Source: an uncultured Agathobacter sp. (lineage in GTDB: Bacteria; Bacillota; Clostridia; Lachnospirales; Lachnospiraceae). From it: a DNA stretch of 64,000 nt. The translations under genes and the position numbers were made by a program. The notes under the pieces were generated by a model that did not search any database, was not told the origin of the DNA, and saw nothing but the letters and a program-made list of their open reading frames with translations. Shown here piece after piece: positions 1 through 64,000 of this stretch. The DNA lies in assembly GCA_934307695.1 (NCBI GenBank), contig CAKRCS010000005.1, positions 62,001 to 126,000 on the forward strand. The letters are read 5' to 3'. Numbering within the stretch: position 1 is the stretch's first letter; each line of letters begins with the position of its first letter.

Positions 1-1
1 G

Positions 2-1018
2 CAGGAAATCTCCGAGCTGATGCAGATCATGAAGAACCTTGCAGCGGAGGGAAAGAGTATTCTCTTTATCTCCCACAAGCTCGCTGAGATCATGGAGGTT
101 GCTGACCGGTGCAGCGTTATCCGGAAGGGCAGGTACATCGGAACGGTTGAGACCGCAAGGACAACGATGGAAGAGCTGTCCGCAATGATGGTTGGGCGTA
201 ACGTCAACTTCCATGTGGAAAAGGGCGAGGAGAAGCTTGGGGACGAGGTGCTTTCCATCGAGAACATGACGGTTGCTTCCAAGGTCCACAAGAACAACGC
301 AGTCAAGAACGTTTCCCTGAAGATCCGCGCGGGCGAGATCGTATGTATTGCCGGAATCGACGGCAATGGTCAGACGGAGTTCGTACACGGACTTACCGGA
401 CTTGAACCGCTCGTAAGCGGCAAGATCACGATGTGCGGCAAGGATATTACCAAGGCTTCCATCCGTGAGAGAAGTGTCTTAGGAATGAGCCATATCCCGG
501 AGGACAGACACAAGCATGGTCTTGTTTTAGACTATACACTTGAGGATAATCTGGTGCTCCAGAGATATTTTGAACCGGAATTTACCAACAAGGCAGGCTT
601 TTTAAAGAGAAAGAACATCCGACAGTATGCAACCAAGCTGATCGATCAGTATGATGTGCGTTCCGGACAGGGTCCGGTCACGATCGCAAGAAGCATGTCC
701 GGTGGCAACCAGCAGAAGGCGATCATCGCGCGTGAGGTAGACCGCAATCCGGAGCTTTTGGTTGCGGTACAGCCGACGAGAGGACTGGACGTCGGAGCCA
801 TCGAGTACATTCACAAGCAGCTGATCGCACAGCGTGATGCAGGAAAGGCAGTTTTACTTGTGTCCTTAGAGCTGGATGAGGTTATGGATGTGCCGGATCG
901 TATCTTAGTCATGTACGAGGGCGAGATCGTCGGAGAGTTTGATCCGAAAAAGACTACACAGGAGGAGCTTGGCCTGTATATGTCCGGAGCAAAGAAAAGT
1001 GAGGTGACTGTATCATGA
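2..1018 (+). CDS. Nucleoside-type ABC transporter ATP-binding protein (5' end outside window)
   Basis: The frame is open from the window edge, so the start and the first Walker motifs are missing. It is a tandem two-domain ATPase of the kind that powers BMP/simple-sugar importers. Visible are the end of domain 1 (H-loop SHK near visible residue 25) and a complete domain 2: a loosened Walker A (GIDGNGQTE, about 118-126), signature MSGGNQQK (about 232-239) and a Walker B/D-loop region ending PTRGLD. The degenerate second site is normal for this family. It overlaps the first permease gene by 4 bases, and the cdd-deoC-deoB genes downstream point to nucleosides as substrate (inference). Its binding protein is presumably upstream, outside the window. 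Confidence 0.9.
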   Translation, partial: QEISELMQIMKNLAAEGKSILFISHKLAEIMEVADRCSVIRKGRYIGTVETARTTMEELSAMMVGRNVNFHVEKGEEKLGDEVLSIENMTVASKVHKNNAVKNVSLKIRAGEIVCIAGIDGNGQTEFVHGLTGLEPLVSGKITMCGKDITKASIRERSVLGMSHIPEDRHKHGLVLDYTLEDNLVLQRYFEPEFTNKAGFLKRKNIRQYATKLIDQYDVRSGQGPVTIARSMSGGNQQKAIIAREVDRNPELLVAVQPTRGLDVGAIEYIHKQLIAQRDAGKAVLLVSLELDEVMDVPDRILVMYEGEIVGEFDPKKTTQEELGLYMSGAKKSEVTVS

Positions 1019-2139
1019 AAAAATTACTGAAAAATAGTGGCGTACAGTCATTTATTGCATCCTTGATCTGTATCGTCATCGGTATGTTTGTCGGATTTCT
1101 GTTCTTGCTCGCGATCGAGCCGAGCGGGGCAGGCGAGGCAATTCTTGCCGTGGCGAAGAACTTCTTTGCGTACAGCAGAAAGGCTACGCAGCTTAAATAT
1201 TTGGGAAGCACACTTGTTAAGACAGCACCGCTTCTGATGTGCTCCCTTTCTGTTTTGTTTTCTTACAAGGTAGGACTTTTCAACATCGGGGCAGCCGGAC
1301 AGTATGTTATGGGCGCATGTGCGTGCCTGTATGCGGCGATCGTGCTCGGATGGGGCTGGCTGCCATGCATGATCTTAGCTGCTGTTGCAGGCGGCGTATA
1401 CGGAGCAATCACCGGTCTGCTCAAGGCGTATGCCAACGTCAACGAGGTAATCTCCGGTATCATGCTCAACTGGATCGGACTTTATTTTACAAACATGGTT
1501 TTAAGTCAGGCAAAGGATGCCAGCAGCGCATATACATATCCGCTGCAGAACAAGGGACCGAAGGCAATCCTTCCGTCACTTGGAATGACCTCCGTATTTG
1601 GCGATAACAAGTATGTGGGAATCGCAATCCCGCTCGCGGTTGTTTTTGCGATCCTGGTATGGATTCTTCTGGAAAAGACGAAGCTCGGCTATGAGTTAAA
1701 GGCGACCGGCTTTAACAAGAATGCGGCAAAATACTGCGGAATGGCAGAAAAGCGCAATGTGATCCTTTCCCTGGTGATCAGTGGTGTGCTTGCCGGACTT
1801 GCAGGCTCCTTTATGTATCAGACGGATATGGAACAGTGGCAGGTAACGATCGCTTCCGTTCCGGGCATGGGCTTTAACGGTATCGCGGCAGCCTTCCTCG
1901 GAGGCTTAAACCCGATCGGTGCCATTTTCTCATCCTTCTTTATCCAGCATATTACGGATGGCGGCTCCAATGTAGATCTTAGCATTTACTGCTCACAGAT
2001 CTCAGACCTGATCTCTTCACTGATCATTTATCTGTGCGGTTTTGTGGCATTTATCAAGTATGCGATGAATGCGGGCATTGCGAAGTCAGAAGAGAAAAAG
2101 GCTGCCAAAGCGGCAGCAGAGAAAGGAGGAGACAAGTAA
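1015..2139 (+). CDS. ABC transporter permease, nucleoside/BMP type (first subunit)
   Basis: Inner-membrane permease of the BPD_transp_2 family (NupP/YufP-like), 374 residues with roughly nine or ten hydrophobic segments from residue 14 on. The family stretch FNIGAAGQ (89-96) is present, and GYELKA (225-230) marks the cytoplasmic coupling loop that contacts the ATPase. The C-terminus is a Lys/Ala-rich cytoplasmic tail. The ATG overlaps the ATPase stop (ATGA at 1015-1018), indicating translational coupling. It should form a heterodimer with the next gene product. Substrate preference for nucleosides is inferred from neighbouring salvage genes. Confidence 0.92.
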   Translation: MKKLLKNSGVQSFIASLICIVIGMFVGFLFLLAIEPSGAGEAILAVAKNFFAYSRKATQLKYLGSTLVKTAPLLMCSLSVLFSYKVGLFNIGAAGQYVMGACACLYAAIVLGWGWLPCMILAAVAGGVYGAITGLLKAYANVNEVISGIMLNWIGLYFTNMVLSQAKDASSAYTYPLQNKGPKAILPSLGMTSVFGDNKYVGIAIPLAVVFAILVWILLEKTKLGYELKATGFNKNAAKYCGMAEKRNVILSLVISGVLAGLAGSFMYQTDMEQWQVTIASVPGMGFNGIAAAFLGGLNPIGAIFSSFFIQHITDGGSNVDLSIYCSQISDLISSLIIYLCGFVAFIKYAMNAGIAKSEEKKAAKAAAEKGGDK

Positions 2140-3080
2140 TGGCATTATTGATTCAGTACACACTTTTATTTGCTTGTATTCTTTCTTTGGTAGCACTTGG
2201 CGGATGCTTCTCCGAGCACTCCGGTGTCATCAACTTAGGACTGGAAGGAATCATGGTCATGGGCGCTATGGGTGGTGCGCTCACAATGAAATATCTCCCA
2301 AGTGGAACTTCTGCATTTGTGATCGTAGTTGTGACAATCTTAGCAAGCATTTTGCTGGGACTTGCGTATTCTGCTTTGCTTGCGGTTGCGGCAATCCATT
2401 TTAAGGCGGATCAGACGATCGTTGGAACCGCTCTTAACATGCTTGGTGCAGCACTTGCAACCGTTATCGTAAAGTCTATCAACACCATCAGCAATCCGGA
2501 CGACCATTCTTCCATCGTGCAGTACATCGAGCAGAAGAAGGCGTTTATCATCAATATCAACGGATTTGAGTTCAGCTGGTTTATGCTGATCACGGTGATC
2601 GTCATCATCGTGTCTTACATCGTATTGTATAAGACCAAATTCGGACTCCGCCTTATGGCGTGTGGCGAGCACCCGCAGGCAGCTGACTCCGTTGGTATCA
2701 ACGTATACAAGATGCGCTGGGCGGGCGTGCTGATCTCCGGTATGCTCGGAGGACTCGGCGGTATCTGCTATATTACGACAGGTGTTTCCGAGTGGAAGTT
2801 TGAGTATGGTGTGGCAGGATTCGGCTTCCTTGCACTTGCCGTTATGATCTTTGGTAAGTGGAAGCCGCAGAACATTGCACTTGCAGCACTGCTGTTCGGA
2901 TTCTTCCGCGCATTGTCCAACGTATACTTTGGATTTGATTTCCTTGTGAACTTAAATATCCCAAGCGGTATTTACAACATGCTGCCGTATGTGATCTCGC
3001 TGATCGTGCTTGCATTTACTTCCAAGCAGTCACGCGCACCGAAGGCAGAGGGTATTCCATACGATAAGGGAAGCCGTTAG
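2139..3080 (+). CDS. ABC transporter permease, nucleoside/BMP type (second subunit)
   Basis: Second permease (NupQ/YufQ-like), 313 residues, strongly hydrophobic throughout. It carries the family motif GVINLGLEGIM near the N-terminus and the coupling-loop stretch GLRLMACGEHP around residue 170. I place the start at the ATG at 2139, which overlaps the stop of the previous gene (TAATG) and follows a GAAAGGAGG ribosome binding site at 2121-2129. The open frame extends further upstream, but only as overlap with the first permease. A terminator follows at 3095-3145. Confidence 0.92.
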   Translation: MALLIQYTLLFACILSLVALGGCFSEHSGVINLGLEGIMVMGAMGGALTMKYLPSGTSAFVIVVVTILASILLGLAYSALLAVAAIHFKADQTIVGTALNMLGAALATVIVKSINTISNPDDHSSIVQYIEQKKAFIININGFEFSWFMLITVIVIIVSYIVLYKTKFGLRLMACGEHPQAADSVGINVYKMRWAGVLISGMLGGLGGICYITTGVSEWKFEYGVAGFGFLALAVMIFGKWKPQNIALAALLFGFFRALSNVYFGFDFLVNLNIPSGIYNMLPYVISLIVLAFTSKQSRAPKAEGIPYDKGSR

Positions 3081-3094
3081 AAAATGGCAGATAA

Positions 3095-3145
3095 GGCAGT
3101 ATCAAGTCTCCTTTGACTTATGACCGAGACAGATGCTGCCTTTTT
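3095..3145 (+). terminator. Terminator between transporter genes and cdd
   Basis: GGCAGTATC pairs with GATGCTGCC (one G-U pair), with an inner GTCTC/GAGAC helix, followed by TTTTT at 3141-3145. It separates the permease from cdd. Some read-through, or a promoter I cannot identify, must serve cdd. Confidence 0.75.
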
Positions 3146-3187
3146 GTTCCGCGGCAGAGAATAAGTATAGATTGCGGAGGAAATATT

Positions 3188-3607
3188 ATGCAGATAAGTG
3201 AATTGATCGAACTGGCATTAAAAGCAAGAGAAAACGCCTACATCCCGTATTCCGGGTGGGCGGTCGGTGCCGCGCTTCTTACGGCGGATGGCAAAGTATA
3301 TCAGGGCTGCAACATCGAAAATGCATCCTACACACCGACGAACTGTGCAGAGCGTACCGCTTTTTTCAAGGCAGTCAGCGAGGGCGAACGGGAGTTTACT
3401 GCGATCGCCATTGTCGGGGGCAAGGCGGGCGAGCTTCCGTCTACCTACTGCGGACCATGCGGCGTGTGCAGACAGGTCATGATGGAGTTCTGTGATCCAA
3501 AGACGTTTCATGTCTATGTGGCAAAGAACCCGGAGGACTACAAGGAATACACACTCGAAGAAATGCTGCCGCTCGGCTTTGGACCGGCAGATCTTGGGAA
3601 AAAGTAA
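3188..3607 (+). CDS. cdd: Cytidine deaminase
   Basis: Deaminates cytidine and deoxycytidine to uridine and deoxyuridine in pyrimidine salvage. The 139 residues match the small homotetrameric type. Zinc ligands are C53 (in NCAE), C91 and C94 (in PCGVC), and E55 is the proton shuttle. The N-terminal PYSGWAVGAAL segment is also typical, although this family usually has F or K in place of W. I chose the ATG at 3188 because GGAGGAAA lies at 3176-3183; the open frame upstream has no ribosome binding site and crosses the terminator. It sits between nucleoside import genes and deoC/deoB, completing a nucleoside-use cluster. Confidence 0.95.
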   Translation: MQISELIELALKARENAYIPYSGWAVGAALLTADGKVYQGCNIENASYTPTNCAERTAFFKAVSEGEREFTAIAIVGGKAGELPSTYCGPCGVCRQVMMEFCDPKTFHVYVAKNPEDYKEYTLEEMLPLGFGPADLGKK

Positions 3608-3678
3608 TAGACGGAAAGCAGCAGATATTTATTAGAAATAATAAGAAAAACAGCAATAGAAAAGAGAGGTAAATTAAA

Positions 3679-4338
3679 ATGGATAAGAAAGATATTCTGG
3701 CAGTATGTGACCATACGTTATTGTTACAGGGAAGCACATGGGAGGAGATCAAGGGCATCTGTGATGATGCGATGAAATATCACACCGCATCTGTATGCAT
3801 TCCGCCTTGCTATGTAAAGCAGGCAGCAGACTATATGCAGGGCAGGATCAAGGTATGTACCGTTATCGGATTCCCGAACGGCAACATGACCACCGCAACG
3901 AAGGTGTTCGAGACAAAGGATGCCGTTGCAAACGGTGCGGAAGAGATCGATATGGTCATCAACATCGGTATGCTCAAGGCAAAAGAGTACGATTATGTAT
4001 TAAACGAGATCAACGAGATCAAGGAAGCCTGCGATGGAAAGCTCCTTAAGGTCATCATCGAGACCTGCCTCCTGACAGACGAGGAGAAGGTAAAGATGTG
4101 TGAGATCGTAAACGCTTCCAACGCGGACTATATCAAGACCTCCACCGGATTTTCAACCGCAGGAGCAACCTTTGCAGATGTGGAGCTTTTTGCAAAGCAC
4201 ATGAACCCGGATAAGAAGATCAAGGCAGCAGGCGGAATCACTTCTATGGCAGATGCAGAGAGGTTTATCGAGCTTGGCGCAAGCCGTCTTGGAACCAGCC
4301 GTATCGTAAAGATCGTTAAGGCTGAGGAGAACGCTTAA
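3679..4338 (+). CDS. deoC: Deoxyribose-phosphate aldolase
   Basis: Cleaves 2-deoxyribose-5-phosphate to acetaldehyde and glyceraldehyde-3-phosphate. The 219 residues are the usual class I aldolase length. The Schiff-base lysine sits in YIKTSTGF (about 153-160), the catalytic Asp in EIDMVINIG (about 93-101), and the second lysine in KIKAAGGI (about 183-190). GAGAGG about 9 bases upstream of the ATG is the ribosome binding site. Together with DeoB 37 bases downstream it converts deoxyribose-1-phosphate from nucleosides into central carbon intermediates. Confidence 0.96.
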
Positions 4339-4375
4339 GGAGAGCACTTTTGAAAAAGAAAGGAGAGGACGCGGC

Positions 4376-5569
4376 GTGAAAAAGTATAAAAGAGTATTTG
4401 CGATCGTTATCGATTCCTTTGGCATTGGGGCAATGCCGGACAGTGAGAAGTTCGGTGACGTTGGGGTAGATACCTACGGACATATCGCAGAATCGGTTGA
4501 CCATTTTGTGATCCCGAATCTGCAGAAGCTGGGATTATCCAATCTGCATCCGGTAAAGGGGGTTGATCCGGTAACAGAGCCGGTCGGATACCGTGCAAAG
4601 TTAAGGGAGACCAGCAACGGCAAGGATACCATGACCGGACACTGGGAGATGATGGGAATCAACACCAAAAAGCCGTTTATCACGTTTACCGAGACCGGAT
4701 TTCCGAAGGAACTGATCGATGAGCTGTCCAGGCGCTGTGACGGAAGAGAGATCATCGGAAATAAATCTGCCAGCGGAACAGAGATCCTTGATGAGCTTGC
4801 AGAGCAGGAAATCAACGAGGGCAAGCTGATCGTCTATACATCTGCGGATTCGGTTCTCCAGATCTGCGGCAATGAGGAGACGATGGGACTTGAAACCTTG
4901 TACCGCTACTGTGAAGCTGCGCGCGAGCTGACGCTTCGGGATGAGTGGCGTGTCGGCCGTGTTATTGCCCGCCCGTATGTCGGCAGGAAGAAGGGGGAGT
5001 TCGTCCGAACCAGTAACCGTCACGATTATGCATTAAAGCCAACCGGACGGACCGCGTTAAATGCACTAAAGGATGCTTCCTATGATGTGATCTCTGTCGG
5101 AAAGATCAACGATATTTTTGTCGGGGAGGGAATCACGGAGAGCTACCGCTCTAAGAGCAGCGTACACGGAATGGAACAGACGATCGAGATCGCACAGAAG
5201 GACTTTACGGGACTTTGCTTTGTAAACCTCGTTGACTTCGATGCACTCTGGGGACACCGCAGAAATCCGCAGGGCTACCGCGACGAGCTTGAGCGTTTTG
5301 ATGTGAAGCTCGGTGAGCTGCTTCCTCTTTTAAAGGAGGATGATCTGTTAGTCATCACCGCAGATCACGGCAATGATCCGACCTACACCGGAACGGATCA
5401 CACGCGAGAAAAGGTGCCATTTCTGGCATATTCGCCGTCCATGAAGCAGTCAAAGGAGCTTCCGGAGCAGGAGACCTTCGGCGTGATCGGCGCAACGATC
5501 GCGGATAATTTTGATGTGGAGATGCCAAAAGATACGATTGGTACTTCCCTTTTGGAAAATTTTCAGTAA
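4376..5569 (+). CDS. deoB: Phosphopentomutase
   Basis: Interconverts (deoxy)ribose-1-phosphate and -5-phosphate, linking nucleoside phosphorolysis to DeoC. The 397 residues belong to the alkaline phosphatase superfamily. The N-terminal metal site is [11 protein letters not shown], the phosphorylated Thr lies in [11 protein letters not shown], and C-terminal metal ligands are in [17 protein letters not shown]. Translation starts at a GTG (4376) preceded by AGGAGAGG. A short gap after deoC indicates a shared transcript. Confidence 0.96.
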
Positions 5570-5577
5570 AATGAAAG

Positions 5578-5597
5578 CTGCGGCGGTGCTGCCGCAG
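5578..5597 (+). other. GC-rich intercistronic hairpin between deoB and lepA
   Basis: CTGCGGC and GCCGCAG form a perfect 7-bp stem with a 6-base loop 8 bases after the deoB stop. There is no T-run, so it is more likely an mRNA 3'-end stabiliser or weak pause than an efficient terminator. Confidence 0.5.
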
Positions 5598-5629
5598 AAC
5601 AGTAAGTGACAGAAAGAGGTAACAATATT

Positions 5630-7441
5630 ATGGCAATAGACCAGAGCAAGATTCGTAATTTTTGTATTATCGCGCATATCGATCACGGTAAATCAACTCT
5701 GGCAGACCGAATCATCGAAAAGACCGGAACACTGACAAGCCGCGAGATGCAGGCACAGGTTCTGGACAATATGGATCTGGAGCGGGAACGCGGCATTACG
5801 ATCAAATCGCAGGCGGTGCGCATTATTTATAAGGCAAAGGATGGTGAGGAGTATATCTTTAACCTCATCGACACACCGGGACATGTGGACTTTAACTATG
5901 AGGTTTCCAGAAGCCTTGCTGCGTGTGACGGCGCAATCCTTGTCGTGGACGCAGCGCAGGGTGTGGAGGCACAGACGCTTGCCAACGTATACTTGGCGCT
6001 GGATCATGATCTGGATGTATTTCCGGTCATCAATAAGATTGACCTTCCGAGTGCAAGACCGGAGGAGGTCATTCAGGAGATCGAGGACGTGATCGGAATC
6101 GAGGCACAGGATGCACCGCGCATTTCCGCAAAGACCGGATTGAATGTCGAGGAAGTTCTGGAACAGATTGTCACTAAGATTCCGGCTCCGAAGGGGGATC
6201 CGAAAAGCCCGCTCAAGGCTTTGATCTTTGATGCAGTGTATGATCCGTACAAGGGCGTTATCGTTTTTTGCAGGATCATGGAGGGAACCGTAAAGGTCGG
6301 CACAGAGATCAAGATGATCGCTACCGGAGCGCAGGATATTGTAACGGAGGTCGGATATTTCGGCGCGGGACAGTTTATCCCATGCGATGAGCTTTCCGCA
6401 GGAATGGTCGGCTACATTGCGGCGAGCATCAAAAACGTGCGCGATACGCGCGTTGGTGATACGGTGACAGAAGCGTCCCGCCCGTGTGATAAGGCGCTTC
6501 CGGGCTACAAGAAGGTCAATCCGATGGTGTATTGCGGCATGTACCCGGCAGATAGTGCCAAGTACCCGGATCTGCGCGATGCGTTGGAAAAGCTGCAGAT
6601 CAACGATGCATCCTTATTCTTCGAACCGGAGACTTCACTGGCGCTCGGCTTTGGATTCCGTTGCGGATTTTTGGGACTGCTTCATCTGGAAATCATTCAG
6701 GAGCGCTTGGAGCGTGAGTTTGATCTGGATCTGGTCACAACCGCTCCGGGTGTTGTATACAAGGTGCATAAGACGGATGGTGAGGTGATCGACCTTACCA
6801 ATCCGTCCAATCTTCCGGATCCGTCAGAGATCGATTATATGGAAGAACCGTTTGTGAGCGCAGAGATCATGGTGACCAGCGAGTATGTGGGCGCGATCAT
6901 GAATCTGTGTCAGGAGCGGAGAGGAATCTATATCAGTATGGAATATCTGGAGGAGACACGCGCACTCATCAAGTATGATCTGCCGCTGAATGAGATTATT
7001 TACGATTTCTTTGATGCGCTAAAATCGCGTTCCAGAGGATATGCTTCCTTTGATTACGAGCTGAAGGGCTATGTCCGTTCCGAGCTTGTCAAGCTGGATA
7101 TCTTGATCAACCGCGAGACGGTGGATGCATTATCCTTTATCGTATTTAAGGATAGCGCGTATGACCGCGGACGCAGGATGTGTGAGCGATTGAAGGAGGA
7201 GATACCGAGACACCTGTTCGAAATCCCGATTCAGGCGGCAGTCGGTGGCAAGGTCATCGCAAGAGAGACGGTCAAGGCGATGCGCAAGGACGTACTTGCC
7301 AAGTGCTATGGTGGTGATATTTCCAGAAAGCGCAAGCTGCTTGAAAAGCAGAAGGAAGGAAAGAAGCGGATGCGCCAGGTGGGTAACGTAGAGATCCCGC
7401 AGGAGGCATTTATGAGCGTCCTCAAGCTCGATGAGGATTGA
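5630..7441 (+). CDS. lepA: Elongation factor 4 (LepA), ribosomal back-translocase GTPase
   Basis: Translational GTPase that acts on stalled or mistranslocated ribosomes. The 603 residues match the family. G motifs: AHIDHGKST (P-loop), RGITIKSQ (switch I), [14 protein letters not shown]. The C-terminal LepA-specific domain ends with a basic stretch ([20 protein letters not shown]). I chose the ATG at 5630 (ribosome binding site GAAAGAGGT at 5612-5620) over an in-frame GTG at 5606. It heads the conserved lepA-hemW-hrcA order of Firmicutes. Confidence 0.97.
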
Positions 7442-7534
7442 TGTACAAATCGGCAGAGGTGAGATTTACACATAAGAGGTGTATGGCTGTCGAAGCAATA
7501 TCAGACGCGGAGTGCGAAGCACGGATGCGCATAG

Positions 7535-7569
7535 GGTATCATCTATCATGTGCGAAAGCACATGATACC
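7535..7569 (+). other. Strong GAAA-tetraloop hairpin in the hemW leader
   Basis: TCATGTGC and GCACATGA (8 bp) close a GAAA loop at 7554-7557. An outer GGTA/TACC clamp encloses an asymmetric bulge in which TCAT is repeated. A second small hairpin (GTGC, GAA loop, GCAC) lies just upstream near 7513-7523. No T-run follows, so it is not an ordinary terminator. It lies 31 bases before the hemW start. Confidence 0.55.
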
Positions 7570-7599
7570 ATATAATGTAAGAGAGGAGTGTGTGGCAAT

Positions 7600-8826
7600 A
7601 TGAAGAATCTGGAGTTGTATGTACACACTCCTTTTTGTGTGCGCAAATGTGAGTATTGCGATTTCCTGTCGTTTTCTGCGGACGAAAAGACGCAGGAAGC
7701 GTATGTGCAGGCGCTGCTTCAGGAAATCCGCTATTACGGTACGCAGCTAAGAGACTGTGAGATCTCCACCGTCTATATCGGCGGCGGGACGCCGAGCTGG
7801 CTGTCGCAGGAGCTGATGCTTGCCATACTGGACACGATCGGCAGTTCCTTCCATATAAATAAGAAGGTGGAGGCGACGATCGAATGTAATCCGGGAACGC
7901 TTACCAAGAGCAAGCTGCTGGCGTACCGGGAGGCGGGAGTCAACCGGCTTTCTATCGGATTGCAGTCTGCCAACAACGAGGAACTGAAACGCCTCGGAAG
8001 GATCCACACGTTTGAACAGTTCATGAAAACGTATGAGATGGCGAGGAACGCAGGCTATGGAAATATCAATATCGACCTGATGAGCGGTCTGCCATATCAG
8101 AAGGTCGAGGACTATCTGCGCTCGCTGCAGAGTGTCATCCGGATACGACCGGAGCATGTATCCGCGTACTCGCTGATAATCGAAAAGGGCACGCCTTTTT
8201 ATGAAAAATACAAGTTCGATGCAGTAAAGCAGGAAGCCGGGATGAAGCCGGATATACTTCCGGATGAAAACGAGACCTACCGGATGATCAAGCTGACGCA
8301 GCAGCTGCTTGCAGAGGCGGGCTATGCACAGTACGAGATCTCCAATTTCGCTAAGCCGGGCTATGAATGCAGGCATAATATCGGCTATTGGACAAGAGAG
8401 AACTATCTAGGAGTGGGACTTGGGGCAGCGTCGCTTATCGATAATGTAAGATACAGCAACACAAGGGATCTGTACAAATATATAGAAGAATGTTCCAATA
8501 TCTACAAAATGTCCTATGATCCATCGGAACCGGCGCAGCTGTCGGCACCGAAGCCGGAGTATATCACAAATCTCCATGCATCCGTGGAACCGATTGCGAA
8601 GCAGGCGCAGATGGAGGAGTTTATGTTCCTCGGACTTCGCATGACGAAGGGCGTGACGCGCGCACGTTTTGAGGAATGCTTTTCCATGCCAATCGAGGCA
8701 GTCTACCGGGAGGAAATCGAACAGCTTAAGGCGGAAGGACTTCTTATTGCAAGAGAAGGGCGCATCGTACTCACGGACAAGGGACTTGACCTGTCCAATT
8801 ATGCGATGGCAAAATTCCTGCGGTAG
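7600..8826 (+). CDS. hemW: Radical SAM heme chaperone HemW (HemN-like)
   Basis: Coproporphyrinogen oxidase-like radical SAM protein. Members in this syntenic position are regarded as heme chaperones rather than oxidases. The 408 residues start with VHTPFCVRKCEYCDF, which contains the CxxxCxxC cluster motif, followed by the GGGTPSWL SAM-binding stretch near residue 60 and a HemW-type C-terminal domain. I start at the ATG at 7600, with GAGAGGAG at 7581-7588; a GTG at 7588 is also in frame but lies on the binding site. Confidence 0.92.
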   Translation: MKNLELYVHTPFCVRKCEYCDFLSFSADEKTQEAYVQALLQEIRYYGTQLRDCEISTVYIGGGTPSWLSQELMLAILDTIGSSFHINKKVEATIECNPGTLTKSKLLAYREAGVNRLSIGLQSANNEELKRLGRIHTFEQFMKTYEMARNAGYGNINIDLMSGLPYQKVEDYLRSLQSVIRIRPEHVSAYSLIIEKGTPFYEKYKFDAVKQEAGMKPDILPDENETYRMIKLTQQLLAEAGYAQYEISNFAKPGYECRHNIGYWTRENYLGVGLGAASLIDNVRYSNTRDLYKYIEECSNIYKMSYDPSEPAQLSAPKPEYITNLHASVEPIAKQAQMEEFMFLGLRMTKGVTRARFEECFSMPIEAVYREEIEQLKAEGLLIAREGRIVLTDKGLDLSNYAMAKFLR

Positions 8827-8904
8827 GGACGTTCCTTTTGGCACATGCAGCGCCCATTGACACGCGGAAAATGTGTATTCGTAATAAAATTATAAAATAA
8901 GTAT

Positions 8905-8950
8905 AAAATAGCACCGGGGTGTTGACAAAGAATACCCTTGGTGCTATTTT
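8905..8950 (+). terminator. Hairpin closing hemW that also contains the hrcA promoter
   Basis: AAAATAGCACC (8905-8915) and GGTGCTATTTT (8940-8950) are a perfect 11-bp inverted repeat. Pairing continues inward (GGGT/ACCC) to make a helix of about 16 bp with one bulged T. The 3' strand ends in TTTT, as in a rho-independent terminator. The loop holds TTGACA, and the 3' strand supplies the -10 hexamer of the next promoter. Confidence 0.6.
8922..8950 (+). promoter_or_regulatory. Sigma-A promoter of the heat-shock operon
   Basis: TTGACA (8922-8927), 17-base spacer, TATTTT (8945-8950), with an upstream TG making an extended -10 (TGCTATTTT). Transcription would begin near 8957, just ahead of the CIRCE operator, the usual arrangement for HrcA repression. 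Confidence 0.75.
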
Positions 8951-8961
8951 AATTACAGATG

Positions 8962-8988
8962 TTAGCACTCCTATTAAATGAGTGCTAA
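8962..8988 (+). promoter_or_regulatory. CIRCE operator (HrcA binding site)
   Basis: TTAGCACTC, 9 bases, GAGTGCTAA: an exact match to the canonical CIRCE inverted repeat. It lies 12 bases downstream of the -10 element and 45 bases before hrcA, so HrcA should autorepress hrcA-grpE-dnaK-dnaJ and release on heat stress. Confidence 0.97.
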
Positions 8989-9033
8989 CACATTGAAGCG
9001 AATTGACGAGAACAAAGAGCAGGTGAGAGATAA

Positions 9034-10080
9034 GTGGGAGCACTTGATGAAGAATTAAGCGAACGCAAAATAAAAATCTTAGATGCTATTATCCGTAACT
9101 ACTTAGAGACGGGAGAGCCGGTTGGTTCACGAACGATCTCCAAGTACACAGATCTGAACTTAAGTTCTGCAACGATTCGCAATGAGATGTCGGATCTCGA
9201 AGAACTGGGTTACATCGTTCAGCCGCATACATCGGCAGGACGTATTCCTTCCGACAAGGGCTATCGCCTGTATGTGGATCATCTGATGGCGGAGAAGGAT
9301 CGTGAGGTCACGGAGATGAAGGAGTTTGTCATCGAAAAGACCGAGAAGATGGAGCGGGTATTAAAGCAGGTTGCCAAGATGCTTGCGAACAATACCAACT
9401 ACGCAACACTCGTTACCGCATCCTCCACCAACCGGATCAAGTTCATCCAGTTATCACAGGTGGTAGACGATCAGATCCTTGCAGTGGTTGTGATGAACAA
9501 CAACATTGTTAAGAATCAGATCATCCATGTGACGGATACGATTGACAATGAGACGCTTTTGAAGCTGAATATCCTATTGAACACAAGCCTTAACGGGCAG
9601 GCAATACAGGATATCAACCTTGCTACCATCACCAAGCTGAAGGAGCAGGCGGGCAGCCATAGCGTGATCGTTGGAGAGGTGATCGATGCACTGGCAGAGA
9701 TCTTGAGTGAGGATGAGAATCTTGAGATCTACACAAGCGGCGCAACCAACATTTTAAAGTATCCGGAGCTTTCCGATTCCGGGCAGGCGACGAATTTGCT
9801 ATCTGCATTTGAGGAAAAGGAAGAATTGGCCAGTCTGGTCTCTGAATCCCTGAACAATGAAGAAACAGGAATTCAGGTTTATATAGGAAATGAAGCTCCC
9901 GTTCAGACCATGAAGGATTGCAGCGTAGTAACCGCAACCTATGAATTGGGAGAGGGCGTTAAGGGAACGATTGGTATTATCGGACCGAAACGAATGGATT
10001 ACGAGAAAGTCATGGACAATCTGAGGCATCTAAAGAACCAGTTGGATGGAATCTTTGATAAATCAGAGAATGGTTCGTAG
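9034..10080 (+). CDS. hrcA: Heat-inducible transcription repressor HrcA
   Basis: Repressor of class I heat-shock genes; it binds CIRCE and needs GroE to stay active. The 348 residues have an N-terminal winged helix (about 1-80, with YLETGEPVGSRTIS and SSATIRNEMSDLEELGY), a central GAF-like dimer region and the C-terminal GTIGIIGPKRMDYEKV signature. It starts at a GTG (9034), 8 bases after AGGTGAGA. A CIRCE lies immediately upstream, so it is autoregulated. Confidence 0.97.
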   Translation: MGALDEELSERKIKILDAIIRNYLETGEPVGSRTISKYTDLNLSSATIRNEMSDLEELGYIVQPHTSAGRIPSDKGYRLYVDHLMAEKDREVTEMKEFVIEKTEKMERVLKQVAKMLANNTNYATLVTASSTNRIKFIQLSQVVDDQILAVVVMNNNIVKNQIIHVTDTIDNETLLKLNILLNTSLNGQAIQDINLATITKLKEQAGSHSVIVGEVIDALAEILSEDENLEIYTSGATNILKYPELSDSGQATNLLSAFEEKEELASLVSESLNNEETGIQVYIGNEAPVQTMKDCSVVTATYELGEGVKGTIGIIGPKRMDYEKVMDNLRHLKNQLDGIFDKSENGS

Positions 10081-10095
10081 AAAGGTGGGAATAAA

Positions 10096-10746
10096 GTGGC
10101 AGAAGACAAACAGCAGGATATCGCAGAGGAGCTCGAGGAAACTGTCTCAGAAGAAAATGAGGATTTAGCGGATACCTCCGAGGCAGAGGAGGAAAGCACA
10201 GAGAGTGCAGACACCTCTGAGGAGGTTGCAGAAGCCGAAGATACAGAGGCGGAGGAAGCCGAAGGAGCATCTGATAAGAAGGAAGGCTTTTTCAAAAAGA
10301 AAAAGAAAGACAAAAAGGATGAGCAGATCGAAGAATTGAACGATCGCTTAAGACGTCAGATGGCTGAATTTGATAACTTCCGCAAGCGTACCGAGAAAGA
10401 AAAGTCACAGATGTTCGACATGGGAGCAAGAACCATCGTCGAGAAGATCCTTCCGGTTGTTGACAACTTCGAGAGAGGCTTTACAACGGTCGATGAGGAG
10501 GACAAAGAGGACGCTTTCGTTTTAGGTATGGATAAGGTTTACAAGCAGCTTATGACCGAGCTTGAAGCGATGGGGGTTACCCCGATCGAGTGCGTCGGCA
10601 AAGAATTTAATCCGGATTTCCACAACGCAGTGATGCAGGTGGAGAGTGAGGAGTACGAGTCAGGAATCGTCGCACAGGAACTCTTAAAGGGTTACATGTA
10701 CAAAGATACCGTGGTTCGCCACAGTATGGTTGCAGTTGTTTCTTAG
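10096..10746 (+). CDS. grpE: Nucleotide exchange factor GrpE
   Basis: Releases ADP from DnaK. The 216 residues begin with a long Glu/Asp-rich low-complexity tail (about 1-55), then a lysine patch (FFKKKKKDKKDEQ) and the GrpE coiled coil (LRRQMAEFDNFRKRTEKE). The C-terminal beta domain ends VVRHSMVAVV. The acidic tail is longer than usual. GTG start at 10096 with AAAGGTGGGA just upstream; 15 bases separate it from hrcA, so the two are co-transcribed. Confidence 0.96.
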   Translation: MAEDKQQDIAEELEETVSEENEDLADTSEAEEESTESADTSEEVAEAEDTEAEEAEGASDKKEGFFKKKKKDKKDEQIEELNDRLRRQMAEFDNFRKRTEKEKSQMFDMGARTIVEKILPVVDNFERGFTTVDEEDKEDAFVLGMDKVYKQLMTELEAMGVTPIECVGKEFNPDFHNAVMQVESEEYESGIVAQELLKGYMYKDTVVRHSMVAVVS

Positions 10747-10804
10747 GACTGCAAAAACTCATAACAAATTGCTTTCAATTTAATTATTATAGGAGGAAAA
10801 GAAA

Positions 10805-12703
10805 ATGGGCAAGATTATTGGTATTGATTTAGGAACAACAAATAGCTGTGTAGCAGTAATGGAAGGTGGAAAGCCTACCGTCATCGCAAACCAGGAAGGT
10901 GCCAGAACAACACCATCCGTTGTAGCATTTACAAAGACAGGTGAGAGACTTGTCGGTGAGCCTGCAAAGCGTCAGGCAGTAACCAACGCAGAAAAGACAA
11001 TTTCATCCATCAAGAGACACATGGGCGAGGATTACAAGGTATCTATCGATGATAAGCAGTATTCTCCGCAGCAGATCTCAGCAATGGTTCTTCAGAAATT
11101 AAAGGCAGACGCAGAGAGCTACCTTGGGGAGAAGGTAACAGAGGCTGTTATCACAGTTCCTGCTTACTTTAACGACTCACAGCGTCAGGCAACCAAGGAT
11201 GCCGGCAAGATCGCAGGACTTGACGTAAAGCGTATCATCAACGAGCCAACCGCAGCAGCATTGGCTTACGGACTTGACAATGAGCATGAGCAGAAGATCA
11301 TGGTATATGACCTTGGTGGTGGTACATTCGATGTTTCCATCATCGAGATCGGTGATGGTGTCATCGAAGTATTATCTACAAACGGTGATACACACCTTGG
11401 TGGTGATGACTTCGATAACAAGATCACACAGTGGATGATCGATGAATTTAAGAGAACAGAGGGCGTAGATCTTTCAACCGATAAGATGGCTCTCCAGAGA
11501 TTAAAGGAAGCTGCTGAGAAGGCAAAGAAAGAGCTTTCTTCCGCAACTACCACCAACATCAACCTTCCGTTCATCACTGCAACCGCAGAGGGACCGAAGC
11601 ACTTTGATGTAAACCTTACAAGAGCTAAATTCGATGAGCTGACACATGACCTTGTAGAGAGAACCGCAGTTCCGGTCCAGAACGCTATGAGAGATGCCGG
11701 TGTTACCAACGCTGACCTTGGTCAGGTACTTCTTGTCGGTGGATCTACACGTATCCCGGCTGTACAGGATAAGGTAAAGCAGTTAACCGGAAAAGAGCCA
11801 AGCAAGTCATTGAACCCGGATGAGTGCGTAGCAATCGGTGCTTCTATCCAGGGTGGTAAGCTTGCAGGAGATGCCGGCGCAGGTGAGATCTTACTTCTCG
11901 ATGTAACTCCGCTTTCACTCTCTATCGAGACAATGGGTGGTGTTGCTACAAGACTTATCGAGAGAAATACTACGATCCCGACCAAGAAGAGCCAGGTATT
12001 CTCTACCGCAGCAGATAACCAGACTGCAGTAGATATCAATGTAGTACAGGGTGAGCGTCAGTTTGCCAGAGATAATAAGTCCCTTGGACAGTTCCGTCTG
12101 GATGGAATCCCGCCAGCACGTCGTGGTGTTCCACAGATCGAAGTTACCTTCGATATCGATGCAAACGGTATCGTAAATGTATCCGCTAAGGATCTCGGAA
12201 CCGGAAAAGAGCAGCATATTACCATCACTTCCGGAACCTCTATGTCCGATGATGAGATCGATAAGGCAGTTAAGGAAGCTGCTGAGTTCGAGGCACAGGA
12301 TAAGAAGAGAAAGGAAGCAATCGACACCAGAAACGATGCTGATTCCTTCGTATTCCAGACACAGCAGGCTCTTGATCAGGTTGGCGCACAGATCGACGCA
12401 AACGACAAGGCAGCAGTTGAGGCTGACTTGAATGCAGTAAAGGCTATTCTTGATGCACATCCGGAAGCTGACCAGATGACAGATTCTGACATTGCTGACC
12501 TTAAGGCTGCACAGGAGAAGCTCACACAGAGTGCGCAGAAGGTATTCGCAAAGATGTATGAGCAGGCACAGGCAGCGCAGGGAGCGCAGGGCGCAGCAGG
12601 AGCAGGTCCTGACATGAGCGGATTTGCAGGCAGCGCACAGAATGCCAATACATCTTCATCCGCAGATGATGATGTCATTGACGCAGATTTCAAGGAAGTA
12701 TAA
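10805..12703 (+). CDS. dnaK: Chaperone protein DnaK (Hsp70)
   Basis: ATP-dependent chaperone, 632 residues. ATPase signatures: [14 protein letters not shown] (4-17), [13 protein letters not shown] (about 161-173) and [13 protein letters not shown] (about 308-320). The substrate-binding domain follows, with an Ala/Gly/Gln-rich linker and the [10 protein letters not shown]-terminus typical of Gram-positive DnaK. A very strong ribosome binding site (AGGAGGAAAAG) precedes the ATG. Codon choice is more biased (ACA, GGT, CTT) than in neighbouring genes, as expected for an abundant protein. Confidence 0.98.
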
Positions 12704-12759
12704 TCTGAACCCGTGCCGGATGCGGCATAGGAAGTGTGCTTCTTAAAGTAAAAATTGTG

Positions 12760-12786
12760 GGGTTTCCGGGAGCTTCCCGGAAGCCC
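12760..12786 (+). other. Intercistronic hairpin between dnaK and dnaJ
   Basis: An 11-bp stem (12760-12770 with 12776-12786, one G-U) closes a 5-base AGCTT loop. No T-run follows. Because it sits 56 bases after dnaK and 28 before dnaJ, it could stabilise the dnaK message and lower dnaJ expression relative to dnaK (inference). Confidence 0.6.
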
Positions 12787-12814
12787 TATACGCGAATATA
12801 AAGGTAAACATAAA

Positions 12815-13993
12815 ATGGCTGATAAGAGAGATTATTACGAAGTCCTCGGCGTCTCAAAGACTGCTACCGAGGAGGAAATTAAGAAAGCGTTCCGGCAGAC
12901 TGCCAAGAAGTACCACCCGGATATGCATCCGGACGATCCGGATTGTGAAGCAAAATTCAAGGAAGCTCAGGAAGCGTATGCGGTACTGAGTGATCCGGAA
13001 AAGAGAAAACAGTACGACCAGTTTGGTCATGCGGCATTTGACGGCAGCATGGGCGGCGGTGGCGGCTTCGATTTTTCCGGCATGGATTTCAGTGATATTT
13101 TCGGAGATCTGTTTGGCGACTTTTTCGGTGGTGGCGGAAGACGTGGCGGCGGCAGCAGCGGTCCGATGAAGGGCTCCAATGTCCGTATGAGCATTCGGAT
13201 ATCCTTCGAGGAAGCGGTGTTTGGCTGCTCCAAGGAGCTTGAATTTAACTACAAAGAAGAATGTGCAACCTGTCACGGAACAGGTGCAAAGCCGGGAACC
13301 AGCCCGGAGACCTGTACGAAGTGCGGCGGCAAGGGTAAAGTTGTTTATTCTACACAGTCGCTGTTTGGCATGATGCAGAACGTACAGACCTGTCCGGAGT
13401 GTGGCGGCAAGGGTAAGGTTGTCCGGGATAAATGTCTGGATTGCCGTGGAACCGGATATATCACAAAGAAGGTTCGCAAGACCGTTGAGATTCCGGCAGG
13501 AATTGATAACGGACAGTGCGTAAGAGTGCGCGACTATGGTGAACCGGGTACGAATGGAGGACCAAGAGGCGATCTTTTGGTTGAGGTGATCGTTGGAAGA
13601 AATCCTGCGTTTGAGCGTCAGGATATGAACATTTTCTCCAACGCATCTATCTCTTATGCGATCGCAGCGCTTGGCGGCGATGTCCGCATCAAGACCGTAG
13701 ACGGTGACATCATCTATACGGTTGCTCCGGGAACACAGACCGGTACGCGCATCCGCTTAAAGGGCAAGGGTGTTCCATCCCTTCGCAACAAGGCGACCAG
13801 AGGCGATCATTATGTTACATTGATCGTTTCCACACCGACCAACCTGTCCAAGGAGGCAAAGGAGCTGCTTCGCAAGTTTGACGAAGTAACCGGAGGCTCC
13901 CTGACCAAGGAAGGCGGGGCAAGTACATCTCCAAGGCCTGAGAAGAAAAAAGGCTTTATGGACAAAATAAAAGAATCTTTGGATGATCTGTAA
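12815..13993 (+). CDS. dnaJ: Chaperone protein DnaJ (Hsp40)
   Basis: Type I J-protein, 392 residues, co-chaperone of DnaK. Order: J domain (about 5-70, HPD at YHPDMHPD), Gly/Phe-rich linker (MGGGGGFDF onwards), four CxxCxGxG zinc repeats ([32 protein letters not shown]), then the two C-terminal substrate barrels. I use the ATG at 12815 ([13 protein letters not shown]), with AAAGGT upstream; the longer open frame runs through the hairpin. Confidence 0.97.
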
Positions 13994-14149
13994 AAGATGA
14001 TCTGCATAGAAACATCGCAGATATAGTATATATTACCCATAGACGCATAGCCACTAAATATTGTATTATTGCATTAAATAGGGGCTATGTGTCCCCATAT
14101 ATTGTAACATGATTTGAATACAGTTTTCATTGGGATGAGGGATAATGCG

Positions 14150-14584
14150 ATGACGCTGGAAGAAGAACGCAGAGCATTGGATGAACAAAGACGCATATTG
14201 GAACGTGAGCGGGAGGCATTCAGCCGCAAGGTGGAGATCGAGGATCGGCGCTTGGAACAGCAGCAGAAGCTGTTTGATATGAAGTTTAAGATCCTGGAAG
14301 AGGAGCTGGTCAAGCTCGCAACCGAAAAGCAGCATGTAGAGCGGCAGAAGGAGTTTTACAGCAGAGTCAAGGATTTTGAATATCAAAATTCCACACCGCG
14401 CCATACCGATTCCATGGTGGTCAAGGGCGAACTGTTCTTTACGGGTGTCGGCAGCAAGCAGTCACTTCGGAAGCGCTACAAGGATCTGATCAAGATCTAC
14501 CATCCGGACAATCTCGATGGAGACAATCGTACCGTGCAGGAGATCAACCGTGAGTACGATCAGCTCTGCAAGGTACTGATATAA
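14150..14584 (+). CDS. Small coiled-coil protein with C-terminal J domain
   Basis: Not a characterised protein that I recognise. Residues 2-75 are a charged, Glu/Arg/Gln-rich heptad-like coiled coil. Residues about 95-144 look like a compact J domain: SLRKRYKDLIKIYHPDNLDG with the catalytic H118-P119-D120, followed by helix IV-like EINREYDQL. A J domain at the C-terminus is the reverse of DnaJ. I place the start at the ATG at 14150 (AGGG at 14137-14140); an in-frame ATG at 14135 and TTG at 14114 lack good binding sites. It follows dnaJ by 156 bases and ends at a strong terminator. Role as a dedicated DnaK recruiter is inference. Confidence 0.75.
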   Translation: MTLEEERRALDEQRRILEREREAFSRKVEIEDRRLEQQQKLFDMKFKILEEELVKLATEKQHVERQKEFYSRVKDFEYQNSTPRHTDSMVVKGELFFTGVGSKQSLRKRYKDLIKIYHPDNLDGDNRTVQEINREYDQLCKVLI

Positions 14585-14601
14585 AAGATGAAATTATAGA
14601 A

Positions 14602-14640
14602 GGAACTATCACAGATGAAAGTGGTAGTTCCTTTTGTTTT
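14602..14640 (+). terminator. Rho-independent terminator after the J-domain gene
   Basis: GGAACTATCAC (14602-14612) pairs with GTGGTAGTTCC (14621-14631) around an 8-base loop, followed by TTTTGTTTT. It closes the heat-shock region. Confidence 0.92.
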
Positions 14641-14663
14641 CATGGAAAACATATCGGTTCACC

Positions 14664-14692
14664 TTGCAACTATTCCATTTTTCTTTTATACT
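14664..14692 (+). promoter_or_regulatory. Sigma-A promoter for the beta-CASP nuclease gene
   Basis: TTGCAA (14664-14669), 17 bases, TATACT (14687-14692), directly after a terminator and 58 bases before the next start codon. Confidence 0.7.
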
Positions 14693-14750
14693 AAAAAGTA
14701 ATCTATAAAAGATGTTTCGTCGTCTGACGAAGGGGAAGGTGGGAAACAAT

Positions 14751-16355
14751 ATGGAGATACAATTTATAGGAGCTGACCGTGAGGTCACGGGAAGCTGCCA
14801 TTATGTCACCTGTAACGGAGTACATTTTCTGGTGGACTGCGGTATGGAGCAGGGACCGGATCTGTATGAGAACCAGAAGATCCCGGTGAATCCGTCCACG
14901 ATCGATTTCGTGCTGGTCACACACGCACATATCGATCATTCCGGGCTGCTGCCGCTTCTTTATAATCATGGCTTCCGCGGACAGGTATATGCGACGAAGG
15001 CGACCTGCGAGCTGTGCAACATCATGCTTAAGGATTCTGCACATATCCAGGAGTTTGAGGCGGAGTGGAAGAACCGTAAGGCACGTCGTGCCGGGCGGCC
15101 GGAGATCACGCCGCTGTACGATATGAACGATGCGATGGGCGTTCTGGAGCATTTCGAGGCACTAAGCTACGATAAGAAGATCGAGATTACGGATGGGATC
15201 ACGGTACGCTTTAACGATGCGGGACATCTGCTGGGATCTGCATCGATCGAGATCTGGCTGAAGGAGAACGGTACGGAGCGCAAGATCGTATTTTCCGGTG
15301 ATATCGGAAATGGCGGCAGACCGCTCATCAAGGATCCGGTCATGTTAAAAGAGGCAGACTATGTGGTCATGGAGTCCACCTACGGCAACCGCAACCACGA
15401 AACGCCGCCGGATTATGCCAAGCTGCTCGCAGAGGTGATCCGCGATACCTTCCAGAGAGGGGGCAATCTTGTGATCCCGGCGTTTGCGGTCGGCAGAACA
15501 CAGGAGATGCTGTACTTTATAAGACGGATCAAGACGGAAAATCTGCTGCCGGAGTTCCCAAACTTTGAGGTATATATCGATAGTCCGCTTGCCGTGGAGG
15601 CAACGAACATCTTCCACAAGAACGTGGCGGAATGCTTTGATGATACGACGCTGGCACTGATCGAGTCCGGCGTGAACCCGATCCGGTTTGACGGACTGAA
15701 GGTGGCGGTAACCAGCGACGAGTCAAAGATGATCAATTTCATCGAGAAGCCGAAGGTGATCATTTCGGCATCCGGCATGTGCGAGGCTGGCCGTATCCGC
15801 CATCACCTGAAGCATAATCTGTGGCGCAGTGATTCTTCCGTACTGTTTGTCGGATATCAGGTGGAGGGAACACTTGGCAATGCGCTGTTAAACGGTGTCA
15901 GGGAAGTGAAACTGTTCGGTGAGACCGTGGAGGTCAAGGCTAAGATCGTCAACCTTCCGGGTATCAGCGGTCATGCGGATAAGGATCATCTGACAAAATG
16001 GATCTCCTCATTTGAGAGTAATGTACAGAAGGTATTTGTGGTACATGGAGAGGAGAGCACCGCAGTATCCTTCGCGGAGCATGTGCAGGAGGTGACCGGT
16101 TTTTCGGCGATTGCACCGTACAGCGGAGATGCGTATGATCTGATCACGGGAGCCTGCGTGGCAGAGGGTGACCGCAAGCTGTCGGAGAAGAAATCTGCCA
16201 AGGCAAAGAGTGCTGCCAATACGGTATTCGATCGTCTTGTGGCAGCAGGGGCGCGCCTGGTGGCGGTTATCCAGAAGTGCAAGGGCATGTCCAACAAGGA
16301 GCTCGGCAAGTTCGCAGACCAGATCAACGGGCTTGCGGACAAGTGGGATCGCTAA
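14751..16355 (+). CDS. Metallo-beta-lactamase/beta-CASP RNase-like hydrolase
   Basis: Zinc-dependent nuclease fold of the CPSF73/YSH1-like group, 534 residues. The MBL part carries THAHIDHSG (HxHxDH) near residue 60, AGHLLGSA with the next His ligand near 157, and GDIGN with an Asp ligand. The beta-CASP insertion follows (VMESTYGNR ... PAFAVGRTQE), then SASGMCEAGRIRHHLKHNL and the RMMBL segment NLPGISGHADKDHL. Substrate is unknown; RNA is likely from family knowledge. Start chosen at the ATG at 14751 after AGGTGGGAA. It has its own promoter. A 6-bp hairpin (TTCGTC/GACGAA, 14715-14730) sits in the leader. Confidence 0.88.
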   Translation: MEIQFIGADREVTGSCHYVTCNGVHFLVDCGMEQGPDLYENQKIPVNPSTIDFVLVTHAHIDHSGLLPLLYNHGFRGQVYATKATCELCNIMLKDSAHIQEFEAEWKNRKARRAGRPEITPLYDMNDAMGVLEHFEALSYDKKIEITDGITVRFNDAGHLLGSASIEIWLKENGTERKIVFSGDIGNGGRPLIKDPVMLKEADYVVMESTYGNRNHETPPDYAKLLAEVIRDTFQRGGNLVIPAFAVGRTQEMLYFIRRIKTENLLPEFPNFEVYIDSPLAVEATNIFHKNVAECFDDTTLALIESGVNPIRFDGLKVAVTSDESKMINFIEKPKVIISASGMCEAGRIRHHLKHNLWRSDSSVLFVGYQVEGTLGNALLNGVREVKLFGETVEVKAKIVNLPGISGHADKDHLTKWISSFESNVQKVFVVHGEESTAVSFAEHVQEVTGFSAIAPYSGDAYDLITGACVAEGDRKLSEKKSAKAKSAANTVFDRLVAAGARLVAVIQKCKGMSNKELGKFADQINGLADKWDR

Positions 16356-16393
16356 ATTTAGTTTAATAGAAATTTCGGAGGAAAACACACAAC

Positions 16394-17377
16394 ATGAAAT
16401 GGAAAAAATACACCATTGAGACAACAACCCAGGCGGAGGACTACATGGCTGGCATGTTAGGAGAGCTTGGCATCGAGGGGATAGAGATCGAGGATAATAT
16501 TCCGTTATCCAAGGAGGATCAGGCAGATATGTTTATCGACTTTTTGCCGGAGCTTCCGCCGGATGAGGGGATCAGCCATGTCAGCTTCTACGTTGAGGAT
16601 GACGGAAGCGACCAGACCGAGCTTCTTAAGAATGTCAAGAAAGGTCTCGAAGAGCTTCGCAGCATGGTTGAGGTCGGAAGCGGTGTGATCTCTTCCTCCG
16701 AGACGGAGGATCTGGACTGGATCAACAACTGGAAGAAGTATTTTTCTTCCTTCACGATCGAGGATATTCTGATCAAGCCGACGTGGGAAGAATTAAAGGA
16801 GGAGGATAAGGACAAATTCCTGATCGAGATCGATCCGGGAATCTCCTTCGGCACGGGCAAGCATGAGACGACACAGCTTTGCATCCGCCAGCTTCTCAAA
16901 TACATCCGTGGCAATGCGGACTACACGCCGCAGAACCGGACACCGAAGGTGCTTGATGTCGGCTGCGGAAGCGGAATCCTTTCCATCGTTGCGTTAAAGC
17001 TTGGCGCAGGTGCGGTGGTCGGCACGGATCTGGATGCGGACTGCATGATCTCCACCAGAGAGAATATGGAGGTCAACCATCTGGATGCCTCCCTCGGCAC
17101 ATTCTATGTCGGCAATCTGATCGACGATGAAGAACTGCAGCAGAAGGTCGGCAACGAGGAGTACGATATCGTGGTTGCCAATATCCTCGCGGATGTTATT
17201 ATCCCGATGGCTCCGGTCATCCCGGCACGCATGAAGAAGGGCGGCTATTTTATCACCTCCGGTATTATTGATTTCAAGGAGCAGGAGGTCGTGGATGCGA
17301 TCCGTGAGGCAGGTCTTGAGGTGGTAGAGGTCAACCATCAGGGCGAGTGGGTCAACGTTACGGCAAGGAAGAATTAG
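16394..17377 (+). CDS. prmA: Ribosomal protein L11 methyltransferase PrmA
   Basis: Trimethylates lysines and the N-terminus of ribosomal protein L11. The 327 residues have an N-terminal L11-recognition domain (1-100), the linker motif ISFGTGKHETT and the SAM-binding LDVGCGSGILSI (about 192-203), then VVANILADVI as the NxL/catalytic-side motif. CGGAGGAAAA precedes the ATG at 16394. It is followed after 2 bases by rsmE, as in Bacillus. Confidence 0.96.
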   Translation: MKWKKYTIETTTQAEDYMAGMLGELGIEGIEIEDNIPLSKEDQADMFIDFLPELPPDEGISHVSFYVEDDGSDQTELLKNVKKGLEELRSMVEVGSGVISSSETEDLDWINNWKKYFSSFTIEDILIKPTWEELKEEDKDKFLIEIDPGISFGTGKHETTQLCIRQLLKYIRGNADYTPQNRTPKVLDVGCGSGILSIVALKLGAGAVVGTDLDADCMISTRENMEVNHLDASLGTFYVGNLIDDEELQQKVGNEEYDIVVANILADVIIPMAPVIPARMKKGGYFITSGIIDFKEQEVVDAIREAGLEVVEVNHQGEWVNVTARKN

Positions 17378-17379
17378 GC

Positions 17380-18132
17380 ATGTATCAGTTTTTTGTAGAG
17401 AGCACGCAGGTGCAGGGCGATGAGATCGTCATTACAGGCAGCGATGTCAACCATATCGGCAATGTGCTCCGCATGAAGGCGGGGGAGAAGCTCCGCGTCA
17501 GCGATTCCGCGGGCAGATCCTACTTCTGCCGCATCAGCGAGATCACACCGGATATGGTGCGGGCAGGGATCGAACGTGAGGATGAGCTGGGAACGGAGCT
17601 TTCCAACCGGATCGTGTTGTTTCAGGGACTGCCGAAGGCAGACAAGATGGAGCTTATCATTCAAAAGGCGGTGGAGCTTGGCGCAAGCGAGATCATTCCG
17701 GTTGCCATGAAGAACTGTGTGGTAAAGCTGGACGACAAGAAGGCTGCCGCGAAGGTAAGCCGCTGGCAGAGCATTGCCGAGAGCGCCGCAAAGCAGTCAA
17801 AGCGGACGCTTATCCCGACTGTGCAGATGCCGGTTTCGTGGAAGGAAGCACTGAATTTGGCAAAAGAGCTTGACATTACGCTTGTTCCGTATGAAAATGA
17901 GCGGGGCATGCAGGCAACCAGAGAAATCATCGGAGACATCGGCGCGAAGGAGTCCATCGGCATTATGATCGGACCGGAGGGCGGCTTTTCGGATGCAGAG
18001 ATCGCGATGGTGGATGAGGTGCATGCCGATTGCGGCAGTTTTCACCGGATCAGTCTGGGGAGACGCATTTTGCGCACGGAGACGGCAGGGCTTGCGACAC
18101 TTGCCATGCTTGTCTATCAACTGGATATATAA
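17380..18132 (+). CDS. rsmE: 16S rRNA m3U1498 methyltransferase RsmE
   Basis: SPOUT-class methyltransferase for U1498 in 16S rRNA. The 250 residues carry an N-terminal PUA-like domain and the C-terminal knot with IGPEGGFSDAEI (about 196-207) and SLGRRILRTETA (about 224-235). I start at the ATG at 17380, giving a 2-base gap after prmA with GCAAGGAAG inside the prmA end as binding site; a start 33 bases earlier would lie within prmA. Confidence 0.95.
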   Translation: MYQFFVESTQVQGDEIVITGSDVNHIGNVLRMKAGEKLRVSDSAGRSYFCRISEITPDMVRAGIEREDELGTELSNRIVLFQGLPKADKMELIIQKAVELGASEIIPVAMKNCVVKLDDKKAAAKVSRWQSIAESAAKQSKRTLIPTVQMPVSWKEALNLAKELDITLVPYENERGMQATREIIGDIGAKESIGIMIGPEGGFSDAEIAMVDEVHADCGSFHRISLGRRILRTETAGLATLAMLVYQLDI

Positions 18133-18142
18133 AGGAAGCACT

Positions 18143-19297
18143 ATGGAAGCATATTTGGATAATTCCGCGACTACGTTCTGTCTGCCGGAGGCGACAGAGC
18201 TGATGGTGGATCTTCTGACGAAGGACTATGGAAATCCGTCCTCTTTGCATTTAAAGGGCGTGGAAGCGGAGAAGTTTATCAACGAAGCGAAGAAGAAAAT
18301 CGCAAAGACACTCAAGGTACAGGAGAAGGAGATCTGTTTTACCTCCGGGGGAACGGAGTCGAACAATCTTGCAATACTTGGAAGCACAGAGGCAAATAAG
18401 CGTGCGGGCATGCATGTGATCACGACCTGCGTGGAGCATGCCTCCGTTGCCAACCCGTTTGCCTATCTTGCGGAGAACGGATACGAGGTGACCTATCTGC
18501 CGGTCAATGCGTATGGAGAGATCAGTCCGGATGATCTGGCACAGGCAATCCGGCAGGACACGATCTTAGTGTCTCTGATGCAGGTCAACAATGAGATCGG
18601 AGCGGTGGAACCGATCGAGGAGGCGGGGCGCATCATCAAGGAGAAAAATCCAAACACGCTCTTTCATGTGGATGCGATCCAGTCCTACGGCAAATACCGC
18701 ATTTATCCCAAGAAGATGAATATCGATCTGCTCTCGGTCAGCGGACACAAGATCCACGGACCGAAGGGAAGCGGATTTTTATATATCAAGGACAAGACCA
18801 AGATAAAGCCGTTAGTCTACGGCGGCGGACAGCAGAAGGGCATGCGCTCCGGAACGGAGAATGTGCCTGCAATCGCCGGACTTGGCGTGGCGGCAGAAGC
18901 AATCTACACGGATTTTGATGCAAAGATTGAGCATCTGTATGCGCTCCGGGAGCATTTTATCGAGGGTGTTACCGCAATCGAGGGCGTGTCCGTAAACGGC
19001 AGGACAGACCGGAATGCTGCACCTCATATCGTAAGCGTCAGCATTGACGGTGTGCGGGCGGAGGTCATGCTGCACACGCTGGAGAATGAAGGAATCTATG
19101 TCTCAGCGGGAAGCGCCTGCTCCTCCAACAAGCCATCGGTCAGCCATACGCTTAAGAGTATCGGACTGAAGGAATCACTTTTGGATTCCACCATCCGGTT
19201 CAGCTTCTGCGCGGAGACGACGATGGAGGAGATCGATTATACGATCGGTGTGATGGCAAAGCACATCCCGGTTTTGCAGAGATATACCAGAAGATAG
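18143..19297 (+). CDS. Cysteine desulfurase (NifS/IscS family), ThiI partner
   Basis: PLP enzyme that takes sulfur from cysteine onto its own Cys. The 384 residues show DNSATTFCLPE at the N-terminus, the PLP lysine in SGHKIHGPKGSG (about 197-208) and the persulfide Cys in SAGSACSSNKPSVSH (about 317-331), which has the longer loop of the NifS/NifZ group. Being directly upstream of thiI (28 bases) suggests it is the dedicated sulfur donor for tRNA 4-thiouridine, like NifZ-ThiI of Bacillus. The ATG at 18143 follows AAAGGAAG; the upstream open frame overlaps rsmE and is not used. Confidence 0.92.
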   Translation: MEAYLDNSATTFCLPEATELMVDLLTKDYGNPSSLHLKGVEAEKFINEAKKKIAKTLKVQEKEICFTSGGTESNNLAILGSTEANKRAGMHVITTCVEHASVANPFAYLAENGYEVTYLPVNAYGEISPDDLAQAIRQDTILVSLMQVNNEIGAVEPIEEAGRIIKEKNPNTLFHVDAIQSYGKYRIYPKKMNIDLLSVSGHKIHGPKGSGFLYIKDKTKIKPLVYGGGQQKGMRSGTENVPAIAGLGVAAEAIYTDFDAKIEHLYALREHFIEGVTAIEGVSVNGRTDRNAAPHIVSVSIDGVRAEVMLHTLENEGIYVSAGSACSSNKPSVSHTLKSIGLKESLLDSTIRFSFCAETTMEEIDYTIGVMAKHIPVLQRYTRR

Positions 19298-19325
19298 ATT
19301 AACAAGGACAGAAACGGAGAATACT

Positions 19326-20510
19326 ATGTATAAAGCATTTTTAATCAAATATGCGGAGATTGCGATCAAGGGAAAGAACCGCTATCTTTTCGAGGATGCA
19401 CTGGTTCACAATATCGCGTACCAGCTCAAGAATGTGGAGGGAACCTTCCATGTGCGCAAGGAGAGCGGACGTATCTATGTGGAGACGGAGGGCGAATATG
19501 ATTTCGACGAGGCTGTGTCGGCTTTGCAGAGAGTGTTCGGTATCGTTGAGATCTGCCCGGTCATCCTGACGGAGGACGAGGGCTTTGACGCGCTCGTTGA
19601 GACTGTGCTTAAGCATATCGAGGCTGCTTATGCGGACAAGCATTTTACCTTCAAGGTGGAGACCAGACGCGCGAGAAAGAATTACCCGATGACTTCGATG
19701 GAGCTTAGCGCTGCACTCGGAGGGAAAATCTTAGACGCATTCCCGGAGACAAAGGTGGATGTCCATCATCCACAGGTGACGATCAACATTGAGATCCGTC
19801 CTCTCATCAACGTGTACTCCGTAAGGATACCGGGACCGGCAGGAATGCCACTTGGAACAGCGGGAAAGGCGATGCTTCTGCTCTCCGGCGGAATCGACAG
19901 TCCGGTTGCCGGATATATGATCTCAAAGCGTGGTGTTACAATCGAGGCAACCTATTTCCATGCGCCGCCATACACCAGCGAACGCGCAAAGCAGAAGGTT
20001 GTGGATCTTGCAAAGAAGATCGCTCGCTATACCGGACCGATCAAGCTGCACGTTGTCAACTTTACCGACATCCAGCTTTATATCTACGAGAAGTGTCCGC
20101 ACGATGAGCTTACGATCATCATGCGCCGCTATATGATGAAGATCGCAGAGCATTTTGCACAGGAGAACAAGTGTCTTGGACTGATCACCGGTGAGAGCAT
20201 CGGACAGGTTGCAAGCCAGACGATGCAGTCCCTTGCGGCAACGAACGAGGTATGTACGATGCCGGTATACCGTCCGCTGATCGCGATGGACAAGCAGGAT
20301 ATCGTCACGATCGCAGAGAAGATCGATACCTATGAGACTTCGATTCTGCCGTATGAGGATTGCTGCACGATATTCGTGGCGAAGCATCCGGTGACAAAGC
20401 CGAACATTGAGTATATCAGAAAGTCAGAGCAGAATCTTGCTGAGAAGATTGACGAGCTTGTAAAGACTGCCATCGACACGACAGAAGTGATCATGGTAGA
20501 CGCGGAATAA
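19326..20510 (+). CDS. thiI: tRNA uracil 4-sulfurtransferase ThiI
   Basis: Adenylates U8 of tRNA and inserts sulfur to make s4U. The 394 residues contain an N-terminal ferredoxin-like region, a THUMP domain (about 60-165) and the PP-loop LLLSGGIDSPVAGYM (about 182-196). There is no C-terminal rhodanese domain, the short architecture found in Firmicutes, where the partner desulfurase hands over sulfur. The catalytic Cys candidates are in EDCCTIF near residue 346. A terminator lies downstream. Confidence 0.95.
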   Translation: MYKAFLIKYAEIAIKGKNRYLFEDALVHNIAYQLKNVEGTFHVRKESGRIYVETEGEYDFDEAVSALQRVFGIVEICPVILTEDEGFDALVETVLKHIEAAYADKHFTFKVETRRARKNYPMTSMELSAALGGKILDAFPETKVDVHHPQVTINIEIRPLINVYSVRIPGPAGMPLGTAGKAMLLLSGGIDSPVAGYMISKRGVTIEATYFHAPPYTSERAKQKVVDLAKKIARYTGPIKLHVVNFTDIQLYIYEKCPHDELTIIMRRYMMKIAEHFAQENKCLGLITGESIGQVASQTMQSLAATNEVCTMPVYRPLIAMDKQDIVTIAEKIDTYETSILPYEDCCTIFVAKHPVTKPNIEYIRKSEQNLAEKIDELVKTAIDTTEVIMVDAE

Positions 20511-20542
20511 TTTGGGAAAAGAAGTTCCTTATAAAATAAAAA

Positions 20543-20575
20543 GGGCAGCCGTACATACGGCTGCTCGAAAAATTT
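20543..20575. terminator. Bidirectional terminator between thiI and the HPr-like gene
   Basis: GCAGCCGT (20545-20552) and ACGGCTGC (20557-20564) around ACAT, extended by two further pairs. A-run on the left and AATTTTTG on the right let it serve both convergent genes. Confidence 0.88.
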
Positions 20576-20578
20576 TTG

Positions 20579-20812
20579 TTATTCGATGATGTATGGCTTT
20601 AATACTTCCATGATCTCATCAAGATTACTCTCTGTATGGATTGTAAGATCGATCGGCTTGGAAAGATCAAGGCTGAAGATTCCCATGATGGACTTGGCAT
20701 CAATAACGTAACGTCCGGAGATCAGATCGAAATCAAAATCAAACTGAGAAATCGCATTAACGAAAGATTTTACTTTTTCGATAGAATTTAAAGAAATCTG
20801 TACTGTTTTCAT
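20579..20812 (-). CDS. HPr-like protein lacking the active-site histidine
   Basis: A 77-residue protein whose C-terminal half matches the PTS carrier HPr (DAKSIMGIFSLDLSKPIDLTI against the HPr segment around Ser46). S41 aligns with the regulatory serine of HPr. The N-terminal GIHARPA loop with the phosphorylatable His15 is shortened and absent (SLNSIEKVKSF). It therefore cannot carry PTS phosphate in the normal way and resembles Crh-type regulators more than HPr (inference). It has a good ribosome binding site (GGAGGTGTTCTT) and its own promoter, and is divergent from mtaB. Confidence 0.75.
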   Translation of the reverse strand: MKTVQISLNSIEKVKSFVNAISQFDFDFDLISGRYVIDAKSIMGIFSLDLSKPIDLTIHTESNLDEIMEVLKPYIIE

Positions 20813-20850
20813 AAGAACACCTCCTCAAATATTAAGTAGTATTTAAGATG

Positions 20851-20879
20851 ATAGTAATGTTTTTTTTGAAAAAAGTCAA
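20851..20879 (-). promoter_or_regulatory. Sigma-A promoter of the HPr-like gene
   Basis: On the minus strand: TTGACT (20879-20874), 17 bases, TACTAT (20856-20851), about 39 bases before the ATG. The only good divergent promoter I can see in the 85-base gap. Confidence 0.65.
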
Positions 20880-20897
20880 TTATTATAGGAGCAAAAA

Positions 20898-22214
20898 ATG
20901 AAAAAAGCGGCATTACATAATTTGGGCTGCAAGGTAAATGCATACGAGACAGAAGCAATGCAGGTGCTTTTGGAGGAAGCGGGGTACGAGATCGTGCCGT
21001 TTTCGGAGTATGCGGATGTATATGTGATCAACACCTGCTCGGTGACGAATATGGCAGATCGCAAGTCACGTCAGATGCTGCACCGCGCCAAGAAGCAGAA
21101 TCCTGATGCGATCGTTGTCGGAGCCGGCTGCTATGTCCAGACCAAGGAGGAAGAGGCGAAGGCGGATGAGGCAATCGATATCATCCTTGGCAACAATAAG
21201 AAAAACGAACTGGTAGAGAAGATCGAAGAATTCGCAAAGAATAAAGGCATGACGACGCTGTGTGATGTGGTGGACATCAACGACCGCACACAACCGTTTG
21301 AAAATCTCGTCCTCTCAAAGACCGCAGAGCATACGCGGGCGTTCATCAAGGTGCAGGATGGCTGTAACCAGTTTTGCAGCTACTGTATCATCCCGTATGC
21401 AAGAGGCAGAGTCCGAAGCCGCGCACTTTCGGATGTACTTACAGAGGTGCGGGGACTGGCGGCGCAGGGGTACAAGGAGATCGTTCTGACGGGCATCCAT
21501 CTAAGCTCTTACGGAATTGATTGCGAGGACAACCTGTTGCACCTGATCCGGGAGGTACATGCGATCGAAGGTGTGGAGCGCATCCGGCTTGGCTCCCTAG
21601 AGCCACGGCTTGTCACGGAGGATTTCGCAAGGGAACTGTCCGGGCTGAAGAAGGTCTGCCCGCATTTTCATCTGTCCTTGCAGAGCGGCTGTGATGCTAC
21701 CTTAAAGCGGATGAACCGCAAGTATACGACCGAGGAATACGAAAACGGCTGCAAGCTGCTTTGCACGTATTTTGACCATCCGGCGATCACCACCGATGTG
21801 ATCGTGGGCTTTCCGGGGGAGACCGGGGAGGAGTTTGCGACTACAAAGCAGTTTCTGGAGCACATTCATTTTTATGAGATGCATATCTTTAAGTATTCCA
21901 AGCGTCAGGGAACGCGCGCGGCTGTGATGGAGAACCAGATCCCGGAGGAGATCAAGACGCAGCGCAGTGCCGAGCTGATCGCACTCGGAGAGCGGATGTC
22001 ACTGGAATTTCGGGAGACGTATCTGGGCACGGAACAGACCGTCCTCTTTGAGGAGCTGGTGGAGATCGGCGGAAAGCCAATGTACGTTGGCTATACAAGG
22101 GAATATGTCAAGGTGGCGGCACAATGTGAAAAGAGCCTTGTAAACTGCATGGTAAGCGGCATGATCACGAAAAAAATCACGGATGATCTACTCTATATGG
22201 AGATACAGAAATAA
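20898..22214 (+). CDS. mtaB: tRNA t6A37 methylthiotransferase MtaB
   Basis: Radical SAM enzyme converting t6A37 to ms2t6A37. The 438 residues start with the UPF0004 domain (NLGCKVNAYETE, cluster Cys at 11, NTCSVTN and AGCYVQ as further ligands), then the radical SAM core (DGCNQFCSYCIIPYARGRVRS with CxxxCxxC) and a C-terminal TRAM-like domain. The LGCKVN and RGRVRSR signatures favour MtaB over MiaB. TAGGAGC precedes the ATG. Confidence 0.93.
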   Translation: MKKAALHNLGCKVNAYETEAMQVLLEEAGYEIVPFSEYADVYVINTCSVTNMADRKSRQMLHRAKKQNPDAIVVGAGCYVQTKEEEAKADEAIDIILGNNKKNELVEKIEEFAKNKGMTTLCDVVDINDRTQPFENLVLSKTAEHTRAFIKVQDGCNQFCSYCIIPYARGRVRSRALSDVLTEVRGLAAQGYKEIVLTGIHLSSYGIDCEDNLLHLIREVHAIEGVERIRLGSLEPRLVTEDFARELSGLKKVCPHFHLSLQSGCDATLKRMNRKYTTEEYENGCKLLCTYFDHPAITTDVIVGFPGETGEEFATTKQFLEHIHFYEMHIFKYSKRQGTRAAVMENQIPEEIKTQRSAELIALGERMSLEFRETYLGTEQTVLFEELVEIGGKPMYVGYTREYVKVAAQCEKSLVNCMVSGMITKKITDDLLYMEIQK

Positions 22215-22222
22215 GATAAAGG

Positions 22223-22251
22223 TTGTATTTTTCGGACGAGTAGTTTACAAT
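22223..22251 (+). promoter_or_regulatory. Sigma-A promoter for ireB-ruvX
   Basis: TTGTAT (22223-22228), 17 bases, TACAAT (22246-22251), located in the 67-base gap after mtaB and 30 bases before ireB. Confidence 0.55.
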
Positions 22252-22281
22252 AGAAAAAAGTGAAGGCAAGGGCGTGAGAAT

Positions 22282-22545
22282 ATGCAGGATTTAAAGAACA
22301 CACAATATTTTACAGTAGAAAAGGAGCCGGAGCTGCAGGTAAAGGATGTTCTTCGGGTAGTGTACCAGTCTTTGAGCGAAAAGGGATACAACCCCGTGAA
22401 CCAGATTGTAGGCTACATTATGTCAGGAGATCCGACGTACATTACCAGTCATAATAATGCGCGCAGCCTCATTATGAAAGTGGAGCGGGACGAGCTGGTA
22501 GAGGAGATCTTAAAGTCCTACATCAGCAATGGTTCCTGGAATTGA
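22282..22545 (+). CDS. ireB: IreB family regulatory phosphoprotein (UPF0297)
   Basis: Small 87-residue protein of the UPF0297/DUF965 family. In Enterococcus the homologue is phosphorylated near its N-terminus by the Ser/Thr kinase IreK and affects cephalosporin tolerance. The family core [20 protein letters not shown] and HNNARSLI is intact at about residues 40-68. Threonines at 7 and 11 could be phosphosites (inference). It sits 12 bases ahead of ruvX, the conserved yrzL-yrrK-yrzB arrangement. Confidence 0.92.
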
Positions 22546-22557
22546 CAGGTAGGTAGT

Positions 22558-22986
22558 ATGCGGATTTTAGGATTGGATTTTGGATCGAAGACGACCGGCG
22601 TGGCGTTAAGCGATGATCTTTTGCTGACAGCGCAGGGCGTGGAGATCATCCGCCGGAAGGCACCGACGAAGCTCAGACAGACTCTGGCACGGATCGAGGA
22701 GCTTTGTGAGCAGTATGGTGTGGAGCGGATCGTTTTGGGGTATCCCAAGAATATGAACAACACAGAGGGCGAGCGGTGTGAGCGGACGAAGGAGTTCAAG
22801 GAGATGCTGGAGCGCCGGACGGGACTTGAGGTGATCCTTTGGGATGAACGGCTTACCACTGTGGCGGCGGACATGTCTATGATGGAGATGGGCATCCGGA
22901 GAGAGAATCGTAAGGAATATGTAGATGAGATTGCGGCTATATTGATCCTGCAAGGTTATCTGGATTATTTGCGCAATCAATCATAA
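22558..22986 (+). CDS. ruvX: Holliday junction resolvase-like RuvX (YqgF)
   Basis: RNase H-fold nuclease (YqgF/YrrK) implicated in 16S rRNA 5'-end maturation and recombination. The 142 residues carry [15 protein letters not shown] at the N-terminus, VLGYPKNMN in the middle and WDERLTT near residue 98, which include the acidic active-site positions. Spacing of 12 bases from ireB implies one transcript. Confidence 0.94.
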
Positions 22987-22990
22987 GATG

Positions 22991-23053
22991 AGAGGGCAGC
23001 ACCTATTTCTGACACAGGATGAACTTTAGCCGTAGAAATAGAATGGTGCCCTC
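22991..23053 (+). other. Long interrupted stem-loop between ruvX and the DUF1292 gene
   Basis: AGAGGGC pairs with GCCCTCT, ACC with GGT, and TATTTCT (23004-23010) with AGAAATA (23034-23040), around a 23-base apical loop. The strands are offset by a 3-base and a 4-base internal loop. No T-run follows; the helix ends 12 bases ahead of the ribosome binding site region of the next gene. Confidence 0.6.
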
Positions 23054-23081
23054 TGATTATGGACAGAGAGGTTTATTTATC

Positions 23082-23345
23082 ATGGAAAAGATCATTTTTA
23101 CAGACCCACAGACAGGGGAAGAGGCTGCATTTGCAGTCGAGGAAGAAACACAGCTTAACGGATCAAAATATCTTCTCGTTTCCGATGGCTCGGAAGAGGG
23201 AGATAGTGATGCATATATTTTAAAAGAAGTTCGCACGGAAGATGAGGAAGTGCTTTACGAGATGGTGGAGGACGATACGGAGTTTGCCGCACTTGCAAAG
23301 GTATTTTCTGAGCTTGCAGACGACGAAGTGACAGTAACATATTGA
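23082..23345 (+). CDS. DUF1292 family protein (YrzB-like)
   Basis: An 87-residue acidic protein of the DUF1292 family, of unknown function but nearly always linked to ireB and ruvX. It shows the family pattern IIFTDPQTGEEAAF at the start, a Glu/Asp-rich middle and a DDTEFAALAKVFSEL segment near the end. The ATG at 23082 follows AGAGAGGTT. The upstream extension of the frame runs through the stem-loop and is not used. Confidence 0.88.
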   Translation: MEKIIFTDPQTGEEAAFAVEEETQLNGSKYLLVSDGSEEGDSDAYILKEVRTEDEEVLYEMVEDDTEFAALAKVFSELADDEVTVTY

Positions 23346-23378
23346 TCGAACGGAACAATTATATTTGGAGGTAATCAT

Positions 23379-25055
23379 TTGAAAAAGGAAAAACAACAGA
23401 ATAACACACAGAAGCTGAAGATCATTCCGCTTGGAGGATTGGAACAGATCGGAATGAACATCACTGCTTTTGAATATGATGATAGTATCATCGTAGTAGA
23501 TTGCGGATTGGCATTCCCGGAGGACGACATGCTGGGAATCGATCTGGTAATCCCGGATATCACATATTTGAAGGAGAACATTGACAGGGTAAAGGGCTTC
23601 TTTATCACACACGGCCACGAGGATCACATCGGGGCTTTGCCTTATGTGCTTCGGGAGATCAATGTGCCGATCTATGCGACCAAGCTGACCATCGGTATCA
23701 TTGAGCACAAGCTCGAAGAACATGACATGTTAAACAGCACCAAGCGCAAGGTTGTAAAATACGGACAGCATATCAACCTTGGATGTTTCCGGGTTGAATT
23801 TATAAAGACCAATCACAGTATTCAGGATGCGGCAGCACTTGCCATCTATTCACCGGCAGGAATTGTCGTGCATACGGGAGACTTCAAGGTCGACTACACG
23901 CCGGTATTCGGAGATGCGATCGATCTGCAGCGGTTTGGAGAAATCGGAAAGAAGGGCGTACTTGCACTTTTGTGTGACAGTACCAACGCGGAGCGGCCGG
24001 GCTTTACGCTTTCGGAGAAGTCCGTCGGCAAGACCTTGGACAATATTTTTGCAGAGCATAAATCCACACGGATCATCATTGCGACGTTTGCATCCAATGT
24101 GGATCGTGTACAGCAGATCATCAATTCCGCTGACAGGTTCGGACGCAAGGTAGCGATCGAGGGACGCAGCATGGTCAATATCATTTCCATCGCATCCCAG
24201 CTCGGATACCTGACACTGCCGGATAATATCCTGATCGATGTCGATCAGCTTAAGAGCTATCCGGATGAGCAGACCGTCATTATCACGACCGGAAGCCAGG
24301 GCGAGTCCATGGCGGCTCTTTCCCGCATGGCAAACGGCATGCACAGAAAGATCAGCATCAAACCGAACGATACGATCGTATTCAGCTCCAACCCGATTCC
24401 GGGCAATGAGAAGTCTGTCACCGGTATCATCAACGAGCTGATGCGCAAGGGCGCGGATGTTATCTTTCAGGATGTCCATGTTTCCGGACATGCCTGCAAG
24501 GAGGATATCAAGCTGATCTATTCTCTGGTCAACCCGAAGTATTCCATCCCGGTTCACGGCGAGTACAAGCATTTGGTTGCACAGGCGAAGATCGCAGAGG
24601 AGCTTGGATACGACAAGGATCATATCAAGATCCTTTCCTCCGGCGATGTGCTTGAGATCGATGAGAACGGCGCAGAGATAACCGGAAGAGTTCAGGTCGG
24701 CAACATCTTTGTCGACGGACTTGGAGTAGGCGATGTCGGCAACATCGTACTGCGTGACCGCCAGAGACTTGCGGAGGATGGAATCATCGTTGTCGTGCTG
24801 ACGATGGAGAACGGCTCCGGACAGGTACTTGCAGGACCGGATATCGTGTCCCGCGGCTTTGTATATGTCCGCAATTCGGAGAGCCTGATGGACGAGGCAA
24901 AATCCGTCCTGAATGCGACGATGGATTACTGCATGGAGCATAACATCACTGATTGGAGCAAGATCAAGAACGAGATCAAGGATTCCCTTGGTGATTTTGT
25001 ATGGAAAGAGACCAAGCGCCGTCCGATGATCATGCCGATCATTATGGAAGTATAA
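23379..25055 (+). CDS. rnj: Ribonuclease J
   Basis: Endonuclease and 5'-3' exoribonuclease that dominates mRNA turnover and rRNA maturation in Firmicutes. The 558 residues: MBL/beta-CASP core with THGHEDHIGAL (near 75), HTGDFKVDYTP, CDSTNAERPG, then VHVSGHACKEDIKL and a C-terminal domain of about 110 residues ending RRPMIMPIIMEV. Start is a TTG at 23379 after a near-perfect TTTGGAGGTAATCA; no ATG is nearby. A TTG under a strong binding site may tune expression. Confidence 0.96.
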   Translation: MKKEKQQNNTQKLKIIPLGGLEQIGMNITAFEYDDSIIVVDCGLAFPEDDMLGIDLVIPDITYLKENIDRVKGFFITHGHEDHIGALPYVLREINVPIYATKLTIGIIEHKLEEHDMLNSTKRKVVKYGQHINLGCFRVEFIKTNHSIQDAAALAIYSPAGIVVHTGDFKVDYTPVFGDAIDLQRFGEIGKKGVLALLCDSTNAERPGFTLSEKSVGKTLDNIFAEHKSTRIIIATFASNVDRVQQIINSADRFGRKVAIEGRSMVNIISIASQLGYLTLPDNILIDVDQLKSYPDEQTVIITTGSQGESMAALSRMANGMHRKISIKPNDTIVFSSNPIPGNEKSVTGIINELMRKGADVIFQDVHVSGHACKEDIKLIYSLVNPKYSIPVHGEYKHLVAQAKIAEELGYDKDHIKILSSGDVLEIDENGAEITGRVQVGNIFVDGLGVGDVGNIVLRDRQRLAEDGIIVVVLTMENGSGQVLAGPDIVSRGFVYVRNSESLMDEAKSVLNATMDYCMEHNITDWSKIKNEIKDSLGDFVWKETKRRPMIMPIIMEV

Positions 25056-25080
25056 GTAAGCTACTTTAGGAGTGTCAGAG

Positions 25081-25587
25081 ATGGAGAAGAATAAAGCATT
25101 ATTTTCCTTTATCCGAATAGGAATCAGCGTAATTGTCATACTGGTTGTCGTATATTTTGGAGCGCGATTCGCGTTCGTAGCATACGACTTTGGCTACCGC
25201 GTATTTACGGAGACTGCGGTGGATGAGGCACCGGGCAGGGACGCACTGATCCAGATCAAGGAGGATATGTCGGAGCATGACATTGCCAGGCTGCTGGAGG
25301 AAAAGGGAATGGTACGGGATGCCAACCTGTTTTACCTTCAGCTTAAGCTGTCGGTATATTCCGGCAAGGAAGTGCCGGGCGTATATACGGTCAATTCTTC
25401 CATGACACCGAAGGAGATCATGGCTGCGATCTCTCCGGAACCGGAGACGGAAACAACGGAGACACAGAGCAGCTCACCGATCATTGATACGCAGAGCACG
25501 GAATCTTCCGAGGAGGATTTTTCGGCAGATGATGATTTCCCGGCAGATGACGAGGCACCTGCGGATGCAGGCGCTGGAGAGGAATAG
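25081..25587 (+). CDS. MltG/YceG-like N-terminal fragment, membrane-anchored
   Basis: A 168-residue protein: short cytoplasmic start, one transmembrane helix (about 10-32), and an extracellular LysM-like subdomain (IKEDMSEHDIARLLEEKGMVRDAN ... SGKEVPGVYTVNSSM) resembling the N-terminal part of endolytic transglycosylase MltG. It then runs into a Thr/Ser/Asp/Glu-rich tail and stops, without the catalytic YceG domain. I start at the ATG at 25081 (AGGAGTG upstream). Whether it is a regulator of peptidoglycan synthesis or a decayed gene is open; the frame is clean. Confidence 0.7.
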   Translation: MEKNKALFSFIRIGISVIVILVVVYFGARFAFVAYDFGYRVFTETAVDEAPGRDALIQIKEDMSEHDIARLLEEKGMVRDANLFYLQLKLSVYSGKEVPGVYTVNSSMTPKEIMAAISPEPETETTETQSSSPIIDTQSTESSEEDFSADDDFPADDEAPADAGAGEE

Positions 25588-25590
25588 ATT

Positions 25591-26232
25591 ATGATAGTAG
25601 ATGAACGTCTGGTAACCTACATCAATTCTCTTGATACAGGTAACACACCGATCCTTGACGTCATCGAGAGAGAAGCTCTGGAGTCTTATGTGCCGATCAT
25701 TCGGAAGGAGATGCAGAGCTTTTTGAAACTGCTGCTTGCCATGAAGCGCCCGAAGCGTATTCTTGAGGTCGGGGCGGCAGTTGGCTTTTCATCTATCTTG
25801 ATGGCAGAGTATACAAGCGATGACTGCAAGATCACAACCATCGAAAATTATGATAAGCGCATTCCGATCGCAAAGGAGAATTTTGTCCGGGCGGGGATGC
25901 AGGATCGCATCACTCTGCTGGAGGGGGATGCGCAGGAGATCCTTCCGACGCTCACCGAGCCGTTTGACCTGATCTTCATGGATGCGGCGAAGGGACAGTA
26001 TATCAATTTCATGCCGGAGGTGTTACGGCTTTTAGCTCCGCAGGGGGTGCTTGTCTCCGACAATGTGCTTCAGGATGGAGATATCATTGAGTCCCACTAT
26101 ATCGTGGAGCGCAGGAACCGCACGATCTACAAGCGCATGCGGGAGTATCTGTATGAGCTGACACACAACGAGGAGCTTGTGACGGCAGTGCTTCCGGTTG
26201 GAGACGGCATAACGGTTTCGAGCAGGAAGTAA
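25591..26232 (+). CDS. SAM-dependent O-methyltransferase (YrrM-like)
   Basis: Class I methyltransferase of the caffeoyl-CoA/catechol O-methyltransferase family, 213 residues. SAM motif ILEVGAAVGFSSILMAEY (about 52-69), acidic ribose contact in TTIENYDKR, and metal-binding DLIFMDAAKGQY (about 130-141). In Firmicutes the homologue next to U32 proteins (YrrM/TrmR) methylates 5-hydroxyuridine in tRNA, and the following gene is of that U32 family, so tRNA wobble modification is the best guess. It begins 4 bases after the MltG-like gene. Confidence 0.85.
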   Translation: MIVDERLVTYINSLDTGNTPILDVIEREALESYVPIIRKEMQSFLKLLLAMKRPKRILEVGAAVGFSSILMAEYTSDDCKITTIENYDKRIPIAKENFVRAGMQDRITLLEGDAQEILPTLTEPFDLIFMDAAKGQYINFMPEVLRLLAPQGVLVSDNVLQDGDIIESHYIVERRNRTIYKRMREYLYELTHNEELVTAVLPVGDGITVSSRK

Positions 26233-26300
26233 AGCGTTGCGGCAGGCGGATATGGACAGGAGGACACAGATCTGTGTCAAAAGAGAGAGGAACAGATAAG

Positions 26301-27557
26301 ATGAGAAAGATTGAGTTGCTGGTTCCTGCCAGCAGTTTGGAAGTGCTAAAGATCGCGGTGATTTTTGGAGCAGATGCGGTATACATCGGCGGGGAAGCAT
26401 TCGGACTGCGTGCAAAGGCAAAGAATTTTTCAATGGAAGAGATGGCAGAGGGCATTGCCTTCGCACATGAACACGGCGTAAAGGTGTATGTGACTGCCAA
26501 TATTTTAGCGCACAACTATGATCTGGAGGGTGTGCGGGAATACTTTGAAGAGCTGAATGCGATGAAGCCGGATCGCCCGGACGCGCTGATCATTTCCGAT
26601 CCGGGGGTGTTCCAGATCGCGAAGGAGGTATGTCCGCAGATCGAGCGCCATGTCAGCACGCAGGCGAACAACACCAACTACGGAACCTACCTGTTCTGGT
26701 ATGGTCAGGGGGCATCGCGCGTGGTTACGGCAAGAGAGCTGTCATTAAAGGAAATCAAGGAGATCCGCGAGCGTATACCGGATGACTTAGAGATCGAGAC
26801 CTTTGTGCATGGGGCGATGTGCATCTCCTATTCCGGAAGATGCCTGCTTTCCAATTATTTTACCGGAAGGGATGCCAACAAGGGTGCCTGCACCCATCCG
26901 TGCCGCTGGAAATATGCGGTTGTGGAGGAACAGAGACCGGGGCAGTATCTGCCGGTGTATGAGAACGAGAGAGGTACCTATATTTTCAACTCCAAGGATC
27001 TTTGCATGATCGAGCACATCCCGGATCTGATCGATGCGGGAATCGACAGCTACAAGATCGAGGGCAGAATGAAAACGGCACTGTATGTTGCTACGGTTGC
27101 GCGCACCTACCGCAAGGCGATCAACGATTATCTGGAGTCACCGGCGAAGTACGCGAAGAACATGCCGTGGTACCTGGAGCAGATAAAGAGCTGCACCTAC
27201 CGGCAGTTTACGACCGGATTTTTCTATGGGAAGCCTTCGGACGAGGCACAGATCTACGATAGCAATACCTACGAGAAGGGCTACACATATCTGGGAATCG
27301 TGGGCGGGAAGAACGCCGATGGCATGTACCGGATCGAACAGCGCAACAAGTTTTCCGTCGGAGAGCAGATCGAGGTCATGAAGCCGAACGGGGACAACGT
27401 GCTTGTCACCGTAAAGCGGCTGGTGGATGAGGAAGGCAATGAGATGGAGTCCTGTCCGCATCCGAAGCAGGTCTTTTATGTGGATCTTGGAATGGAACTG
27501 GATGAGTACGATATTCTGCGCCGCGAGGAAGAGGACGGCGCGATCGCACTGGAATAG
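26301..27557 (+). CDS. U32 family peptidase-like protein, probable tRNA hydroxylation factor
   Basis: 418 residues of peptidase family U32 (YrrO/TrhP-like). The signature ETFVHGAMCISYSGRCLLS (about 165-183) and the Cys-rich NKGACTHPCRWKY are intact. Such proteins act in prephenate-dependent 5-hydroxyuridine formation in tRNA, which pairs with the adjacent TrmR-like methyltransferase. I start at the ATG at 26301 after GAGAGGAAC; an in-frame GTG at 26274 is less well placed. Confidence 0.85.
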   Translation: MRKIELLVPASSLEVLKIAVIFGADAVYIGGEAFGLRAKAKNFSMEEMAEGIAFAHEHGVKVYVTANILAHNYDLEGVREYFEELNAMKPDRPDALIISDPGVFQIAKEVCPQIERHVSTQANNTNYGTYLFWYGQGASRVVTARELSLKEIKEIRERIPDDLEIETFVHGAMCISYSGRCLLSNYFTGRDANKGACTHPCRWKYAVVEEQRPGQYLPVYENERGTYIFNSKDLCMIEHIPDLIDAGIDSYKIEGRMKTALYVATVARTYRKAINDYLESPAKYAKNMPWYLEQIKSCTYRQFTTGFFYGKPSDEAQIYDSNTYEKGYTYLGIVGGKNADGMYRIEQRNKFSVGEQIEVMKPNGDNVLVTVKRLVDEEGNEMESCPHPKQVFYVDLGMELDEYDILRREEEDGAIALE

Positions 27558-27560
27558 ATT

Positions 27561-27604
27561 TGTGGGACACGAAGAAAAATTCTTCTCGTGTCCCGCATTT
27601 TAGT
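27561..27604. terminator. Bidirectional terminator between the U32 gene and asnB
   Basis: TGTGGGACACGA pairs with TCGTGTCCCGCA (one G-U), with an inner AGAA/TTCT. The right side ends ATTTTAG and the left side is T-rich on the opposite strand, so it can serve both convergent genes. Confidence 0.85.
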
Positions 27605-27639
27605 TTATGGGAAGATCTGTTTCCTGTAAAAAGATCCGG

Positions 27640-29487
27640 TCATACCGACAGATGATATTTTTCCATCCAGTAATTGAGCTGGATAAAGTATGCCATAAGC
27701 TGTGGCCCTGCCATGAGCTGACCGAACCACGGGCGGCCGTATTCTTTCGGTGACTGCATGAAGCGGATCGCCTTCTGCCGGTCGATCAGCGGTGCGATCG
27801 GCGCATTCTTATCGTTGATGATCGCGGAGAGGCGCTGGACCAGAAGGCGCTCGTAGCCGGGGTGGTAGGTTTTCGGGTAAGGACTTTTCTTTCTGGTAAG
27901 AAGCTCCGGCGGAAGCAGATCCTTCATTGCATCGCGCAGCAGCGCTTTTTCTACACCGTTCTGGTATTTCATTTCCCATGGAACATTAAATACATATTCT
28001 ACGATGCGGTGGTCGGCAAACGGCACGCGCGCCTCCAGACCTGAATACATGCTGGTGCGATCCATGCGGTCAAGCAGCGTCTGCATAAACCATTTGATAT
28101 TGAGGTAAGCGATCACGCGGCGCCTTTTTTCCTCCGCGGACTCTCCGGACATGACCGGAGCCTTGGCAACGGAGGCAAGATACCGCTCATGGGAATAATC
28201 GGCGAGGTCAAGCTTCTCTACGACTTCATCGCGGAGAAAGAGTGTGCGTGCGGATATGTCTGCTGACCACGGGAAGCCGTCGCGGTTCATAAGTTCCGGA
28301 CGGTAGAACCAAGGATAGCCGCCGAAGATTTCATCCGCACATTCTCCGGTCAGGGCTACCTTGTTTTTCTGCTTTACGAGAGCGCAGAAGTACAATAGGG
28401 AGGCATCGACGTCCGTCATGCCGGGATAATCCCTGGCATCGGTTGCTGTATAGAGTGCATCGGCAAGGTGCGCCTCGTCGCATTCTAAGTAGGTATGGTT
28501 ACACGGATAGCTTTGCAGCATGATATTGACATACGGAAGATCGCGCTCCGGCTGGAAGCTGTTGGAGCGGAAATAGCGGTCGTTTCCCTTGAAGTCGAAG
28601 GAGAAGGTGTTCAGTGTTTCGCCCTTTTCCTGTAAGTAGCGGTACGCAAGCGCTGTGACGATGGAGGAGTCGATTCCGCCGGAGAGGAAGGTACACACGG
28701 GAACGTCGGAGATCATCTGCCGCCGCACTGAATCGCGGACGAGGAAGGAGACCTTTTCCACAGTCGCCTCATAGCTGTCGGTATGCTCCGCACAGAAAAG
28801 ATCCCAGTAGGTTATGTCGCGGCAGCCTGCGTCACTGATCACAAGATAATGTCCGGGAAGCACCTCCGATACGCCGTCAAAAATCCCGAAGCCGCTTGTG
28901 CGCGCGGGACCGATCGCGAGAACTTCCTTTAAGCCCTCCTCGGATAAGCGCGGTGTGATGTCCGGGTGGCAGAACAGTCCCTTCGGCTCGGAAGCAAAGG
29001 CGTATCCGGAGGGGAGCGGGCTGTAAAAGAGCGGCTTTACGCCGAGACGGTCGCGGTAGAGATACAGGCGGTTTCCTGTGTTATCCCAGATGGCGAACGC
29101 AAAGATACCGTTTAAGTGTCTGACAAAGTCAGCTCCGAAATGCAGGAAGGCATACAGGATCACCTCCGTGTCCGAGGTGGTCTTGAAAGAAAATCCCGCT
29201 TTTTGGAGCGGTGGGATCAGCTCATCCGTATTGTAGATCTCTCCATTGTAGACAATGGCATATTCCTGTCCCTGATAGTAGCGCACGATCGGCTGGCTGC
29301 CACCGGCAATATCGCGGATGGACAGCCTTGCGTGTGCAAGTCCCGCGTGCTGCCGTAAGTAGCTTCCGAGGTTATCATTTCCACGGCGCGACAGTATATG
29401 GTACATATCCTTTAGAATCTGCTCCTGCGCTTCGGGCGCTTTTTGCAGATCATTTTTAAAATCACAGAATCCGGCAATTCCGCACAT
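27640..29487 (-). CDS. asnB: Asparagine synthase (glutamine-hydrolysing)
   Basis: Makes asparagine from aspartate, ATP and glutamine. The 615 residues start MCGIAGF, so Cys2 is free to act as the glutaminase nucleophile. The glutaminase domain has VYNGEIYN and SDTEVILYAF; the synthase domain has the ATP-binding FLSGGIDSSIV (about 263-273) and GECADEIFGGYPW. The usual RGPDxxG appears as RGNDNLG. The ribosome binding site is GGGAGGATTTT on the minus strand. It stands alone as a single-gene unit between two divergent or convergent neighbours. Confidence 0.94.
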   Translation of the reverse strand: MCGIAGFCDFKNDLQKAPEAQEQILKDMYHILSRRGNDNLGSYLRQHAGLAHARLSIRDIAGGSQPIVRYYQGQEYAIVYNGEIYNTDELIPPLQKAGFSFKTTSDTEVILYAFLHFGADFVRHLNGIFAFAIWDNTGNRLYLYRDRLGVKPLFYSPLPSGYAFASEPKGLFCHPDITPRLSEEGLKEVLAIGPARTSGFGIFDGVSEVLPGHYLVISDAGCRDITYWDLFCAEHTDSYEATVEKVSFLVRDSVRRQMISDVPVCTFLSGGIDSSIVTALAYRYLQEKGETLNTFSFDFKGNDRYFRSNSFQPERDLPYVNIMLQSYPCNHTYLECDEAHLADALYTATDARDYPGMTDVDASLLYFCALVKQKNKVALTGECADEIFGGYPWFYRPELMNRDGFPWSADISARTLFLRDEVVEKLDLADYSHERYLASVAKAPVMSGESAEEKRRRVIAYLNIKWFMQTLLDRMDRTSMYSGLEARVPFADHRIVEYVFNVPWEMKYQNGVEKALLRDAMKDLLPPELLTRKKSPYPKTYHPGYERLLVQRLSAIINDKNAPIAPLIDRQKAIRFMQSPKEYGRPWFGQLMAGPQLMAYFIQLNYWMEKYHLSV

Positions 29488-29527
29488 AAAATCCTCCCTG
29501 TTTCATTTCAGAAGAAGTCGTCTATGT

Positions 29528-29556
29528 AGTATATGCAGGAATGCAAAAAATGTGTA
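29528..29556 (-). promoter_or_regulatory. Probable asnB promoter
   Basis: On the minus strand TACACA (29556-29551), 17 bases, TATACT (29533-29528), about 41 bases upstream of the asnB start. Confidence 0.5.
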
Positions 29557-29571
29557 GCGAAGATACATAAC

Positions 29572-29600
29572 TGGACGAAGAAAAACAGATATGTTAAAAT
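29572..29600 (+). promoter_or_regulatory. Probable promoter of the PilZ gene
   Basis: TGGACG (29572-29577), 17 bases, TAAAAT (29595-29600), 29 bases ahead of the start codon. Weak -35, good -10. Confidence 0.45.
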
Positions 29601-29628
29601 AAAATGGATTGTATAAATTGGAGGCCGT

Positions 29629-30321
29629 ATGTATATTAAGGAGCTTGAAAGCGGAACAAGTATAAATATAGAAGCATCAAACGGATTTAAGACACTGACC
29701 TTTGAGACAAAGGTGGCTTATCCAAAGGATGAGGACGATCTCAACAGGCTTGAGGAGGTCAAAAAGGTAAAGCCTTATGTGAAGTTTACGGTGCTTGATC
29801 CGATACGCAGGGAGGATAAGCTGGTCAATTTCGTGAGTGAGTATGTCACCAGCAACCTTGTCGCGATAGTGGAGGGCAACAAACCATTTATCTGGAGAAA
29901 TGTCTCAATCGTAAATATGCGGCTGCCGAAGTACGGGAGTGTCCATATCGTGTTCAGCGTGCGGGAGGCGGTAAGCTACAATCGCAGACAGCATTACCGG
30001 CTGACATTAGACCGCGAGGGTGTGATAAGGATCCGCACGGCAGATCATGAGAAGGTGTACAACGTATTTGTGAAGGATATCAGTGAGTCCGGTGTCGGCT
30101 TCAGCATTAAGGGAACGCAGGGACTTGAGCGCGGTTCCGGATGTATCGTTGAGTTCTCAGATTCCGGACAGGATTTCCGGATCGATGTCGTCGTGATCCG
30201 CGTGCAGGACAACGGCAACGACCGGTATACGATGGGCTGTAAGATAAGGCAGCGCTCGGCAATGGTTGCCAAGTTCATAAACCAGAAGCAGAAGGACCGG
30301 ATGAAGGGAGCGGACGCATGA
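29629..30321 (+). CDS. PilZ domain protein (YcgR-like c-di-GMP receptor)
   Basis: 230 residues. The N-terminal half resembles the YcgR-N/YpfA domain. The C-terminal half is a PilZ domain with both ligand motifs: RRQHYR (RxxxR, about 119-124) and DISESGVGF (D/NxSxxG, about 149-157). Members bind cyclic di-GMP and commonly brake flagellar rotation or alter surface behaviour. GGAGG precedes the ATG at 29629. Its position just upstream of ylxM-ffh is unusual but may be only adjacency. Confidence 0.88.
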   Translation: MYIKELESGTSINIEASNGFKTLTFETKVAYPKDEDDLNRLEEVKKVKPYVKFTVLDPIRREDKLVNFVSEYVTSNLVAIVEGNKPFIWRNVSIVNMRLPKYGSVHIVFSVREAVSYNRRQHYRLTLDREGVIRIRTADHEKVYNVFVKDISESGVGFSIKGTQGLERGSGCIVEFSDSGQDFRIDVVVIRVQDNGNDRYTMGCKIRQRSAMVAKFINQKQKDRMKGADA

Positions 30322-30434
30322 GGATAAAAAAGGTATCGACCAGGGGAATTCTTGGCGTTATAGGTGTGATCTGGCTGCGTGGCGGTATACGCAGGCACAG
30401 CAGATGAGACGGAGACAAAGGAATGGATGAAAAA
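30318..30434 (+). pseudogene. Possible frameshifted small secreted or lipoprotein ORF
   Basis: An ATG overlaps the PilZ stop (ATGA). Its frame begins MRIKKVSTRGILGVIGVI, a plausible signal sequence, then loses sense and ends after 29 codons at 30407. One base forward, from 30373, another frame continues [18 protein letters not shown] and stops at 30432-30434. Joined, they would make a signal peptide with a Cys or Ala-type cleavage region and a short tail. This may be a decayed gene, a sequencing artefact or chance. It overlaps the start of ylxM. Confidence 0.3.
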
Positions 30435-30767
30435 TTAAAACAGGCGTATCTGTATGATTTTTACGGAGAGCTGCTCAACGAACACCAGCGGCGCATTTAT
30501 GAGGACTTTATGTTCAACGATCTCTCACTGGGCGAGATCGCCGCGGAGGAGGAGATCAGCAGGCAGGGCGTTGCCGATATGGTCAAGCGCTGTGGAAAGA
30601 AGCTGGAGGGCTACGAGGAAAAACTGCATCTGGTCGAGAAATTCCTTCTGGTAAAGCGGGATGTGGAGCAGATACAGCTTCTGGCGGAGCAGTTTAAGGA
30701 GAACGGGGATGCCCGTGTGATCGGTAAAATAGAGGGATTGGCAGGCGATATCCTGCATTTGATGTAG
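30423..30767 (+). CDS. ylxM: YlxM-like SRP-associated helix-turn-helix protein
   Basis: UPF0122 family, 114 residues, almost always beside ffh and able to stimulate SRP GTPase in streptococci. The sigma-70 region 4-like helix-turn-helix lies at about 18-60 ([20 protein letters not shown], then [22 protein letters not shown]). ATG at 30423 after AAAGGAAT. A promoter-like sequence separates it from ffh. Confidence 0.92.
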
Positions 30768-30783
30768 TGTAAAGAAAAAATAC

Positions 30784-30812
30784 TTGACACCATGGAACAA
30801 GTATGATAATCT
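30784..30812 (+). promoter_or_regulatory. Sigma-A promoter of ffh
   Basis: TTGACA (30784-30789), 17 bases, TAATCT (30807-30812) with an extended TGA just before the -10. The start codon is 34 bases further on. One of the best promoter matches in the window. Confidence 0.8.
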
Positions 30813-30845
30813 ATCCAAGGTCGTCAGGAAGAACGAGGGTAAATT

Positions 30846-32213
30846 ATGGCATTTGATAGCTTATCAGAAAAACTGCAAAATGTATTTAAGAACCTTCGCA
30901 GCAAAGGACGTCTGACCGAGGCGGATGTAAAGGCTGCCTTAAAGGAAGTCAAGATGGCTCTTTTGGAGGCCGATGTAAACTTCCGCGTGGTGAAGCAATT
31001 CGTCAAGGATGTGGAGGCACGGGCGATCGGTCAGGATGTCATGAACGGACTGAATCCGGGACAGATGGTTATCAAGATCGTAAATGAGGAGCTGGTAAGG
31101 CTCATGGGATCTGAGACCACCGAGATCGCGATGCGGCCGGGCAAGGAGCTTACCATTCTTATGATGGTAGGTCTGCAGGGAGCCGGTAAGACGACAACCA
31201 CAGCGAAGATCGCAGGAAAGCTCAAGCAGAAGGGCAAAAAGACGCTGCTTGCAGCCTGTGACGTATACCGTCCGGCAGCGATCGAGCAGCTGCAGATCAA
31301 CGGAGACAAGCAGGGCGTGGAGGTCTTTTCTCTTGGAGACAAGGAGAAGCCACCGGTGATCGCCAAGGCAGCAGTTGATTATGCAAAGAAGAACGAGTTC
31401 AACGTACTCATCATCGATACGGCTGGACGACTTCATGTGGATGAAGATATGATGGCGGAGCTTGAGGAGATCAAGCGGACGGTCGAGGTGTTCCAGACAA
31501 TTCTTGTTGTCGATGCGATGACCGGTCAGGACGCAGTCAACGTTGCAAGCACCTTCGATGAGAAGATCGGCATTGACGGTGTGATCCTTACCAAGCTCGA
31601 CGGTGACACCAGAGGCGGTGCGGCACTTTCTATCCGCGCGGTAACCGGGAAGCCGATCCTGTATGCAGGCATGGGCGAGAAGCTGTCTGATCTTGAACAG
31701 TTCTATCCGGATCGTATGGCATCGCGGATCCTTGGCATGGGCGATGTGCTTACCATGATCGAGAAGGCGCAGGAGAACATCGACGAGGAGAAAGCCAAAG
31801 TCCTTGAGCAGAAGATGCGCAAGAACGAGTTTGACTTTGAGATGTATTTAGAGTCCATGGGACAGATGAAGAAGCTGGGTGGTCTGTCCAGCCTGATGGG
31901 TATGATGCCGGGCATGGGACTCGGCGGCAAGATGCCGGACATGGATACGGATGCGATGGAGAAGAATATGGCGCGGACAGAGGCGATCATCTACTCTATG
32001 ACTCCGAAGGAGCGGCGCAATCCGAACCTACTGAACCCAAGCAGAAAGAACCGCATTGCAAAGGGCGCAGGCGTGGATATCGCAGAGGTCAACCGGCTGG
32101 TCAAGCAGTTTGAACAGACCAAGAAGCTCATGAAACAGATGCCGGGTATGATGGGCGGCAAGAAGGGAAAAGGAAGAGGCTTTGGCAATATGTTCAAGGG
32201 ACTTCCGTTCTAA
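30846..32213 (+). CDS. ffh: Signal recognition particle protein Ffh
   Basis: GTPase that targets nascent membrane proteins. 455 residues: N domain (1-95), G domain with GLQGAGKTTTTAKIAGKL (about 107-124), DTAGRLHVDE, TKLDGDTRGGAALS, then a methionine-rich M domain (MGQMKKLGGLSSLMGMMPGM, MKQMPGMMGGKKGKG) that binds SRP RNA and signal peptides. The SRP RNA gene is not in this window. Confidence 0.97.
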   Translation: MAFDSLSEKLQNVFKNLRSKGRLTEADVKAALKEVKMALLEADVNFRVVKQFVKDVEARAIGQDVMNGLNPGQMVIKIVNEELVRLMGSETTEIAMRPGKELTILMMVGLQGAGKTTTTAKIAGKLKQKGKKTLLAACDVYRPAAIEQLQINGDKQGVEVFSLGDKEKPPVIAKAAVDYAKKNEFNVLIIDTAGRLHVDEDMMAELEEIKRTVEVFQTILVVDAMTGQDAVNVASTFDEKIGIDGVILTKLDGDTRGGAALSIRAVTGKPILYAGMGEKLSDLEQFYPDRMASRILGMGDVLTMIEKAQENIDEEKAKVLEQKMRKNEFDFEMYLESMGQMKKLGGLSSLMGMMPGMGLGGKMPDMDTDAMEKNMARTEAIIYSMTPKERRNPNLLNPSRKNRIAKGAGVDIAEVNRLVKQFEQTKKLMKQMPGMMGGKKGKGRGFGNMFKGLPF

Positions 32214-32283
32214 CAAACGTTTTCAAAAGTTTATATGCTTTTGATATATATTTAAGACAGAATCTTATGAGGAGGTGAAAAAG

Positions 32284-32529
32284 ATGGCAGTAAAGATCAG
32301 ATTAAGAAGAATGGGACAGAAGAAGGCTCCTTTCTATAGAATTATTGTTGCAGACTCCAGATCTCCAAGAGACGGAAGATGCATCGATGAGATTGGAACT
32401 TATGATCCGACCAAGAATCCTACCGAGTATCATGTGAACGAAGAGCTGGCTAAGAAGTGGTTAGCAGACGGAGCACAGCCAACAGAGACCGTTGCTCGTA
32501 TTTTCAAGAGCGCTGGTATCGAAAAGTAA
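32284..32529 (+). CDS. rpsP: Ribosomal protein bS16
   Basis: 81-residue small-subunit protein with the family start [26 protein letters not shown] pattern. The ATG at 32284 sits 7 bases after GAGGAGGTG; the in-frame GTG within that binding site is not the start. It heads the rpsP-khpA-rimM-trmD-rplS ribosome group. A small TCAAAAG/CTTTTGA hairpin (32223-32244) lies in the 70-base leader. Confidence 0.97.
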
Positions 32530-32548
32530 GATCCCGGAGGTGGACGTA

Positions 32549-32779
32549 ATGAAAGAATTAGTTGAAGTAATTGCAAAATCATTAGTCGATAATCCGGATG
32601 AGGTTGTTGTAACAGAAACCGAGAACGAGAAAGCAATTATTTTGGAATTACGTGTTGCACAGTCTGACATGGGCAAAGTGATCGGCAAGCAGGGACGTAT
32701 TGCAAAAGCAATTCGCTCTGTGGTAAAAGCCGCTGCCTCAAAAGAAGACAAAAAGGTTATTGTGGAGATTGCACAATAG
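32549..32779 (+). CDS. khpA: KH-domain RNA-binding protein KhpA
   Basis: 76-residue single KH domain (YlqC/KhpA), a partner of KhpB/Jag in RNA control of cell elongation in streptococci. The RNA-binding GxxG loop is GKQGR within MGKVIGKQGRIAKAIR (about 42-57). CCGGAGGTGG precedes the ATG at 32549, 19 bases after rpsP. A terminator follows, so rimM may need read-through or a separate signal. Confidence 0.95.
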   Translation: MKELVEVIAKSLVDNPDEVVVTETENEKAIILELRVAQSDMGKVIGKQGRIAKAIRSVVKAAASKEDKKVIVEIAQ

Positions 32780-32785
32780 CACACG

Positions 32786-32821
32786 AACCGTCCCGGGCTT
32801 TATGCTTAGGACGGTTTTTTA
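32786..32821 (+). terminator. Terminator after khpA
   Basis: AACCGTCC (32786-32793) and GGACGGTT (32809-32816) around a 15-base loop, followed by TTTTA. It sits inside the conserved rpsP-rimM gene order, so it may be a regulated attenuator and not a full stop. Confidence 0.8.
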
Positions 32822-32826
32822 CATTG

Positions 32827-32903
32827 TTAACCTGCAAAGAGTCACCCAGTGACTTTTTGATCCATTATTATTAACCTGCAAAGAGGCATAGGGTGACTCT
32901 TTG
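32827..32903 (+). promoter_or_regulatory. rimM leader with duplicated 15-mer and alternative hairpins
   Basis: TTAACCTGCAAAGAG occurs at 32827-32841 and again at 32871-32885. Fold 1 gives two local hairpins: AAAGAGTCAC/GTGACTTTTT (32836-32858) and CAAAGAG/CTCTTTG (32879-32903). Fold 2 pairs CAAAGAGTCACCC (32835-32847) perfectly with GGGTGACTCTTTG (32891-32903), 13 bp. The folds exclude each other. T-rich 3' strands suggest transcription attenuation. Ligand or protein unknown. Confidence 0.6.
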
Positions 32904-32927
32904 TTTATTGCATAGAAAGTGGGAAAG

Positions 32928-33437
32928 ATGAGCGATTTATTACAGGTTGGTGTGATCACAAGCACACATGGGGTAAGAGGTGAAGTGAAGGTTTTCCCGA
33001 CTACGGATGATCCTGCGCGTTTTAAAAAGCTAAAGCAGGTGATTTTAGATGACGGAAAACAGCAGATAGATCTGGAGATTGCGTCCGTAAAATTCTTTAA
33101 GAATATGGTCATCTTAAAGTTTAAAGGGATCGACAATATCAATGACGTAGAAAAATACCGGAGAGCAACACTTCTGGTAACCAGGGAGAATGCTGTCCCT
33201 TTGGCAGAGAACGAATATTTTATTGCGGATCTGATCGGGCTTTCGGCGGTATCCGATGAGGGGGAGGAGCTTGGAACCATCACGGATGTGCTGCAGACCG
33301 GGGCGAATGACGTGTATGTTGTCACGACACCGCAGAAGGAAGAGATACTGGTTCCGGCGATCAGGGAGTGCATTCTTGCAGTTGACTTAGATGCGCGCAG
33401 GATGCAGCTCCATCTGCTTCCGGGACTTCGCGGCTAG
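32928..33437 (+). CDS. rimM: Ribosome maturation factor RimM
   Basis: Assists assembly of the 30S head. 169 residues: N-terminal domain with [23 protein letters not shown] pattern (about 4-26) and C-terminal PRC-barrel-like part ([28 protein letters not shown]). ATG at 32928 chosen over GTG at 32919, which lies in the probable binding site (AAAGTGGGAAAG). 23 bases separate it from trmD. Confidence 0.95.
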
Positions 33438-33460
33438 CTTTTGATGGGGAAGGAAGAACT

Positions 33461-34939
33461 ATGAATTTTCATATTTTGACATTGTTTCCGGATATGGTAA
33501 CGCAGGGACTTGCAAACAGTATCACGGGACGTGCGATAAAGGAGAACAAAATCAGCGTCGATGCAGTCAATATCCGCGATTTTGCGGACAATAAGCATCG
33601 GAAGGTTGACGATTATACCTACGGCGGCGGCGCGGGGATGCTTATGCAGCCACAGCCGGTCTACGATGCGTGGAGGAGCGTCCAGCCGGACGATACAAAG
33701 CGTATCCGCACCATCTATGTGACACCGCAGGGACATACCTTTAATCAGAAAATGGCAGAGGAGTTTGCCAAAGAGGACGAGCTGGTGATCCTGTGCGGAC
33801 ACTACGAGGGGATCGATGAGCGCGTGCTTGAGGAAGTGGTAACGGATTATGTGTCCATCGGCGACTATGTGCTGACGGGAGGCGAGCTTGCCGCGATGGT
33901 CATGGTGGATGCAATCGCAAGACTTGTGCCGGGGGTGCTGAACAATGATTCCTCCGCAGAGATCGAGTCGTTCCACGGCAATCTGTTGGAATACCCACAG
34001 TATTCCAGACCGGAGGTGTGGCATGACAAGCCGGTGCCGAAGGCACTTTTATCCGGCAATCCGAAGGAAATCGGCGCATGGCGGTTAGAGCAGGCAGTCA
34101 GGCGCACAAAGGCACGCAGACCGGATCTGTACGAGAAGTATCTGGAACTTCAGGAGTGTATGCAGCTTCTACTGGAGCAAAAGCTGTTGCACATCGATAT
34201 GATCGAGTGCATCCGAAGAGGCAGCGCGGAGTTGATTTACCGGAATGGATGTGAGATTCTGCTACGGGATAAGGACAGCGATGTGTACATGCACACGAAT
34301 CCGGAGGAAAACGGGGAGTTCCTTGCCAAGCTTCCGCTTATAAAGATGGCAAAGATCCATTGCATTGTTATCCATCAGGAGAGCTTTATCCCTCTGGTAC
34401 AGGCATGTATCCGCGGCACTGTGGGAGGAGCCTGCAGGCAGGCAGTATATACAAGAAAAGAAAAAATGCCGATCAGCGGGCTGTACCGTGCAGATGGCGC
34501 ACCGATGCCAAACGGACTGGTAATCCATGAACTGAGAGAGGAGGACGTAAAGACGGCAGGGGAGGCATATGTCGCCTACGGCTATCTCTCTATGCAGGAG
34601 ACCACGGAGGAGAAAAAGGCTGAGGTGATCGCAGAGGTAAGGGAGCGCTTTTTAGATAAAGCCATGTTTGGCGCGTATATCCGCGCGGAGGATGGAACAG
34701 AAGCCTTTGCCGGCTTTATCGGCAAGCATGAGGAGGGAAGCATCGGTATGCTTACCGTGCTGCCGGAGTACCGGGGACAAAAGATTGCGCTCGCACTGGA
34801 AGCATATATGATCAACCGGGAGCTGGAGCAGGGCTTCACCCCATACGGACAGGTGCGCGAGGACAATACGGCATCCATAAAGCTACAGCAGAAAGTCGGA
34901 TTATGTTTCTCAAAAACACCGGTTTTCTGGGTGTACTAA
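33461..34939 (+). CDS. trmD: tRNA m1G37 methyltransferase TrmD fused to a GNAT acetyltransferase
   Basis: 492 residues, about twice the usual TrmD. Residues 1 to about 235 are a full SPOUT enzyme: YGGGAGMLMQ, CGHYEGIDERV, SIGDYVLTGGELA, and the C-terminal RRPDLYEKY. The frame continues without a stop into about 255 residues of GNAT type, with an acetyl-CoA-binding region at LTVLPEYRGQKIALALEAY and the FR47-like ending EDNTASIKLQQKVGL. TrmD prevents +1 frameshifting by m1G37; the acetyltransferase substrate is unknown. The DNA shows no gap, start or ribosome binding site at the junction near 34150. GGGGAAGGAAG precedes the ATG. Confidence 0.93.
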   Translation: MNFHILTLFPDMVTQGLANSITGRAIKENKISVDAVNIRDFADNKHRKVDDYTYGGGAGMLMQPQPVYDAWRSVQPDDTKRIRTIYVTPQGHTFNQKMAEEFAKEDELVILCGHYEGIDERVLEEVVTDYVSIGDYVLTGGELAAMVMVDAIARLVPGVLNNDSSAEIESFHGNLLEYPQYSRPEVWHDKPVPKALLSGNPKEIGAWRLEQAVRRTKARRPDLYEKYLELQECMQLLLEQKLLHIDMIECIRRGSAELIYRNGCEILLRDKDSDVYMHTNPEENGEFLAKLPLIKMAKIHCIVIHQESFIPLVQACIRGTVGGACRQAVYTRKEKMPISGLYRADGAPMPNGLVIHELREEDVKTAGEAYVAYGYLSMQETTEEKKAEVIAEVRERFLDKAMFGAYIRAEDGTEAFAGFIGKHEEGSIGMLTVLPEYRGQKIALALEAYMINRELEQGFTPYGQVREDNTASIKLQQKVGLCFSKTPVFWVY

Positions 34940-34953
34940 AAAATAAAAAACTG

Positions 34954-34982
34954 TTGCAATACGGGAAAAAATGTGGTAGATT
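34954..34982 (+). promoter_or_regulatory. Promoter of rplS
   Basis: TTGCAA (34954-34959), 17 bases, TAGATT (34977-34982). The transcript would carry a leader of about 80 bases before rplS. Confidence 0.6.
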
Positions 34983-34989
34983 ATTCATG

Positions 34990-35060
34990 TTGTGAATAAA
35001 AGGCGATGGTCCTCTGTTGCGAAAGATAGTAGCATTAAGAACGTCAAAATGATTAGGAGG
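34990..35060 (+). promoter_or_regulatory. Possible ribosomal protein L19 leader
   Basis: The leader between the rplS promoter and its ribosome binding site can form a CTGTTG/TAGTAG hairpin (about 35013-35031) plus outer CCT/AGG pairing reaching the binding site. L19 leader RNAs that mediate autoregulation are known in Firmicutes. I have not matched this to the known consensus, so the call rests on position and modest pairing. Confidence 0.35.
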
Positions 35061-35067
35061 TCACAAA

Positions 35068-35421
35068 ATGAACGCAAGTGAGATTATTAAGAACATCGAA
35101 GCAGAGCAGTTAAAGGCAGAGGTTCCTGAGTTTTCCGTAGGAGATACCGTTAAGGTTTACGGAAAGATCAAGGAAGGAAACCGTGAGAGAGTTCAGGTTT
35201 TCGAGGGAACCGTTATTAAGAAGCAGAACGGAAGCAACCGTACTACTTTTACCGTAAGAAAGGTTTCCAACGGTGTTGGAGTTGAGAAGACCTGGCCATT
35301 ACATTCTCCAAACGTAGAGAAGGTTGAAGTTGTCCGCCTTGGTAAGGTACGTCGTGCTAAGCTTTACTACTTAAGAGACCGCGTAGGAAAAGCTGCTAAG
35401 GTTAAAGAGTTAGTAAAATAA
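35068..35421 (+). CDS. rplS: Ribosomal protein bL19
   Basis: 117-residue large-subunit protein at the 30S/50S interface. Typical features: [44 protein letters not shown] and the basic [18 protein letters not shown] end. AGGAGGTCACAAA is a strong binding site and codons are biased as for abundant proteins. Own promoter upstream and a terminator 19 bases downstream. Confidence 0.97.
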
Positions 35422-35439
35422 TCGTAAGATGCAAGTTCA

Positions 35440-35469
35440 AAAAAGGATCGGCTGTTGCCGGTCCTTTTT
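35440..35469 (+). terminator. Terminator after rplS
   Basis: AAAAAGGATCGGC (35440-35452) pairs completely with GCCGGTCCTTTTT (35457-35469, one G-U) around TGTT. Confidence 0.93.
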
Positions 35470-35497
35470 GTAAAAGAAGGTATAAGGTGATAAGCGT

Positions 35498-36085
35498 ATG
35501 GGAAGAAGGAGAAGAAGCGGGCTGAATTTTGGTAAGCAGCGCAAAAAATTTAACTTTCCACTTTTTAAAGAGGTTATATCTTGGATTTTTGAGATCATCA
35601 TCATCGTGGTCATCGCGTATGTCGTGGTAAGCTCATTCGGTTATCGGACAAGCGTGGTCGGCTCCGCCATGGAACCAACCCTGACGGCAGGGGAACAGGT
35701 GCTGATCAACAAGTTTATCTATGTGATGACAAAGCCGAAATCCGGGGATGTTATCGTATTTCTGCCGAATGGCAATGAAAAGTCCCATTACTATGTCCGC
35801 CGGGTGATCGCAGTTCCCGGAGACACCGTCCAGATCAAGGACGGCGCAGTCTATGTAAACGGAACGCTCCGCAACGAAGAGCTTGATGTTTCTTCGGTCG
35901 ATGATCCGGGTTTGGCATCGGATGAGATCAAGCTTGGCACGGATGAATATTTTGTGCTGGGGGACAACCGTAACAACAGTGATGACAGCCGTTATGCGAA
36001 TGTCGGAATGATCAAGAAGAAGTACATCATAGGAAAAGCATGGATGTATGTTTCATCGATGCATTCCTTCGGATTCGTGCACTAG
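35498..36085 (+). CDS. lepB: Signal peptidase I homologue with both catalytic dyad positions changed
   Basis: 195 residues: basic N-terminus, one transmembrane helix (about 26-46) and extracellular domain. Box C (SGDVIVF), box D (YYVRRVIAVPGD) and box E (GDNRNNSDDSR) are recognisable. In box B the family pattern GxSMxPT reads GSAMEPT: A57 replaces the nucleophilic Ser, with a Ser one place earlier. In box D the general-base Lys of the YVKR pattern is R101. By family knowledge this predicts loss of signal-peptide cleavage, unless Ser56 substitutes. Position after rplS and before rbgA is the normal lepB locus. An active enzyme must then be elsewhere in the genome. Confidence 0.85.
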   Translation: MGRRRRSGLNFGKQRKKFNFPLFKEVISWIFEIIIIVVIAYVVVSSFGYRTSVVGSAMEPTLTAGEQVLINKFIYVMTKPKSGDVIVFLPNGNEKSHYYVRRVIAVPGDTVQIKDGAVYVNGTLRNEELDVSSVDDPGLASDEIKLGTDEYFVLGDNRNNSDDSRYANVGMIKKKYIIGKAWMYVSSMHSFGFVH

Positions 36086-36687
36086 CATTCCCTGCACCAT
36101 AGGGCGCATCTTCCTGCCTGCGGGGGACTTTGGTATATGTAAATATATCATACATGTCTGGATGCACCCAATTTAAACAAAAGCATTCACACAAAAATTG
36201 CAAAAATTCTTTCGACCGCTACGGCGGTGTACTTGTTGTGTCTTATAACGGCTTTGACACTCCAAGCCCGACTGTCCAACGGTAGGCGCACTTTTCTGTC
36301 GGACTTCCTAGTCTCCCTAAGCGGGCGTCCTCACAAAGTTGATATTAGGAGCATGCTCCTCGAAACTCGCTTTTTACGCATTCTATATGGGAATGTTTCA
36401 AGCTCAGACAACTCGGAGCATGCTCCCATTTTGCTCGGCACGCCCGCCAAGGGAGACACGAAAGCCCTCGGAAGAAAAGTCCGTCTACCGTGAACAGCCG
36501 GGCAGGAGTGCTCAAACCTTTAGAAGACACGACTGATAGAGAAACCGCCATGCGGTCGGATTAGAATTTTGCAATTTTTGCGTATGCTTTTTAAAATGGG
36601 TGTATACGGACATGGTAAGATATATTAAAATAAGGATAAGTACAAAGGTGCAGGCAGAGAGGATGCGGCTACGCGGGCAGGGGATGT
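36086..36687 (+). ncRNA. Large structured RNA element, copy A
   Basis: About 600 nt filling the lepB-rbgA gap. Terminal arms 36086-36211 and 36564-36687 are imperfect inverted repeats of over 120 nt. Nested inside: CGACCGC/GCGGTCG (36214-36220, 36553-36559); GGCGGT/ACCGCC; GTTGTGTCTT/AAGACACGAC (36236-36245, 36525-36534); TTTGACACTCC/GGAGTGCTCAAA; GCCCG/CGGGC; a side arm 36280-36298 with 36474-36492 (19 bp, one mismatch); GTCTCCCT..GCGGGCGT/ACGCCCGC..AGGGAGAC (36312-36329, 36441-36458); GGAGCATGCTCC twice (36349-36360, 36416-36427); apical CATTC/GAATG. Loop motifs AAACTCGCTTTTTACG (36364-36379) and CTCGGAAG (36468-36475) recur in copy B. No credible protein is encoded. Strand is inferred from co-orientation with flanking genes. 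Family unknown to me. Confidence 0.8.
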
Positions 36688-36720
36688 AAGCGGGCATGAT
36701 GGATAAGAAATGAGGTTAAT

Positions 36721-37560
36721 ATGAATTTTCAGTGGTATCCGGGGCATATGACGAAAGCAAAACGTCAGATGCAGGAAGATATTAAGTTAATAGATCTGGT
36801 GATTGAGCTGGTGGATGCAAGGATTCCGCTTAGCAGCAGAAATCCGGACATCGATGAGCTGGGAAAGAATAAGTATCGCCTGATCCTTATGAACAAGGCA
36901 GATCTGGCAGATCCGGCGGAATCGGATCGGTGGGGCGCTTTTTTTAAGGAAAAGGGCTATTATGTGGTACAGCTTGATGCCAGAAAAAAGAACGGAATGA
37001 AGCAGATCACGGACGTGATCATGGAGGCTTGTAAGGAGAAGATCGAGCGGGATCGAAGAAGAGGAATCAAGAATCGTCCGGTGCGGGCAATGGTAGTCGG
37101 AATCCCGAATGTAGGAAAATCGACCTTTATCAATTCCTACGCGGGCAAGGCGTGCGCCAAGACCGGAAACAAGCCGGGCGTTACCAAGGGAAAGCAGTGG
37201 ATACGTTTAAGTAAGGACGTGGAGCTGCTGGATACGCCGGGTATCCTGTGGCCGAAGTTTGAGGATCAGATGGTAGGACTCCGTCTGGCACTGATCGGTT
37301 CCATCAAGGATGAGATATTAAACACGGATGAGCTTGCACTGGAGCTGATCAGGATACTGATCCAGATGTATCCGGGGATGCTTCATGAACGCTATCAGGT
37401 CGATGAGACAAAAGAAGCAGTTGAGATCCTTTACGGGATTGCGGATTGCCGCAAGTGCGTCGCAAAGGGCGGAGAGCTGGATTACAGCAAGGCGGCAGCG
37501 CTTTTGATCGATGAGTTCCGGAGTGGAACACTCGGAAGGATCACGCTGGAGCGCCCGTAA
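36721..37560 (+). CDS. rbgA: Ribosome biogenesis GTPase RbgA (YlqF)
   Basis: Circularly permuted GTPase needed for late 50S assembly. 279 residues starting MNFQWYPGHMTKAKRQM; motif order is G4 LMNKADLAD (about 56-64), G1 GIPNVGKST (about 127-135), G2 GVTKGKQW, G3 DTPGILWP, as expected for the permuted fold, then the RNA-binding ANTAR-like C-terminus. Binding site GAGGT at 36712. It lies between the RNA element and rnhB as in Bacillus. Confidence 0.96.
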   Translation: MNFQWYPGHMTKAKRQMQEDIKLIDLVIELVDARIPLSSRNPDIDELGKNKYRLILMNKADLADPAESDRWGAFFKEKGYYVVQLDARKKNGMKQITDVIMEACKEKIERDRRRGIKNRPVRAMVVGIPNVGKSTFINSYAGKACAKTGNKPGVTKGKQWIRLSKDVELLDTPGILWPKFEDQMVGLRLALIGSIKDEILNTDELALELIRILIQMYPGMLHERYQVDETKEAVEILYGIADCRKCVAKGGELDYSKAAALLIDEFRSGTLGRITLERP

Positions 37561-37591
37561 AACCACAGAAAAATCCAGAGGAGAATGATAT

Positions 37592-38365
37592 ATGCAGCAG
37601 ATGGCAATCCAGACGATAAAAGAAGAACTCGCGGCAATCGCAGCGGAGGATGAGACAGGCTTACAGGCGTTTATCCGGGAACACAGGGAGGATACGCGCG
37701 CGAGTGTGCTTAAGCTCGTGGACAGCGCTGCAAAGAAGATTGACCGGCTGCACGCGGAGTACGACCGGATCGAAGCACTGAAACGTTACGAGAAGGAATA
37801 CGAGACATGCGGGTATATCTGCGGGATTGATGAGGTGGGCAGAGGCCCGCTTGCAGGTCCGGTTGTGGCTGGCGCAGTGATCCTTCCAAAAGATTGTCAC
37901 ATTTTATATATAAATGATTCCAAGAAATTGTCCGAAAAAAAACGTGAAGAGTTATATGATGTCATCATGGAGCAGGCGGTTGCCTGTGGAATCGGAATGG
38001 CAGGACCGGATCGGATCGATGAGATCAACATTTTGCAGGCAACCTATGAGGCAATGCGGCAGGCAATCGGAAATCTGTCCGTACAGCCGGACATCCTGCT
38101 CAATGACGCAGTTACGATCCCGAAGGTTGCGATCCGTCAGGTTCCGATCATCAAGGGAGATGCAAAGAGCATTTCCATCGGGGCGGCAAGCATCATTGCA
38201 AAAGTGACAAGAGATCGGCTGATGGAGGAATATGACAAGATCCTGCCGGAGTATGGCTTTGCGTCCAACAAGGGCTACGGATCGGCGGAGCACATCGCGG
38301 CGCTTAAGAAGTATGGTCCATCCCCGATCCATCGGGCAACCTTTATCAAGAATTTTATCGGCTAG
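37592..38365 (+). CDS. rnhB: Ribonuclease HII
   Basis: Removes ribonucleotides and RNA from RNA:DNA hybrids. 257 residues with an N-terminal extension (1-75) and catalytic domain: CGIDEVGRGPLAGPVVAGAV (DEG motif), NDSKKLSEKKR, LLNDAVTIP and SIGAASIIAKVTRDR. GAGGAGAATGAT precedes the ATG. Close spacing with rbgA and the next gene suggests an operon. Confidence 0.95.
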   Translation: MQQMAIQTIKEELAAIAAEDETGLQAFIREHREDTRASVLKLVDSAAKKIDRLHAEYDRIEALKRYEKEYETCGYICGIDEVGRGPLAGPVVAGAVILPKDCHILYINDSKKLSEKKREELYDVIMEQAVACGIGMAGPDRIDEINILQATYEAMRQAIGNLSVQPDILLNDAVTIPKVAIRQVPIIKGDAKSISIGAASIIAKVTRDRLMEEYDKILPEYGFASNKGYGSAEHIAALKKYGPSPIHRATFIKNFIG

Positions 38366-38380
38366 CCGGGAAAGGAACAC

Positions 38381-40192
38381 ATGCAGGTATCAGATCTGGT
38401 GCAACAATACAATAATGCAACGGCACGCCCGGAAATGACCGGGACAAAGGGAATCCGCAAGCTGGTATCAACCCTGCGTGATATGAAGTCCGGCAACATT
38501 TTTGAGGGGACGGTCAATTCGGTCAAGGGCGGCAAGGTGACGCTCGGACTTCCGAACGGGCAGGAGGTTACTGCGCGGATGGATGGAAAAGTGCAGCTTA
38601 CGATCGGGCAGTCCATGTTTTTTCAGGTAAAGAGCAATGATGGCACCCAGATTGCCATACGCCCATATACGGTCGAGGGCAACAGCATGAACTTAACGCT
38701 GCTTGAAGCGTTAAAGAGTGCCAATATTCCGGTAGATGGACGGAATCTGTCCATGGTCAACGCCATGATGGAGGAACAGATGCCGATCGACCGCAACAGT
38801 TTAGGACAAATGGCGCGCATTATAAACAGCAATCCGGATTTTGATGTCAAGACGCTTGTGCAGATGCAGAGACTCGACCTTCCGATCACACCGGAGATGG
38901 CGTCGCAGTTCCAGAATTATCTCGATGACAAACAGGCGATCGGACAGGCAATGTCGGACTTTATTGAGGAACTCCCGAAAGCGCTGGCAAACGGTGAGTT
39001 ATCCGCGGAGCAGATTGGCAAGACTGCCGAAGAGGTGGTGCGCATTTTAACAGAGGGGCTTCCAGAGGAGATCGCAGCCCCGGAAGTGGGCGCAGACAGT
39101 GCGCAGACACTCGTGGATGCTGAGACGATGGAAGGACAGGCGGCGCAGAATACCGGGGAACAGCCGGAGCAGATTGCCGGGAAACAGGCGGAGCAGGCTG
39201 TACTGGCAACGGAGGATGGTGCGGCAGCGGAGACCGTACAGAATCCGGGTGCGGCAGAGCCGGATGCAGCGGCTGCACAGGCAAAGGTAAGCTCACAGTA
39301 TGAGCTGCTGGACGAGACGCTGCTGAAAGAGGTGCTTGCGGAGGATACGCCTTATGCACAGCACACGATCGGAGCTGTGCTAAACGAGGATCAGAGGAAG
39401 GAACTGACAGAGCTTCTTAGCAGGCTTCCGGGCATGGAGCAGAATACTTCCGTTTTTGCAGACGGGGGGCTTGTGCCGGACGGCAGCGCAACCGCGCTTT
39501 TACATGCAATCCGCACACAGCTTACCGCAGGAGGCATGGACAAGGAAACGATGCTTTCCTTGCTTTCCGGGAAAGGCTTTGCAGCCCTTGTCAAAGATGT
39601 GATGGAGCAGCAGTGGCTGGTGAAGCCGCAGGAGATCACACAGAAGGATAAGCTGACGCGGCTATATGACAAAATCGAAGACCAGCTTAACCGCCTTGAG
39701 AGCGCGGTCAAAGCAAGCGGGCAATCCGCGGAGAAGGTCACACTGCTTGCGGCGGACATCCGCAATAATGTGCAGTTTATGGATCAGATCAATCAGGCAT
39801 ACACCTATGTCCAGCTTCCGCTGAAAATGGCGGGGCAGAATGCGAGCGGACAGTTGTATGTCTACACCAATAAAAAGAACCTGTCCGATCCGGACAAGGA
39901 GCTGACCGCCTTTTTACATCTGGATCTGGAACATCTCGGCTCAACGGATGTGTCGGTCAGGATGCTTCGGAAGAATGTCAAGACCAACTTCTATTTTGAC
40001 AACGACGAGGCGTATGCACTGGTGCAGGCGAACGCGCCGCTATTGGAGGCTCGTCTGGAGGCGAAGGGGTACAACTGTGACATTCAGGTGGTAAATGAAC
40101 CGAAAAATGTTAATTTCGTTGAGGACTTTTTGAAAAAGGATCAGCCGTCGGCTGGTCTGGTACACAGATATTCGTTTGATATGAGGGCTTAA
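38381..40192 (+). CDS. FliK-like hook-length-control domain protein (YlqG-like)
   Basis: 603 residues. The N-terminus has a small beta domain (GNIFEGTVNSVKGGKVTLGLPNG); the middle (about 220-310) is low-complexity, rich in Ala, Glu, Gln and Gly; the C-terminus (about 475-590) resembles the flagellar hook-length control domain (VQLPLKMAGQNASGQLYVY, LDLEHLGSTDVSVRM, LLEARLEAKGYNC). Bacillus has ylqG at the same place after rnhB. Function is unknown; association with a type III export switch homologue next door is the only clue. Confidence 0.75.
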   Translation: MQVSDLVQQYNNATARPEMTGTKGIRKLVSTLRDMKSGNIFEGTVNSVKGGKVTLGLPNGQEVTARMDGKVQLTIGQSMFFQVKSNDGTQIAIRPYTVEGNSMNLTLLEALKSANIPVDGRNLSMVNAMMEEQMPIDRNSLGQMARIINSNPDFDVKTLVQMQRLDLPITPEMASQFQNYLDDKQAIGQAMSDFIEELPKALANGELSAEQIGKTAEEVVRILTEGLPEEIAAPEVGADSAQTLVDAETMEGQAAQNTGEQPEQIAGKQAEQAVLATEDGAAAETVQNPGAAEPDAAAAQAKVSSQYELLDETLLKEVLAEDTPYAQHTIGAVLNEDQRKELTELLSRLPGMEQNTSVFADGGLVPDGSATALLHAIRTQLTAGGMDKETMLSLLSGKGFAALVKDVMEQQWLVKPQEITQKDKLTRLYDKIEDQLNRLESAVKASGQSAEKVTLLAADIRNNVQFMDQINQAYTYVQLPLKMAGQNASGQLYVYTNKKNLSDPDKELTAFLHLDLEHLGSTDVSVRMLRKNVKTNFYFDNDEAYALVQANAPLLEARLEAKGYNCDIQVVNEPKNVNFVEDFLKKDQPSAGLVHRYSFDMRA

Positions 40193-40193
40193 C

Positions 40194-40508
40194 ATGGCAG
40201 GGAAGAATGAGTTTCACCCGTTGTTTGGCGCAAAGCAGGAAGAACCAAAGACGGCGGTCGCAATCGAATATGTGCCGGGCGAGGCGGCACCGAAGATCCT
40301 TGCAACAGGAAAGGGAGCTACCGCGGACCGCATCATCGAGAAGGCGAAGGAGAGCAACGTGCCGCTTTACAAGGATAACAAGCTGGCGGGGACACTTTCC
40401 AAGCTAAAGATCGGGGATATGATACCGCCGGAGCTGTATGAGGTCGTTGCGGAGATTCTTGTGTTTGTGGATGATATGGACCGGCTCAAAGCCAAGCTGG
40501 GTAATTGA
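40194..40508 (+). CDS. FlhB C-terminal domain homologue (YlqH-like)
   Basis: 104 residues matching only the cytoplasmic FlhB/YscU export-switch domain: KTAVAIEYVPGEAAPKILATGKG, then IIEKAKESNVPLYKDNKLAGTL and IPPELYEVVAEILVFV. The membrane part and the autocleaved NPTH sequence are absent; the segment starts just where the cleaved C-terminal fragment of FlhB would. The start is one base after the previous stop, so the two are coupled. FlhB-C-like substitution for FlhB fragments has been described in some flagellates; here this is inference. Confidence 0.85.
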   Translation: MAGKNEFHPLFGAKQEEPKTAVAIEYVPGEAAPKILATGKGATADRIIEKAKESNVPLYKDNKLAGTLSKLKIGDMIPPELYEVVAEILVFVDDMDRLKAKLGN

Positions 40509-40519
40509 GGAAATAGTAT

Positions 40520-40882
40520 TTGAACGATAGACAAAACAACAGGACGGTCGGAGCTTCCTACGAAAAAAAGGCTGCAGAATTTCTGAAGCTGCACGGATAT
40601 CACATCACGGAGTACAATTTTAAGTGCAGGCAGGGAGAGATAGACATTATCGCACAGGACGGAGAATATATCTGTTTTGTGGAAGTAAAGTACCGCGCGA
40701 ATCCGGCTGCCGGGGAGGCGGCGGAGGCGGTAGACGCACGCAAACAGAGAAAGATCCTGCGCGTCGCGGAATATTACCTTATGAAACATGGCATGGATGA
40801 GTGGACACCCTGCCGCTTTGATGTGGTGGCGGTGGATGGGGAGCGGATCACACTCTACAAGAATGCATTTGAGGCAAGCTAA
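40520..40882 (+). CDS. UPF0102 protein YraN, predicted endonuclease fold
   Basis: 120 residues of the YraN family, structurally Holliday-junction-resolvase/restriction-like. Conserved stretches: GASYEKKAAEFLKLHGY, NFKCRQGEIDIIAQDG and ICFVEVKYR, where E/D and ExK form the nuclease-like site. It starts at a TTG (40520) 9 bases after GAGG. Usual neighbour of rnhB. Confidence 0.9.
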   Translation: MNDRQNNRTVGASYEKKAAEFLKLHGYHITEYNFKCRQGEIDIIAQDGEYICFVEVKYRANPAAGEAAEAVDARKQRKILRVAEYYLMKHGMDEWTPCRFDVVAVDGERITLYKNAFEAS

Positions 40883-40883
40883 A

Positions 40884-41744
40884 ATGACAGAGAAAAAGGA
40901 AATATTACAACTGGTGTCTTACCCGCTGAAATCAGGGGAGGCGCTGCCGCTGCTGGAATTTCCACTTTTGCGGCAGTTTGATTTCGTAAGGCACTGCTTT
41001 ACAACGAGGGCAGGCGGCGTGAGCCGGGAGCATCTGGCATCGTTAAACCTAAGCTACAACAGGGGGGATGACAAGGCAAACGTGGATGAGAACTACCGAA
41101 GGCTGGCGGAGGCACTGGGCGTTACGGTGGCGGATTTTGTGTTTACCGACCAGACGCACACGGCAAATGTGAACCGTGTCGGCGCGGGCGAACGCGGCTG
41201 CGGCATCACAAGAGTGCGTCCGTATACGGAGGTTGACGGTCTGGTGACAAACGAATCCGGTGTGGTGCTTTCCGCGTTCTTTGCGGACTGTGTACCGCTT
41301 TACTTTATCGATCCGGTACATAAGGCAATCGGGCTAAGCCATTCAGGCTGGCGCGGCACGGTACAGCGGATCGGTGCACGGACATTGGAAAAGATGCATA
41401 CGGAATTTGGCACAGAGCCGGCGGAGGTCTATGCGGCGGTCGGACCATCGATCTGCAGGGAATGCTATGAGGTCAGCGCGGATGTGGCGGAGCAGTTTGC
41501 GGCAGAATTTGCGGGACATGAGGGCGAGATCCTTACCGATAAAGGGCAGGGGAAGTACCTGCTTGACCTGTGGAGTGCCAACCGGATCGTGCTTACGGAG
41601 GCAGGAATCCGGCAGGAGCATCTGGCGGTTACGGATCTTTGCACCTGTTGCAACAGTGACCTGCTGTTTTCCCATCGGGCAAGCAATGGAATGCGCGGGA
41701 ATCTCGGCGCGTTTATGTATATAAAAAAGGAGAGCGGAAAATGA
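40884..41744 (+). CDS. pgeF: Peptidoglycan editing factor/multicopper polyphenol oxidase family (PgeF, LACC1-like)
   Basis: 286 residues of the YfiH/DUF152 family, whose members have purine nucleoside phosphorylase and adenosine deaminase-type activity (LACC1) or act in peptidoglycan quality control. Zinc ligands: His in TDQTHTANV, Cys in FFADCVPLYF, His in GLSHSGWRGT; also GPSICRECYEV and CTCCNSDLLFSHR. The ATG at 40884 starts 1 base after yraN; the longer frame overlaps yraN. Confidence 0.92.
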   Translation: MTEKKEILQLVSYPLKSGEALPLLEFPLLRQFDFVRHCFTTRAGGVSREHLASLNLSYNRGDDKANVDENYRRLAEALGVTVADFVFTDQTHTANVNRVGAGERGCGITRVRPYTEVDGLVTNESGVVLSAFFADCVPLYFIDPVHKAIGLSHSGWRGTVQRIGARTLEKMHTEFGTEPAEVYAAVGPSICRECYEVSADVAEQFAAEFAGHEGEILTDKGQGKYLLDLWSANRIVLTEAGIRQEHLAVTDLCTCCNSDLLFSHRASNGMRGNLGAFMYIKKESGK

Positions 41745-42781
41745 AAACGAAAAAATATGTGGACTATATTCTTGAGGTGACAAAGGAGCTTCTGGCAATC
41801 GACAGCCCGACCGGTTACACGGAGAATGCCACGAAGTTTATCTGCAAGGAATACGAAAAGCTCGGCTACAGGCCAGCCCTTACGGCAAAAGGCGGTGTGC
41901 TCGTCGACCTCGGCGGCAAGGATAAGAAAAACGCCCTGATGCTTGCAGCACACACGGACACACTCGGCGGAATGGTATGTGAGATCAAGGGGAACGGACG
42001 GCTCCGCCTTTCACCGCTTGGCGGCATGAATGCAAACAATGCAGAGGCAGAGAATGTGCGCATTATCACAAAGTTTGATGGGATCTACGAGGGAACCTTC
42101 CAGCTTGACAATGCATCCATCCATGTAAACGGAGAATACAATGATACCAAGAGAAGCTATGCAGGCATGGAGGTCGTCATTGATGAGCCGGTGGAGAGCG
42201 CGGAGGATACCCGAAAGCTCGGCATTGAAAACGGCGATATCGTCTGCTTTGATCCACGCACAACCATTACTAAGTCCGGCTACATCAAGAGCCGTTTCTT
42301 AGATGATAAGTTAAGCGTCGGAATCCTGCTCGGATATGCAAAATATTTAAGTGACGAGAAGATCGAGCCGGAGCGCAGGATCTACCATCACATCACCGTG
42401 TACGAGGAGGTTGGACATGGCGGCGCGGCTTCCCTTCCGGACGGAGTGACCGAGATGATCTCTGTGGATATGGGATGCGTGGGCGATGGACTGCGGTGCG
42501 ATGAACGCATGGTATCCATCTGTGCAAAGGACTCCATGGGACCGTACAATTATCAGGTGGTTACGGATCTGGTTGCCGCTGCAAAGAAACATGATCTTGG
42601 CTATGCGGTCGATGTGTATCCATTTTACGGTTCGGACGTAGACTGTACCCTAAAGGCAGGCTATGACATCCGCCACGGTCTGATCGGAGCAGGTGTGTAT
42701 GCGTCACACGGCTACGAGAGAAGCCACAGGGATGGTGTTAAGAATACATTTGCCCTGCTTGTTGCCTACACGACAGAGTAA
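41741..42781 (+). CDS. M42 family metallopeptidase
   Basis: 346-residue dinuclear aminopeptidase of the FrvX/glutamyl aminopeptidase type. Metal ligands: HTD (AHTDTLGGMV, near residue 69), D in LDDKLSVG, E-E in YEEVGHGGA, D in DMGCVGD and His near the end in SHGYERSHRDG. EEVGHGG differs slightly from the common EEVGxRG. Its ATG overlaps the pgeF stop (ATGA). Confidence 0.92.
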   Translation: MKTKKYVDYILEVTKELLAIDSPTGYTENATKFICKEYEKLGYRPALTAKGGVLVDLGGKDKKNALMLAAHTDTLGGMVCEIKGNGRLRLSPLGGMNANNAEAENVRIITKFDGIYEGTFQLDNASIHVNGEYNDTKRSYAGMEVVIDEPVESAEDTRKLGIENGDIVCFDPRTTITKSGYIKSRFLDDKLSVGILLGYAKYLSDEKIEPERRIYHHITVYEEVGHGGAASLPDGVTEMISVDMGCVGDGLRCDERMVSICAKDSMGPYNYQVVTDLVAAAKKHDLGYAVDVYPFYGSDVDCTLKAGYDIRHGLIGAGVYASHGYERSHRDGVKNTFALLVAYTTE

Positions 42782-42839
42782 ACGCAGAAAATTGCGGACA
42801 AATTAAGAAAATCCTAAGAAAATATTACAAGTAAAATAA

Positions 42840-42867
42840 TTGCATGCCATAGGAAATATGCTACACT
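42840..42867 (+). promoter_or_regulatory. Promoter of the gntR-ABC operon
   Basis: TTGCAT (42840-42845), 16 bases, TACACT (42862-42867). The -10 is the left half of the inverted repeat described next. Confidence 0.55.
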
Positions 42868-42879
42868 AACCATAGTGTA
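42862..42879 (+). promoter_or_regulatory. Probable GntR/YtrA operator
   Basis: TACACTA-ACCA-TAGTGTA, a perfect 7-4-7 inverted repeat overlapping the -10 and start site of the operon encoding a YtrA-type repressor. Binding there would autorepress. Confidence 0.65.
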
Positions 42880-42894
42880 CAACTTGGATTCATA

Positions 42895-42926
42895 CACCCA
42901 GCCCATTGTACGGCTGGGTGGTTTTT
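42895..42926 (+). terminator. Attenuator-like terminator in the gntR leader
   Basis: CACCCAGCC (42895-42903) pairs with GGCTGGGTG (42912-42920) followed by GTTTTT. It lies between the promoter and the gntR start, so most transcripts would stop before the genes unless it is bypassed. Confidence 0.75.
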
Positions 42927-42943
42927 GTAGGGGGAGAGCCATA

Positions 42944-43327
42944 TTGATACAACTCAATTTTCGGGATGCAAAACCAATCTATGAACAGATCAAAGAGGAA
43001 ATCCGGCATCTGATCGTCACAGGCGGTCTGGCACCGGAGGACAAGCTGCCTTCTGTGCGGGAGCTGGCTGCCAATCTTGCCATCAATCCCAATACCATTG
43101 CAAGAGCATATCAGGAGCTGGAGCAGGAGGGGTATCTCTACACGGAAAGCGGTAAGGGAACCTTTGTGGGAAATGGCGCACAGATCGATGGTTACCGGAA
43201 GGACGAGCTGATGGAGACGCTGGATGAGATTGTCGGAGAGCTTGCCTATCTTGCAGTACCGAAGGAGGATCTGGTAAAGCGGGTAGAGGAGGCAATTGAG
43301 GGAGGCACACATGATTCAGGTAAATAA
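42944..43327 (+). CDS. GntR family transcriptional regulator, YtrA type
   Basis: 127 residues: winged helix (about 8-75: PIYEQIKEEIRHLIVTGGL, LPSVRELAANLAINPNTIARAYQELEQEGYL, GKGTFVG) and a short C-terminal dimer tail, the minimal YtrA form that controls ABC exporters. Start is a TTG at 42944 after GGGGGAGAG. It overlaps the ATPase gene by 17 bases and has a matching operator upstream. Inducers of YtrA systems are often cell-wall-active peptides, unknown here. Confidence 0.9.
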   Translation: MIQLNFRDAKPIYEQIKEEIRHLIVTGGLAPEDKLPSVRELAANLAINPNTIARAYQELEQEGYLYTESGKGTFVGNGAQIDGYRKDELMETLDEIVGELAYLAVPKEDLVKRVEEAIEGGTHDSGK

Positions 43328-44216
43328 TCTTATAAAAAATTTTGATGGATTCCGGGCGCTTGACGGGGTAAATATGCAGGTGCAGAAGGGCAATATCTAT
43401 GGGCTGGTCGGACCAAACGGAGCCGGAAAGTCCACGCTGATCCGTCATCTGACCGGAGTGTACCGGCAGGATGAGGGCGAGGTGCTCATCGACGGACAGG
43501 AAGTGTTTGAAAACCGGGCAGTCAAAAGCAGAATCGGTTTTATCCCGGACGAAGTGTTTTATTTTATGCAGGCAAATACGCTGGAGATGATGCGTTATTA
43601 CAAGGGTATTTATCCCGGCTTTGACGAAAAGCAGTTCTACCGGATGCAGGAATTCTTTCCGGGGGTGGATGTCAGGCGGGGAATCCGCAGACTGTCAAAG
43701 GGAACACAAAAGCAGGTTGCTTTCTGGCTGTCTATCTGCTGCCAGCCGGATGTGATGATCCTCGATGAGCCGGTGGACGGACTTGATCCGGTCATGCGCA
43801 GGCAGATCTGGAGCCTGCTCATCGCGGCGGTGGAGGAGCGCGGCATGACGGTGCTTGTCTCCTCGCACAACTTAAGAGAGCTTGAGGATGTCTGTGACCA
43901 TGTTGGCATCTTAAACAAAGGCAGGATTATGATTGAACGCTCCTTGTCGGAGCTGCAGGGGAATATCTGCAAGATCCAGGTGGCGTGCCAGAGCGGGATG
44001 CCGAAGCTGCCGGAGCAGTTTCAGGTATTGCACATGGCAAATACCGGGCGTGTGTACACGATCATTGTAAAGGGCGATCCCAAGGCGGCGGCACAGGTGC
44101 TTACGGCGGATAGGGACAATTTAAATATCGTGGATATCCTTCCGCTTACGCTTGAGGAAATTTTTATCTATGAGATGGGAGGTGCGGATTATGAAGTCAA
44201 AGACATTTTGTTTTAA
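43311..44216 (+). CDS. ABC exporter ATP-binding protein
   Basis: 301 residues. Walker A GPNGAGKSTL (about 35-44), signature near RLSKGTQKQ (LSKGT in place of LSGGQ), Walker B VMILDEPVDGLDP, H-loop SSHN. The C-terminal part (about 210-301) is a regulatory extension. Start chosen at the ATG at 43311 with GGGAGG at 43300-43305. With the next gene it forms a CcmA/YtrB-type exporter regulated by the upstream repressor. Confidence 0.92.
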   Translation: MIQVNNLIKNFDGFRALDGVNMQVQKGNIYGLVGPNGAGKSTLIRHLTGVYRQDEGEVLIDGQEVFENRAVKSRIGFIPDEVFYFMQANTLEMMRYYKGIYPGFDEKQFYRMQEFFPGVDVRRGIRRLSKGTQKQVAFWLSICCQPDVMILDEPVDGLDPVMRRQIWSLLIAAVEERGMTVLVSSHNLRELEDVCDHVGILNKGRIMIERSLSELQGNICKIQVACQSGMPKLPEQFQVLHMANTGRVYTIIVKGDPKAAAQVLTADRDNLNIVDILPLTLEEIFIYEMGGADYEVKDILF

Positions 44217-46083
44217 TCCGGCGGTATTCCGCAAGAACACGGTGTTATACTGGCCGCTGTGGGCTGGATACCTGATCGCGCTTCTTGCAATGCTCCCAAT
44301 CCGTCTGTGGATGGATTTTAACAGCTACATAAGCTATTATGTTGCAAGCGTTCCGGAGCAGGAAAAAAGGAGCATGCTTATGTACTACTTCCGGGAGACC
44401 ATGTCCAGGACGGATGTGTACAGCATGGTGGTATTCGTGATGGCGGTGCTTACGATGATGGCACTGTTTAACTATCTGTTTACCGCAAGAAATACCAACA
44501 TGATGCATGCGTTTCCGGTGACAAGAGGAGAACTGTTTGGCACATCAGTCGTAAATGCACTCTGCTTTATGCTGATACCGGAACTGATCGCATTTTTTGC
44601 AACGGTGCTTGTATGCCTGTCCTACGGAGTAACCTGCGTACAGTATGTGGCAATGTTTTATCTGTTTGTGGCAACCGCTTCGGTTTTGTTCCTGGCATTA
44701 AGTGCTGTGGCGGCGATGCTTACCGGACAGCTGCTCGGACTTCCGGTGATTGCGGTTGTGCTCAATATGATGTATGTGTGGATAAGGATCGTTATTGGAA
44801 AGGTGCTCTGCCTGATCGGATACGGGCTTACCGAATATACGACGAGAGCGGATCATGGACTGCTCTTTTTCTCACCGATCAGCTATTTTATGCGCAGAGT
44901 CAAATTCACCCCGCAATATACGCAGGGAGACAATATACAGTATATGACGGGAATCACACCGGAAGGCTTTCAAATGATGGGCTGGTATCTGCTGGCGGCT
45001 ATTGTGTTCTTTGTGGCAGCGGCAGCACTCTACCGGAAACGTCCGTTGGAAAAGGCAGGAGATGTGGTAATCTTCTCCGTGCTCAATCCGTTTTTCCGCT
45101 GGCTGATGGGGGTTATGGCGGGCTATACGCTTGTGATGTATGCCTGCATGTTTTTGGAGGAGGCGAGAATTTTTCTGCCGCGTATGGTGATGGCCGGGAT
45201 CGTCATTGCTGCGGGGCTGTTGGCCTTTTATCTGGCAGAGATGCTGATACGCAAGAATTTCCGTGTATTGAATAAGAAAATCCTGAGGGAGAGCGTGATC
45301 TTTGCGGGAGCCATGCTTGCAAGCTTCGGGGTCGTGATGGGCGTTGCAAAAATACAGGAGAACTACGTTCCAAAGCAGGAGGCGGTCGATTCTGCCGAAT
45401 TTGCGCTTTCCTATCAGATGGCACTGGATGAGGAGGCGGTAGGCGATGTGCTTGCGCTGCAGCAGGAGATACTTGCACATGCGGATGAATGGAACAGTGC
45501 GTCCAAAAAGACCGTGGATTATACGATGGTAAGGTTCTCTTACAAGCTGAAAAACGGAAACTCTGTGCGCAGATCCTATTTAATCCCATACACGGAGAGC
45601 GGACTTGCAATGCTTGCAAAGCTTACAAGCTATGAGCGCACACCAAAACAGTTTGAGAAATATTATCTGTCGGATTACTATAACAACCGGTATTATACCT
45701 CCGGCGGTTTTGACCTTAACTACTCACATTATATCCCGTTCGGAGATGACACGGCACAGGTGCTTCTTGACGCGATACAACAGGATGTGGAAGAGGGAAA
45801 TATACAGGACTATAACCTGATCCACGCGGACGGAAGCTGGGACAGCCCGGAGGATCAGTATTCCGGCTATGTCAATTTCGGGTTTGAGATCCCGAATAAA
45901 ACGACACAGTATGACGAATACTTAGACGAATATATTCAGGCGGGCGACTACTGCTCAATCAGCTTTGGCAAGAAATGCAGAAACCTGATTGACGCACTGG
46001 TGGAGACCGGACTGATCAATTCGGAGGATGACCTGATTCTTTTAAAGGAGCAGGATGCAGAGGTAGTGGGATCGATTAACTAA
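44191..46083 (+). CDS. ABC exporter permease with large extracytoplasmic region
   Basis: 630 residues. Ten or so hydrophobic segments, the first at about 20-40, most within 1-400 (for example at 95-115, 130-190, 205-230, 275-295, 315-400), followed by a soluble domain of about 210 residues (from about 420) rich in Tyr, Asp and Glu (YYLSDYYNNRYYTSG). Substrate unknown. It overlaps the ATPase gene by 26 bases; GGGAGGTG precedes the ATG at 44191. Confidence 0.82.
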   Translation: MKSKTFCFNPAVFRKNTVLYWPLWAGYLIALLAMLPIRLWMDFNSYISYYVASVPEQEKRSMLMYYFRETMSRTDVYSMVVFVMAVLTMMALFNYLFTARNTNMMHAFPVTRGELFGTSVVNALCFMLIPELIAFFATVLVCLSYGVTCVQYVAMFYLFVATASVLFLALSAVAAMLTGQLLGLPVIAVVLNMMYVWIRIVIGKVLCLIGYGLTEYTTRADHGLLFFSPISYFMRRVKFTPQYTQGDNIQYMTGITPEGFQMMGWYLLAAIVFFVAAAALYRKRPLEKAGDVVIFSVLNPFFRWLMGVMAGYTLVMYACMFLEEARIFLPRMVMAGIVIAAGLLAFYLAEMLIRKNFRVLNKKILRESVIFAGAMLASFGVVMGVAKIQENYVPKQEAVDSAEFALSYQMALDEEAVGDVLALQQEILAHADEWNSASKKTVDYTMVRFSYKLKNGNSVRRSYLIPYTESGLAMLAKLTSYERTPKQFEKYYLSDYYNNRYYTSGGFDLNYSHYIPFGDDTAQVLLDAIQQDVEEGNIQDYNLIHADGSWDSPEDQYSGYVNFGFEIPNKTTQYDEYLDEYIQAGDYCSISFGKKCRNLIDALVETGLINSEDDLILLKEQDAEVVGSIN

Positions 46084-46155
46084 AAGCTATGGACTTTCTG
46101 TGTCTTTTTGGTAAAATAAGAGGTAAGTGATTGAAGCAGACACAGGAGAATAATT

Positions 46156-47499
46156 TTGAAAAAGAAACAACATGTTATATACAAGATAGAGCAGGGAAGC
46201 ATCGCCGAGGAGATGGAGCTTGAGCCGGGAGACATCCTTGTCTCTATCAACGGAACCGAGATCAATGATGTGTTTGACTACCATTATCTGATCAATGATG
46301 ATTACCTGAATGTGATCGTTAAGAAAAAAAGCGGGGAAGAATGGGAGCTTGAGATCGAGAAGGACTATTCCGAGGATCTGGGAATTGAGTTTGAGAATGG
46401 GCTTATGGACGATTACAAGTCCTGCTCGAACAAATGCGTTTTCTGCTTTATTGACCAGATGCCGCCGGGAATGCGCGAGACGCTATATTTTAAGGATGAC
46501 GATTCCCGTCTTTCCTTTTTGCAGGGCAATTATGTGACACTTACCAATATGAAAGAGAAGGACCTGGATCGTATCATCGCGTACAAGCTTGCACCAATCA
46601 ATATTTCGGTGCACACGACCAATCCAAAGCTTCGCTGTGAGATGCTTCACAACCGTTTCGCAGGCGAGGCACTTAAAAAAATCGACCGTCTTTATGAAGC
46701 CGGGATTGAGATGAACGGGCAGGTTGTCTGTTGCAAGGGAATCAATGACGGCGAAGAACTTGACCGCACGATCCGCGATCTCGTGGGTTATATGCCGTAC
46801 ATGCAGAGCCTTTCTGTCGTTCCGGTTGGCCTGACAAAATACCGCGAGGGCCTGTATCCGCTAGAACCGTTTGAAAAAGAGGATGCAAGGGAAGTAATCG
46901 CCATTATTGAAAAGTGGCAGGACTATTGCATGGAGCACTACGGTGTGCATTTTGTGCAGGCGAGTGACGAATGGTATCTGACCGCAGAGCTTCCGCTCCC
47001 GGAGGAAGAACGATACGATGGATATATACAGCTGGAGAATGGCGTTGGCATGCTCCGGCTTCTTTTCGTTGAATTTCACGAAGCGCTTGCAGCTTATAAG
47101 AAAAAGATGAAGGGAAAGCAGCCGCCGGACGGGCATATCACGCTGGCATCCGGAATGCTTGCGGCACCGTTTATAAAACAGCTTGCAGAAGAATTTATGA
47201 AGAGCTTTCCGAACCGCACCATCGATGTGGTGGCAATCCGCAACGACTTTTTCGGAGAGCGGATCACAGTGTCCGGGCTTGTGACGGCGCAGGATCTTGT
47301 CGCACAGTTAAAGGAGCGTGACAACGGCGCGTATATCGGAATCCCTTGCAATATGCTCCGCATGGGAGAGCATGTTTTTCTGGATGACTGGACGCTGGAA
47401 GAGGTTGAAAAGGCTTTACAAGTACCGGCCGTTATTGTAAAATCAAGCGGTCAGAATCTGCTTGATGCGATGGCTGGCAATCATTTAGAGAATGAATGA
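46156..47499 (+). CDS. DUF512 family radical SAM-like iron-sulfur protein
   Basis: 447 residues: N-terminal PDZ-like domain (SIAEEMELEPGDILVSING, about 13-31), then SCSNKCVFCFIDQMPPGMR with CxxxCxxC near residue 93, a radical SAM-like barrel and the DUF512 C-terminus. The molecular function is unknown; the family is nearly always next to der, as here. Start is a TTG at 46156 after AGGAG. An upstream CTGTGTCT/AGACACAG pairing reaches the binding site. Confidence 0.88.
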   Translation: MKKKQHVIYKIEQGSIAEEMELEPGDILVSINGTEINDVFDYHYLINDDYLNVIVKKKSGEEWELEIEKDYSEDLGIEFENGLMDDYKSCSNKCVFCFIDQMPPGMRETLYFKDDDSRLSFLQGNYVTLTNMKEKDLDRIIAYKLAPINISVHTTNPKLRCEMLHNRFAGEALKKIDRLYEAGIEMNGQVVCCKGINDGEELDRTIRDLVGYMPYMQSLSVVPVGLTKYREGLYPLEPFEKEDAREVIAIIEKWQDYCMEHYGVHFVQASDEWYLTAELPLPEEERYDGYIQLENGVGMLRLLFVEFHEALAAYKKKMKGKQPPDGHITLASGMLAAPFIKQLAEEFMKSFPNRTIDVVAIRNDFFGERITVSGLVTAQDLVAQLKERDNGAYIGIPCNMLRMGEHVFLDDWTLEEVEKALQVPAVIVKSSGQNLLDAMAGNHLENE

Positions 47500-47544
47500 C
47501 CGCAGAGTGCGGTTCGGAATAGATCAGAACAGGAAGGTGAAAAA

Positions 47545-48873
47545 ATGAGTAAACCAATCGTTGCGATTGTTGGACGCCCAAACGTTGGTAAGTCCACATT
47601 GTTTAACACATTGGCAGGAGAGCGCATCTCCATTGTCAAGGATACTCCGGGCGTTACAAGAGACCGTATTTATGCGGATGTAACATGGCTCGATCACAAC
47701 TTTACACTCATCGATACCGGAGGCATTGAGCCGGACAGCGGCGATGTGATCCTTTCCCAGATGAGGGAACAGGCGCAGATTGCGATCGATACCGCAGATG
47801 TCATCATGTTCCTTACCGATGTAAGGCAGGGACTTCAGGACGCGGACTCCAAGGTGGCGGATATGCTCCGCCGCTCCCACAAGCCGATCGTGCTGGTGGT
47901 CAACAAGGTTGACAGCTTCGAGAAATATATGGGCGATGTGTACGAGTTTTACAATCTCGGAATCGGGGAACCGCATCCGGTATCCGCATCCTCCATGCTC
48001 GGACTCGGAGATATGCTTGATGAAGTGGTTAAGTATTTTCCGGAGGGCAACGCGGGAGAGAAGGAGGATGAGCGCCCGAAGGTTGCAATCATCGGTAAGC
48101 CGAATGTCGGCAAGTCATCCCTGATCAACAAGCTTGCGCAGGAGGACCGTGTGATCGTCTCTGACATTGCAGGAACAACGCGCGATGCGATCGACACGGA
48201 CATCAAATACAACGGCAGGGAATATATTTTTATTGATACGGCAGGACTTCGCAGAAAGAGCAAGATCAAGGAAGAAATCGAGCGTTACAGTATCATCCGT
48301 GCAGTTACCGCTGTGGAGCGCGCAGATGTCGTCATCATCGTCATTGATGCGACGGAGGGCGTGACGGAGCAGGATGCAAAGATCGCCGGGATCGCACATG
48401 ACCGCGGCAAGGGAATCATCATCGCGGTCAACAAGTGGGATGCGATCGAGAAGAACAACGACACGGTAAAAGAGCATACACAGAAGATCCGCCAGATCTT
48501 AAGCTTTATGCCGTATGCAGAGATCCTGTTTATCTCCGCTAAATCCGGTCAGAGACTTCCAAAAATCTTTGAGATGATCGATATGGTATTGGAAAATAAC
48601 AGTATGCGTGTCGCTACCGGTGTCTTGAATGAGATCGTTGCGGAGGCAGTTGCGATGCAGCAGCCGCCGACAGATAAGGGCAAGCGGCTTAAGATCTACT
48701 ACATCACACAGGCGGCAGTCAAACCGCCAACCTTTGTTGTGTTTGTCAATGACAAGAATCTGATGCATTTCTCCTATACAAGATATCTGGAGAACCGTAT
48801 CCGTGATACCTTTGGTTTCCGGGGAACTGCACTCAAATTCATTACGAGAGAGCGGAAGGGAGATAAGGAATGA
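47545..48873 (+). CDS. der: Ribosome-associated GTPase Der (EngA)
   Basis: 50S assembly factor with two GTPase domains in tandem. 442 residues: domain 1 with GRPNVGKST (9-17), DTGGIE and NKVDS; domain 2 with GKPNVGKSS (about 184-192), [10 protein letters not shown] and NKWD; C-terminal KH-like domain (from about 355). The stop overlaps the plsY start. AGGAAGGTGAAAAA precedes the ATG. Confidence 0.97.
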
Positions 48874-49517
48874 TCGTTGCAAGGATTATTGCAATCGCAA
48901 TCGGTTATGTGTTTGGTCTGTTTCAGACCGGGTATTTTTACGGAATGAGTCAGGGCATCGATATCCGGAAAGAGGGCAGCGGCAATGCAGGAACGACCAA
49001 TTCGCTGCGCGTGCTCGGCATGAAGGCAGGCGCGATCACCTTCGCGGGGGATCTGCTCAAGGCGATCCTTGCAGTGGTTGTCACCTCGCTCATCTTCAGG
49101 AACCGATATCCGGAAGGCGCAAAGCTTTTAGAGCTGTACGCGGGATTTGGAGCGGTTTTGGGACACAACTTCCCTTTTTATCTGAAGTTCCGTGGTGGTA
49201 AGGGAATCGCCTGCACGGCGGGCGTGATTGTGGCACTGTTTCCGGCAGCGGCGGTCATCTGTCTGGCAGTATTTTTGATCTGCCTTGCGATCTCACATTA
49301 TGTTTCTTTAAGCTCGATCCTGATGGTGCTTGTTTTCCTTGTGAGCGCGCTTGTTTCCAACCATTACGGCTGGCTTGGCGTGCCGGATACATACCTGGCA
49401 GAATTTGATATTGTTGTCGGCTGTTTTGTTGCAATGGCGATCTGGAGACACCGTGCCAACATCGTGCGGCTGATAAATGGCAACGAGAACAAACTGAGCA
49501 TCAGGAAGCAAAAGTAG
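48870..49517 (+). CDS. plsY: Glycerol-3-phosphate acyltransferase PlsY
   Basis: Membrane enzyme transferring acyl from acyl-phosphate to glycerol-3-phosphate, first step of phospholipid synthesis. 215 residues, about five to seven transmembrane helices, with the three family motifs [15 protein letters not shown] (about 33-47), [15 protein letters not shown] and NHYGWLG. It overlaps der by 4 bases and precedes gpsA, the enzyme that makes its substrate. Confidence 0.95.
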
Positions 49518-49534
49518 TAAGGAAGGATTTGGAT

Positions 49535-50545
49535 ATGGAAAAAATCGGGATAATCGGTGCGGGAAGCTGGGGAACCGCTTTGGCAACGGTTGTTGCAAAG
49601 AATGGACATGATGTTCTGGTATGGTCGATCATGCCGGACGAGATTGAGATGCTAAAGACAAAGCGGGAACATGTAGATAAGCTTCCGGGAGTCCGGCTTC
49701 CGGAGAATATTTCCTTTACAACAGATCTAAAAGAGACGATCGAAGCCAGTGATGTTCTGGTGCTGGCTGTTCCGTCCGTATTTACCAGAAGCACGGCAAA
49801 GAGCATGGCTCCTTTTGTGAGGGACGGACAGATTGTTGTCTGCGTGGCAAAGGGAATCGAGGAGGATACACTCAAGACGATCTCTGAGGTCGTCGAGGAG
49901 GAACTCCCGAACGCGGATGTTGCGATCATGTGTGGACCTTCCCATGCGGAGGAGGTAGGAATCGGGCTTCCGACCACCGTTGTTGCAGGAGCAAGGACAC
50001 GTGCAACAGCAGAACATATTCAGGATATTTTTATGAATGAGGTATTCCGTGTGTATACCAGTCCGGATATGCTCGGAATGGAGCTGGGCGGCTCGCTAAA
50101 GAACGTCATTGCACTTGCAGCGGGAATGGCAGACGGTCTTGGATACGGAGACAACACGAAGGCTGCACTTATCACGAGAGGCATTGCGGAGATTGCTCCG
50201 CTTGCAGTCAAGATGGGAGCAAAGGCGGAGACGTTAAGCGGACTGACCGGAATCGGCGACCTGATCGTTACCTGTGAGAGCAAGCACAGCCGTAACCGCA
50301 AGGCGGGAATGCTGATGGGACAGGGCTATACGATGGAGCAGGCGACTGCCGAGGTCAAGATGGTCGTGGAGGGAATCTACTCTGCAAAAGCGGCACTCAG
50401 ACTTGCGAGAAAGTATGGCGTCACCCTTCCGATCATCGAGGAGGTCAACAAAGTCCTGTTCGAGAATAAGCCGGCGAAGGATGCTGTGATGGAGCTGATG
50501 CTGCGCGACAAGCGTGTGGAGCATGCGGCGCTTGATTGGAACTAG
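49535..50545 (+). CDS. gpsA: Glycerol-3-phosphate dehydrogenase (NAD(P)+)
   Basis: Reduces dihydroxyacetone phosphate to glycerol-3-phosphate. 336 residues: Rossmann GAGSWGTALA (7-16), then the catalytic Lys in GGSLKNVIALAAGMADGLGYGDNTKAAL (about 185-212) and TCESKHSRNRKAG. ATG at 49535 follows AAGGAAGG; an in-frame TTG at 49529 is possible but less likely. 17 bases after plsY. Confidence 0.96.
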   Translation: MEKIGIIGAGSWGTALATVVAKNGHDVLVWSIMPDEIEMLKTKREHVDKLPGVRLPENISFTTDLKETIEASDVLVLAVPSVFTRSTAKSMAPFVRDGQIVVCVAKGIEEDTLKTISEVVEEELPNADVAIMCGPSHAEEVGIGLPTTVVAGARTRATAEHIQDIFMNEVFRVYTSPDMLGMELGGSLKNVIALAAGMADGLGYGDNTKAALITRGIAEIAPLAVKMGAKAETLSGLTGIGDLIVTCESKHSRNRKAGMLMGQGYTMEQATAEVKMVVEGIYSAKAALRLARKYGVTLPIIEEVNKVLFENKPAKDAVMELMLRDKRVEHAALDWN

Positions 50546-50602
50546 CAAATTTTGCGGCTGCCAAAGCAGACACATGTAAACTTACAGAAGAGAGGTAACG
50601 GC

Positions 50603-51037
50603 GTGGAGACGATAAAAATCAAATATTTTTCCGATGAGATCGAAAAGCTTGATTATATTGATGGCAAATCGGACTGGATCGATCTGCGTGCCAGCGAGGA
50701 AGTAGAACTGAAGGCTGGCGATTTTAAACTGATTCCGCTCGGCGTGGCGATGGAACTGCCGAAGGGCTATGAGGCTCATCTGGTTCCGAGAAGCTCTACG
50801 TTTAAGACCTGGGGAATCTTGCAGACCAACAGCATGGGCGTGATCGACTGCTCCTACTGTGGGGACAACGATATGTGGAGAATGCCGGTTTTTGCAACGA
50901 GAGATACCGTGATCCATGTGAATGACCGCGTGGCACAGTTCCGTATCGCTGCCAATCAGCCGAAGATCGTTTTTGACCAGGTGGCACATTTAAATGGAGC
51001 TGACCGCGGAGGTTTCGGCTCAACCGGAGTGAATTAA
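50603..51037 (+). CDS. dut: dUTP diphosphatase
   Basis: Hydrolyses dUTP to dUMP and keeps uracil out of DNA. 144 residues with all five trimeric dUTPase motifs: DLRASE, PRSSTF, GVIDCSYCGD, RVAQFRI and the C-terminal RGGFGSTG. It starts at a GTG (50603) after GAGAGGTAAC; the longer open frame upstream has no binding site. Confidence 0.93.
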   Translation: METIKIKYFSDEIEKLDYIDGKSDWIDLRASEEVELKAGDFKLIPLGVAMELPKGYEAHLVPRSSTFKTWGILQTNSMGVIDCSYCGDNDMWRMPVFATRDTVIHVNDRVAQFRIAANQPKIVFDQVAHLNGADRGGFGSTGVN

Positions 51038-51071
51038 AAAAGTCCCGAAGACGGGCAAAAGGAGGATATAT

Positions 51072-51713
51072 ATGGAATCGCGTATGGTAAAGTTCTACTC
51101 AAAAGACAGCAGTTCACTTGCAGTGCATGCGATGCCGGGACATTTTGCAACCAGCCATTCACACATCAATTATTATGTGGATGTGACAAGTGTTAAGACG
51201 CGTGTGTCCGAGGCAAATGAGGCGGCAAAGATTCTGTATTCCAAGATGCCGAAGTACAATTATATCGACACGATTGTATGCATGGACGGAACAGAAGTCA
51301 TCGGTGCTTTTTTAGGTCAGCAGATCGAGCGCGGCGGTGTATTGTCCACCAACCAGCATGAGACAGCATATGTCGTTTCACCGGAGCTCAACAACAATAA
51401 CCAGATGCTGTTCCGCGACAATATCAAGGGCGCAATTGCCGGAAAGCACGTCGTTTTGCTTCTGGCAACCACGACGACAGGTGAGACGATCCGCAGAAGC
51501 CTTGAGTGCATCCGCTACTACGGCGGAATCGTGGAGTTCGTAGCTTCCATTTTCAGTACCGTCGATGAGGTGGACGGGGTAGCAGTTGAGCATCTGTTCG
51601 ACCGCTCCGATGTAGTCAACTATGAAGCATACCCGGTTTCCGAGTGCCCGTTCTGCAAGAAAGGTCATGCGATTGAGGCGATGGTCAACGGATTCGGCTA
51701 TTCCAAATTATAG
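51072..51713 (+). CDS. Orotate phosphoribosyltransferase-like protein with altered PRPP loop
   Basis: 213 residues with a type I PRTase-like fold: IDTIVCMDGTEVIGAFLGQQ (the region before the hood), then GKHVVLLLATTTTGETIRRSL where the PRPP loop belongs. The usual pair of acidic residues (E/D-D) ahead of the TTG turn is replaced by leucine. The C-terminus has CPFCKKGHAIEAMV. It is about the length of PyrE. Whether it binds PRPP is uncertain; it may be a regulator or a salvage enzyme of altered specificity. AAAGGAGGATAT precedes the ATG. Confidence 0.65.
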   Translation: MESRMVKFYSKDSSSLAVHAMPGHFATSHSHINYYVDVTSVKTRVSEANEAAKILYSKMPKYNYIDTIVCMDGTEVIGAFLGQQIERGGVLSTNQHETAYVVSPELNNNNQMLFRDNIKGAIAGKHVVLLLATTTTGETIRRSLECIRYYGGIVEFVASIFSTVDEVDGVAVEHLFDRSDVVNYEAYPVSECPFCKKGHAIEAMVNGFGYSKL

Positions 51714-51731
51714 TTTCGTCAACTTGACAAA

Positions 51732-51784
51732 GGATTTCAAAAATATTTGGCAATTCGTCCAATGGTATTTTTGGAATCCTTTTT
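51732..51784 (+). terminator. Terminator after the phosphoribosyltransferase gene
   Basis: GGATTTCAAAAATA (51732-51745) pairs with TATTTTTGGAATCC (51766-51779, one G-U), with inner TTGG/CCAA, then TTTTT. Confidence 0.88.
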
Positions 51785-51800
51785 GTATGATTAGTATATC
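51772..51800 (+). promoter_or_regulatory. Probable promoter of the sugar ABC ATPase gene
   Basis: TTGGAA (51772-51777), 17 bases, TATATC (51795-51800). The -35 lies in the 3' strand of the preceding terminator; 47 bases to the start codon. Confidence 0.4.
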
Positions 51801-51847
51801 AAGTCCGGTAGGACATAATGTAAAGTACATCAGGAGGTATTTTTAAA

Positions 51848-52960
51848 ATGGCAAGTTTATCTTTGAAGAACATTTGCAAAGTATATCCGAACGGCTTTGA
51901 GGCTGTTAAGGATTTCAACCTTGAAGTTGAAGACAAGGAATTTATCATCTTCGTAGGACCATCTGGATGTGGTAAGTCTACCACCCTTCGTATGATCGCA
52001 GGTCTTGAGGAGATTTCTTCCGGAGAGTTCTCTATCGACGGAAAGATCATGAACGACGTAGAGCCAAAGGACAGAGATATCGCAATGGTATTCCAGAACT
52101 ACGCTCTGTACCCACATATGACCGTATTCGATAACATGGCATTTGGTCTTAAGTTAAGAAAAGTTCCGAAGGATGAGATCCGGGCAAAGGTTGAAGAGGC
52201 TGCAAGAATCCTTGACCTTGAGAAGTTACTTGACCGTAAGCCAAAGGCTTTGTCCGGTGGACAGAGACAGCGTGTTGCCATGGGACGTGCAATCGTTCGT
52301 AATCCTAAGGTATTCCTTATGGATGAGCCACTTTCCAACTTGGATGCAAAGCTCCGTGTACAGATGAGATCTGAGATTGCTTCTCTTCACAACAGACTTG
52401 GCGCTACCATCATCTACGTTACACATGACCAGACAGAGGCTATGACACTTGGTACCAGAATCGTAGTTCTTAAGGATGGTGTCATCATGCAGGTTGACTC
52501 TCCACAGAAGTTATACAACCAGCCAAACAACCTGTTCGTTGCAGGATTCATCGGATCTCCGCAGATGAACTTCGTTGACGCTGATGTTGAGGTTGCAGGC
52601 GACAAGGCTGTTCTTAAGTTTGGTAACTACTCAATCACCTTACCGGAAGCTAAGTCTAAGAAGCTTATTGACGGTGGATATGCTGGCAAGAAGGTTATCT
52701 TCGGTATCAGACCGGAAGATATCTCTGATGATGCTGAGACACTTGAGAAGTTCCCGGAGAGCACCATCGAGTCTGATGTTACCGGATACGAGCTTCTTGG
52801 TGCAGAAGTATTACTGTACTACACCGTTGCAGGCGCTAACATGACCGCAAGAGTTGACTCTGATACACCGGCTCGCTATGGCGATCACATCAAGCTTGCA
52901 TTAGATCCTAGCAAGATTCATGTATTCGACAAAGAAACTGAATTGACAATTACCAACTAG
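51848..52960 (+). CDS. msmX: Multiple-sugar ABC transporter ATPase (MsmX/UgpC type)
   Basis: 370 residues: Walker [19 protein letters not shown] (about 37-54), [28 protein letters not shown]-loop VTHDQTEA, and a C-terminal TOBE/MalK regulatory half. No permease or binding protein lies next to it, so it is probably a shared ATPase serving several carbohydrate importers, as MsmX does in Bacillus. Very strong AGGAGG site and biased codons indicate high expression. Confidence 0.92.
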
Positions 52961-52989
52961 TCTTATAAAATTAAATAGTTGTAATTTAC

Positions 52990-53021
52990 AAAACCGGGTG
53001 TAAATGCACCCGGTTTTATTT
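52990..53021 (+). terminator. Terminator after msmX
   Basis: AAACCGGGTG (52991-53000) and CACCCGGTTT (53007-53016) around TAAATG, followed by TATTT. Confidence 0.92.
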
Positions 53022-53040
53022 CGCACCAAGGAGGCAGAGG

Positions 53041-54135
53041 ATGATTTCTAACCAGAAACTGCAAAGCGCATTGAATGAGATCAAAGAGATATCAGGTCAT
53101 GACACCGCACTTTTTACCACAAAAGGGCGCTTGACGGCGAGTACTTTTGATGTGGATCCGGTATACGAGGAGAGCGCATTGAATTTTGCCGATTCATTGT
53201 CCGACGAGCTTTCTTTACCGAACTATTTCTTTTTCCGTGTTGTCGTGGAAGGTGAGACGGAATATGTTCTTTTGATGCAGGATAAGGATGAGCATTCCCG
53301 CGTGTTCGGCAAGATGGCGGTATGCCAGATCCGCAATTTGGCAATCAGCTATGCGGAACAGTTTGACCGCAACAATTTTATCCGCAATGTTCTTCTTGGC
53401 AATATGCTTGCGGTCGATATTTACAGCAAAGCCAAAAAACTGCACATCGAATCCGAGGACCGGCAGGTCTTTGTTGTGGATACCGGAAAAAAGAATATCG
53501 ATATCGCACTGGAGCTGGTCAAGAACTTATCCGACACCAGAGCCGGAGATTTTGTGACCAGTGTGGACGAACACAGCATCGTACTGATCAAGTCCTTAAG
53601 TGCTGTCCCGGAGAAGAAGCGCGAGACCTTTGCGAAGGAGGTTGCGGATAATCTGGTGGACAACCTGCACATGGAGGCGATGATCAAGGTGCGTGTCGGC
53701 TATGGCAACATCGTAAACCAGATCCAGAACCTGACTGATTCCTATCAGGAGGCAAAGCTTGCCCTTGAGGTTGGCAGGGTTTTCTATGCGGAATATGACA
53801 CAATCTCTTATGGGAAGCTTGGCATTGGACGCTTGATCTACCAGCTTCCGATGAGCTTATGCGACATGTACATAAAGGAAGTATTCGGCACCGGGATCCC
53901 GGATATCCTCACTGATGAGGAGGCTATGTCCACAATCAACAAATTCTTTGAGAACAACCTGAATATTTCGGAGACGGCGCGCCAATTATACGTTCATAGA
54001 AACACCCTTGTGTACCGCTTGGAGCGTATCGAGAAGGCAATCGGGCTTGATATCCGCACCTTCGATGACGCTATGACGTTCCGCATCGCGGTGATGGTCA
54101 TCGCCCACATGCGCGATGCCAAGGGACTCAGGTAG
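53041..54135 (+). CDS. PucR/CdaR-type helix-turn-helix transcriptional regulator
   Basis: 364 residues. The C-terminal 60 residues are the PucR-family helix-turn-helix (FFENNLNISETARQLYVHRN, TLVYRLERIEKAIGLDIR). The rest lacks an obvious small-molecule domain beyond a GAF/CdaR-like central region (about 120-280). CdaR relatives sense sugar acids; being next to a sugar ABC ATPase fits a carbohydrate role, but the effector is unknown. GGAGG at 53029 precedes the ATG. Its stop is 3 bases before RNA element copy B. Confidence 0.85.
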   Translation: MISNQKLQSALNEIKEISGHDTALFTTKGRLTASTFDVDPVYEESALNFADSLSDELSLPNYFFFRVVVEGETEYVLLMQDKDEHSRVFGKMAVCQIRNLAISYAEQFDRNNFIRNVLLGNMLAVDIYSKAKKLHIESEDRQVFVVDTGKKNIDIALELVKNLSDTRAGDFVTSVDEHSIVLIKSLSAVPEKKRETFAKEVADNLVDNLHMEAMIKVRVGYGNIVNQIQNLTDSYQEAKLALEVGRVFYAEYDTISYGKLGIGRLIYQLPMSLCDMYIKEVFGTGIPDILTDEEAMSTINKFFENNLNISETARQLYVHRNTLVYRLERIEKAIGLDIRTFDDAMTFRIAVMVIAHMRDAKGLR

Positions 54136-54137
54136 TA

Positions 54138-54707
54138 TATAACCTTGATGGGGCTATGAATTTCTCATCCCCCATCAATAGTTTAATAATTTTACAGCCC
54201 TTATCTCTATGGGGAAAAGTCATTCCGCAAAAATAGTAGAAATTCTTTCAACCATTCATGCGGTGAACCTGTTGTGTCTGATATCGGCTTTGACACTCCC
54301 CGCCCGCCTGTCCGTGGTAGAGGGATTTGCTCTCAAACTTTTTAGTCTCCCTAAGTGGGACGCTTTTGCGAAGTTGATATTAAAACATGCCCTTCAAAAC
54401 TCGCTTTTTATGTGGTTTATGTATGAAAACTGTGTGCTCAAACAGTTGAAGGGCATGTTTACATTTCGCAAAAGCGCCCACTAAGGGAGTCACAAAAGTT
54501 CTCGGAAGCAAAATCCCTCTATCCGCGAACCGACGGGCTGGAGTGCTCAAACCTATAAAAGACACAACTAATGAAGAAACCGCAGGGATGGTTGAAATAG
54601 AATTTCACTATTTTAGTGGTGCTTTTTTCCGATAGAGATAAGGGCTGTAAAATGGTATAAATAGATGAACGGGGGATGCGGGAAGTGCATAGCCCTATAA
54701 AGGAATA
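54138..54707 (+). ncRNA. Large structured RNA element, copy B
   Basis: About 570 nt filling the gap up to the topoisomerase genes; same plan as copy A. Terminal arms 54138-54246 and 54599-54707, including a perfect 22-bp block (54189-54210 with 54632-54653). Nested: CAACCAT/ATGGTTG (54249-54255, 54588-54594); TGCGGT/ACCGCA; GTTGTGTCT/AGACACAAC (54271-54279, 54560-54568); TTTGACACTCC/GGAGTGCTCAAA; GCCCG/CGGGC; side arm 54313-54331 with 54507-54527; CTCCCT..GTGGG/CCCAC..AGGGAG; CGCTTTTGCGAA/TTCGCAAAAGCG (54361-54372, 54465-54476); AAACATGCCCTTCAA/TTGAAGGGCATGTTT (54383-54397, 54446-54460). Loop motifs AAACTCGCTTTTTATG (54397-54412) and CTCGGAAG (54501-54508) match copy A. Several helices differ from A on both strands. 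Strand inferred from neighbours. Confidence 0.8.
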
Positions 54708-54727
54708 AAAAGTAAAGGAGCAGGCGT

Positions 54728-56659
54728 ATGGCAAAGAAAGCGACATACGATGAAAGCAGCATATCGGTTCTGGAGGGACTTGAGGCAGTCCGTAAGCGTC
54801 CGGGAATGTATATCGGAAGCGTTACGAGAAAGGGACTCAACCATCTGATCTATGAGATCGTGGACAACTCGGTGGACGAGCATCTTGCGGGAGTGTGTGA
54901 TACGATCTGGGTAACTCTGGAGAAGGATGGTTCCTGTACCGTTGAGGATAACGGACGAGGAATCCCAGTCGGAATGCATGCAAAGGGAATGTCCGCGGCG
55001 CGCGTGGTATTTACGACGCTGCATGCCGGCGGTAAGTTTGATAATTCGGCGTATAAGACGAGCGGTGGTCTGCACGGAGTAGGATCTTCCGTTGTAAATG
55101 CGCTTTCTACCTATATGGATGTGGAGATCAGCAGAGATGGCTATGTACATCATGACCGCTATGAGCGCGGCAACCCGGTGATCCCGCTGGAGGACGGCTT
55201 GCTGCCGAAGATCGGAAAGACGAAAAAGACCGGAACGAAGATTAACTTTTTGCCGGATCCGGAGATCTTTGAAAAGACACGCTTCAAGGAGGATGAGGTA
55301 AAAAGCAGACTGCATGAGACTGCATACCTAAATCCGAACCTTACCATTGTGTACGAGGATCGGCGAGGCGAAGAGGTTGAGCATATCGAATACCATGAGC
55401 CGGATGGAATCATCGGGTTCGTCAAGGACTTAAACCAGAATCAGGAAGTGCTGCATGATGTGATCTACTTCAAGGGTGAGAGCGAGGGGATCGTTGTTGA
55501 GGCGGCAATCCAGTATACGAATGAGTTCCATGAGAATATCCTTGGATTCTGTAACAATATCTACAATTCAGAAGGCGGAACACACATCACCGGTTTTAAG
55601 ACCGTATTTACCACAGTTATCAATAACTATGCGAGAGAGCTTGGCATCTTAAAGGAGAAAGATCCGAACTTTACCGGAGCGGATGTGCGAAACGGAATGA
55701 CTGCGGTTATCTCCATCAAACACCCGGATCCGCGGTTTGAGGGACAGACCAAGACCAAGCTGGACAATCAGGATGCCGACCGCGTGACCAAGAAGGTGGT
55801 CGGGGACGAGATCGTACTATTTTTCGATAAGAATCTCGATACCTTAAAGGCGGTGATCTCCTGTGCGGAAAAGGCTGCCAAGATCCGTAAGACCGAGGAG
55901 AAGGCGAAAACGAATCTTCTGTCCAAGCAGAAGTTCTCCTTTGATTCCAACGGAAAGCTTGCCAACTGTGAGAGCCGTGATGCATCACAGTGCGAGATCT
56001 TTATCGTGGAGGGAGACTCTGCGGGCGGTTCCGCAAAGACTGCAAGAAACCGTATGTTCCAGGCAATCCTTCCAATCCGTGGCAAGATCTTAAACGTTGA
56101 GAAGGCAAGCATTGACAAGGTGCTTGCAAATGCCGAGATCAAGACGATGATCAACGCCTTCGGCTGTGGCTTTTCCGAAGGGTACGGCAATGACTTTGAC
56201 ATCACGAAGCTGCGCTATGACAAGATCGTTATCATGGCGGATGCCGATGTAGACGGTGCGCATATTTCCACGCTGCTGCTGACGCTGTTTTACCGGTTTA
56301 TGCCGGAGCTGATCTACGCGGGACATGTGTATGTGGCAATGCCGCCGCTTTACAAGGTCGTACCGCAAAAGGGCGAGGAAGAATACCTGTATGATGACGC
56401 GGCACTTGAAAAATACCGCAAGACACACGCCAACCAGAAGTTTACGCTGCAGCGGTACAAAGGACTTGGAGAGATGGACGCAGACCAGCTCTGGGAGACG
56501 ACCTTGAACCCCAAGACACGCATGTTAAAGCGCATTGAGATCGAGGACAGCATGATGGCTTCCGACATGACGGCGCTTTTGATGGGGAATGATGTCCTGC
56601 CGCGTAAGGAATTTATCTATGCGCATGCACAGGACGCAGAGGTAGACAATCAGGCGTAG
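54728..56659 (+). CDS. Type IIA DNA topoisomerase subunit B (GyrB/ParE family)
   Basis: ATPase subunit, 643 residues. GHKL ATPase motifs: IYEIVDNSVDEHLAG (Mg-binding Asn), VEDNGRGIPVG and SGGLHGVGSSVVNALS; transducer; TOPRIM with EGDSAGGSAK and ADADVDGAHI; QRYKGLGEMDADQLW near the end. It is not near an origin-type dnaA-dnaN-recF cluster and pairs with a subunit A that lacks the GyrA-box, so topoisomerase IV (ParE) is more likely than gyrase, but I do not assign a symbol. AAAGGAGC precedes the ATG, immediately after RNA element B. Confidence 0.93.
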   Translation: MAKKATYDESSISVLEGLEAVRKRPGMYIGSVTRKGLNHLIYEIVDNSVDEHLAGVCDTIWVTLEKDGSCTVEDNGRGIPVGMHAKGMSAARVVFTTLHAGGKFDNSAYKTSGGLHGVGSSVVNALSTYMDVEISRDGYVHHDRYERGNPVIPLEDGLLPKIGKTKKTGTKINFLPDPEIFEKTRFKEDEVKSRLHETAYLNPNLTIVYEDRRGEEVEHIEYHEPDGIIGFVKDLNQNQEVLHDVIYFKGESEGIVVEAAIQYTNEFHENILGFCNNIYNSEGGTHITGFKTVFTTVINNYARELGILKEKDPNFTGADVRNGMTAVISIKHPDPRFEGQTKTKLDNQDADRVTKKVVGDEIVLFFDKNLDTLKAVISCAEKAAKIRKTEEKAKTNLLSKQKFSFDSNGKLANCESRDASQCEIFIVEGDSAGGSAKTARNRMFQAILPIRGKILNVEKASIDKVLANAEIKTMINAFGCGFSEGYGNDFDITKLRYDKIVIMADADVDGAHISTLLLTLFYRFMPELIYAGHVYVAMPPLYKVVPQKGEEEYLYDDAALEKYRKTHANQKFTLQRYKGLGEMDADQLWETTLNPKTRMLKRIEIEDSMMASDMTALLMGNDVLPRKEFIYAHAQDAEVDNQA

Positions 56660-56712
56660 GGCGAAACGATACTGCCGGATGGCAGACACGAACGGAAATG
56701 TAGGAGAACTGT

Positions 56713-58947
56713 ATGGAAAGCAGTAATATCATTCAAACAGAATATTCGGAGCATCTGGAAAAATCCTTTATGGACTATGCGATGAGTGTTATCATTGCCA
56801 GAGCGTTCCCGGATGTCAGGGACGGATTTAAGCCGGTTCAAAGACGTATCCTCTATGATATGAATGAGCTGGGTGTAAAATACGATAAGCCATATAAAAA
56901 GAGCGCGCGTATCGTCGGTGATACGATGGGTAAATACCACCCGCACGGCGACAGCTCCATCTATGGGGCAATGGTTGTCATGGCGCAGGATTTTAAAGAG
57001 GGACTTCCACTTGTTGACGGACATGGTAACTTCGGCTCCATCGAGGGAGACGGAGCGGCTGCCATGCGATACACGGAGGCTCGTCTGCAGCGGATCACGC
57101 AGGAAGCATATCTTGCGGATCTGGACAAGGACGTGGTCGACTTCGTGCCAAACTATGACGAGACGGAAAAAGAGCCGGTCGTACTTCCGGTAAAGGTGCC
57201 AAACCTTCTGATCAACGGAGCGGAGGGCATCGGTGTCGGCATGGTGACCAGCATCCCGACGCACAACCTTGCCGAGTGTATCGACGGCGTGGTTGCATAC
57301 ATGAAGAACCCGGACATCACGACGGAAGAGATGATGCAGTATATTCCGGGGCCGGACTTCCCGACCGGAGGCATTGTTGCCAACAAGGACGAGCTGACTG
57401 AGATCTACCGGACAGGAACAGGCAAGATCAAGCTGCGCGGCAAGATCGAGGTGGAGCAGCAGAAGGGTGGCAAGGAACGTCTGATCATCACGGAGATTCC
57501 GTACACGATGATCGGTGCCAACATCGGTAAATTTTTAAATGACATCTACTCTCTGGTCGAGACGAAAAAGACGAGTGACATTGTAGATATTACGAACCAG
57601 TCCTCCAAGGAGGGAATCCGCATCGTGCTCGACCTGAAAAAGGGCGCAGATGTGGAGGCACTTAAGAATCTGCTATACAAGAAAACAAAGCTGGAGGATA
57701 CCTTCGGTGTCAATATGCTTGCGGTTGCAGACGGCAGACCGGAGACGCTTGGAATCGTTGAGATCATCCGCCATCATGTGAACTTCCAGTATGAGATCGC
57801 AACGCGCAAATACAAGACACTTCTTGCAAAAGAGCTTGACAAGAAGGAGATACAGGAAGGTCTTATCGAAGCCTGCAACGTCATCGACCTGATCATTGAG
57901 ATCCTGCGCGGCAGCAAGAATATCGCAGATGCAAAGGCCTGCCTGACAAGGGGCGAGACAGATAACATTAAATTTAAGTCCAGGGAATCCGAGCGCATGG
58001 CAAAGCAGCTTCATTTTACGGAGCGTCAGGCATCTGCAATCCTTGAGATGCGTCTGTACCGCCTGATCGGATTAGAGATTGATGCCCTGATGAAGGAGCA
58101 TGAGGACACGCTTGCGAAGATCGCACGATACAGCGAGCTGCTTTCGAGCCGTTCTGCGATGGCGAAGGCGATCATCAAGGAGCTTAAGGATCTGAAAAAG
58201 GAGTACGCAGTTCCGAGAAAGACGCAGATCGACAACCTTGCGGAGGCAGTGGTTGTCGAGAAGGCGATCGAGGAGAAGGACGTTGTATTCCTGATGGATC
58301 GTTTCGGCTATGCCAAGACGATCGATGTCTCTTTGTATGAGAGAAACCGAGAGACGGCGGATGCGGAGAACCGTTATGTATTTACGGTGCGCAACACCGG
58401 ACGTATCTGCATTTTTACCGACAAGGGACAGATGCACTGGGTGAGAGTGATGGATCTGCCGTTTGGCAGGTTAAAGGATAAGGGAACGCCAATCGACAAT
58501 GTAAGTAACTATGACAGCAAGGCGGAGCATTACATCTATGTCTGTGCGATGGAGGCATTAGAGGGCTGCAAGCTGCTCTTCGGAACCAGGACCGCGATGT
58601 TAAAGCTGGTGGATGGAAGCGAGTTTATCGTCGGGAAAAAGACGACGGCTGCAACCAAGCTTACCGACGGAGATGAGGTGCTGCTTATCGGAAAGGCGCA
58701 GGCAGGAGATACGATCGTCATGCGATCAAAGAAGGATGTGTTCCTTCGGATCGACTGTGGACAGATCCCGGAGAAGAAAAAGGGAGCTGTCGGTGTGCGC
58801 GGCATGAAGTTAGATGCGGGGGATGAATTGTCTGCAATCTACTATCTGCCGGACGGTGACAATGAGAATGTGGAGGTCAAGGGCAGAGAGATCGCCTTGA
58901 ACCGGCTTCATATCGGCAACCGTGATACAAAAGGGGTTAAGAGGTAA
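56713..58947 (+). CDS. Type IIA DNA topoisomerase subunit A (ParC/GyrA family)
   Basis: 744 residues, shorter than most GyrA. Breakage-reunion core: FKPVQRRILYDM, KYHPHGDSSIYGAM (74-87) and catalytic Tyr120 in AAAMRYTEARL. The C-terminal domain (from about 505) is a shortened beta-pinwheel with repeats such as FGYAKTIDVS and DNVSNYDSKAEHY; I find no QRRGGKG GyrA-box, which argues against DNA wrapping and supercoiling. At the position equivalent to E. coli Asp87 in the quinolone pocket there is Gly85; the Ser83 equivalent is kept. 53 bases after subunit B, one operon. Confidence 0.92.
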   Translation: MESSNIIQTEYSEHLEKSFMDYAMSVIIARAFPDVRDGFKPVQRRILYDMNELGVKYDKPYKKSARIVGDTMGKYHPHGDSSIYGAMVVMAQDFKEGLPLVDGHGNFGSIEGDGAAAMRYTEARLQRITQEAYLADLDKDVVDFVPNYDETEKEPVVLPVKVPNLLINGAEGIGVGMVTSIPTHNLAECIDGVVAYMKNPDITTEEMMQYIPGPDFPTGGIVANKDELTEIYRTGTGKIKLRGKIEVEQQKGGKERLIITEIPYTMIGANIGKFLNDIYSLVETKKTSDIVDITNQSSKEGIRIVLDLKKGADVEALKNLLYKKTKLEDTFGVNMLAVADGRPETLGIVEIIRHHVNFQYEIATRKYKTLLAKELDKKEIQEGLIEACNVIDLIIEILRGSKNIADAKACLTRGETDNIKFKSRESERMAKQLHFTERQASAILEMRLYRLIGLEIDALMKEHEDTLAKIARYSELLSSRSAMAKAIIKELKDLKKEYAVPRKTQIDNLAEAVVVEKAIEEKDVVFLMDRFGYAKTIDVSLYERNRETADAENRYVFTVRNTGRICIFTDKGQMHWVRVMDLPFGRLKDKGTPIDNVSNYDSKAEHYIYVCAMEALEGCKLLFGTRTAMLKLVDGSEFIVGKKTTAATKLTDGDEVLLIGKAQAGDTIVMRSKKDVFLRIDCGQIPEKKKGAVGVRGMKLDAGDELSAIYYLPDGDNENVEVKGREIALNRLHIGNRDTKGVKR

Positions 58948-58949
58948 GA

Positions 58950-60278
58950 ATGATGAACTATGAAGAAGCGCGTGCATACATCCGGGAGGTGTCAAAAACC
59001 GGAAGTGTGCTTGGACTGGAAAGCATCAGGCGATTGATGACGGAGCTGCACGATGTGCAGGAGGGACTGCGGATCATCCATATCGCGGGAACAAACGGAA
59101 AAGGTTCTACCGGCGCATATCTTGCCGCTGCATTTGCAGAGGCTGGACTTCATGTAGGAAGATACTGCTCTCCGGCGGTGTTTGATCCGCTTGAGGTATG
59201 GCAGTATGACGGAGCAAATATCTCCAAAGAGGAATATGCAAAAGTAATGTCACAGGTAAAGTCTGCCTGTGACATTGTGGTATCTAAAGGTTATCCGGCT
59301 CCGACCGTGTTTGAGGTGGAGACAGCAGCCGCTTTTGTCTATTTTGCCATGAAGCAGCCGGATGTGGTACTGCTTGAGGTCGGAATGGGCGGGATCACCG
59401 ATGCAACGAACGTGATCGAAAAGCCGTTTGTGTCCGTGATCACCACGATCAGCATGGATCACATGCAGTTTCTGGGGAACACGCTTTCCGATATCGCAAG
59501 GGCAAAAGCAGGGATCATAAAGGAGGACTGTCCGGTCTTTTGCGCACCGCAGGAAGAAGCGGCAGCACAGGTACTGCTTCAGACGGCAGAAGGAAAGAAC
59601 GCTCCGGTCACCATGCTGGAAAACAGTCAGGTCTCTCCGGAGGCTCAGAAGCCCGGCTGCCTGCGCATGACGTATGACTCTAAAAAGTACGGCAGATTTG
59701 CGCTTACCACCTCGATGGCGGGAAGCTACCAGATAAGAAATGCAGCATTATCCGCGGAGGTGGCGGCTTTTTGCCTGGAGCAGTTAAAGCCGGAGATTCC
59801 CGCGGAGCAGCGCAAGCGCCTGATCTGTGACGGGATCGCCCGCACCGTATGGCAGGGGCGTTTCGAGGTGATCGGACGTGAGCCGCTTTTCGTGCTGGAT
59901 GGCGCACACAACGAGGATGCCGCATACTGTCTGGAAAAGACGGTACAAAATTGTTTTACAAATACAAAGCTTGTCTATATAATAGGGGTGTTGGCGGATA
60001 AGGAGCATGAAAAGATGCTGCGTATCATGCTGCCACACGCTAAGACGGTGTATACCGTCACACCGCACAATCCAAGAGCACTCGAAGCAGAGGCACTTGC
60101 AGACGAGGCGGCGGCATTTTGTGAATCGGTGCGCGCGTGCAAAAGCGTGGAGGAGGCAGTGACATCCGCCCTTAAGGATGCAGAGCGGCTGCAACTTCCG
60201 GTGCTGGCGTTCGGCTCCCTGTCCTATCTAAAGGAATGCAGGGATGCTTATCAGAAAGCGGTACAGCAGAAGCAGTAG
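58950..60278 (+). CDS. folC: Folylpolyglutamate/dihydrofolate synthase
   Basis: Mur-ligase-like enzyme adding Glu to dihydropteroate and folates. 442 residues: GTNGKGSTGAYLAAAF (P-loop, about 48-63), VLLEVGMGGITDATNV, TISMDHMQFLGNTLSDIARAKAGI and the C-terminal VLDGAHNEDA. ATG at 58950 (a second at 58953) after AAGAGGTAAG; 2 bases after subunit A. First gene of a four-gene folate run. Confidence 0.95.
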   Translation: MMNYEEARAYIREVSKTGSVLGLESIRRLMTELHDVQEGLRIIHIAGTNGKGSTGAYLAAAFAEAGLHVGRYCSPAVFDPLEVWQYDGANISKEEYAKVMSQVKSACDIVVSKGYPAPTVFEVETAAAFVYFAMKQPDVVLLEVGMGGITDATNVIEKPFVSVITTISMDHMQFLGNTLSDIARAKAGIIKEDCPVFCAPQEEAAAQVLLQTAEGKNAPVTMLENSQVSPEAQKPGCLRMTYDSKKYGRFALTTSMAGSYQIRNAALSAEVAAFCLEQLKPEIPAEQRKRLICDGIARTVWQGRFEVIGREPLFVLDGAHNEDAAYCLEKTVQNCFTNTKLVYIIGVLADKEHEKMLRIMLPHAKTVYTVTPHNPRALEAEALADEAAAFCESVRACKSVEEAVTSALKDAERLQLPVLAFGSLSYLKECRDAYQKAVQQKQ

Positions 60279-60316
60279 GACTGCAACAGAAAGAGCTGTA
60301 AGAGGTGAAAACGATT

Positions 60317-60868
60317 ATGGTAGATAAAGAAAAAGTAATGGAAGGCGTGAAGCTGATCCTTGAGGGGATCGGTGAGGACACAAAAAGGGAAGGACTTTTA
60401 GAGACACCAGACCGGATCGCGCGCATGTACGAAGAGATATTTGCGGGTATGGACCAGACCGCAGAGGAACCGCTTTCCAAGACATTTCATGTAGAGAATG
60501 ACGAGATGGTGATCGAGAAGGATATTACCTTTTACTCCACCTGTGAGCATCATTTCATGCCGTTTTTCGGAAAGGCGCATGTCGCTTATATTCCGGATGG
60601 CAAGGTGGTCGGAATCAGCAAGCTTGCAAGAACGGTCGAGGTATATGCAAAACGCCCGCAGATTCAGGAGAAGCTGACCGCGCAGATCGCGGATGCGCTC
60701 ATGGAATACTTAAAGCCAAAGGGTGCGATCGTCATGATCGAGGCAGAGCATATGTGCATGACAATGCGTGGCATCAAAAAGCCGGGAAGCAGGACGGTGA
60801 CCTTTGCGGCAAGAGGCGTGTTTGAACAGAAGGAGCTGGCAGACCGGTTTTTCCAGCTGGTAAAATAA
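60317..60868 (+). CDS. folE: GTP cyclohydrolase I
   Basis: First step of tetrahydrofolate synthesis, GTP to dihydroneopterin triphosphate. 183 residues: [18 protein letters not shown], zinc Cys/His in [22 protein letters not shown] and the later Cys in [10 protein letters not shown], plus GISKLAR. The start is either the ATG at 60317 or an in-frame GTG at 60305; I prefer the ATG although AGAGG is then 11 bases away. Confidence 0.95.
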
Positions 60869-60891
60869 GAAGCAGGATCGGGGGATGTAAG

Positions 60892-61707
60892 ATGCAGATC
60901 GGAACAAAACAATTTGACACAGACCATCAGGTATATGTTATGGGAATCTTAAATGTGACTCCGGATTCCTTTTCCGATGGCGGCAAATGGAACAACAGGG
61001 ATGCGGCACTTTTTCACACGCAGCAGATGATCGCGGATGGCGCTGCCATCATCGATGTCGGCGGGGAATCAACGAGACCGGGCTACACAAAGATCTCCGA
61101 TGAGGAGGAGATCGAGCGGACAGCACCGATCATCGAGCAGATCCGTGAGCAGTTCGATATCCCGATCTCCATTGATACCTACAAGAGCCGTGTGGCACAG
61201 GCGGCAGTGGATGCGGGTGCGGATCTTGTCAATGACATCTGGGGGCTAAAGTATGACCCGGATATGGCGGGGGTGATCGCTGAGAGCAAGACGGCATGCT
61301 GCCTGATGCACAACCGCACAAATGAAGTGTATGACAATTTTATGGAGGATCTGCTGTCGGATCTGTGTGAGACGGTCGCACTTGCAAAGCAGGCAGGGAT
61401 CGCGGACGACAAGATCATGCTAGATCCAGGTGTCGGCTTCGCAAAGTCCTACGAGAACAACCTGGAGGCGATCCAGAAGGTCGGCAGATTAAAGGAGCTT
61501 GGATATCCGGTGCTGCTCGGCACATCGAGAAAATCCGTGATCGGTCTGACGCTGGATACCGACCGCAGCGAGCGTGTGGAGGGAACGGTGGCAACCTCTG
61601 TGTACGGTGTGCTGCAGGGCTGCGCGTTTGTGCGTGTGCATGATGTTAAGGAGAATCTGCGCGCGATCCGGATGACGCAGGCGATTATGAATGGAAAGAG
61701 AATCTGA
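60892..61707 (+). CDS. folP: Dihydropteroate synthase
   Basis: Condenses dihydropterin pyrophosphate with p-aminobenzoate; the sulfonamide target. 271 residues: MGILNVTPDSFSDGG (about 17-31), DVGGESTRPGYT (about 57-68), ISIDTYKS, VNDIWG, LDPGVGFAK, LLGTSRKS and the final RVHDV. GGGGGATG precedes the ATG. 23 bases after folE. Confidence 0.96.
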   Translation: MQIGTKQFDTDHQVYVMGILNVTPDSFSDGGKWNNRDAALFHTQQMIADGAAIIDVGGESTRPGYTKISDEEEIERTAPIIEQIREQFDIPISIDTYKSRVAQAAVDAGADLVNDIWGLKYDPDMAGVIAESKTACCLMHNRTNEVYDNFMEDLLSDLCETVALAKQAGIADDKIMLDPGVGFAKSYENNLEAIQKVGRLKELGYPVLLGTSRKSVIGLTLDTDRSERVEGTVATSVYGVLQGCAFVRVHDVKENLRAIRMTQAIMNGKRI

Positions 61708-61708
61708 T

Positions 61709-62521
61709 ATGAGTGATTATATAGAGATTACAGGACTGAAGATATTCGCCTATCACGGCGTGTTGGAGGAGGAAAAGAAAAACGGGCAGGACTTTTTTGT
61801 GAATGCCCGTTTGTTTTATGATATGCATCCGGCGGGAACGTCCGACAAGCTGGAGCAGGCATTAAACTATGCGGATGCATGTGCGTATATGACTGCAGTT
61901 TTTAAGGAGGTACGCTTTGACCTGATCGAGGCTGCGGCAGAGCACCTGTGTGAGGCTCTTCTGCTGCATTATCCGGCACTGGAAAAGGTAGCACTTACGC
62001 TTCGCAAACCGCACGCGCCGATCGGGCTGCCGTTCGGGGATGTCTCCGTCAATATGGTGAGAAGCTGGCATACGGCATACCTCGCGGTCGGCTCTAATAT
62101 GGGAGATAGCAGGGCGATCATCGAGGAGGCAGTTCAGACGCTTCAGGAAAATCCGAAGATCAAAATGCTTAAAATATCGGAGCTTATCACCACCAAACCG
62201 TATGGACCGGTGGAGCAGGACGACTTTTTGAATGGCTGCATGAGAATCGAGACGCTTTACGATCCGGAGGAGCTGCTTGCCTTTTTGCATGAGGTGGAGG
62301 CAGCAGCCGGGCGCAGGCGTGAGATCCATTGGGGACCGCGCACGCTGGATCTGGATATCATCTTCTATGATGATCTGGTGTATGAGAGCGAGGACCTTAT
62401 CATCCCGCACGCGGATATGCACAACCGCATATTTGTGCTTGAGCCGCTGATGCAGCTATGTCCGGGATACCGCCATCCGGTGCTGGGACAGACCGTTGCG
62501 CAGCTGTATCATCAGCTTTAA
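61709..62521 (+). CDS. folBK: Bifunctional dihydroneopterin aldolase / HPPK (FolB-FolK fusion)
   Basis: 270 residues. Residues 1 to about 118 are dihydroneopterin aldolase (IEITGLKIFAYHGVLEEEKKNGQDFFVNARL; catalytic Lys in VALTLRKPHAPI). Residues from about 126 are 6-hydroxymethyl-dihydropterin pyrophosphokinase (AYLAVGSNMGDSRAII, FLNGCMRIET, GRRREIHWGPRTLDLDIIFYDD). It joins two successive steps just before FolP. The ATG at 61709 is 1 base after folP. Such fusions are known in Firmicutes. Confidence 0.95.
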   Translation: MSDYIEITGLKIFAYHGVLEEEKKNGQDFFVNARLFYDMHPAGTSDKLEQALNYADACAYMTAVFKEVRFDLIEAAAEHLCEALLLHYPALEKVALTLRKPHAPIGLPFGDVSVNMVRSWHTAYLAVGSNMGDSRAIIEEAVQTLQENPKIKMLKISELITTKPYGPVEQDDFLNGCMRIETLYDPEELLAFLHEVEAAAGRRREIHWGPRTLDLDIIFYDDLVYESEDLIIPHADMHNRIFVLEPLMQLCPGYRHPVLGQTVAQLYHQL

Positions 62522-62563
62522 GCGGGGGCTGCTTTGTGGCAGAAAGCCTCTTTAATTATTTTC

Positions 62564-62579
62564 CACAAATCCATTTGTG
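62564..62579 (+). promoter_or_regulatory. Palindromic operator candidate upstream of the BMP gene
   Basis: CACAAAT-CC-ATTTGTG, a perfect 7-2-7 inverted repeat; a related shorter palindrome ACAAATTGT lies at 62620-62628. Both sit in the 165-base gap before a regulated-type transporter gene. The rest of the gap is very A/T-rich, with a weak hairpin after folBK (CTGC/GCAG near 62530). Confidence 0.4.
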
Positions 62580-62616
62580 AAATGTGTAAAATATTGTAAA
62601 AATTTTTTATTGTTTT

Positions 62617-62645
62617 TTTACAAATTGTCTGCTACTCTTTTTTAT
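62617..62645 (+). promoter_or_regulatory. Weak promoter candidate for the BMP gene
   Basis: TTTACA (62617-62622), 17 bases, TTTTAT (62640-62645), 41 bases before the ATG. The hexamers are poor and the region is A/T-rich, so other placements are possible. Confidence 0.3.
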
Positions 62646-62686
62646 GTCAGTTGTACGACAGAAAAAACTCAAAAAGGAGAACAAAA

Positions 62687-63931
62687 ATGAAAAAGTTATG
62701 TGCATTGGCGCTCAGCCTTGCCATGGTTTTCACACTTGGCGCATGTGGTAATACCGCATCTACCAAAGATGGAAATGATGGAACTGCTGAAAACGGAAAC
62801 AGCGCGGAGACAACCGCAAAGAGTGACATTAAGATGGGATTCATTTGTCTTCATGATGAGAACTCCACCTACGACTTAAACTTCATCAACGCAGCAAAAG
62901 AGGCTTGCGATGAGATGGGAGTTGAGTATGTGATCAAGACAAACATTCCGGAGGGACAGGAGTGCTACGATGCAGCCTGCGAGCTCGCAGACAGCGGATG
63001 TGACATCGTGTTTGCAGACAGCTTTGGACATGAGGATTATGTGATCGAAGCTGCAAAGGAATACCCGGATGTCCAGTTTGCACACGCAACCGGAACAAAG
63101 GCTCATACCGAGAATATCAGCAATTTCCACAACGCGTTTGCTACAATCTTTGAGGGACGTTATCTTGCAGGTATCGCTGCAGGCTACAAGTTAAACGAGA
63201 TGATCGCAGACGGTACCATCACTGAGGATCAGGCAAAGATCGGCTACGTTGGTGCATTTACTTATGCGGAAGTTATTTCCGGATATACCTCTTTCTTCTT
63301 AGGCGCACGCTCTGTATGCCCGAGCGCTACCATGGAAGTTACCTTTACCGGTTCCTGGTATGATGAGACCGCTGAGAAGGAAGGCGCAAACACCCTGATC
63401 AATGACGGCTGCGTACTGATCAGCCAGCATGCAGATTCCATGGGTGCTCCTACCGCATGTGAGACTGCAGGTGTTCCGAATATCTCTTACAACGGAAGCA
63501 CCGAGAGTGCCTGCCCGAACACCTTCATCGTTTCTTCCAGAATCGACTGGGCTCCGTACTTCAAGTACCTCATCGAGAGCGTGACAAACGGTACTGAGAT
63601 CGCAGCAGACTGGACCGGAACACTTGCTACCGGTTCTGTAGTCCTTACCGATCTTGGAACTGCAGCAGCAGAAGGAACACAGGAAGCAATCGATGCAGCA
63701 AAGGCAGAGCTTGAGGCAGGAACGCTTCATGTATTTGATACCGCTACCTTTACCGTAGGTGGTGAGCAGCTTACCAGCTACATGGCAGATGTTGATACCG
63801 ATGCAGCTTATGAAGGAGATCATGAGGCAATCGTTGACGGATACTTCAACGAGTCTGGCGATGGACTTCGTTCAGCTCCGTTCTTCAATGTTGAAATTGA
63901 TGGTATCACACTTCTTGACACCAAATTCTAA
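62687..63931 (+). CDS. BMP-family nucleoside-binding lipoprotein
   Basis: Substrate-binding component of a nucleoside ABC importer (PnrA/BmpA/Med family). 414 residues: lipoprotein signal with lipobox LGAC (Cys20), a Thr/Asn/Gly-rich tether, then the BMP domain (IKMGFICLHDENSTYDLNF, DIVFADSFGHEDYV, ARSVCPSATMEV, GCVLISQHADSMGAPTA). CAAAAAGGAGAACAAAA precedes the ATG at 62687. It matches in type the ATPase/permease set at the left edge of the window, but lies about 60 kb away and is followed by a terminator. Confidence 0.93.
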   Translation: MKKLCALALSLAMVFTLGACGNTASTKDGNDGTAENGNSAETTAKSDIKMGFICLHDENSTYDLNFINAAKEACDEMGVEYVIKTNIPEGQECYDAACELADSGCDIVFADSFGHEDYVIEAAKEYPDVQFAHATGTKAHTENISNFHNAFATIFEGRYLAGIAAGYKLNEMIADGTITEDQAKIGYVGAFTYAEVISGYTSFFLGARSVCPSATMEVTFTGSWYDETAEKEGANTLINDGCVLISQHADSMGAPTACETAGVPNISYNGSTESACPNTFIVSSRIDWAPYFKYLIESVTNGTEIAADWTGTLATGSVVLTDLGTAAAEGTQEAIDAAKAELEAGTLHVFDTATFTVGGEQLTSYMADVDTDAAYEGDHEAIVDGYFNESGDGLRSAPFFNVEIDGITLLDTKF

Positions 63932-63960
63932 TTGTTATAAATTAAGTTAGAGAGCATAGT

Positions 63961-63994
63961 TAGGGCGGCCGAAGATAGTCGCCCTATTTTGCTT
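63961..63994 (+). terminator. Terminator after the BMP gene
   Basis: TAGGGCG (63961-63967) pairs with CGCCCTA (63980-63986) followed by TTTTGCTTT. If efficient, the BMP protein is mostly made alone, with partial read-through to any transporter genes beyond the window. Confidence 0.8.
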
Positions 63995-64000
63995 TATAGG

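What the first reader, a model, noticed from the sequence alone, without database searches (positions are those of the whole stretch)
36086..36687. Large structured RNA element filling the lepB-rbgA gap (copy A)
A gap of about 600 nt without a credible gene folds on paper into one closed, nested, many-helix structure, with a side arm of 19 bp (one mismatch) and an 18-position interrupted helix. A second, diverged copy at 54138-54707 keeps helices while changing their sequence: CGACCGC/GCGGTCG becomes CAACCAT/ATGGTTG (three compensated pairs), GGCGGT/ACCGCC becomes TGCGGT/ACCGCA, GCGGG/CCCGC becomes GTGGG/CCCAC, and the outer 11 bp of the side arm differ entirely. Loop motifs (AAACTCGCTTTTTAYG, CTCGGAAG, TTGATATTA) stay fixed. 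That pattern is expected of a functional RNA. Size and host resemble reported giant RNAs such as ROOL or GOLLD, but I cannot match it to either.
Basis: partly seen in the sequence, partly recalled or inferred. Interest (0 to 1): 0.93.

Follow-up and report, generated by a model that had tools for sequence, protein, structure and literature searches.

The report
Giant repeated hairpins in Agathobacter relatives
The two long hairpins in this window belong to an apparently undescribed family of repeated hairpin DNA elements, with up to 46 matches per genome in a few relatives of Agathobacter, and their matching arms seem to be kept in step at the DNA level rather than because they make a working RNA, so the usual evidence for a functional RNA can mislead here.

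Summary
Copy A (36086-36690) and copy B (54141-54707) each fold as one giant imperfect hairpin (z -18.6 and -20.2), and the compensated pairs are real. No Rfam family reaches its gathering score in the window.

The interpretation changes. The core matches 28 places in an Agathobacter MAG. A covariance model finds it in 10 of 397 genomes of that family, 7 of them with 10 or more matches. Sampled copies lie beside diverse genes. Copy B is missing from 7 of 7 congeners examined.

Covariation is massive but nearly strand-symmetric. Departures from Watson-Crick pairs are G-U 232 against A-C 213; SRP RNA, treated identically, gives 44 against 13. Outer arms differ between copies yet match within a copy, 7 of 120 perfectly over 40-57 bp.

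Best explanation: a mobile foldback DNA repeat, REPIN-like in form but about 240-600 bp, whose arms are kept complementary by arm-to-arm DNA copying. A functional RNA remains possible, chiefly for the oriented tip. No transposase, target duplication or transcript was shown.

The parts
36086..36690 (+). Copy A: whole giant hairpin (copy-specific outer arms plus conserved core) between lepB and rbgA
   Evidence: single closed fold, z -18.6; left arm complementary to right arm
36172..36602 (+). Copy A: conserved core shared with other copies
   Evidence: nhmmer E 1.6e-134 with the 20-copy profile, of which A is a member
36297..36473 (+). Copy A: apical domain (covariance model R1)
   Evidence: 189.8 bits on +, 39.3 bits on -; A is one of the model's training sequences
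36363..36370 (+). AAACTCGC: 5' half of the widely shared tip motif
   Evidence: position; conserved across genomes in alignment A5
36402..36411 (+). GCTCAGACAA: 3' half of the tip motif (common form GCTCARACAG)
   Evidence: position; alignment A5
54141..54707 (+). Copy B: whole giant hairpin between a PucR/CdaR-type regulator gene and a gyrB/parE gene
   Evidence: single closed fold, z -20.2; orthologous to L018 of G001
54205..54640 (+). Copy B: conserved core
   Evidence: nhmmer E 9.1e-120 with the 20-copy profile, of which B is a member
54331..54507 (+). Copy B: apical domain
   Evidence: 162.8 bits on +, 42.6 on - (training sequence)
54397..54404 (+). AAACTCGC in copy B
54436..54445 (+). 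GCTCAAACAG in copy B
54189..54218 (+). Copy B: left outer arm (30 nt, 93% complementary to 54624-54653)
54624..54653 (+). Copy B: right outer arm

Best explanation
A and B are two members of an apparently undescribed family of large (about 240-600 bp) foldback DNA repeats that spread between genes in some relatives of Agathobacter. Each copy has a conserved, oriented core (a long imperfect stem with fixed internal loops and a tip motif AAACUCGC...GCUCARACAG), in most of the genomes sampled enclosed by outer arms peculiar to that copy. Proposed mechanism: the element moves as a unit, probably as a folded single-stranded or cruciform DNA recognised by an unidentified enzyme acting in trans. The two arms are kept complementary by DNA copying from one arm to the other (template switching or fold-back synthesis at the fork or during transposition). 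Shown: the family, its copy number, dispersed intergenic sites, lineage-specific presence of B, nearly strand-symmetric pairing, and arms that look copied wholesale in some copies. Inferred: mobility, the DNA intermediate and the copying step. Unknown: the enzyme.
For: Multi-copy and dispersed: 28 distinct places in G001 (my count from the 36 rows); matches in G149 46, G119 26, G237 20, G371 17, G185 15, G129 10, G330 3, G315 2, G434 2. Patchy: 10 of 397 genomes of the family with strict filters and 6 candidates scored per genome, so a lower bound; 1 of 62 of the genus, G001 itself, with a DNA query. On a tree of 61 apical domains (2-8 per genome), copies form one clade per genome in 8 of 9 genomes; G129 does not, and G001 and window copies do not under midpoint rooting. 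107 flanking ORFs scanned of 228 extracted are diverse, no Pfam family in more than 2. Copy B: the gap is 18-93 bp in 6 of 7 congeners and holds another hairpin in the seventh; model and profile find no copy in any of the 7. Strand symmetry: G-U 232 against A-C 213 events in 107 copies of 7 genome sets, against 44:13 in 30 SRP RNAs, Fisher p 3.4e-4; variants shared by 3 or more sequences 28:22 against 23:2, p 0.0015. Ortholog pair B/L018: G-T 5 and 9, A-C 8 and 4, other mismatches 16 and 16 in the two directions. Arm copying: 7 of 120 copies have perfect inverted repeats of 40-57 bp; L020's right arm is an inverted copy of its left arm in place of the family's right-arm sequence, and L028's right arm alone has gained the bases that close a bulge seen in the other aligned copies. 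In G129, 120 nt out, own-arm match is 35.8 of 40 while matches between copies are 9.4, near background. Precedents: PMC8794818 (passages) on template switching maintaining hairpins; PMC3116915 (passages) on REPINs with compensatory changes on both sides.
Against: No mobility gene stands out among the 107 flanking ORFs. Y1 transposase genes were not found in the four genomes with most matches besides G001 (G149, G119, G237, G371), and none of the 10 Y1 loci found elsewhere held the element. I could not define clean element ends or a target-site duplication. The outermost pairs do show a G-U excess (139:95, p 0.005). Fixed internal loops and the oriented tip (189.8 against 39.3 bits by strand in A) need selection of some kind, which arm copying alone would erode. 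In G185 only 4 further Watson-Crick types are seen beside 66 wobble or mismatch events, so copying is not fast; G185 also shows no copy-specific matched outer zone. Arms are not wholly private everywhere: G119 and G237 arms keep some similarity between copies. SRP copies are orthologs and these are paralogs, so the control is not perfectly matched; the second RNA control (SAM riboswitch, 9 sequences, 3:0) is too small to settle this.
Confidence: 0.6

Rival explanations
1. A functional large noncoding RNA gene family: the + strand is transcribed and the conserved core (above all the tip domain) acts as RNA, with many paralogs per genome.
For: Deep structure conservation across genomes; 75 of 160 pairs with two-sided change; fixed unpaired motifs; clear strand orientation of the model score; G-U excess in the outermost pairs, 139:95; in G237 the left neighbour is co-oriented in 15 of 15 copies.
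Against: G-U 232 against A-C 213, and 35:53 in the apical part where RNA function should be strongest, against 44:13 in SRP RNA. Consensus G-U pairs are 23 beside 1052 Watson-Crick-majority pairs in the element sets, but 14 beside 73 in SRP. Orientation to the left gene over all scored copies is 66 + to 46 - of 112. Patchy presence and lineage-specific B. Promoter-like sites in the A region are no more than expected (2 overlapping found, 1.1 +/- 1.0 in shuffles).
Confidence: 0.2
2. Selection on the folded DNA itself: the hairpin or cruciform is a recognition site for a host or mobile-element protein (like attC sites or IS200/IS605 end hairpins, recalled), and ordinary compensatory evolution of a DNA fold, not arm copying, explains the covariation.
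For: Near strand symmetry fits a cruciform, where a G-T on one strand is an A-C on the other. Oriented, fixed internal loops and tip. Outer arms carry small local hairpins in many G001 copies (seen by eye).
Against: Perfect 40-57 bp arms with no similarity between copies and the changes in L020 and L028 point to copying. No such protein was identified or sought beyond Y1 transposases.
Confidence: 0.12
3. Intergenic insulators or terminators that amplify passively: the hairpins end or separate transcription units and are kept for that effect.
For: Intergenic position; 3 terminator-like sites in the A region where shuffles give 0.7 +/- 0.8; some arms include terminator-like hairpins (seen by eye).
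Against: Neighbouring genes are co-directional, convergent and divergent alike (40 ++, 24 --, 26 +-, 22 -+ of 112). Terminators do not need hundreds of bases of conserved core (established knowledge).
Confidence: 0.05
4. Remnant of a known intron, ribozyme or OMEGA-type RNA element.
For: Repeated, structured, intergenic.
Against: No intron or OMEGA-type match at gathering in the window or in 20 loci of ten genomes, which gave only two TwoAYGGAY and one tRNA; only sub-threshold hits at permissive settings.
Confidence: 0.03

Closest known systems
REPINs (REP doublets forming hairpins, associated with RAYT transposases; PMC3116915, passages read)
   Same: Extragenic, interspersed, many copies per genome; inverted arms forming one long hairpin; compensatory changes on both sides of the hairpin.
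Bacterial MITEs / foldback elements (PMC10969869 seen only in the listing)
   Same: Non-coding, short, inverted ends, intergenic, multi-copy.
   Different: Almost the whole element is one conserved stem; no parent transposase or target duplication identified; copy-specific arms.
TwoAYGGAY (RF01731; candidate RNA of PMC2864571, one passage read)
   Same: Also multi-copy and interspersed in 5 of these 10 genomes (12-44 matches each); in G185 one lies just 3' of the apical domain, same strand, in 12 of 15 copies; its pairing departures are also symmetric (12 G-U, 11 A-C in 13 sequences).
   Different: Different sequence and fold (two AYGGAY hairpins); does not match A or B at gathering; no match in G001, G119, G237, G434 and G330.
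ROOL, GOLLD, OLE, HEARO giant RNAs
   Same: Size class (recalled); ROOL is rumen-derived by name (PMC12286853, listing).
   Different: No gathering-level match; unbranched single hairpin; dozens of dispersed copies; no overall RNA-type G-U bias.

Membership tests
Structured noncoding RNA | Covarying helices | tested here: met
   75 pairs changed on both sides against 36.8 shuffled, 0 of 500
Structured noncoding RNA | Departures from Watson-Crick favour G-U over A-C on the transcribed strand | tested here: not met
   232:213 overall against SRP 44:13; outermost pairs alone do show 139:95
Structured noncoding RNA | A transcript exists | not testable with these tools
   no expression data held
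ROOL / GOLLD / OLE / HEARO / raiA | Match to the family covariance model | tested here: not met
   0 of 4227 Rfam families at gathering in the window; not among the sub-threshold hits around A or B
REPIN | Interspersed extragenic inverted arms forming a hairpin | tested here: met
REPIN | Highly conserved short REP sequences at both ends | tested here: not met
   outer ends are the least conserved part
REPIN | RAYT (Y1 transposase) in the genome and near copies | tested here: not met
   Y1_Tnp in 6 of 10 genomes, none found in G119, G149, G237, G371; no element at the 10 Y1 loci; genomes may be incomplete
MITE | Terminal inverted repeats | tested here: met
MITE | Target-site duplication | tested here: inconclusive
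   no consistent duplication seen by eye in G149 or G371 flanks (output partly cut)
MITE | Related autonomous transposon in the genome | tested here: inconclusive
   none evident among the 25 commonest of 166 Pfam families in 107 flanking ORFs; whole genomes were screened for Y1 transposases only
TwoAYGGAY (RF01731) | Match to the family covariance model | tested here: not met
   no match in the window and 0 in G001

The most novel reading that the evidence does not exclude
A new class of hairpin-replicating mobile DNA: a folded single strand of up to about 600 bases, recognised through a conserved structured core and tip, is copied by fold-back synthesis at each move, so that every copy gets freshly matched, private arms. 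Classic RNA covariation then arises with no RNA function, and at least one catalogued candidate RNA (TwoAYGGAY) is another member of this class.
Probability: 0.28. Interest if true: 0.9.

Novelty: new variant of a known kind. Interest (0 to 1): 0.72.

Why it matters
Two-sided compensatory change is the standard proof of a functional RNA. Here it is abundant, yet the wobble test says the pairing is not mainly maintained as RNA on one strand. That suggests a simple test (G-U against A-C departures, compared with a real RNA) for candidate RNAs found by covariation, and it raises a question about at least one Rfam entry. The family also offers dozens of natural long palindromes per genome in which to study how bacteria tolerate and repair palindromes, and how hairpin repeats of this size move.

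Tried and rejected
Rfam at gathering and permissive thresholds (for A, for B): no family for A or B; around B, hairpin-shaped microRNA models score up to 33.8 bits (gathering 195), which I take as an effect of hairpin shape. Phage and plasmid records by blastn: no match. Viral contigs scanned with the core motif and with private-arm patterns of three copies, and phage records with one private arm: no match, so the idea that private arms are spacer-like copies of phage DNA has no support from these few tests. RAYT/Y1 transposase as the mover: not supported. Mobility genes next to copies: none stood out in 107 flanking ORFs. Empty-site comparison for copy A: in G001 the core and left inner arm are missing while the right inner arm and outer arms remain; I could not tell a deletion from a site before insertion, and only two species compare there. 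Relatives of G129 for empty sites: 66-71% identical in the best match of each, too far. Target duplications: not found. Literature: searches on this repeat returned 0, 24, 1435, 0, 19 and 15 papers; of the four with any, the first 15, 12, 10 and 8 were listed, and none of those titles describes it. The library is open-access only, so 'undescribed' is provisional. Of the 17 loci of the first genome scan, only L003 and L016 matched by blastn; L009 was also read and its genome searched, without a match.

Rows left out: copies analysed are 120: G149 20 of 46 matches, G119 20 of 26, G237 15 of 20, G371 13 of 17, G185 15 of 15, G129 10 of 10, G434 2, G315 2, G330 3, G001 18 of 28 places, window 2. 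The pairing test used 107 of them; copies cut by contig ends (1 in G237, 3 in G371, 2 in G129) and those of G434, G315 and G330 were left out, as were partial copies of G001. Events are counted once per pair and type, not on a tree. The SRP control took the 30 best loci, from 37 positive of 40 genomes; its mean identity is 0.756 against 0.641-0.876 in the element sets. The G315 and G330 matches are weak (25.7-35.9 bits) and their membership is uncertain. Copy counts are model matches at E up to 0.001 with at most 150 candidates scored per genome.

Full report
Observation. The lepB-rbgA gap (36086-36720) and the gap before a gyrB/parE gene (54136-54727) each fold into one giant imperfect hairpin, far beyond dinucleotide shuffles (z -18.6 and -20.2). 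A 20-copy profile finds no third place in the window. Neighbouring genes: signal peptidase I, YlqF/RbgA, a regulator with a PucR-type helix-turn-helix, and type II topoisomerase B and A subunits.

Family. No Rfam family reaches gathering in the window; hits below threshold are weak or hairpin-shaped microRNA models. A motif pattern scanned over genome contigs gave 17 loci, of which two, both in Agathobacter sp. MAG SUG88, match by blastn. In that genome (G001) the core of B gives 36 rows, 28 distinct places by my count; I treat 18 as near full length. L018 is the ortholog of B: the flanking topoisomerase gene is 98.9% and the regulator 92.0% identical in protein. A covariance model of the apical domain (R1) found the element in 10 of 397 genomes of the family of G001, with only 6 candidates scored per genome. 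Scored more fully, the 9 others gave 46, 26, 20, 17, 15, 10, 3, 2 and 2 matches; those of G315 and G330 are weak. With a DNA query, only G001 of 62 genomes of its genus has it. A MAFFT alignment of 34 apical domains shows what is shared: AAACUCGC, a variable tip hairpin, GCUCARACAG, and AAG...CACGAAA. On a tree of 61 apical domains, copies form one clade per genome in 8 of 9 genomes; G129 copies mix with G149 and G434, and G001 and window copies do not form clean clades under midpoint rooting.

Anatomy. Going outward from the tip, the core is conserved between copies. In G001, G129, G119, G237 and G371 there follows a zone where each copy's two arms match each other better than they match other copies, and then unrelated flanks; G149 has little of this zone and G185 none. 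In G001 at 120 nt out the own-arm score is 22.6 of 40 against 8.1-8.3 between copies; in G129 it is 35.8 against 9.4; in G119 20.4 against 12.2-13.1. Of 120 copies, 21 have perfect inverted repeats of 30 bp or more and 7 of 40 bp or more. Four apically deleted copies in G001 that I folded still have long paired arms (L039, L040, L044, L045).

Is it an RNA? Covariation is overwhelming (75 of 160 pairs changed on both sides, 36.8 in shuffles, 0 of 500). But a functional RNA tolerates G-U more than A-C on its own strand. Counting one event per pair and type at pairs with a Watson-Crick majority, 107 copies give G-U 232 and A-C 213. The same script on SRP RNA of 30 genomes of the same family gives 44 and 13; Fisher p 3.4e-4. 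For variants shared by three or more sequences it is 28:22 against 23:2, p 0.0015. By zone: apical 35:53, middle 58:65, outer 139:95; the outer excess (p 0.005) is a result against full symmetry. The ortholog pair B/L018 shows G-T 5 and 9, A-C 8 and 4, other mismatches 16 and 16, and 13 and 12 two-sided Watson-Crick changes in the two directions. A SAM riboswitch set is too small to help (3:0 in 9 sequences). I read this as pairing maintained mainly at the DNA level. The caveat is that the copies are paralogs, some perhaps dead, while SRP genes are orthologs under selection; the shared-variant count answers this only in part.

How the arms stay matched. L020's right arm lacks the family's right-arm sequence and is an inverted copy of its own left arm over 57 bp. 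L028's right arm alone has gained the bases that close a bulge present in the other aligned copies. Such wholesale changes look like copying of one arm from the other. Template switching at hairpins is proposed to do this (PMC8794818, passages read). In young copies (G185) unpaired changes dominate (4 further Watson-Crick types beside 66 wobble or mismatch events), so copying is not constant. Whether it happens at replication forks or during transposition is open.

Mobility. Copy B is most simply an insertion: the same gap is 18-93 bp in 6 of the 7 congeners whose loci were returned (of 58 with a match) and holds another, 300-bp hairpin in the seventh; model and profile find no copy in any of the 7. 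Flanking genes are diverse (107 of 228 extracted ORFs scanned, no Pfam family in more than two), and the four gene orientations all occur (40, 24, 26, 22 of 112). In G237 the left gene is co-oriented in 15 of 15 copies, a bias I cannot explain. At locus A, G001 lacks the core and left inner arm but keeps the outer arms, which is a deletion or a former state. No mover was found: Y1 transposases were not found in four copy-rich genomes, and none of the 10 Y1 loci found carries the element.

TwoAYGGAY. This catalogued candidate RNA is itself a high-copy dispersed repeat in 5 of the 10 genomes, with many inverted pairs in the listing. In G185 it lies just 3' of the apical domain, same strand, in 12 of 15 giant hairpins. 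Its pairing departures in 13 G185 copies are 12 G-U and 11 A-C, small numbers. It may be the same kind of thing.

Verdict. A real, large and apparently undescribed repeat family (searches in an open-access library, top listings only), closest in behaviour to REPINs and foldback MITEs but not shown to be a member of either by the features tested. The RNA reading keeps about one chance in five, mainly for the oriented tip.

Noticed in passing
L093, L155 and ten other G185 loci; RF01731 matches in G129, G149, G185, G315, G371: TwoAYGGAY (Rfam RF01731) is a high-copy dispersed repeat in these genomes, often in divergent pairs a few hundred bases apart, and in 13 G185 copies its pairing departures are as symmetric as those of the giant hairpin; it may not be an RNA family.
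   Followed up: partly
L230 (G047), gap between the cdaR-type and gyrB-type genes: A different, about 300-bp hairpin occupies the gap where copy B sits in the window species; it does not match model R1 or the 20-copy profile.
   Followed up: partly
window 33461-34939: TrmD (residues 1-232 match TIGR00088) runs on into a C-terminal extension of about 260 residues with no NCBIfam match at E 1e-10.
   Followed up: no
window 38381-40192: A 603-residue ORF with no NCBIfam match at E 1e-10.
   Followed up: no
G237 loci (L063, L073, L081, L088, L100, L135-L144): All 15 sampled copies have a co-oriented gene on the left, unlike other genomes with mixed orientation.
   Followed up: no
L063 (G237) and L034 (G001): By eye, the outer arms include a terminator-like hairpin repeated on both sides of the element.
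   Followed up: no
L159 (G185) 1090-1217: An azaaromatic (yjdF) riboswitch match, 70.7 bits, lies near one copy.
   Followed up: no
window 32835-32903: A 25-nt inverted repeat, 84% complementary with a 19-nt loop.
   Followed up: no
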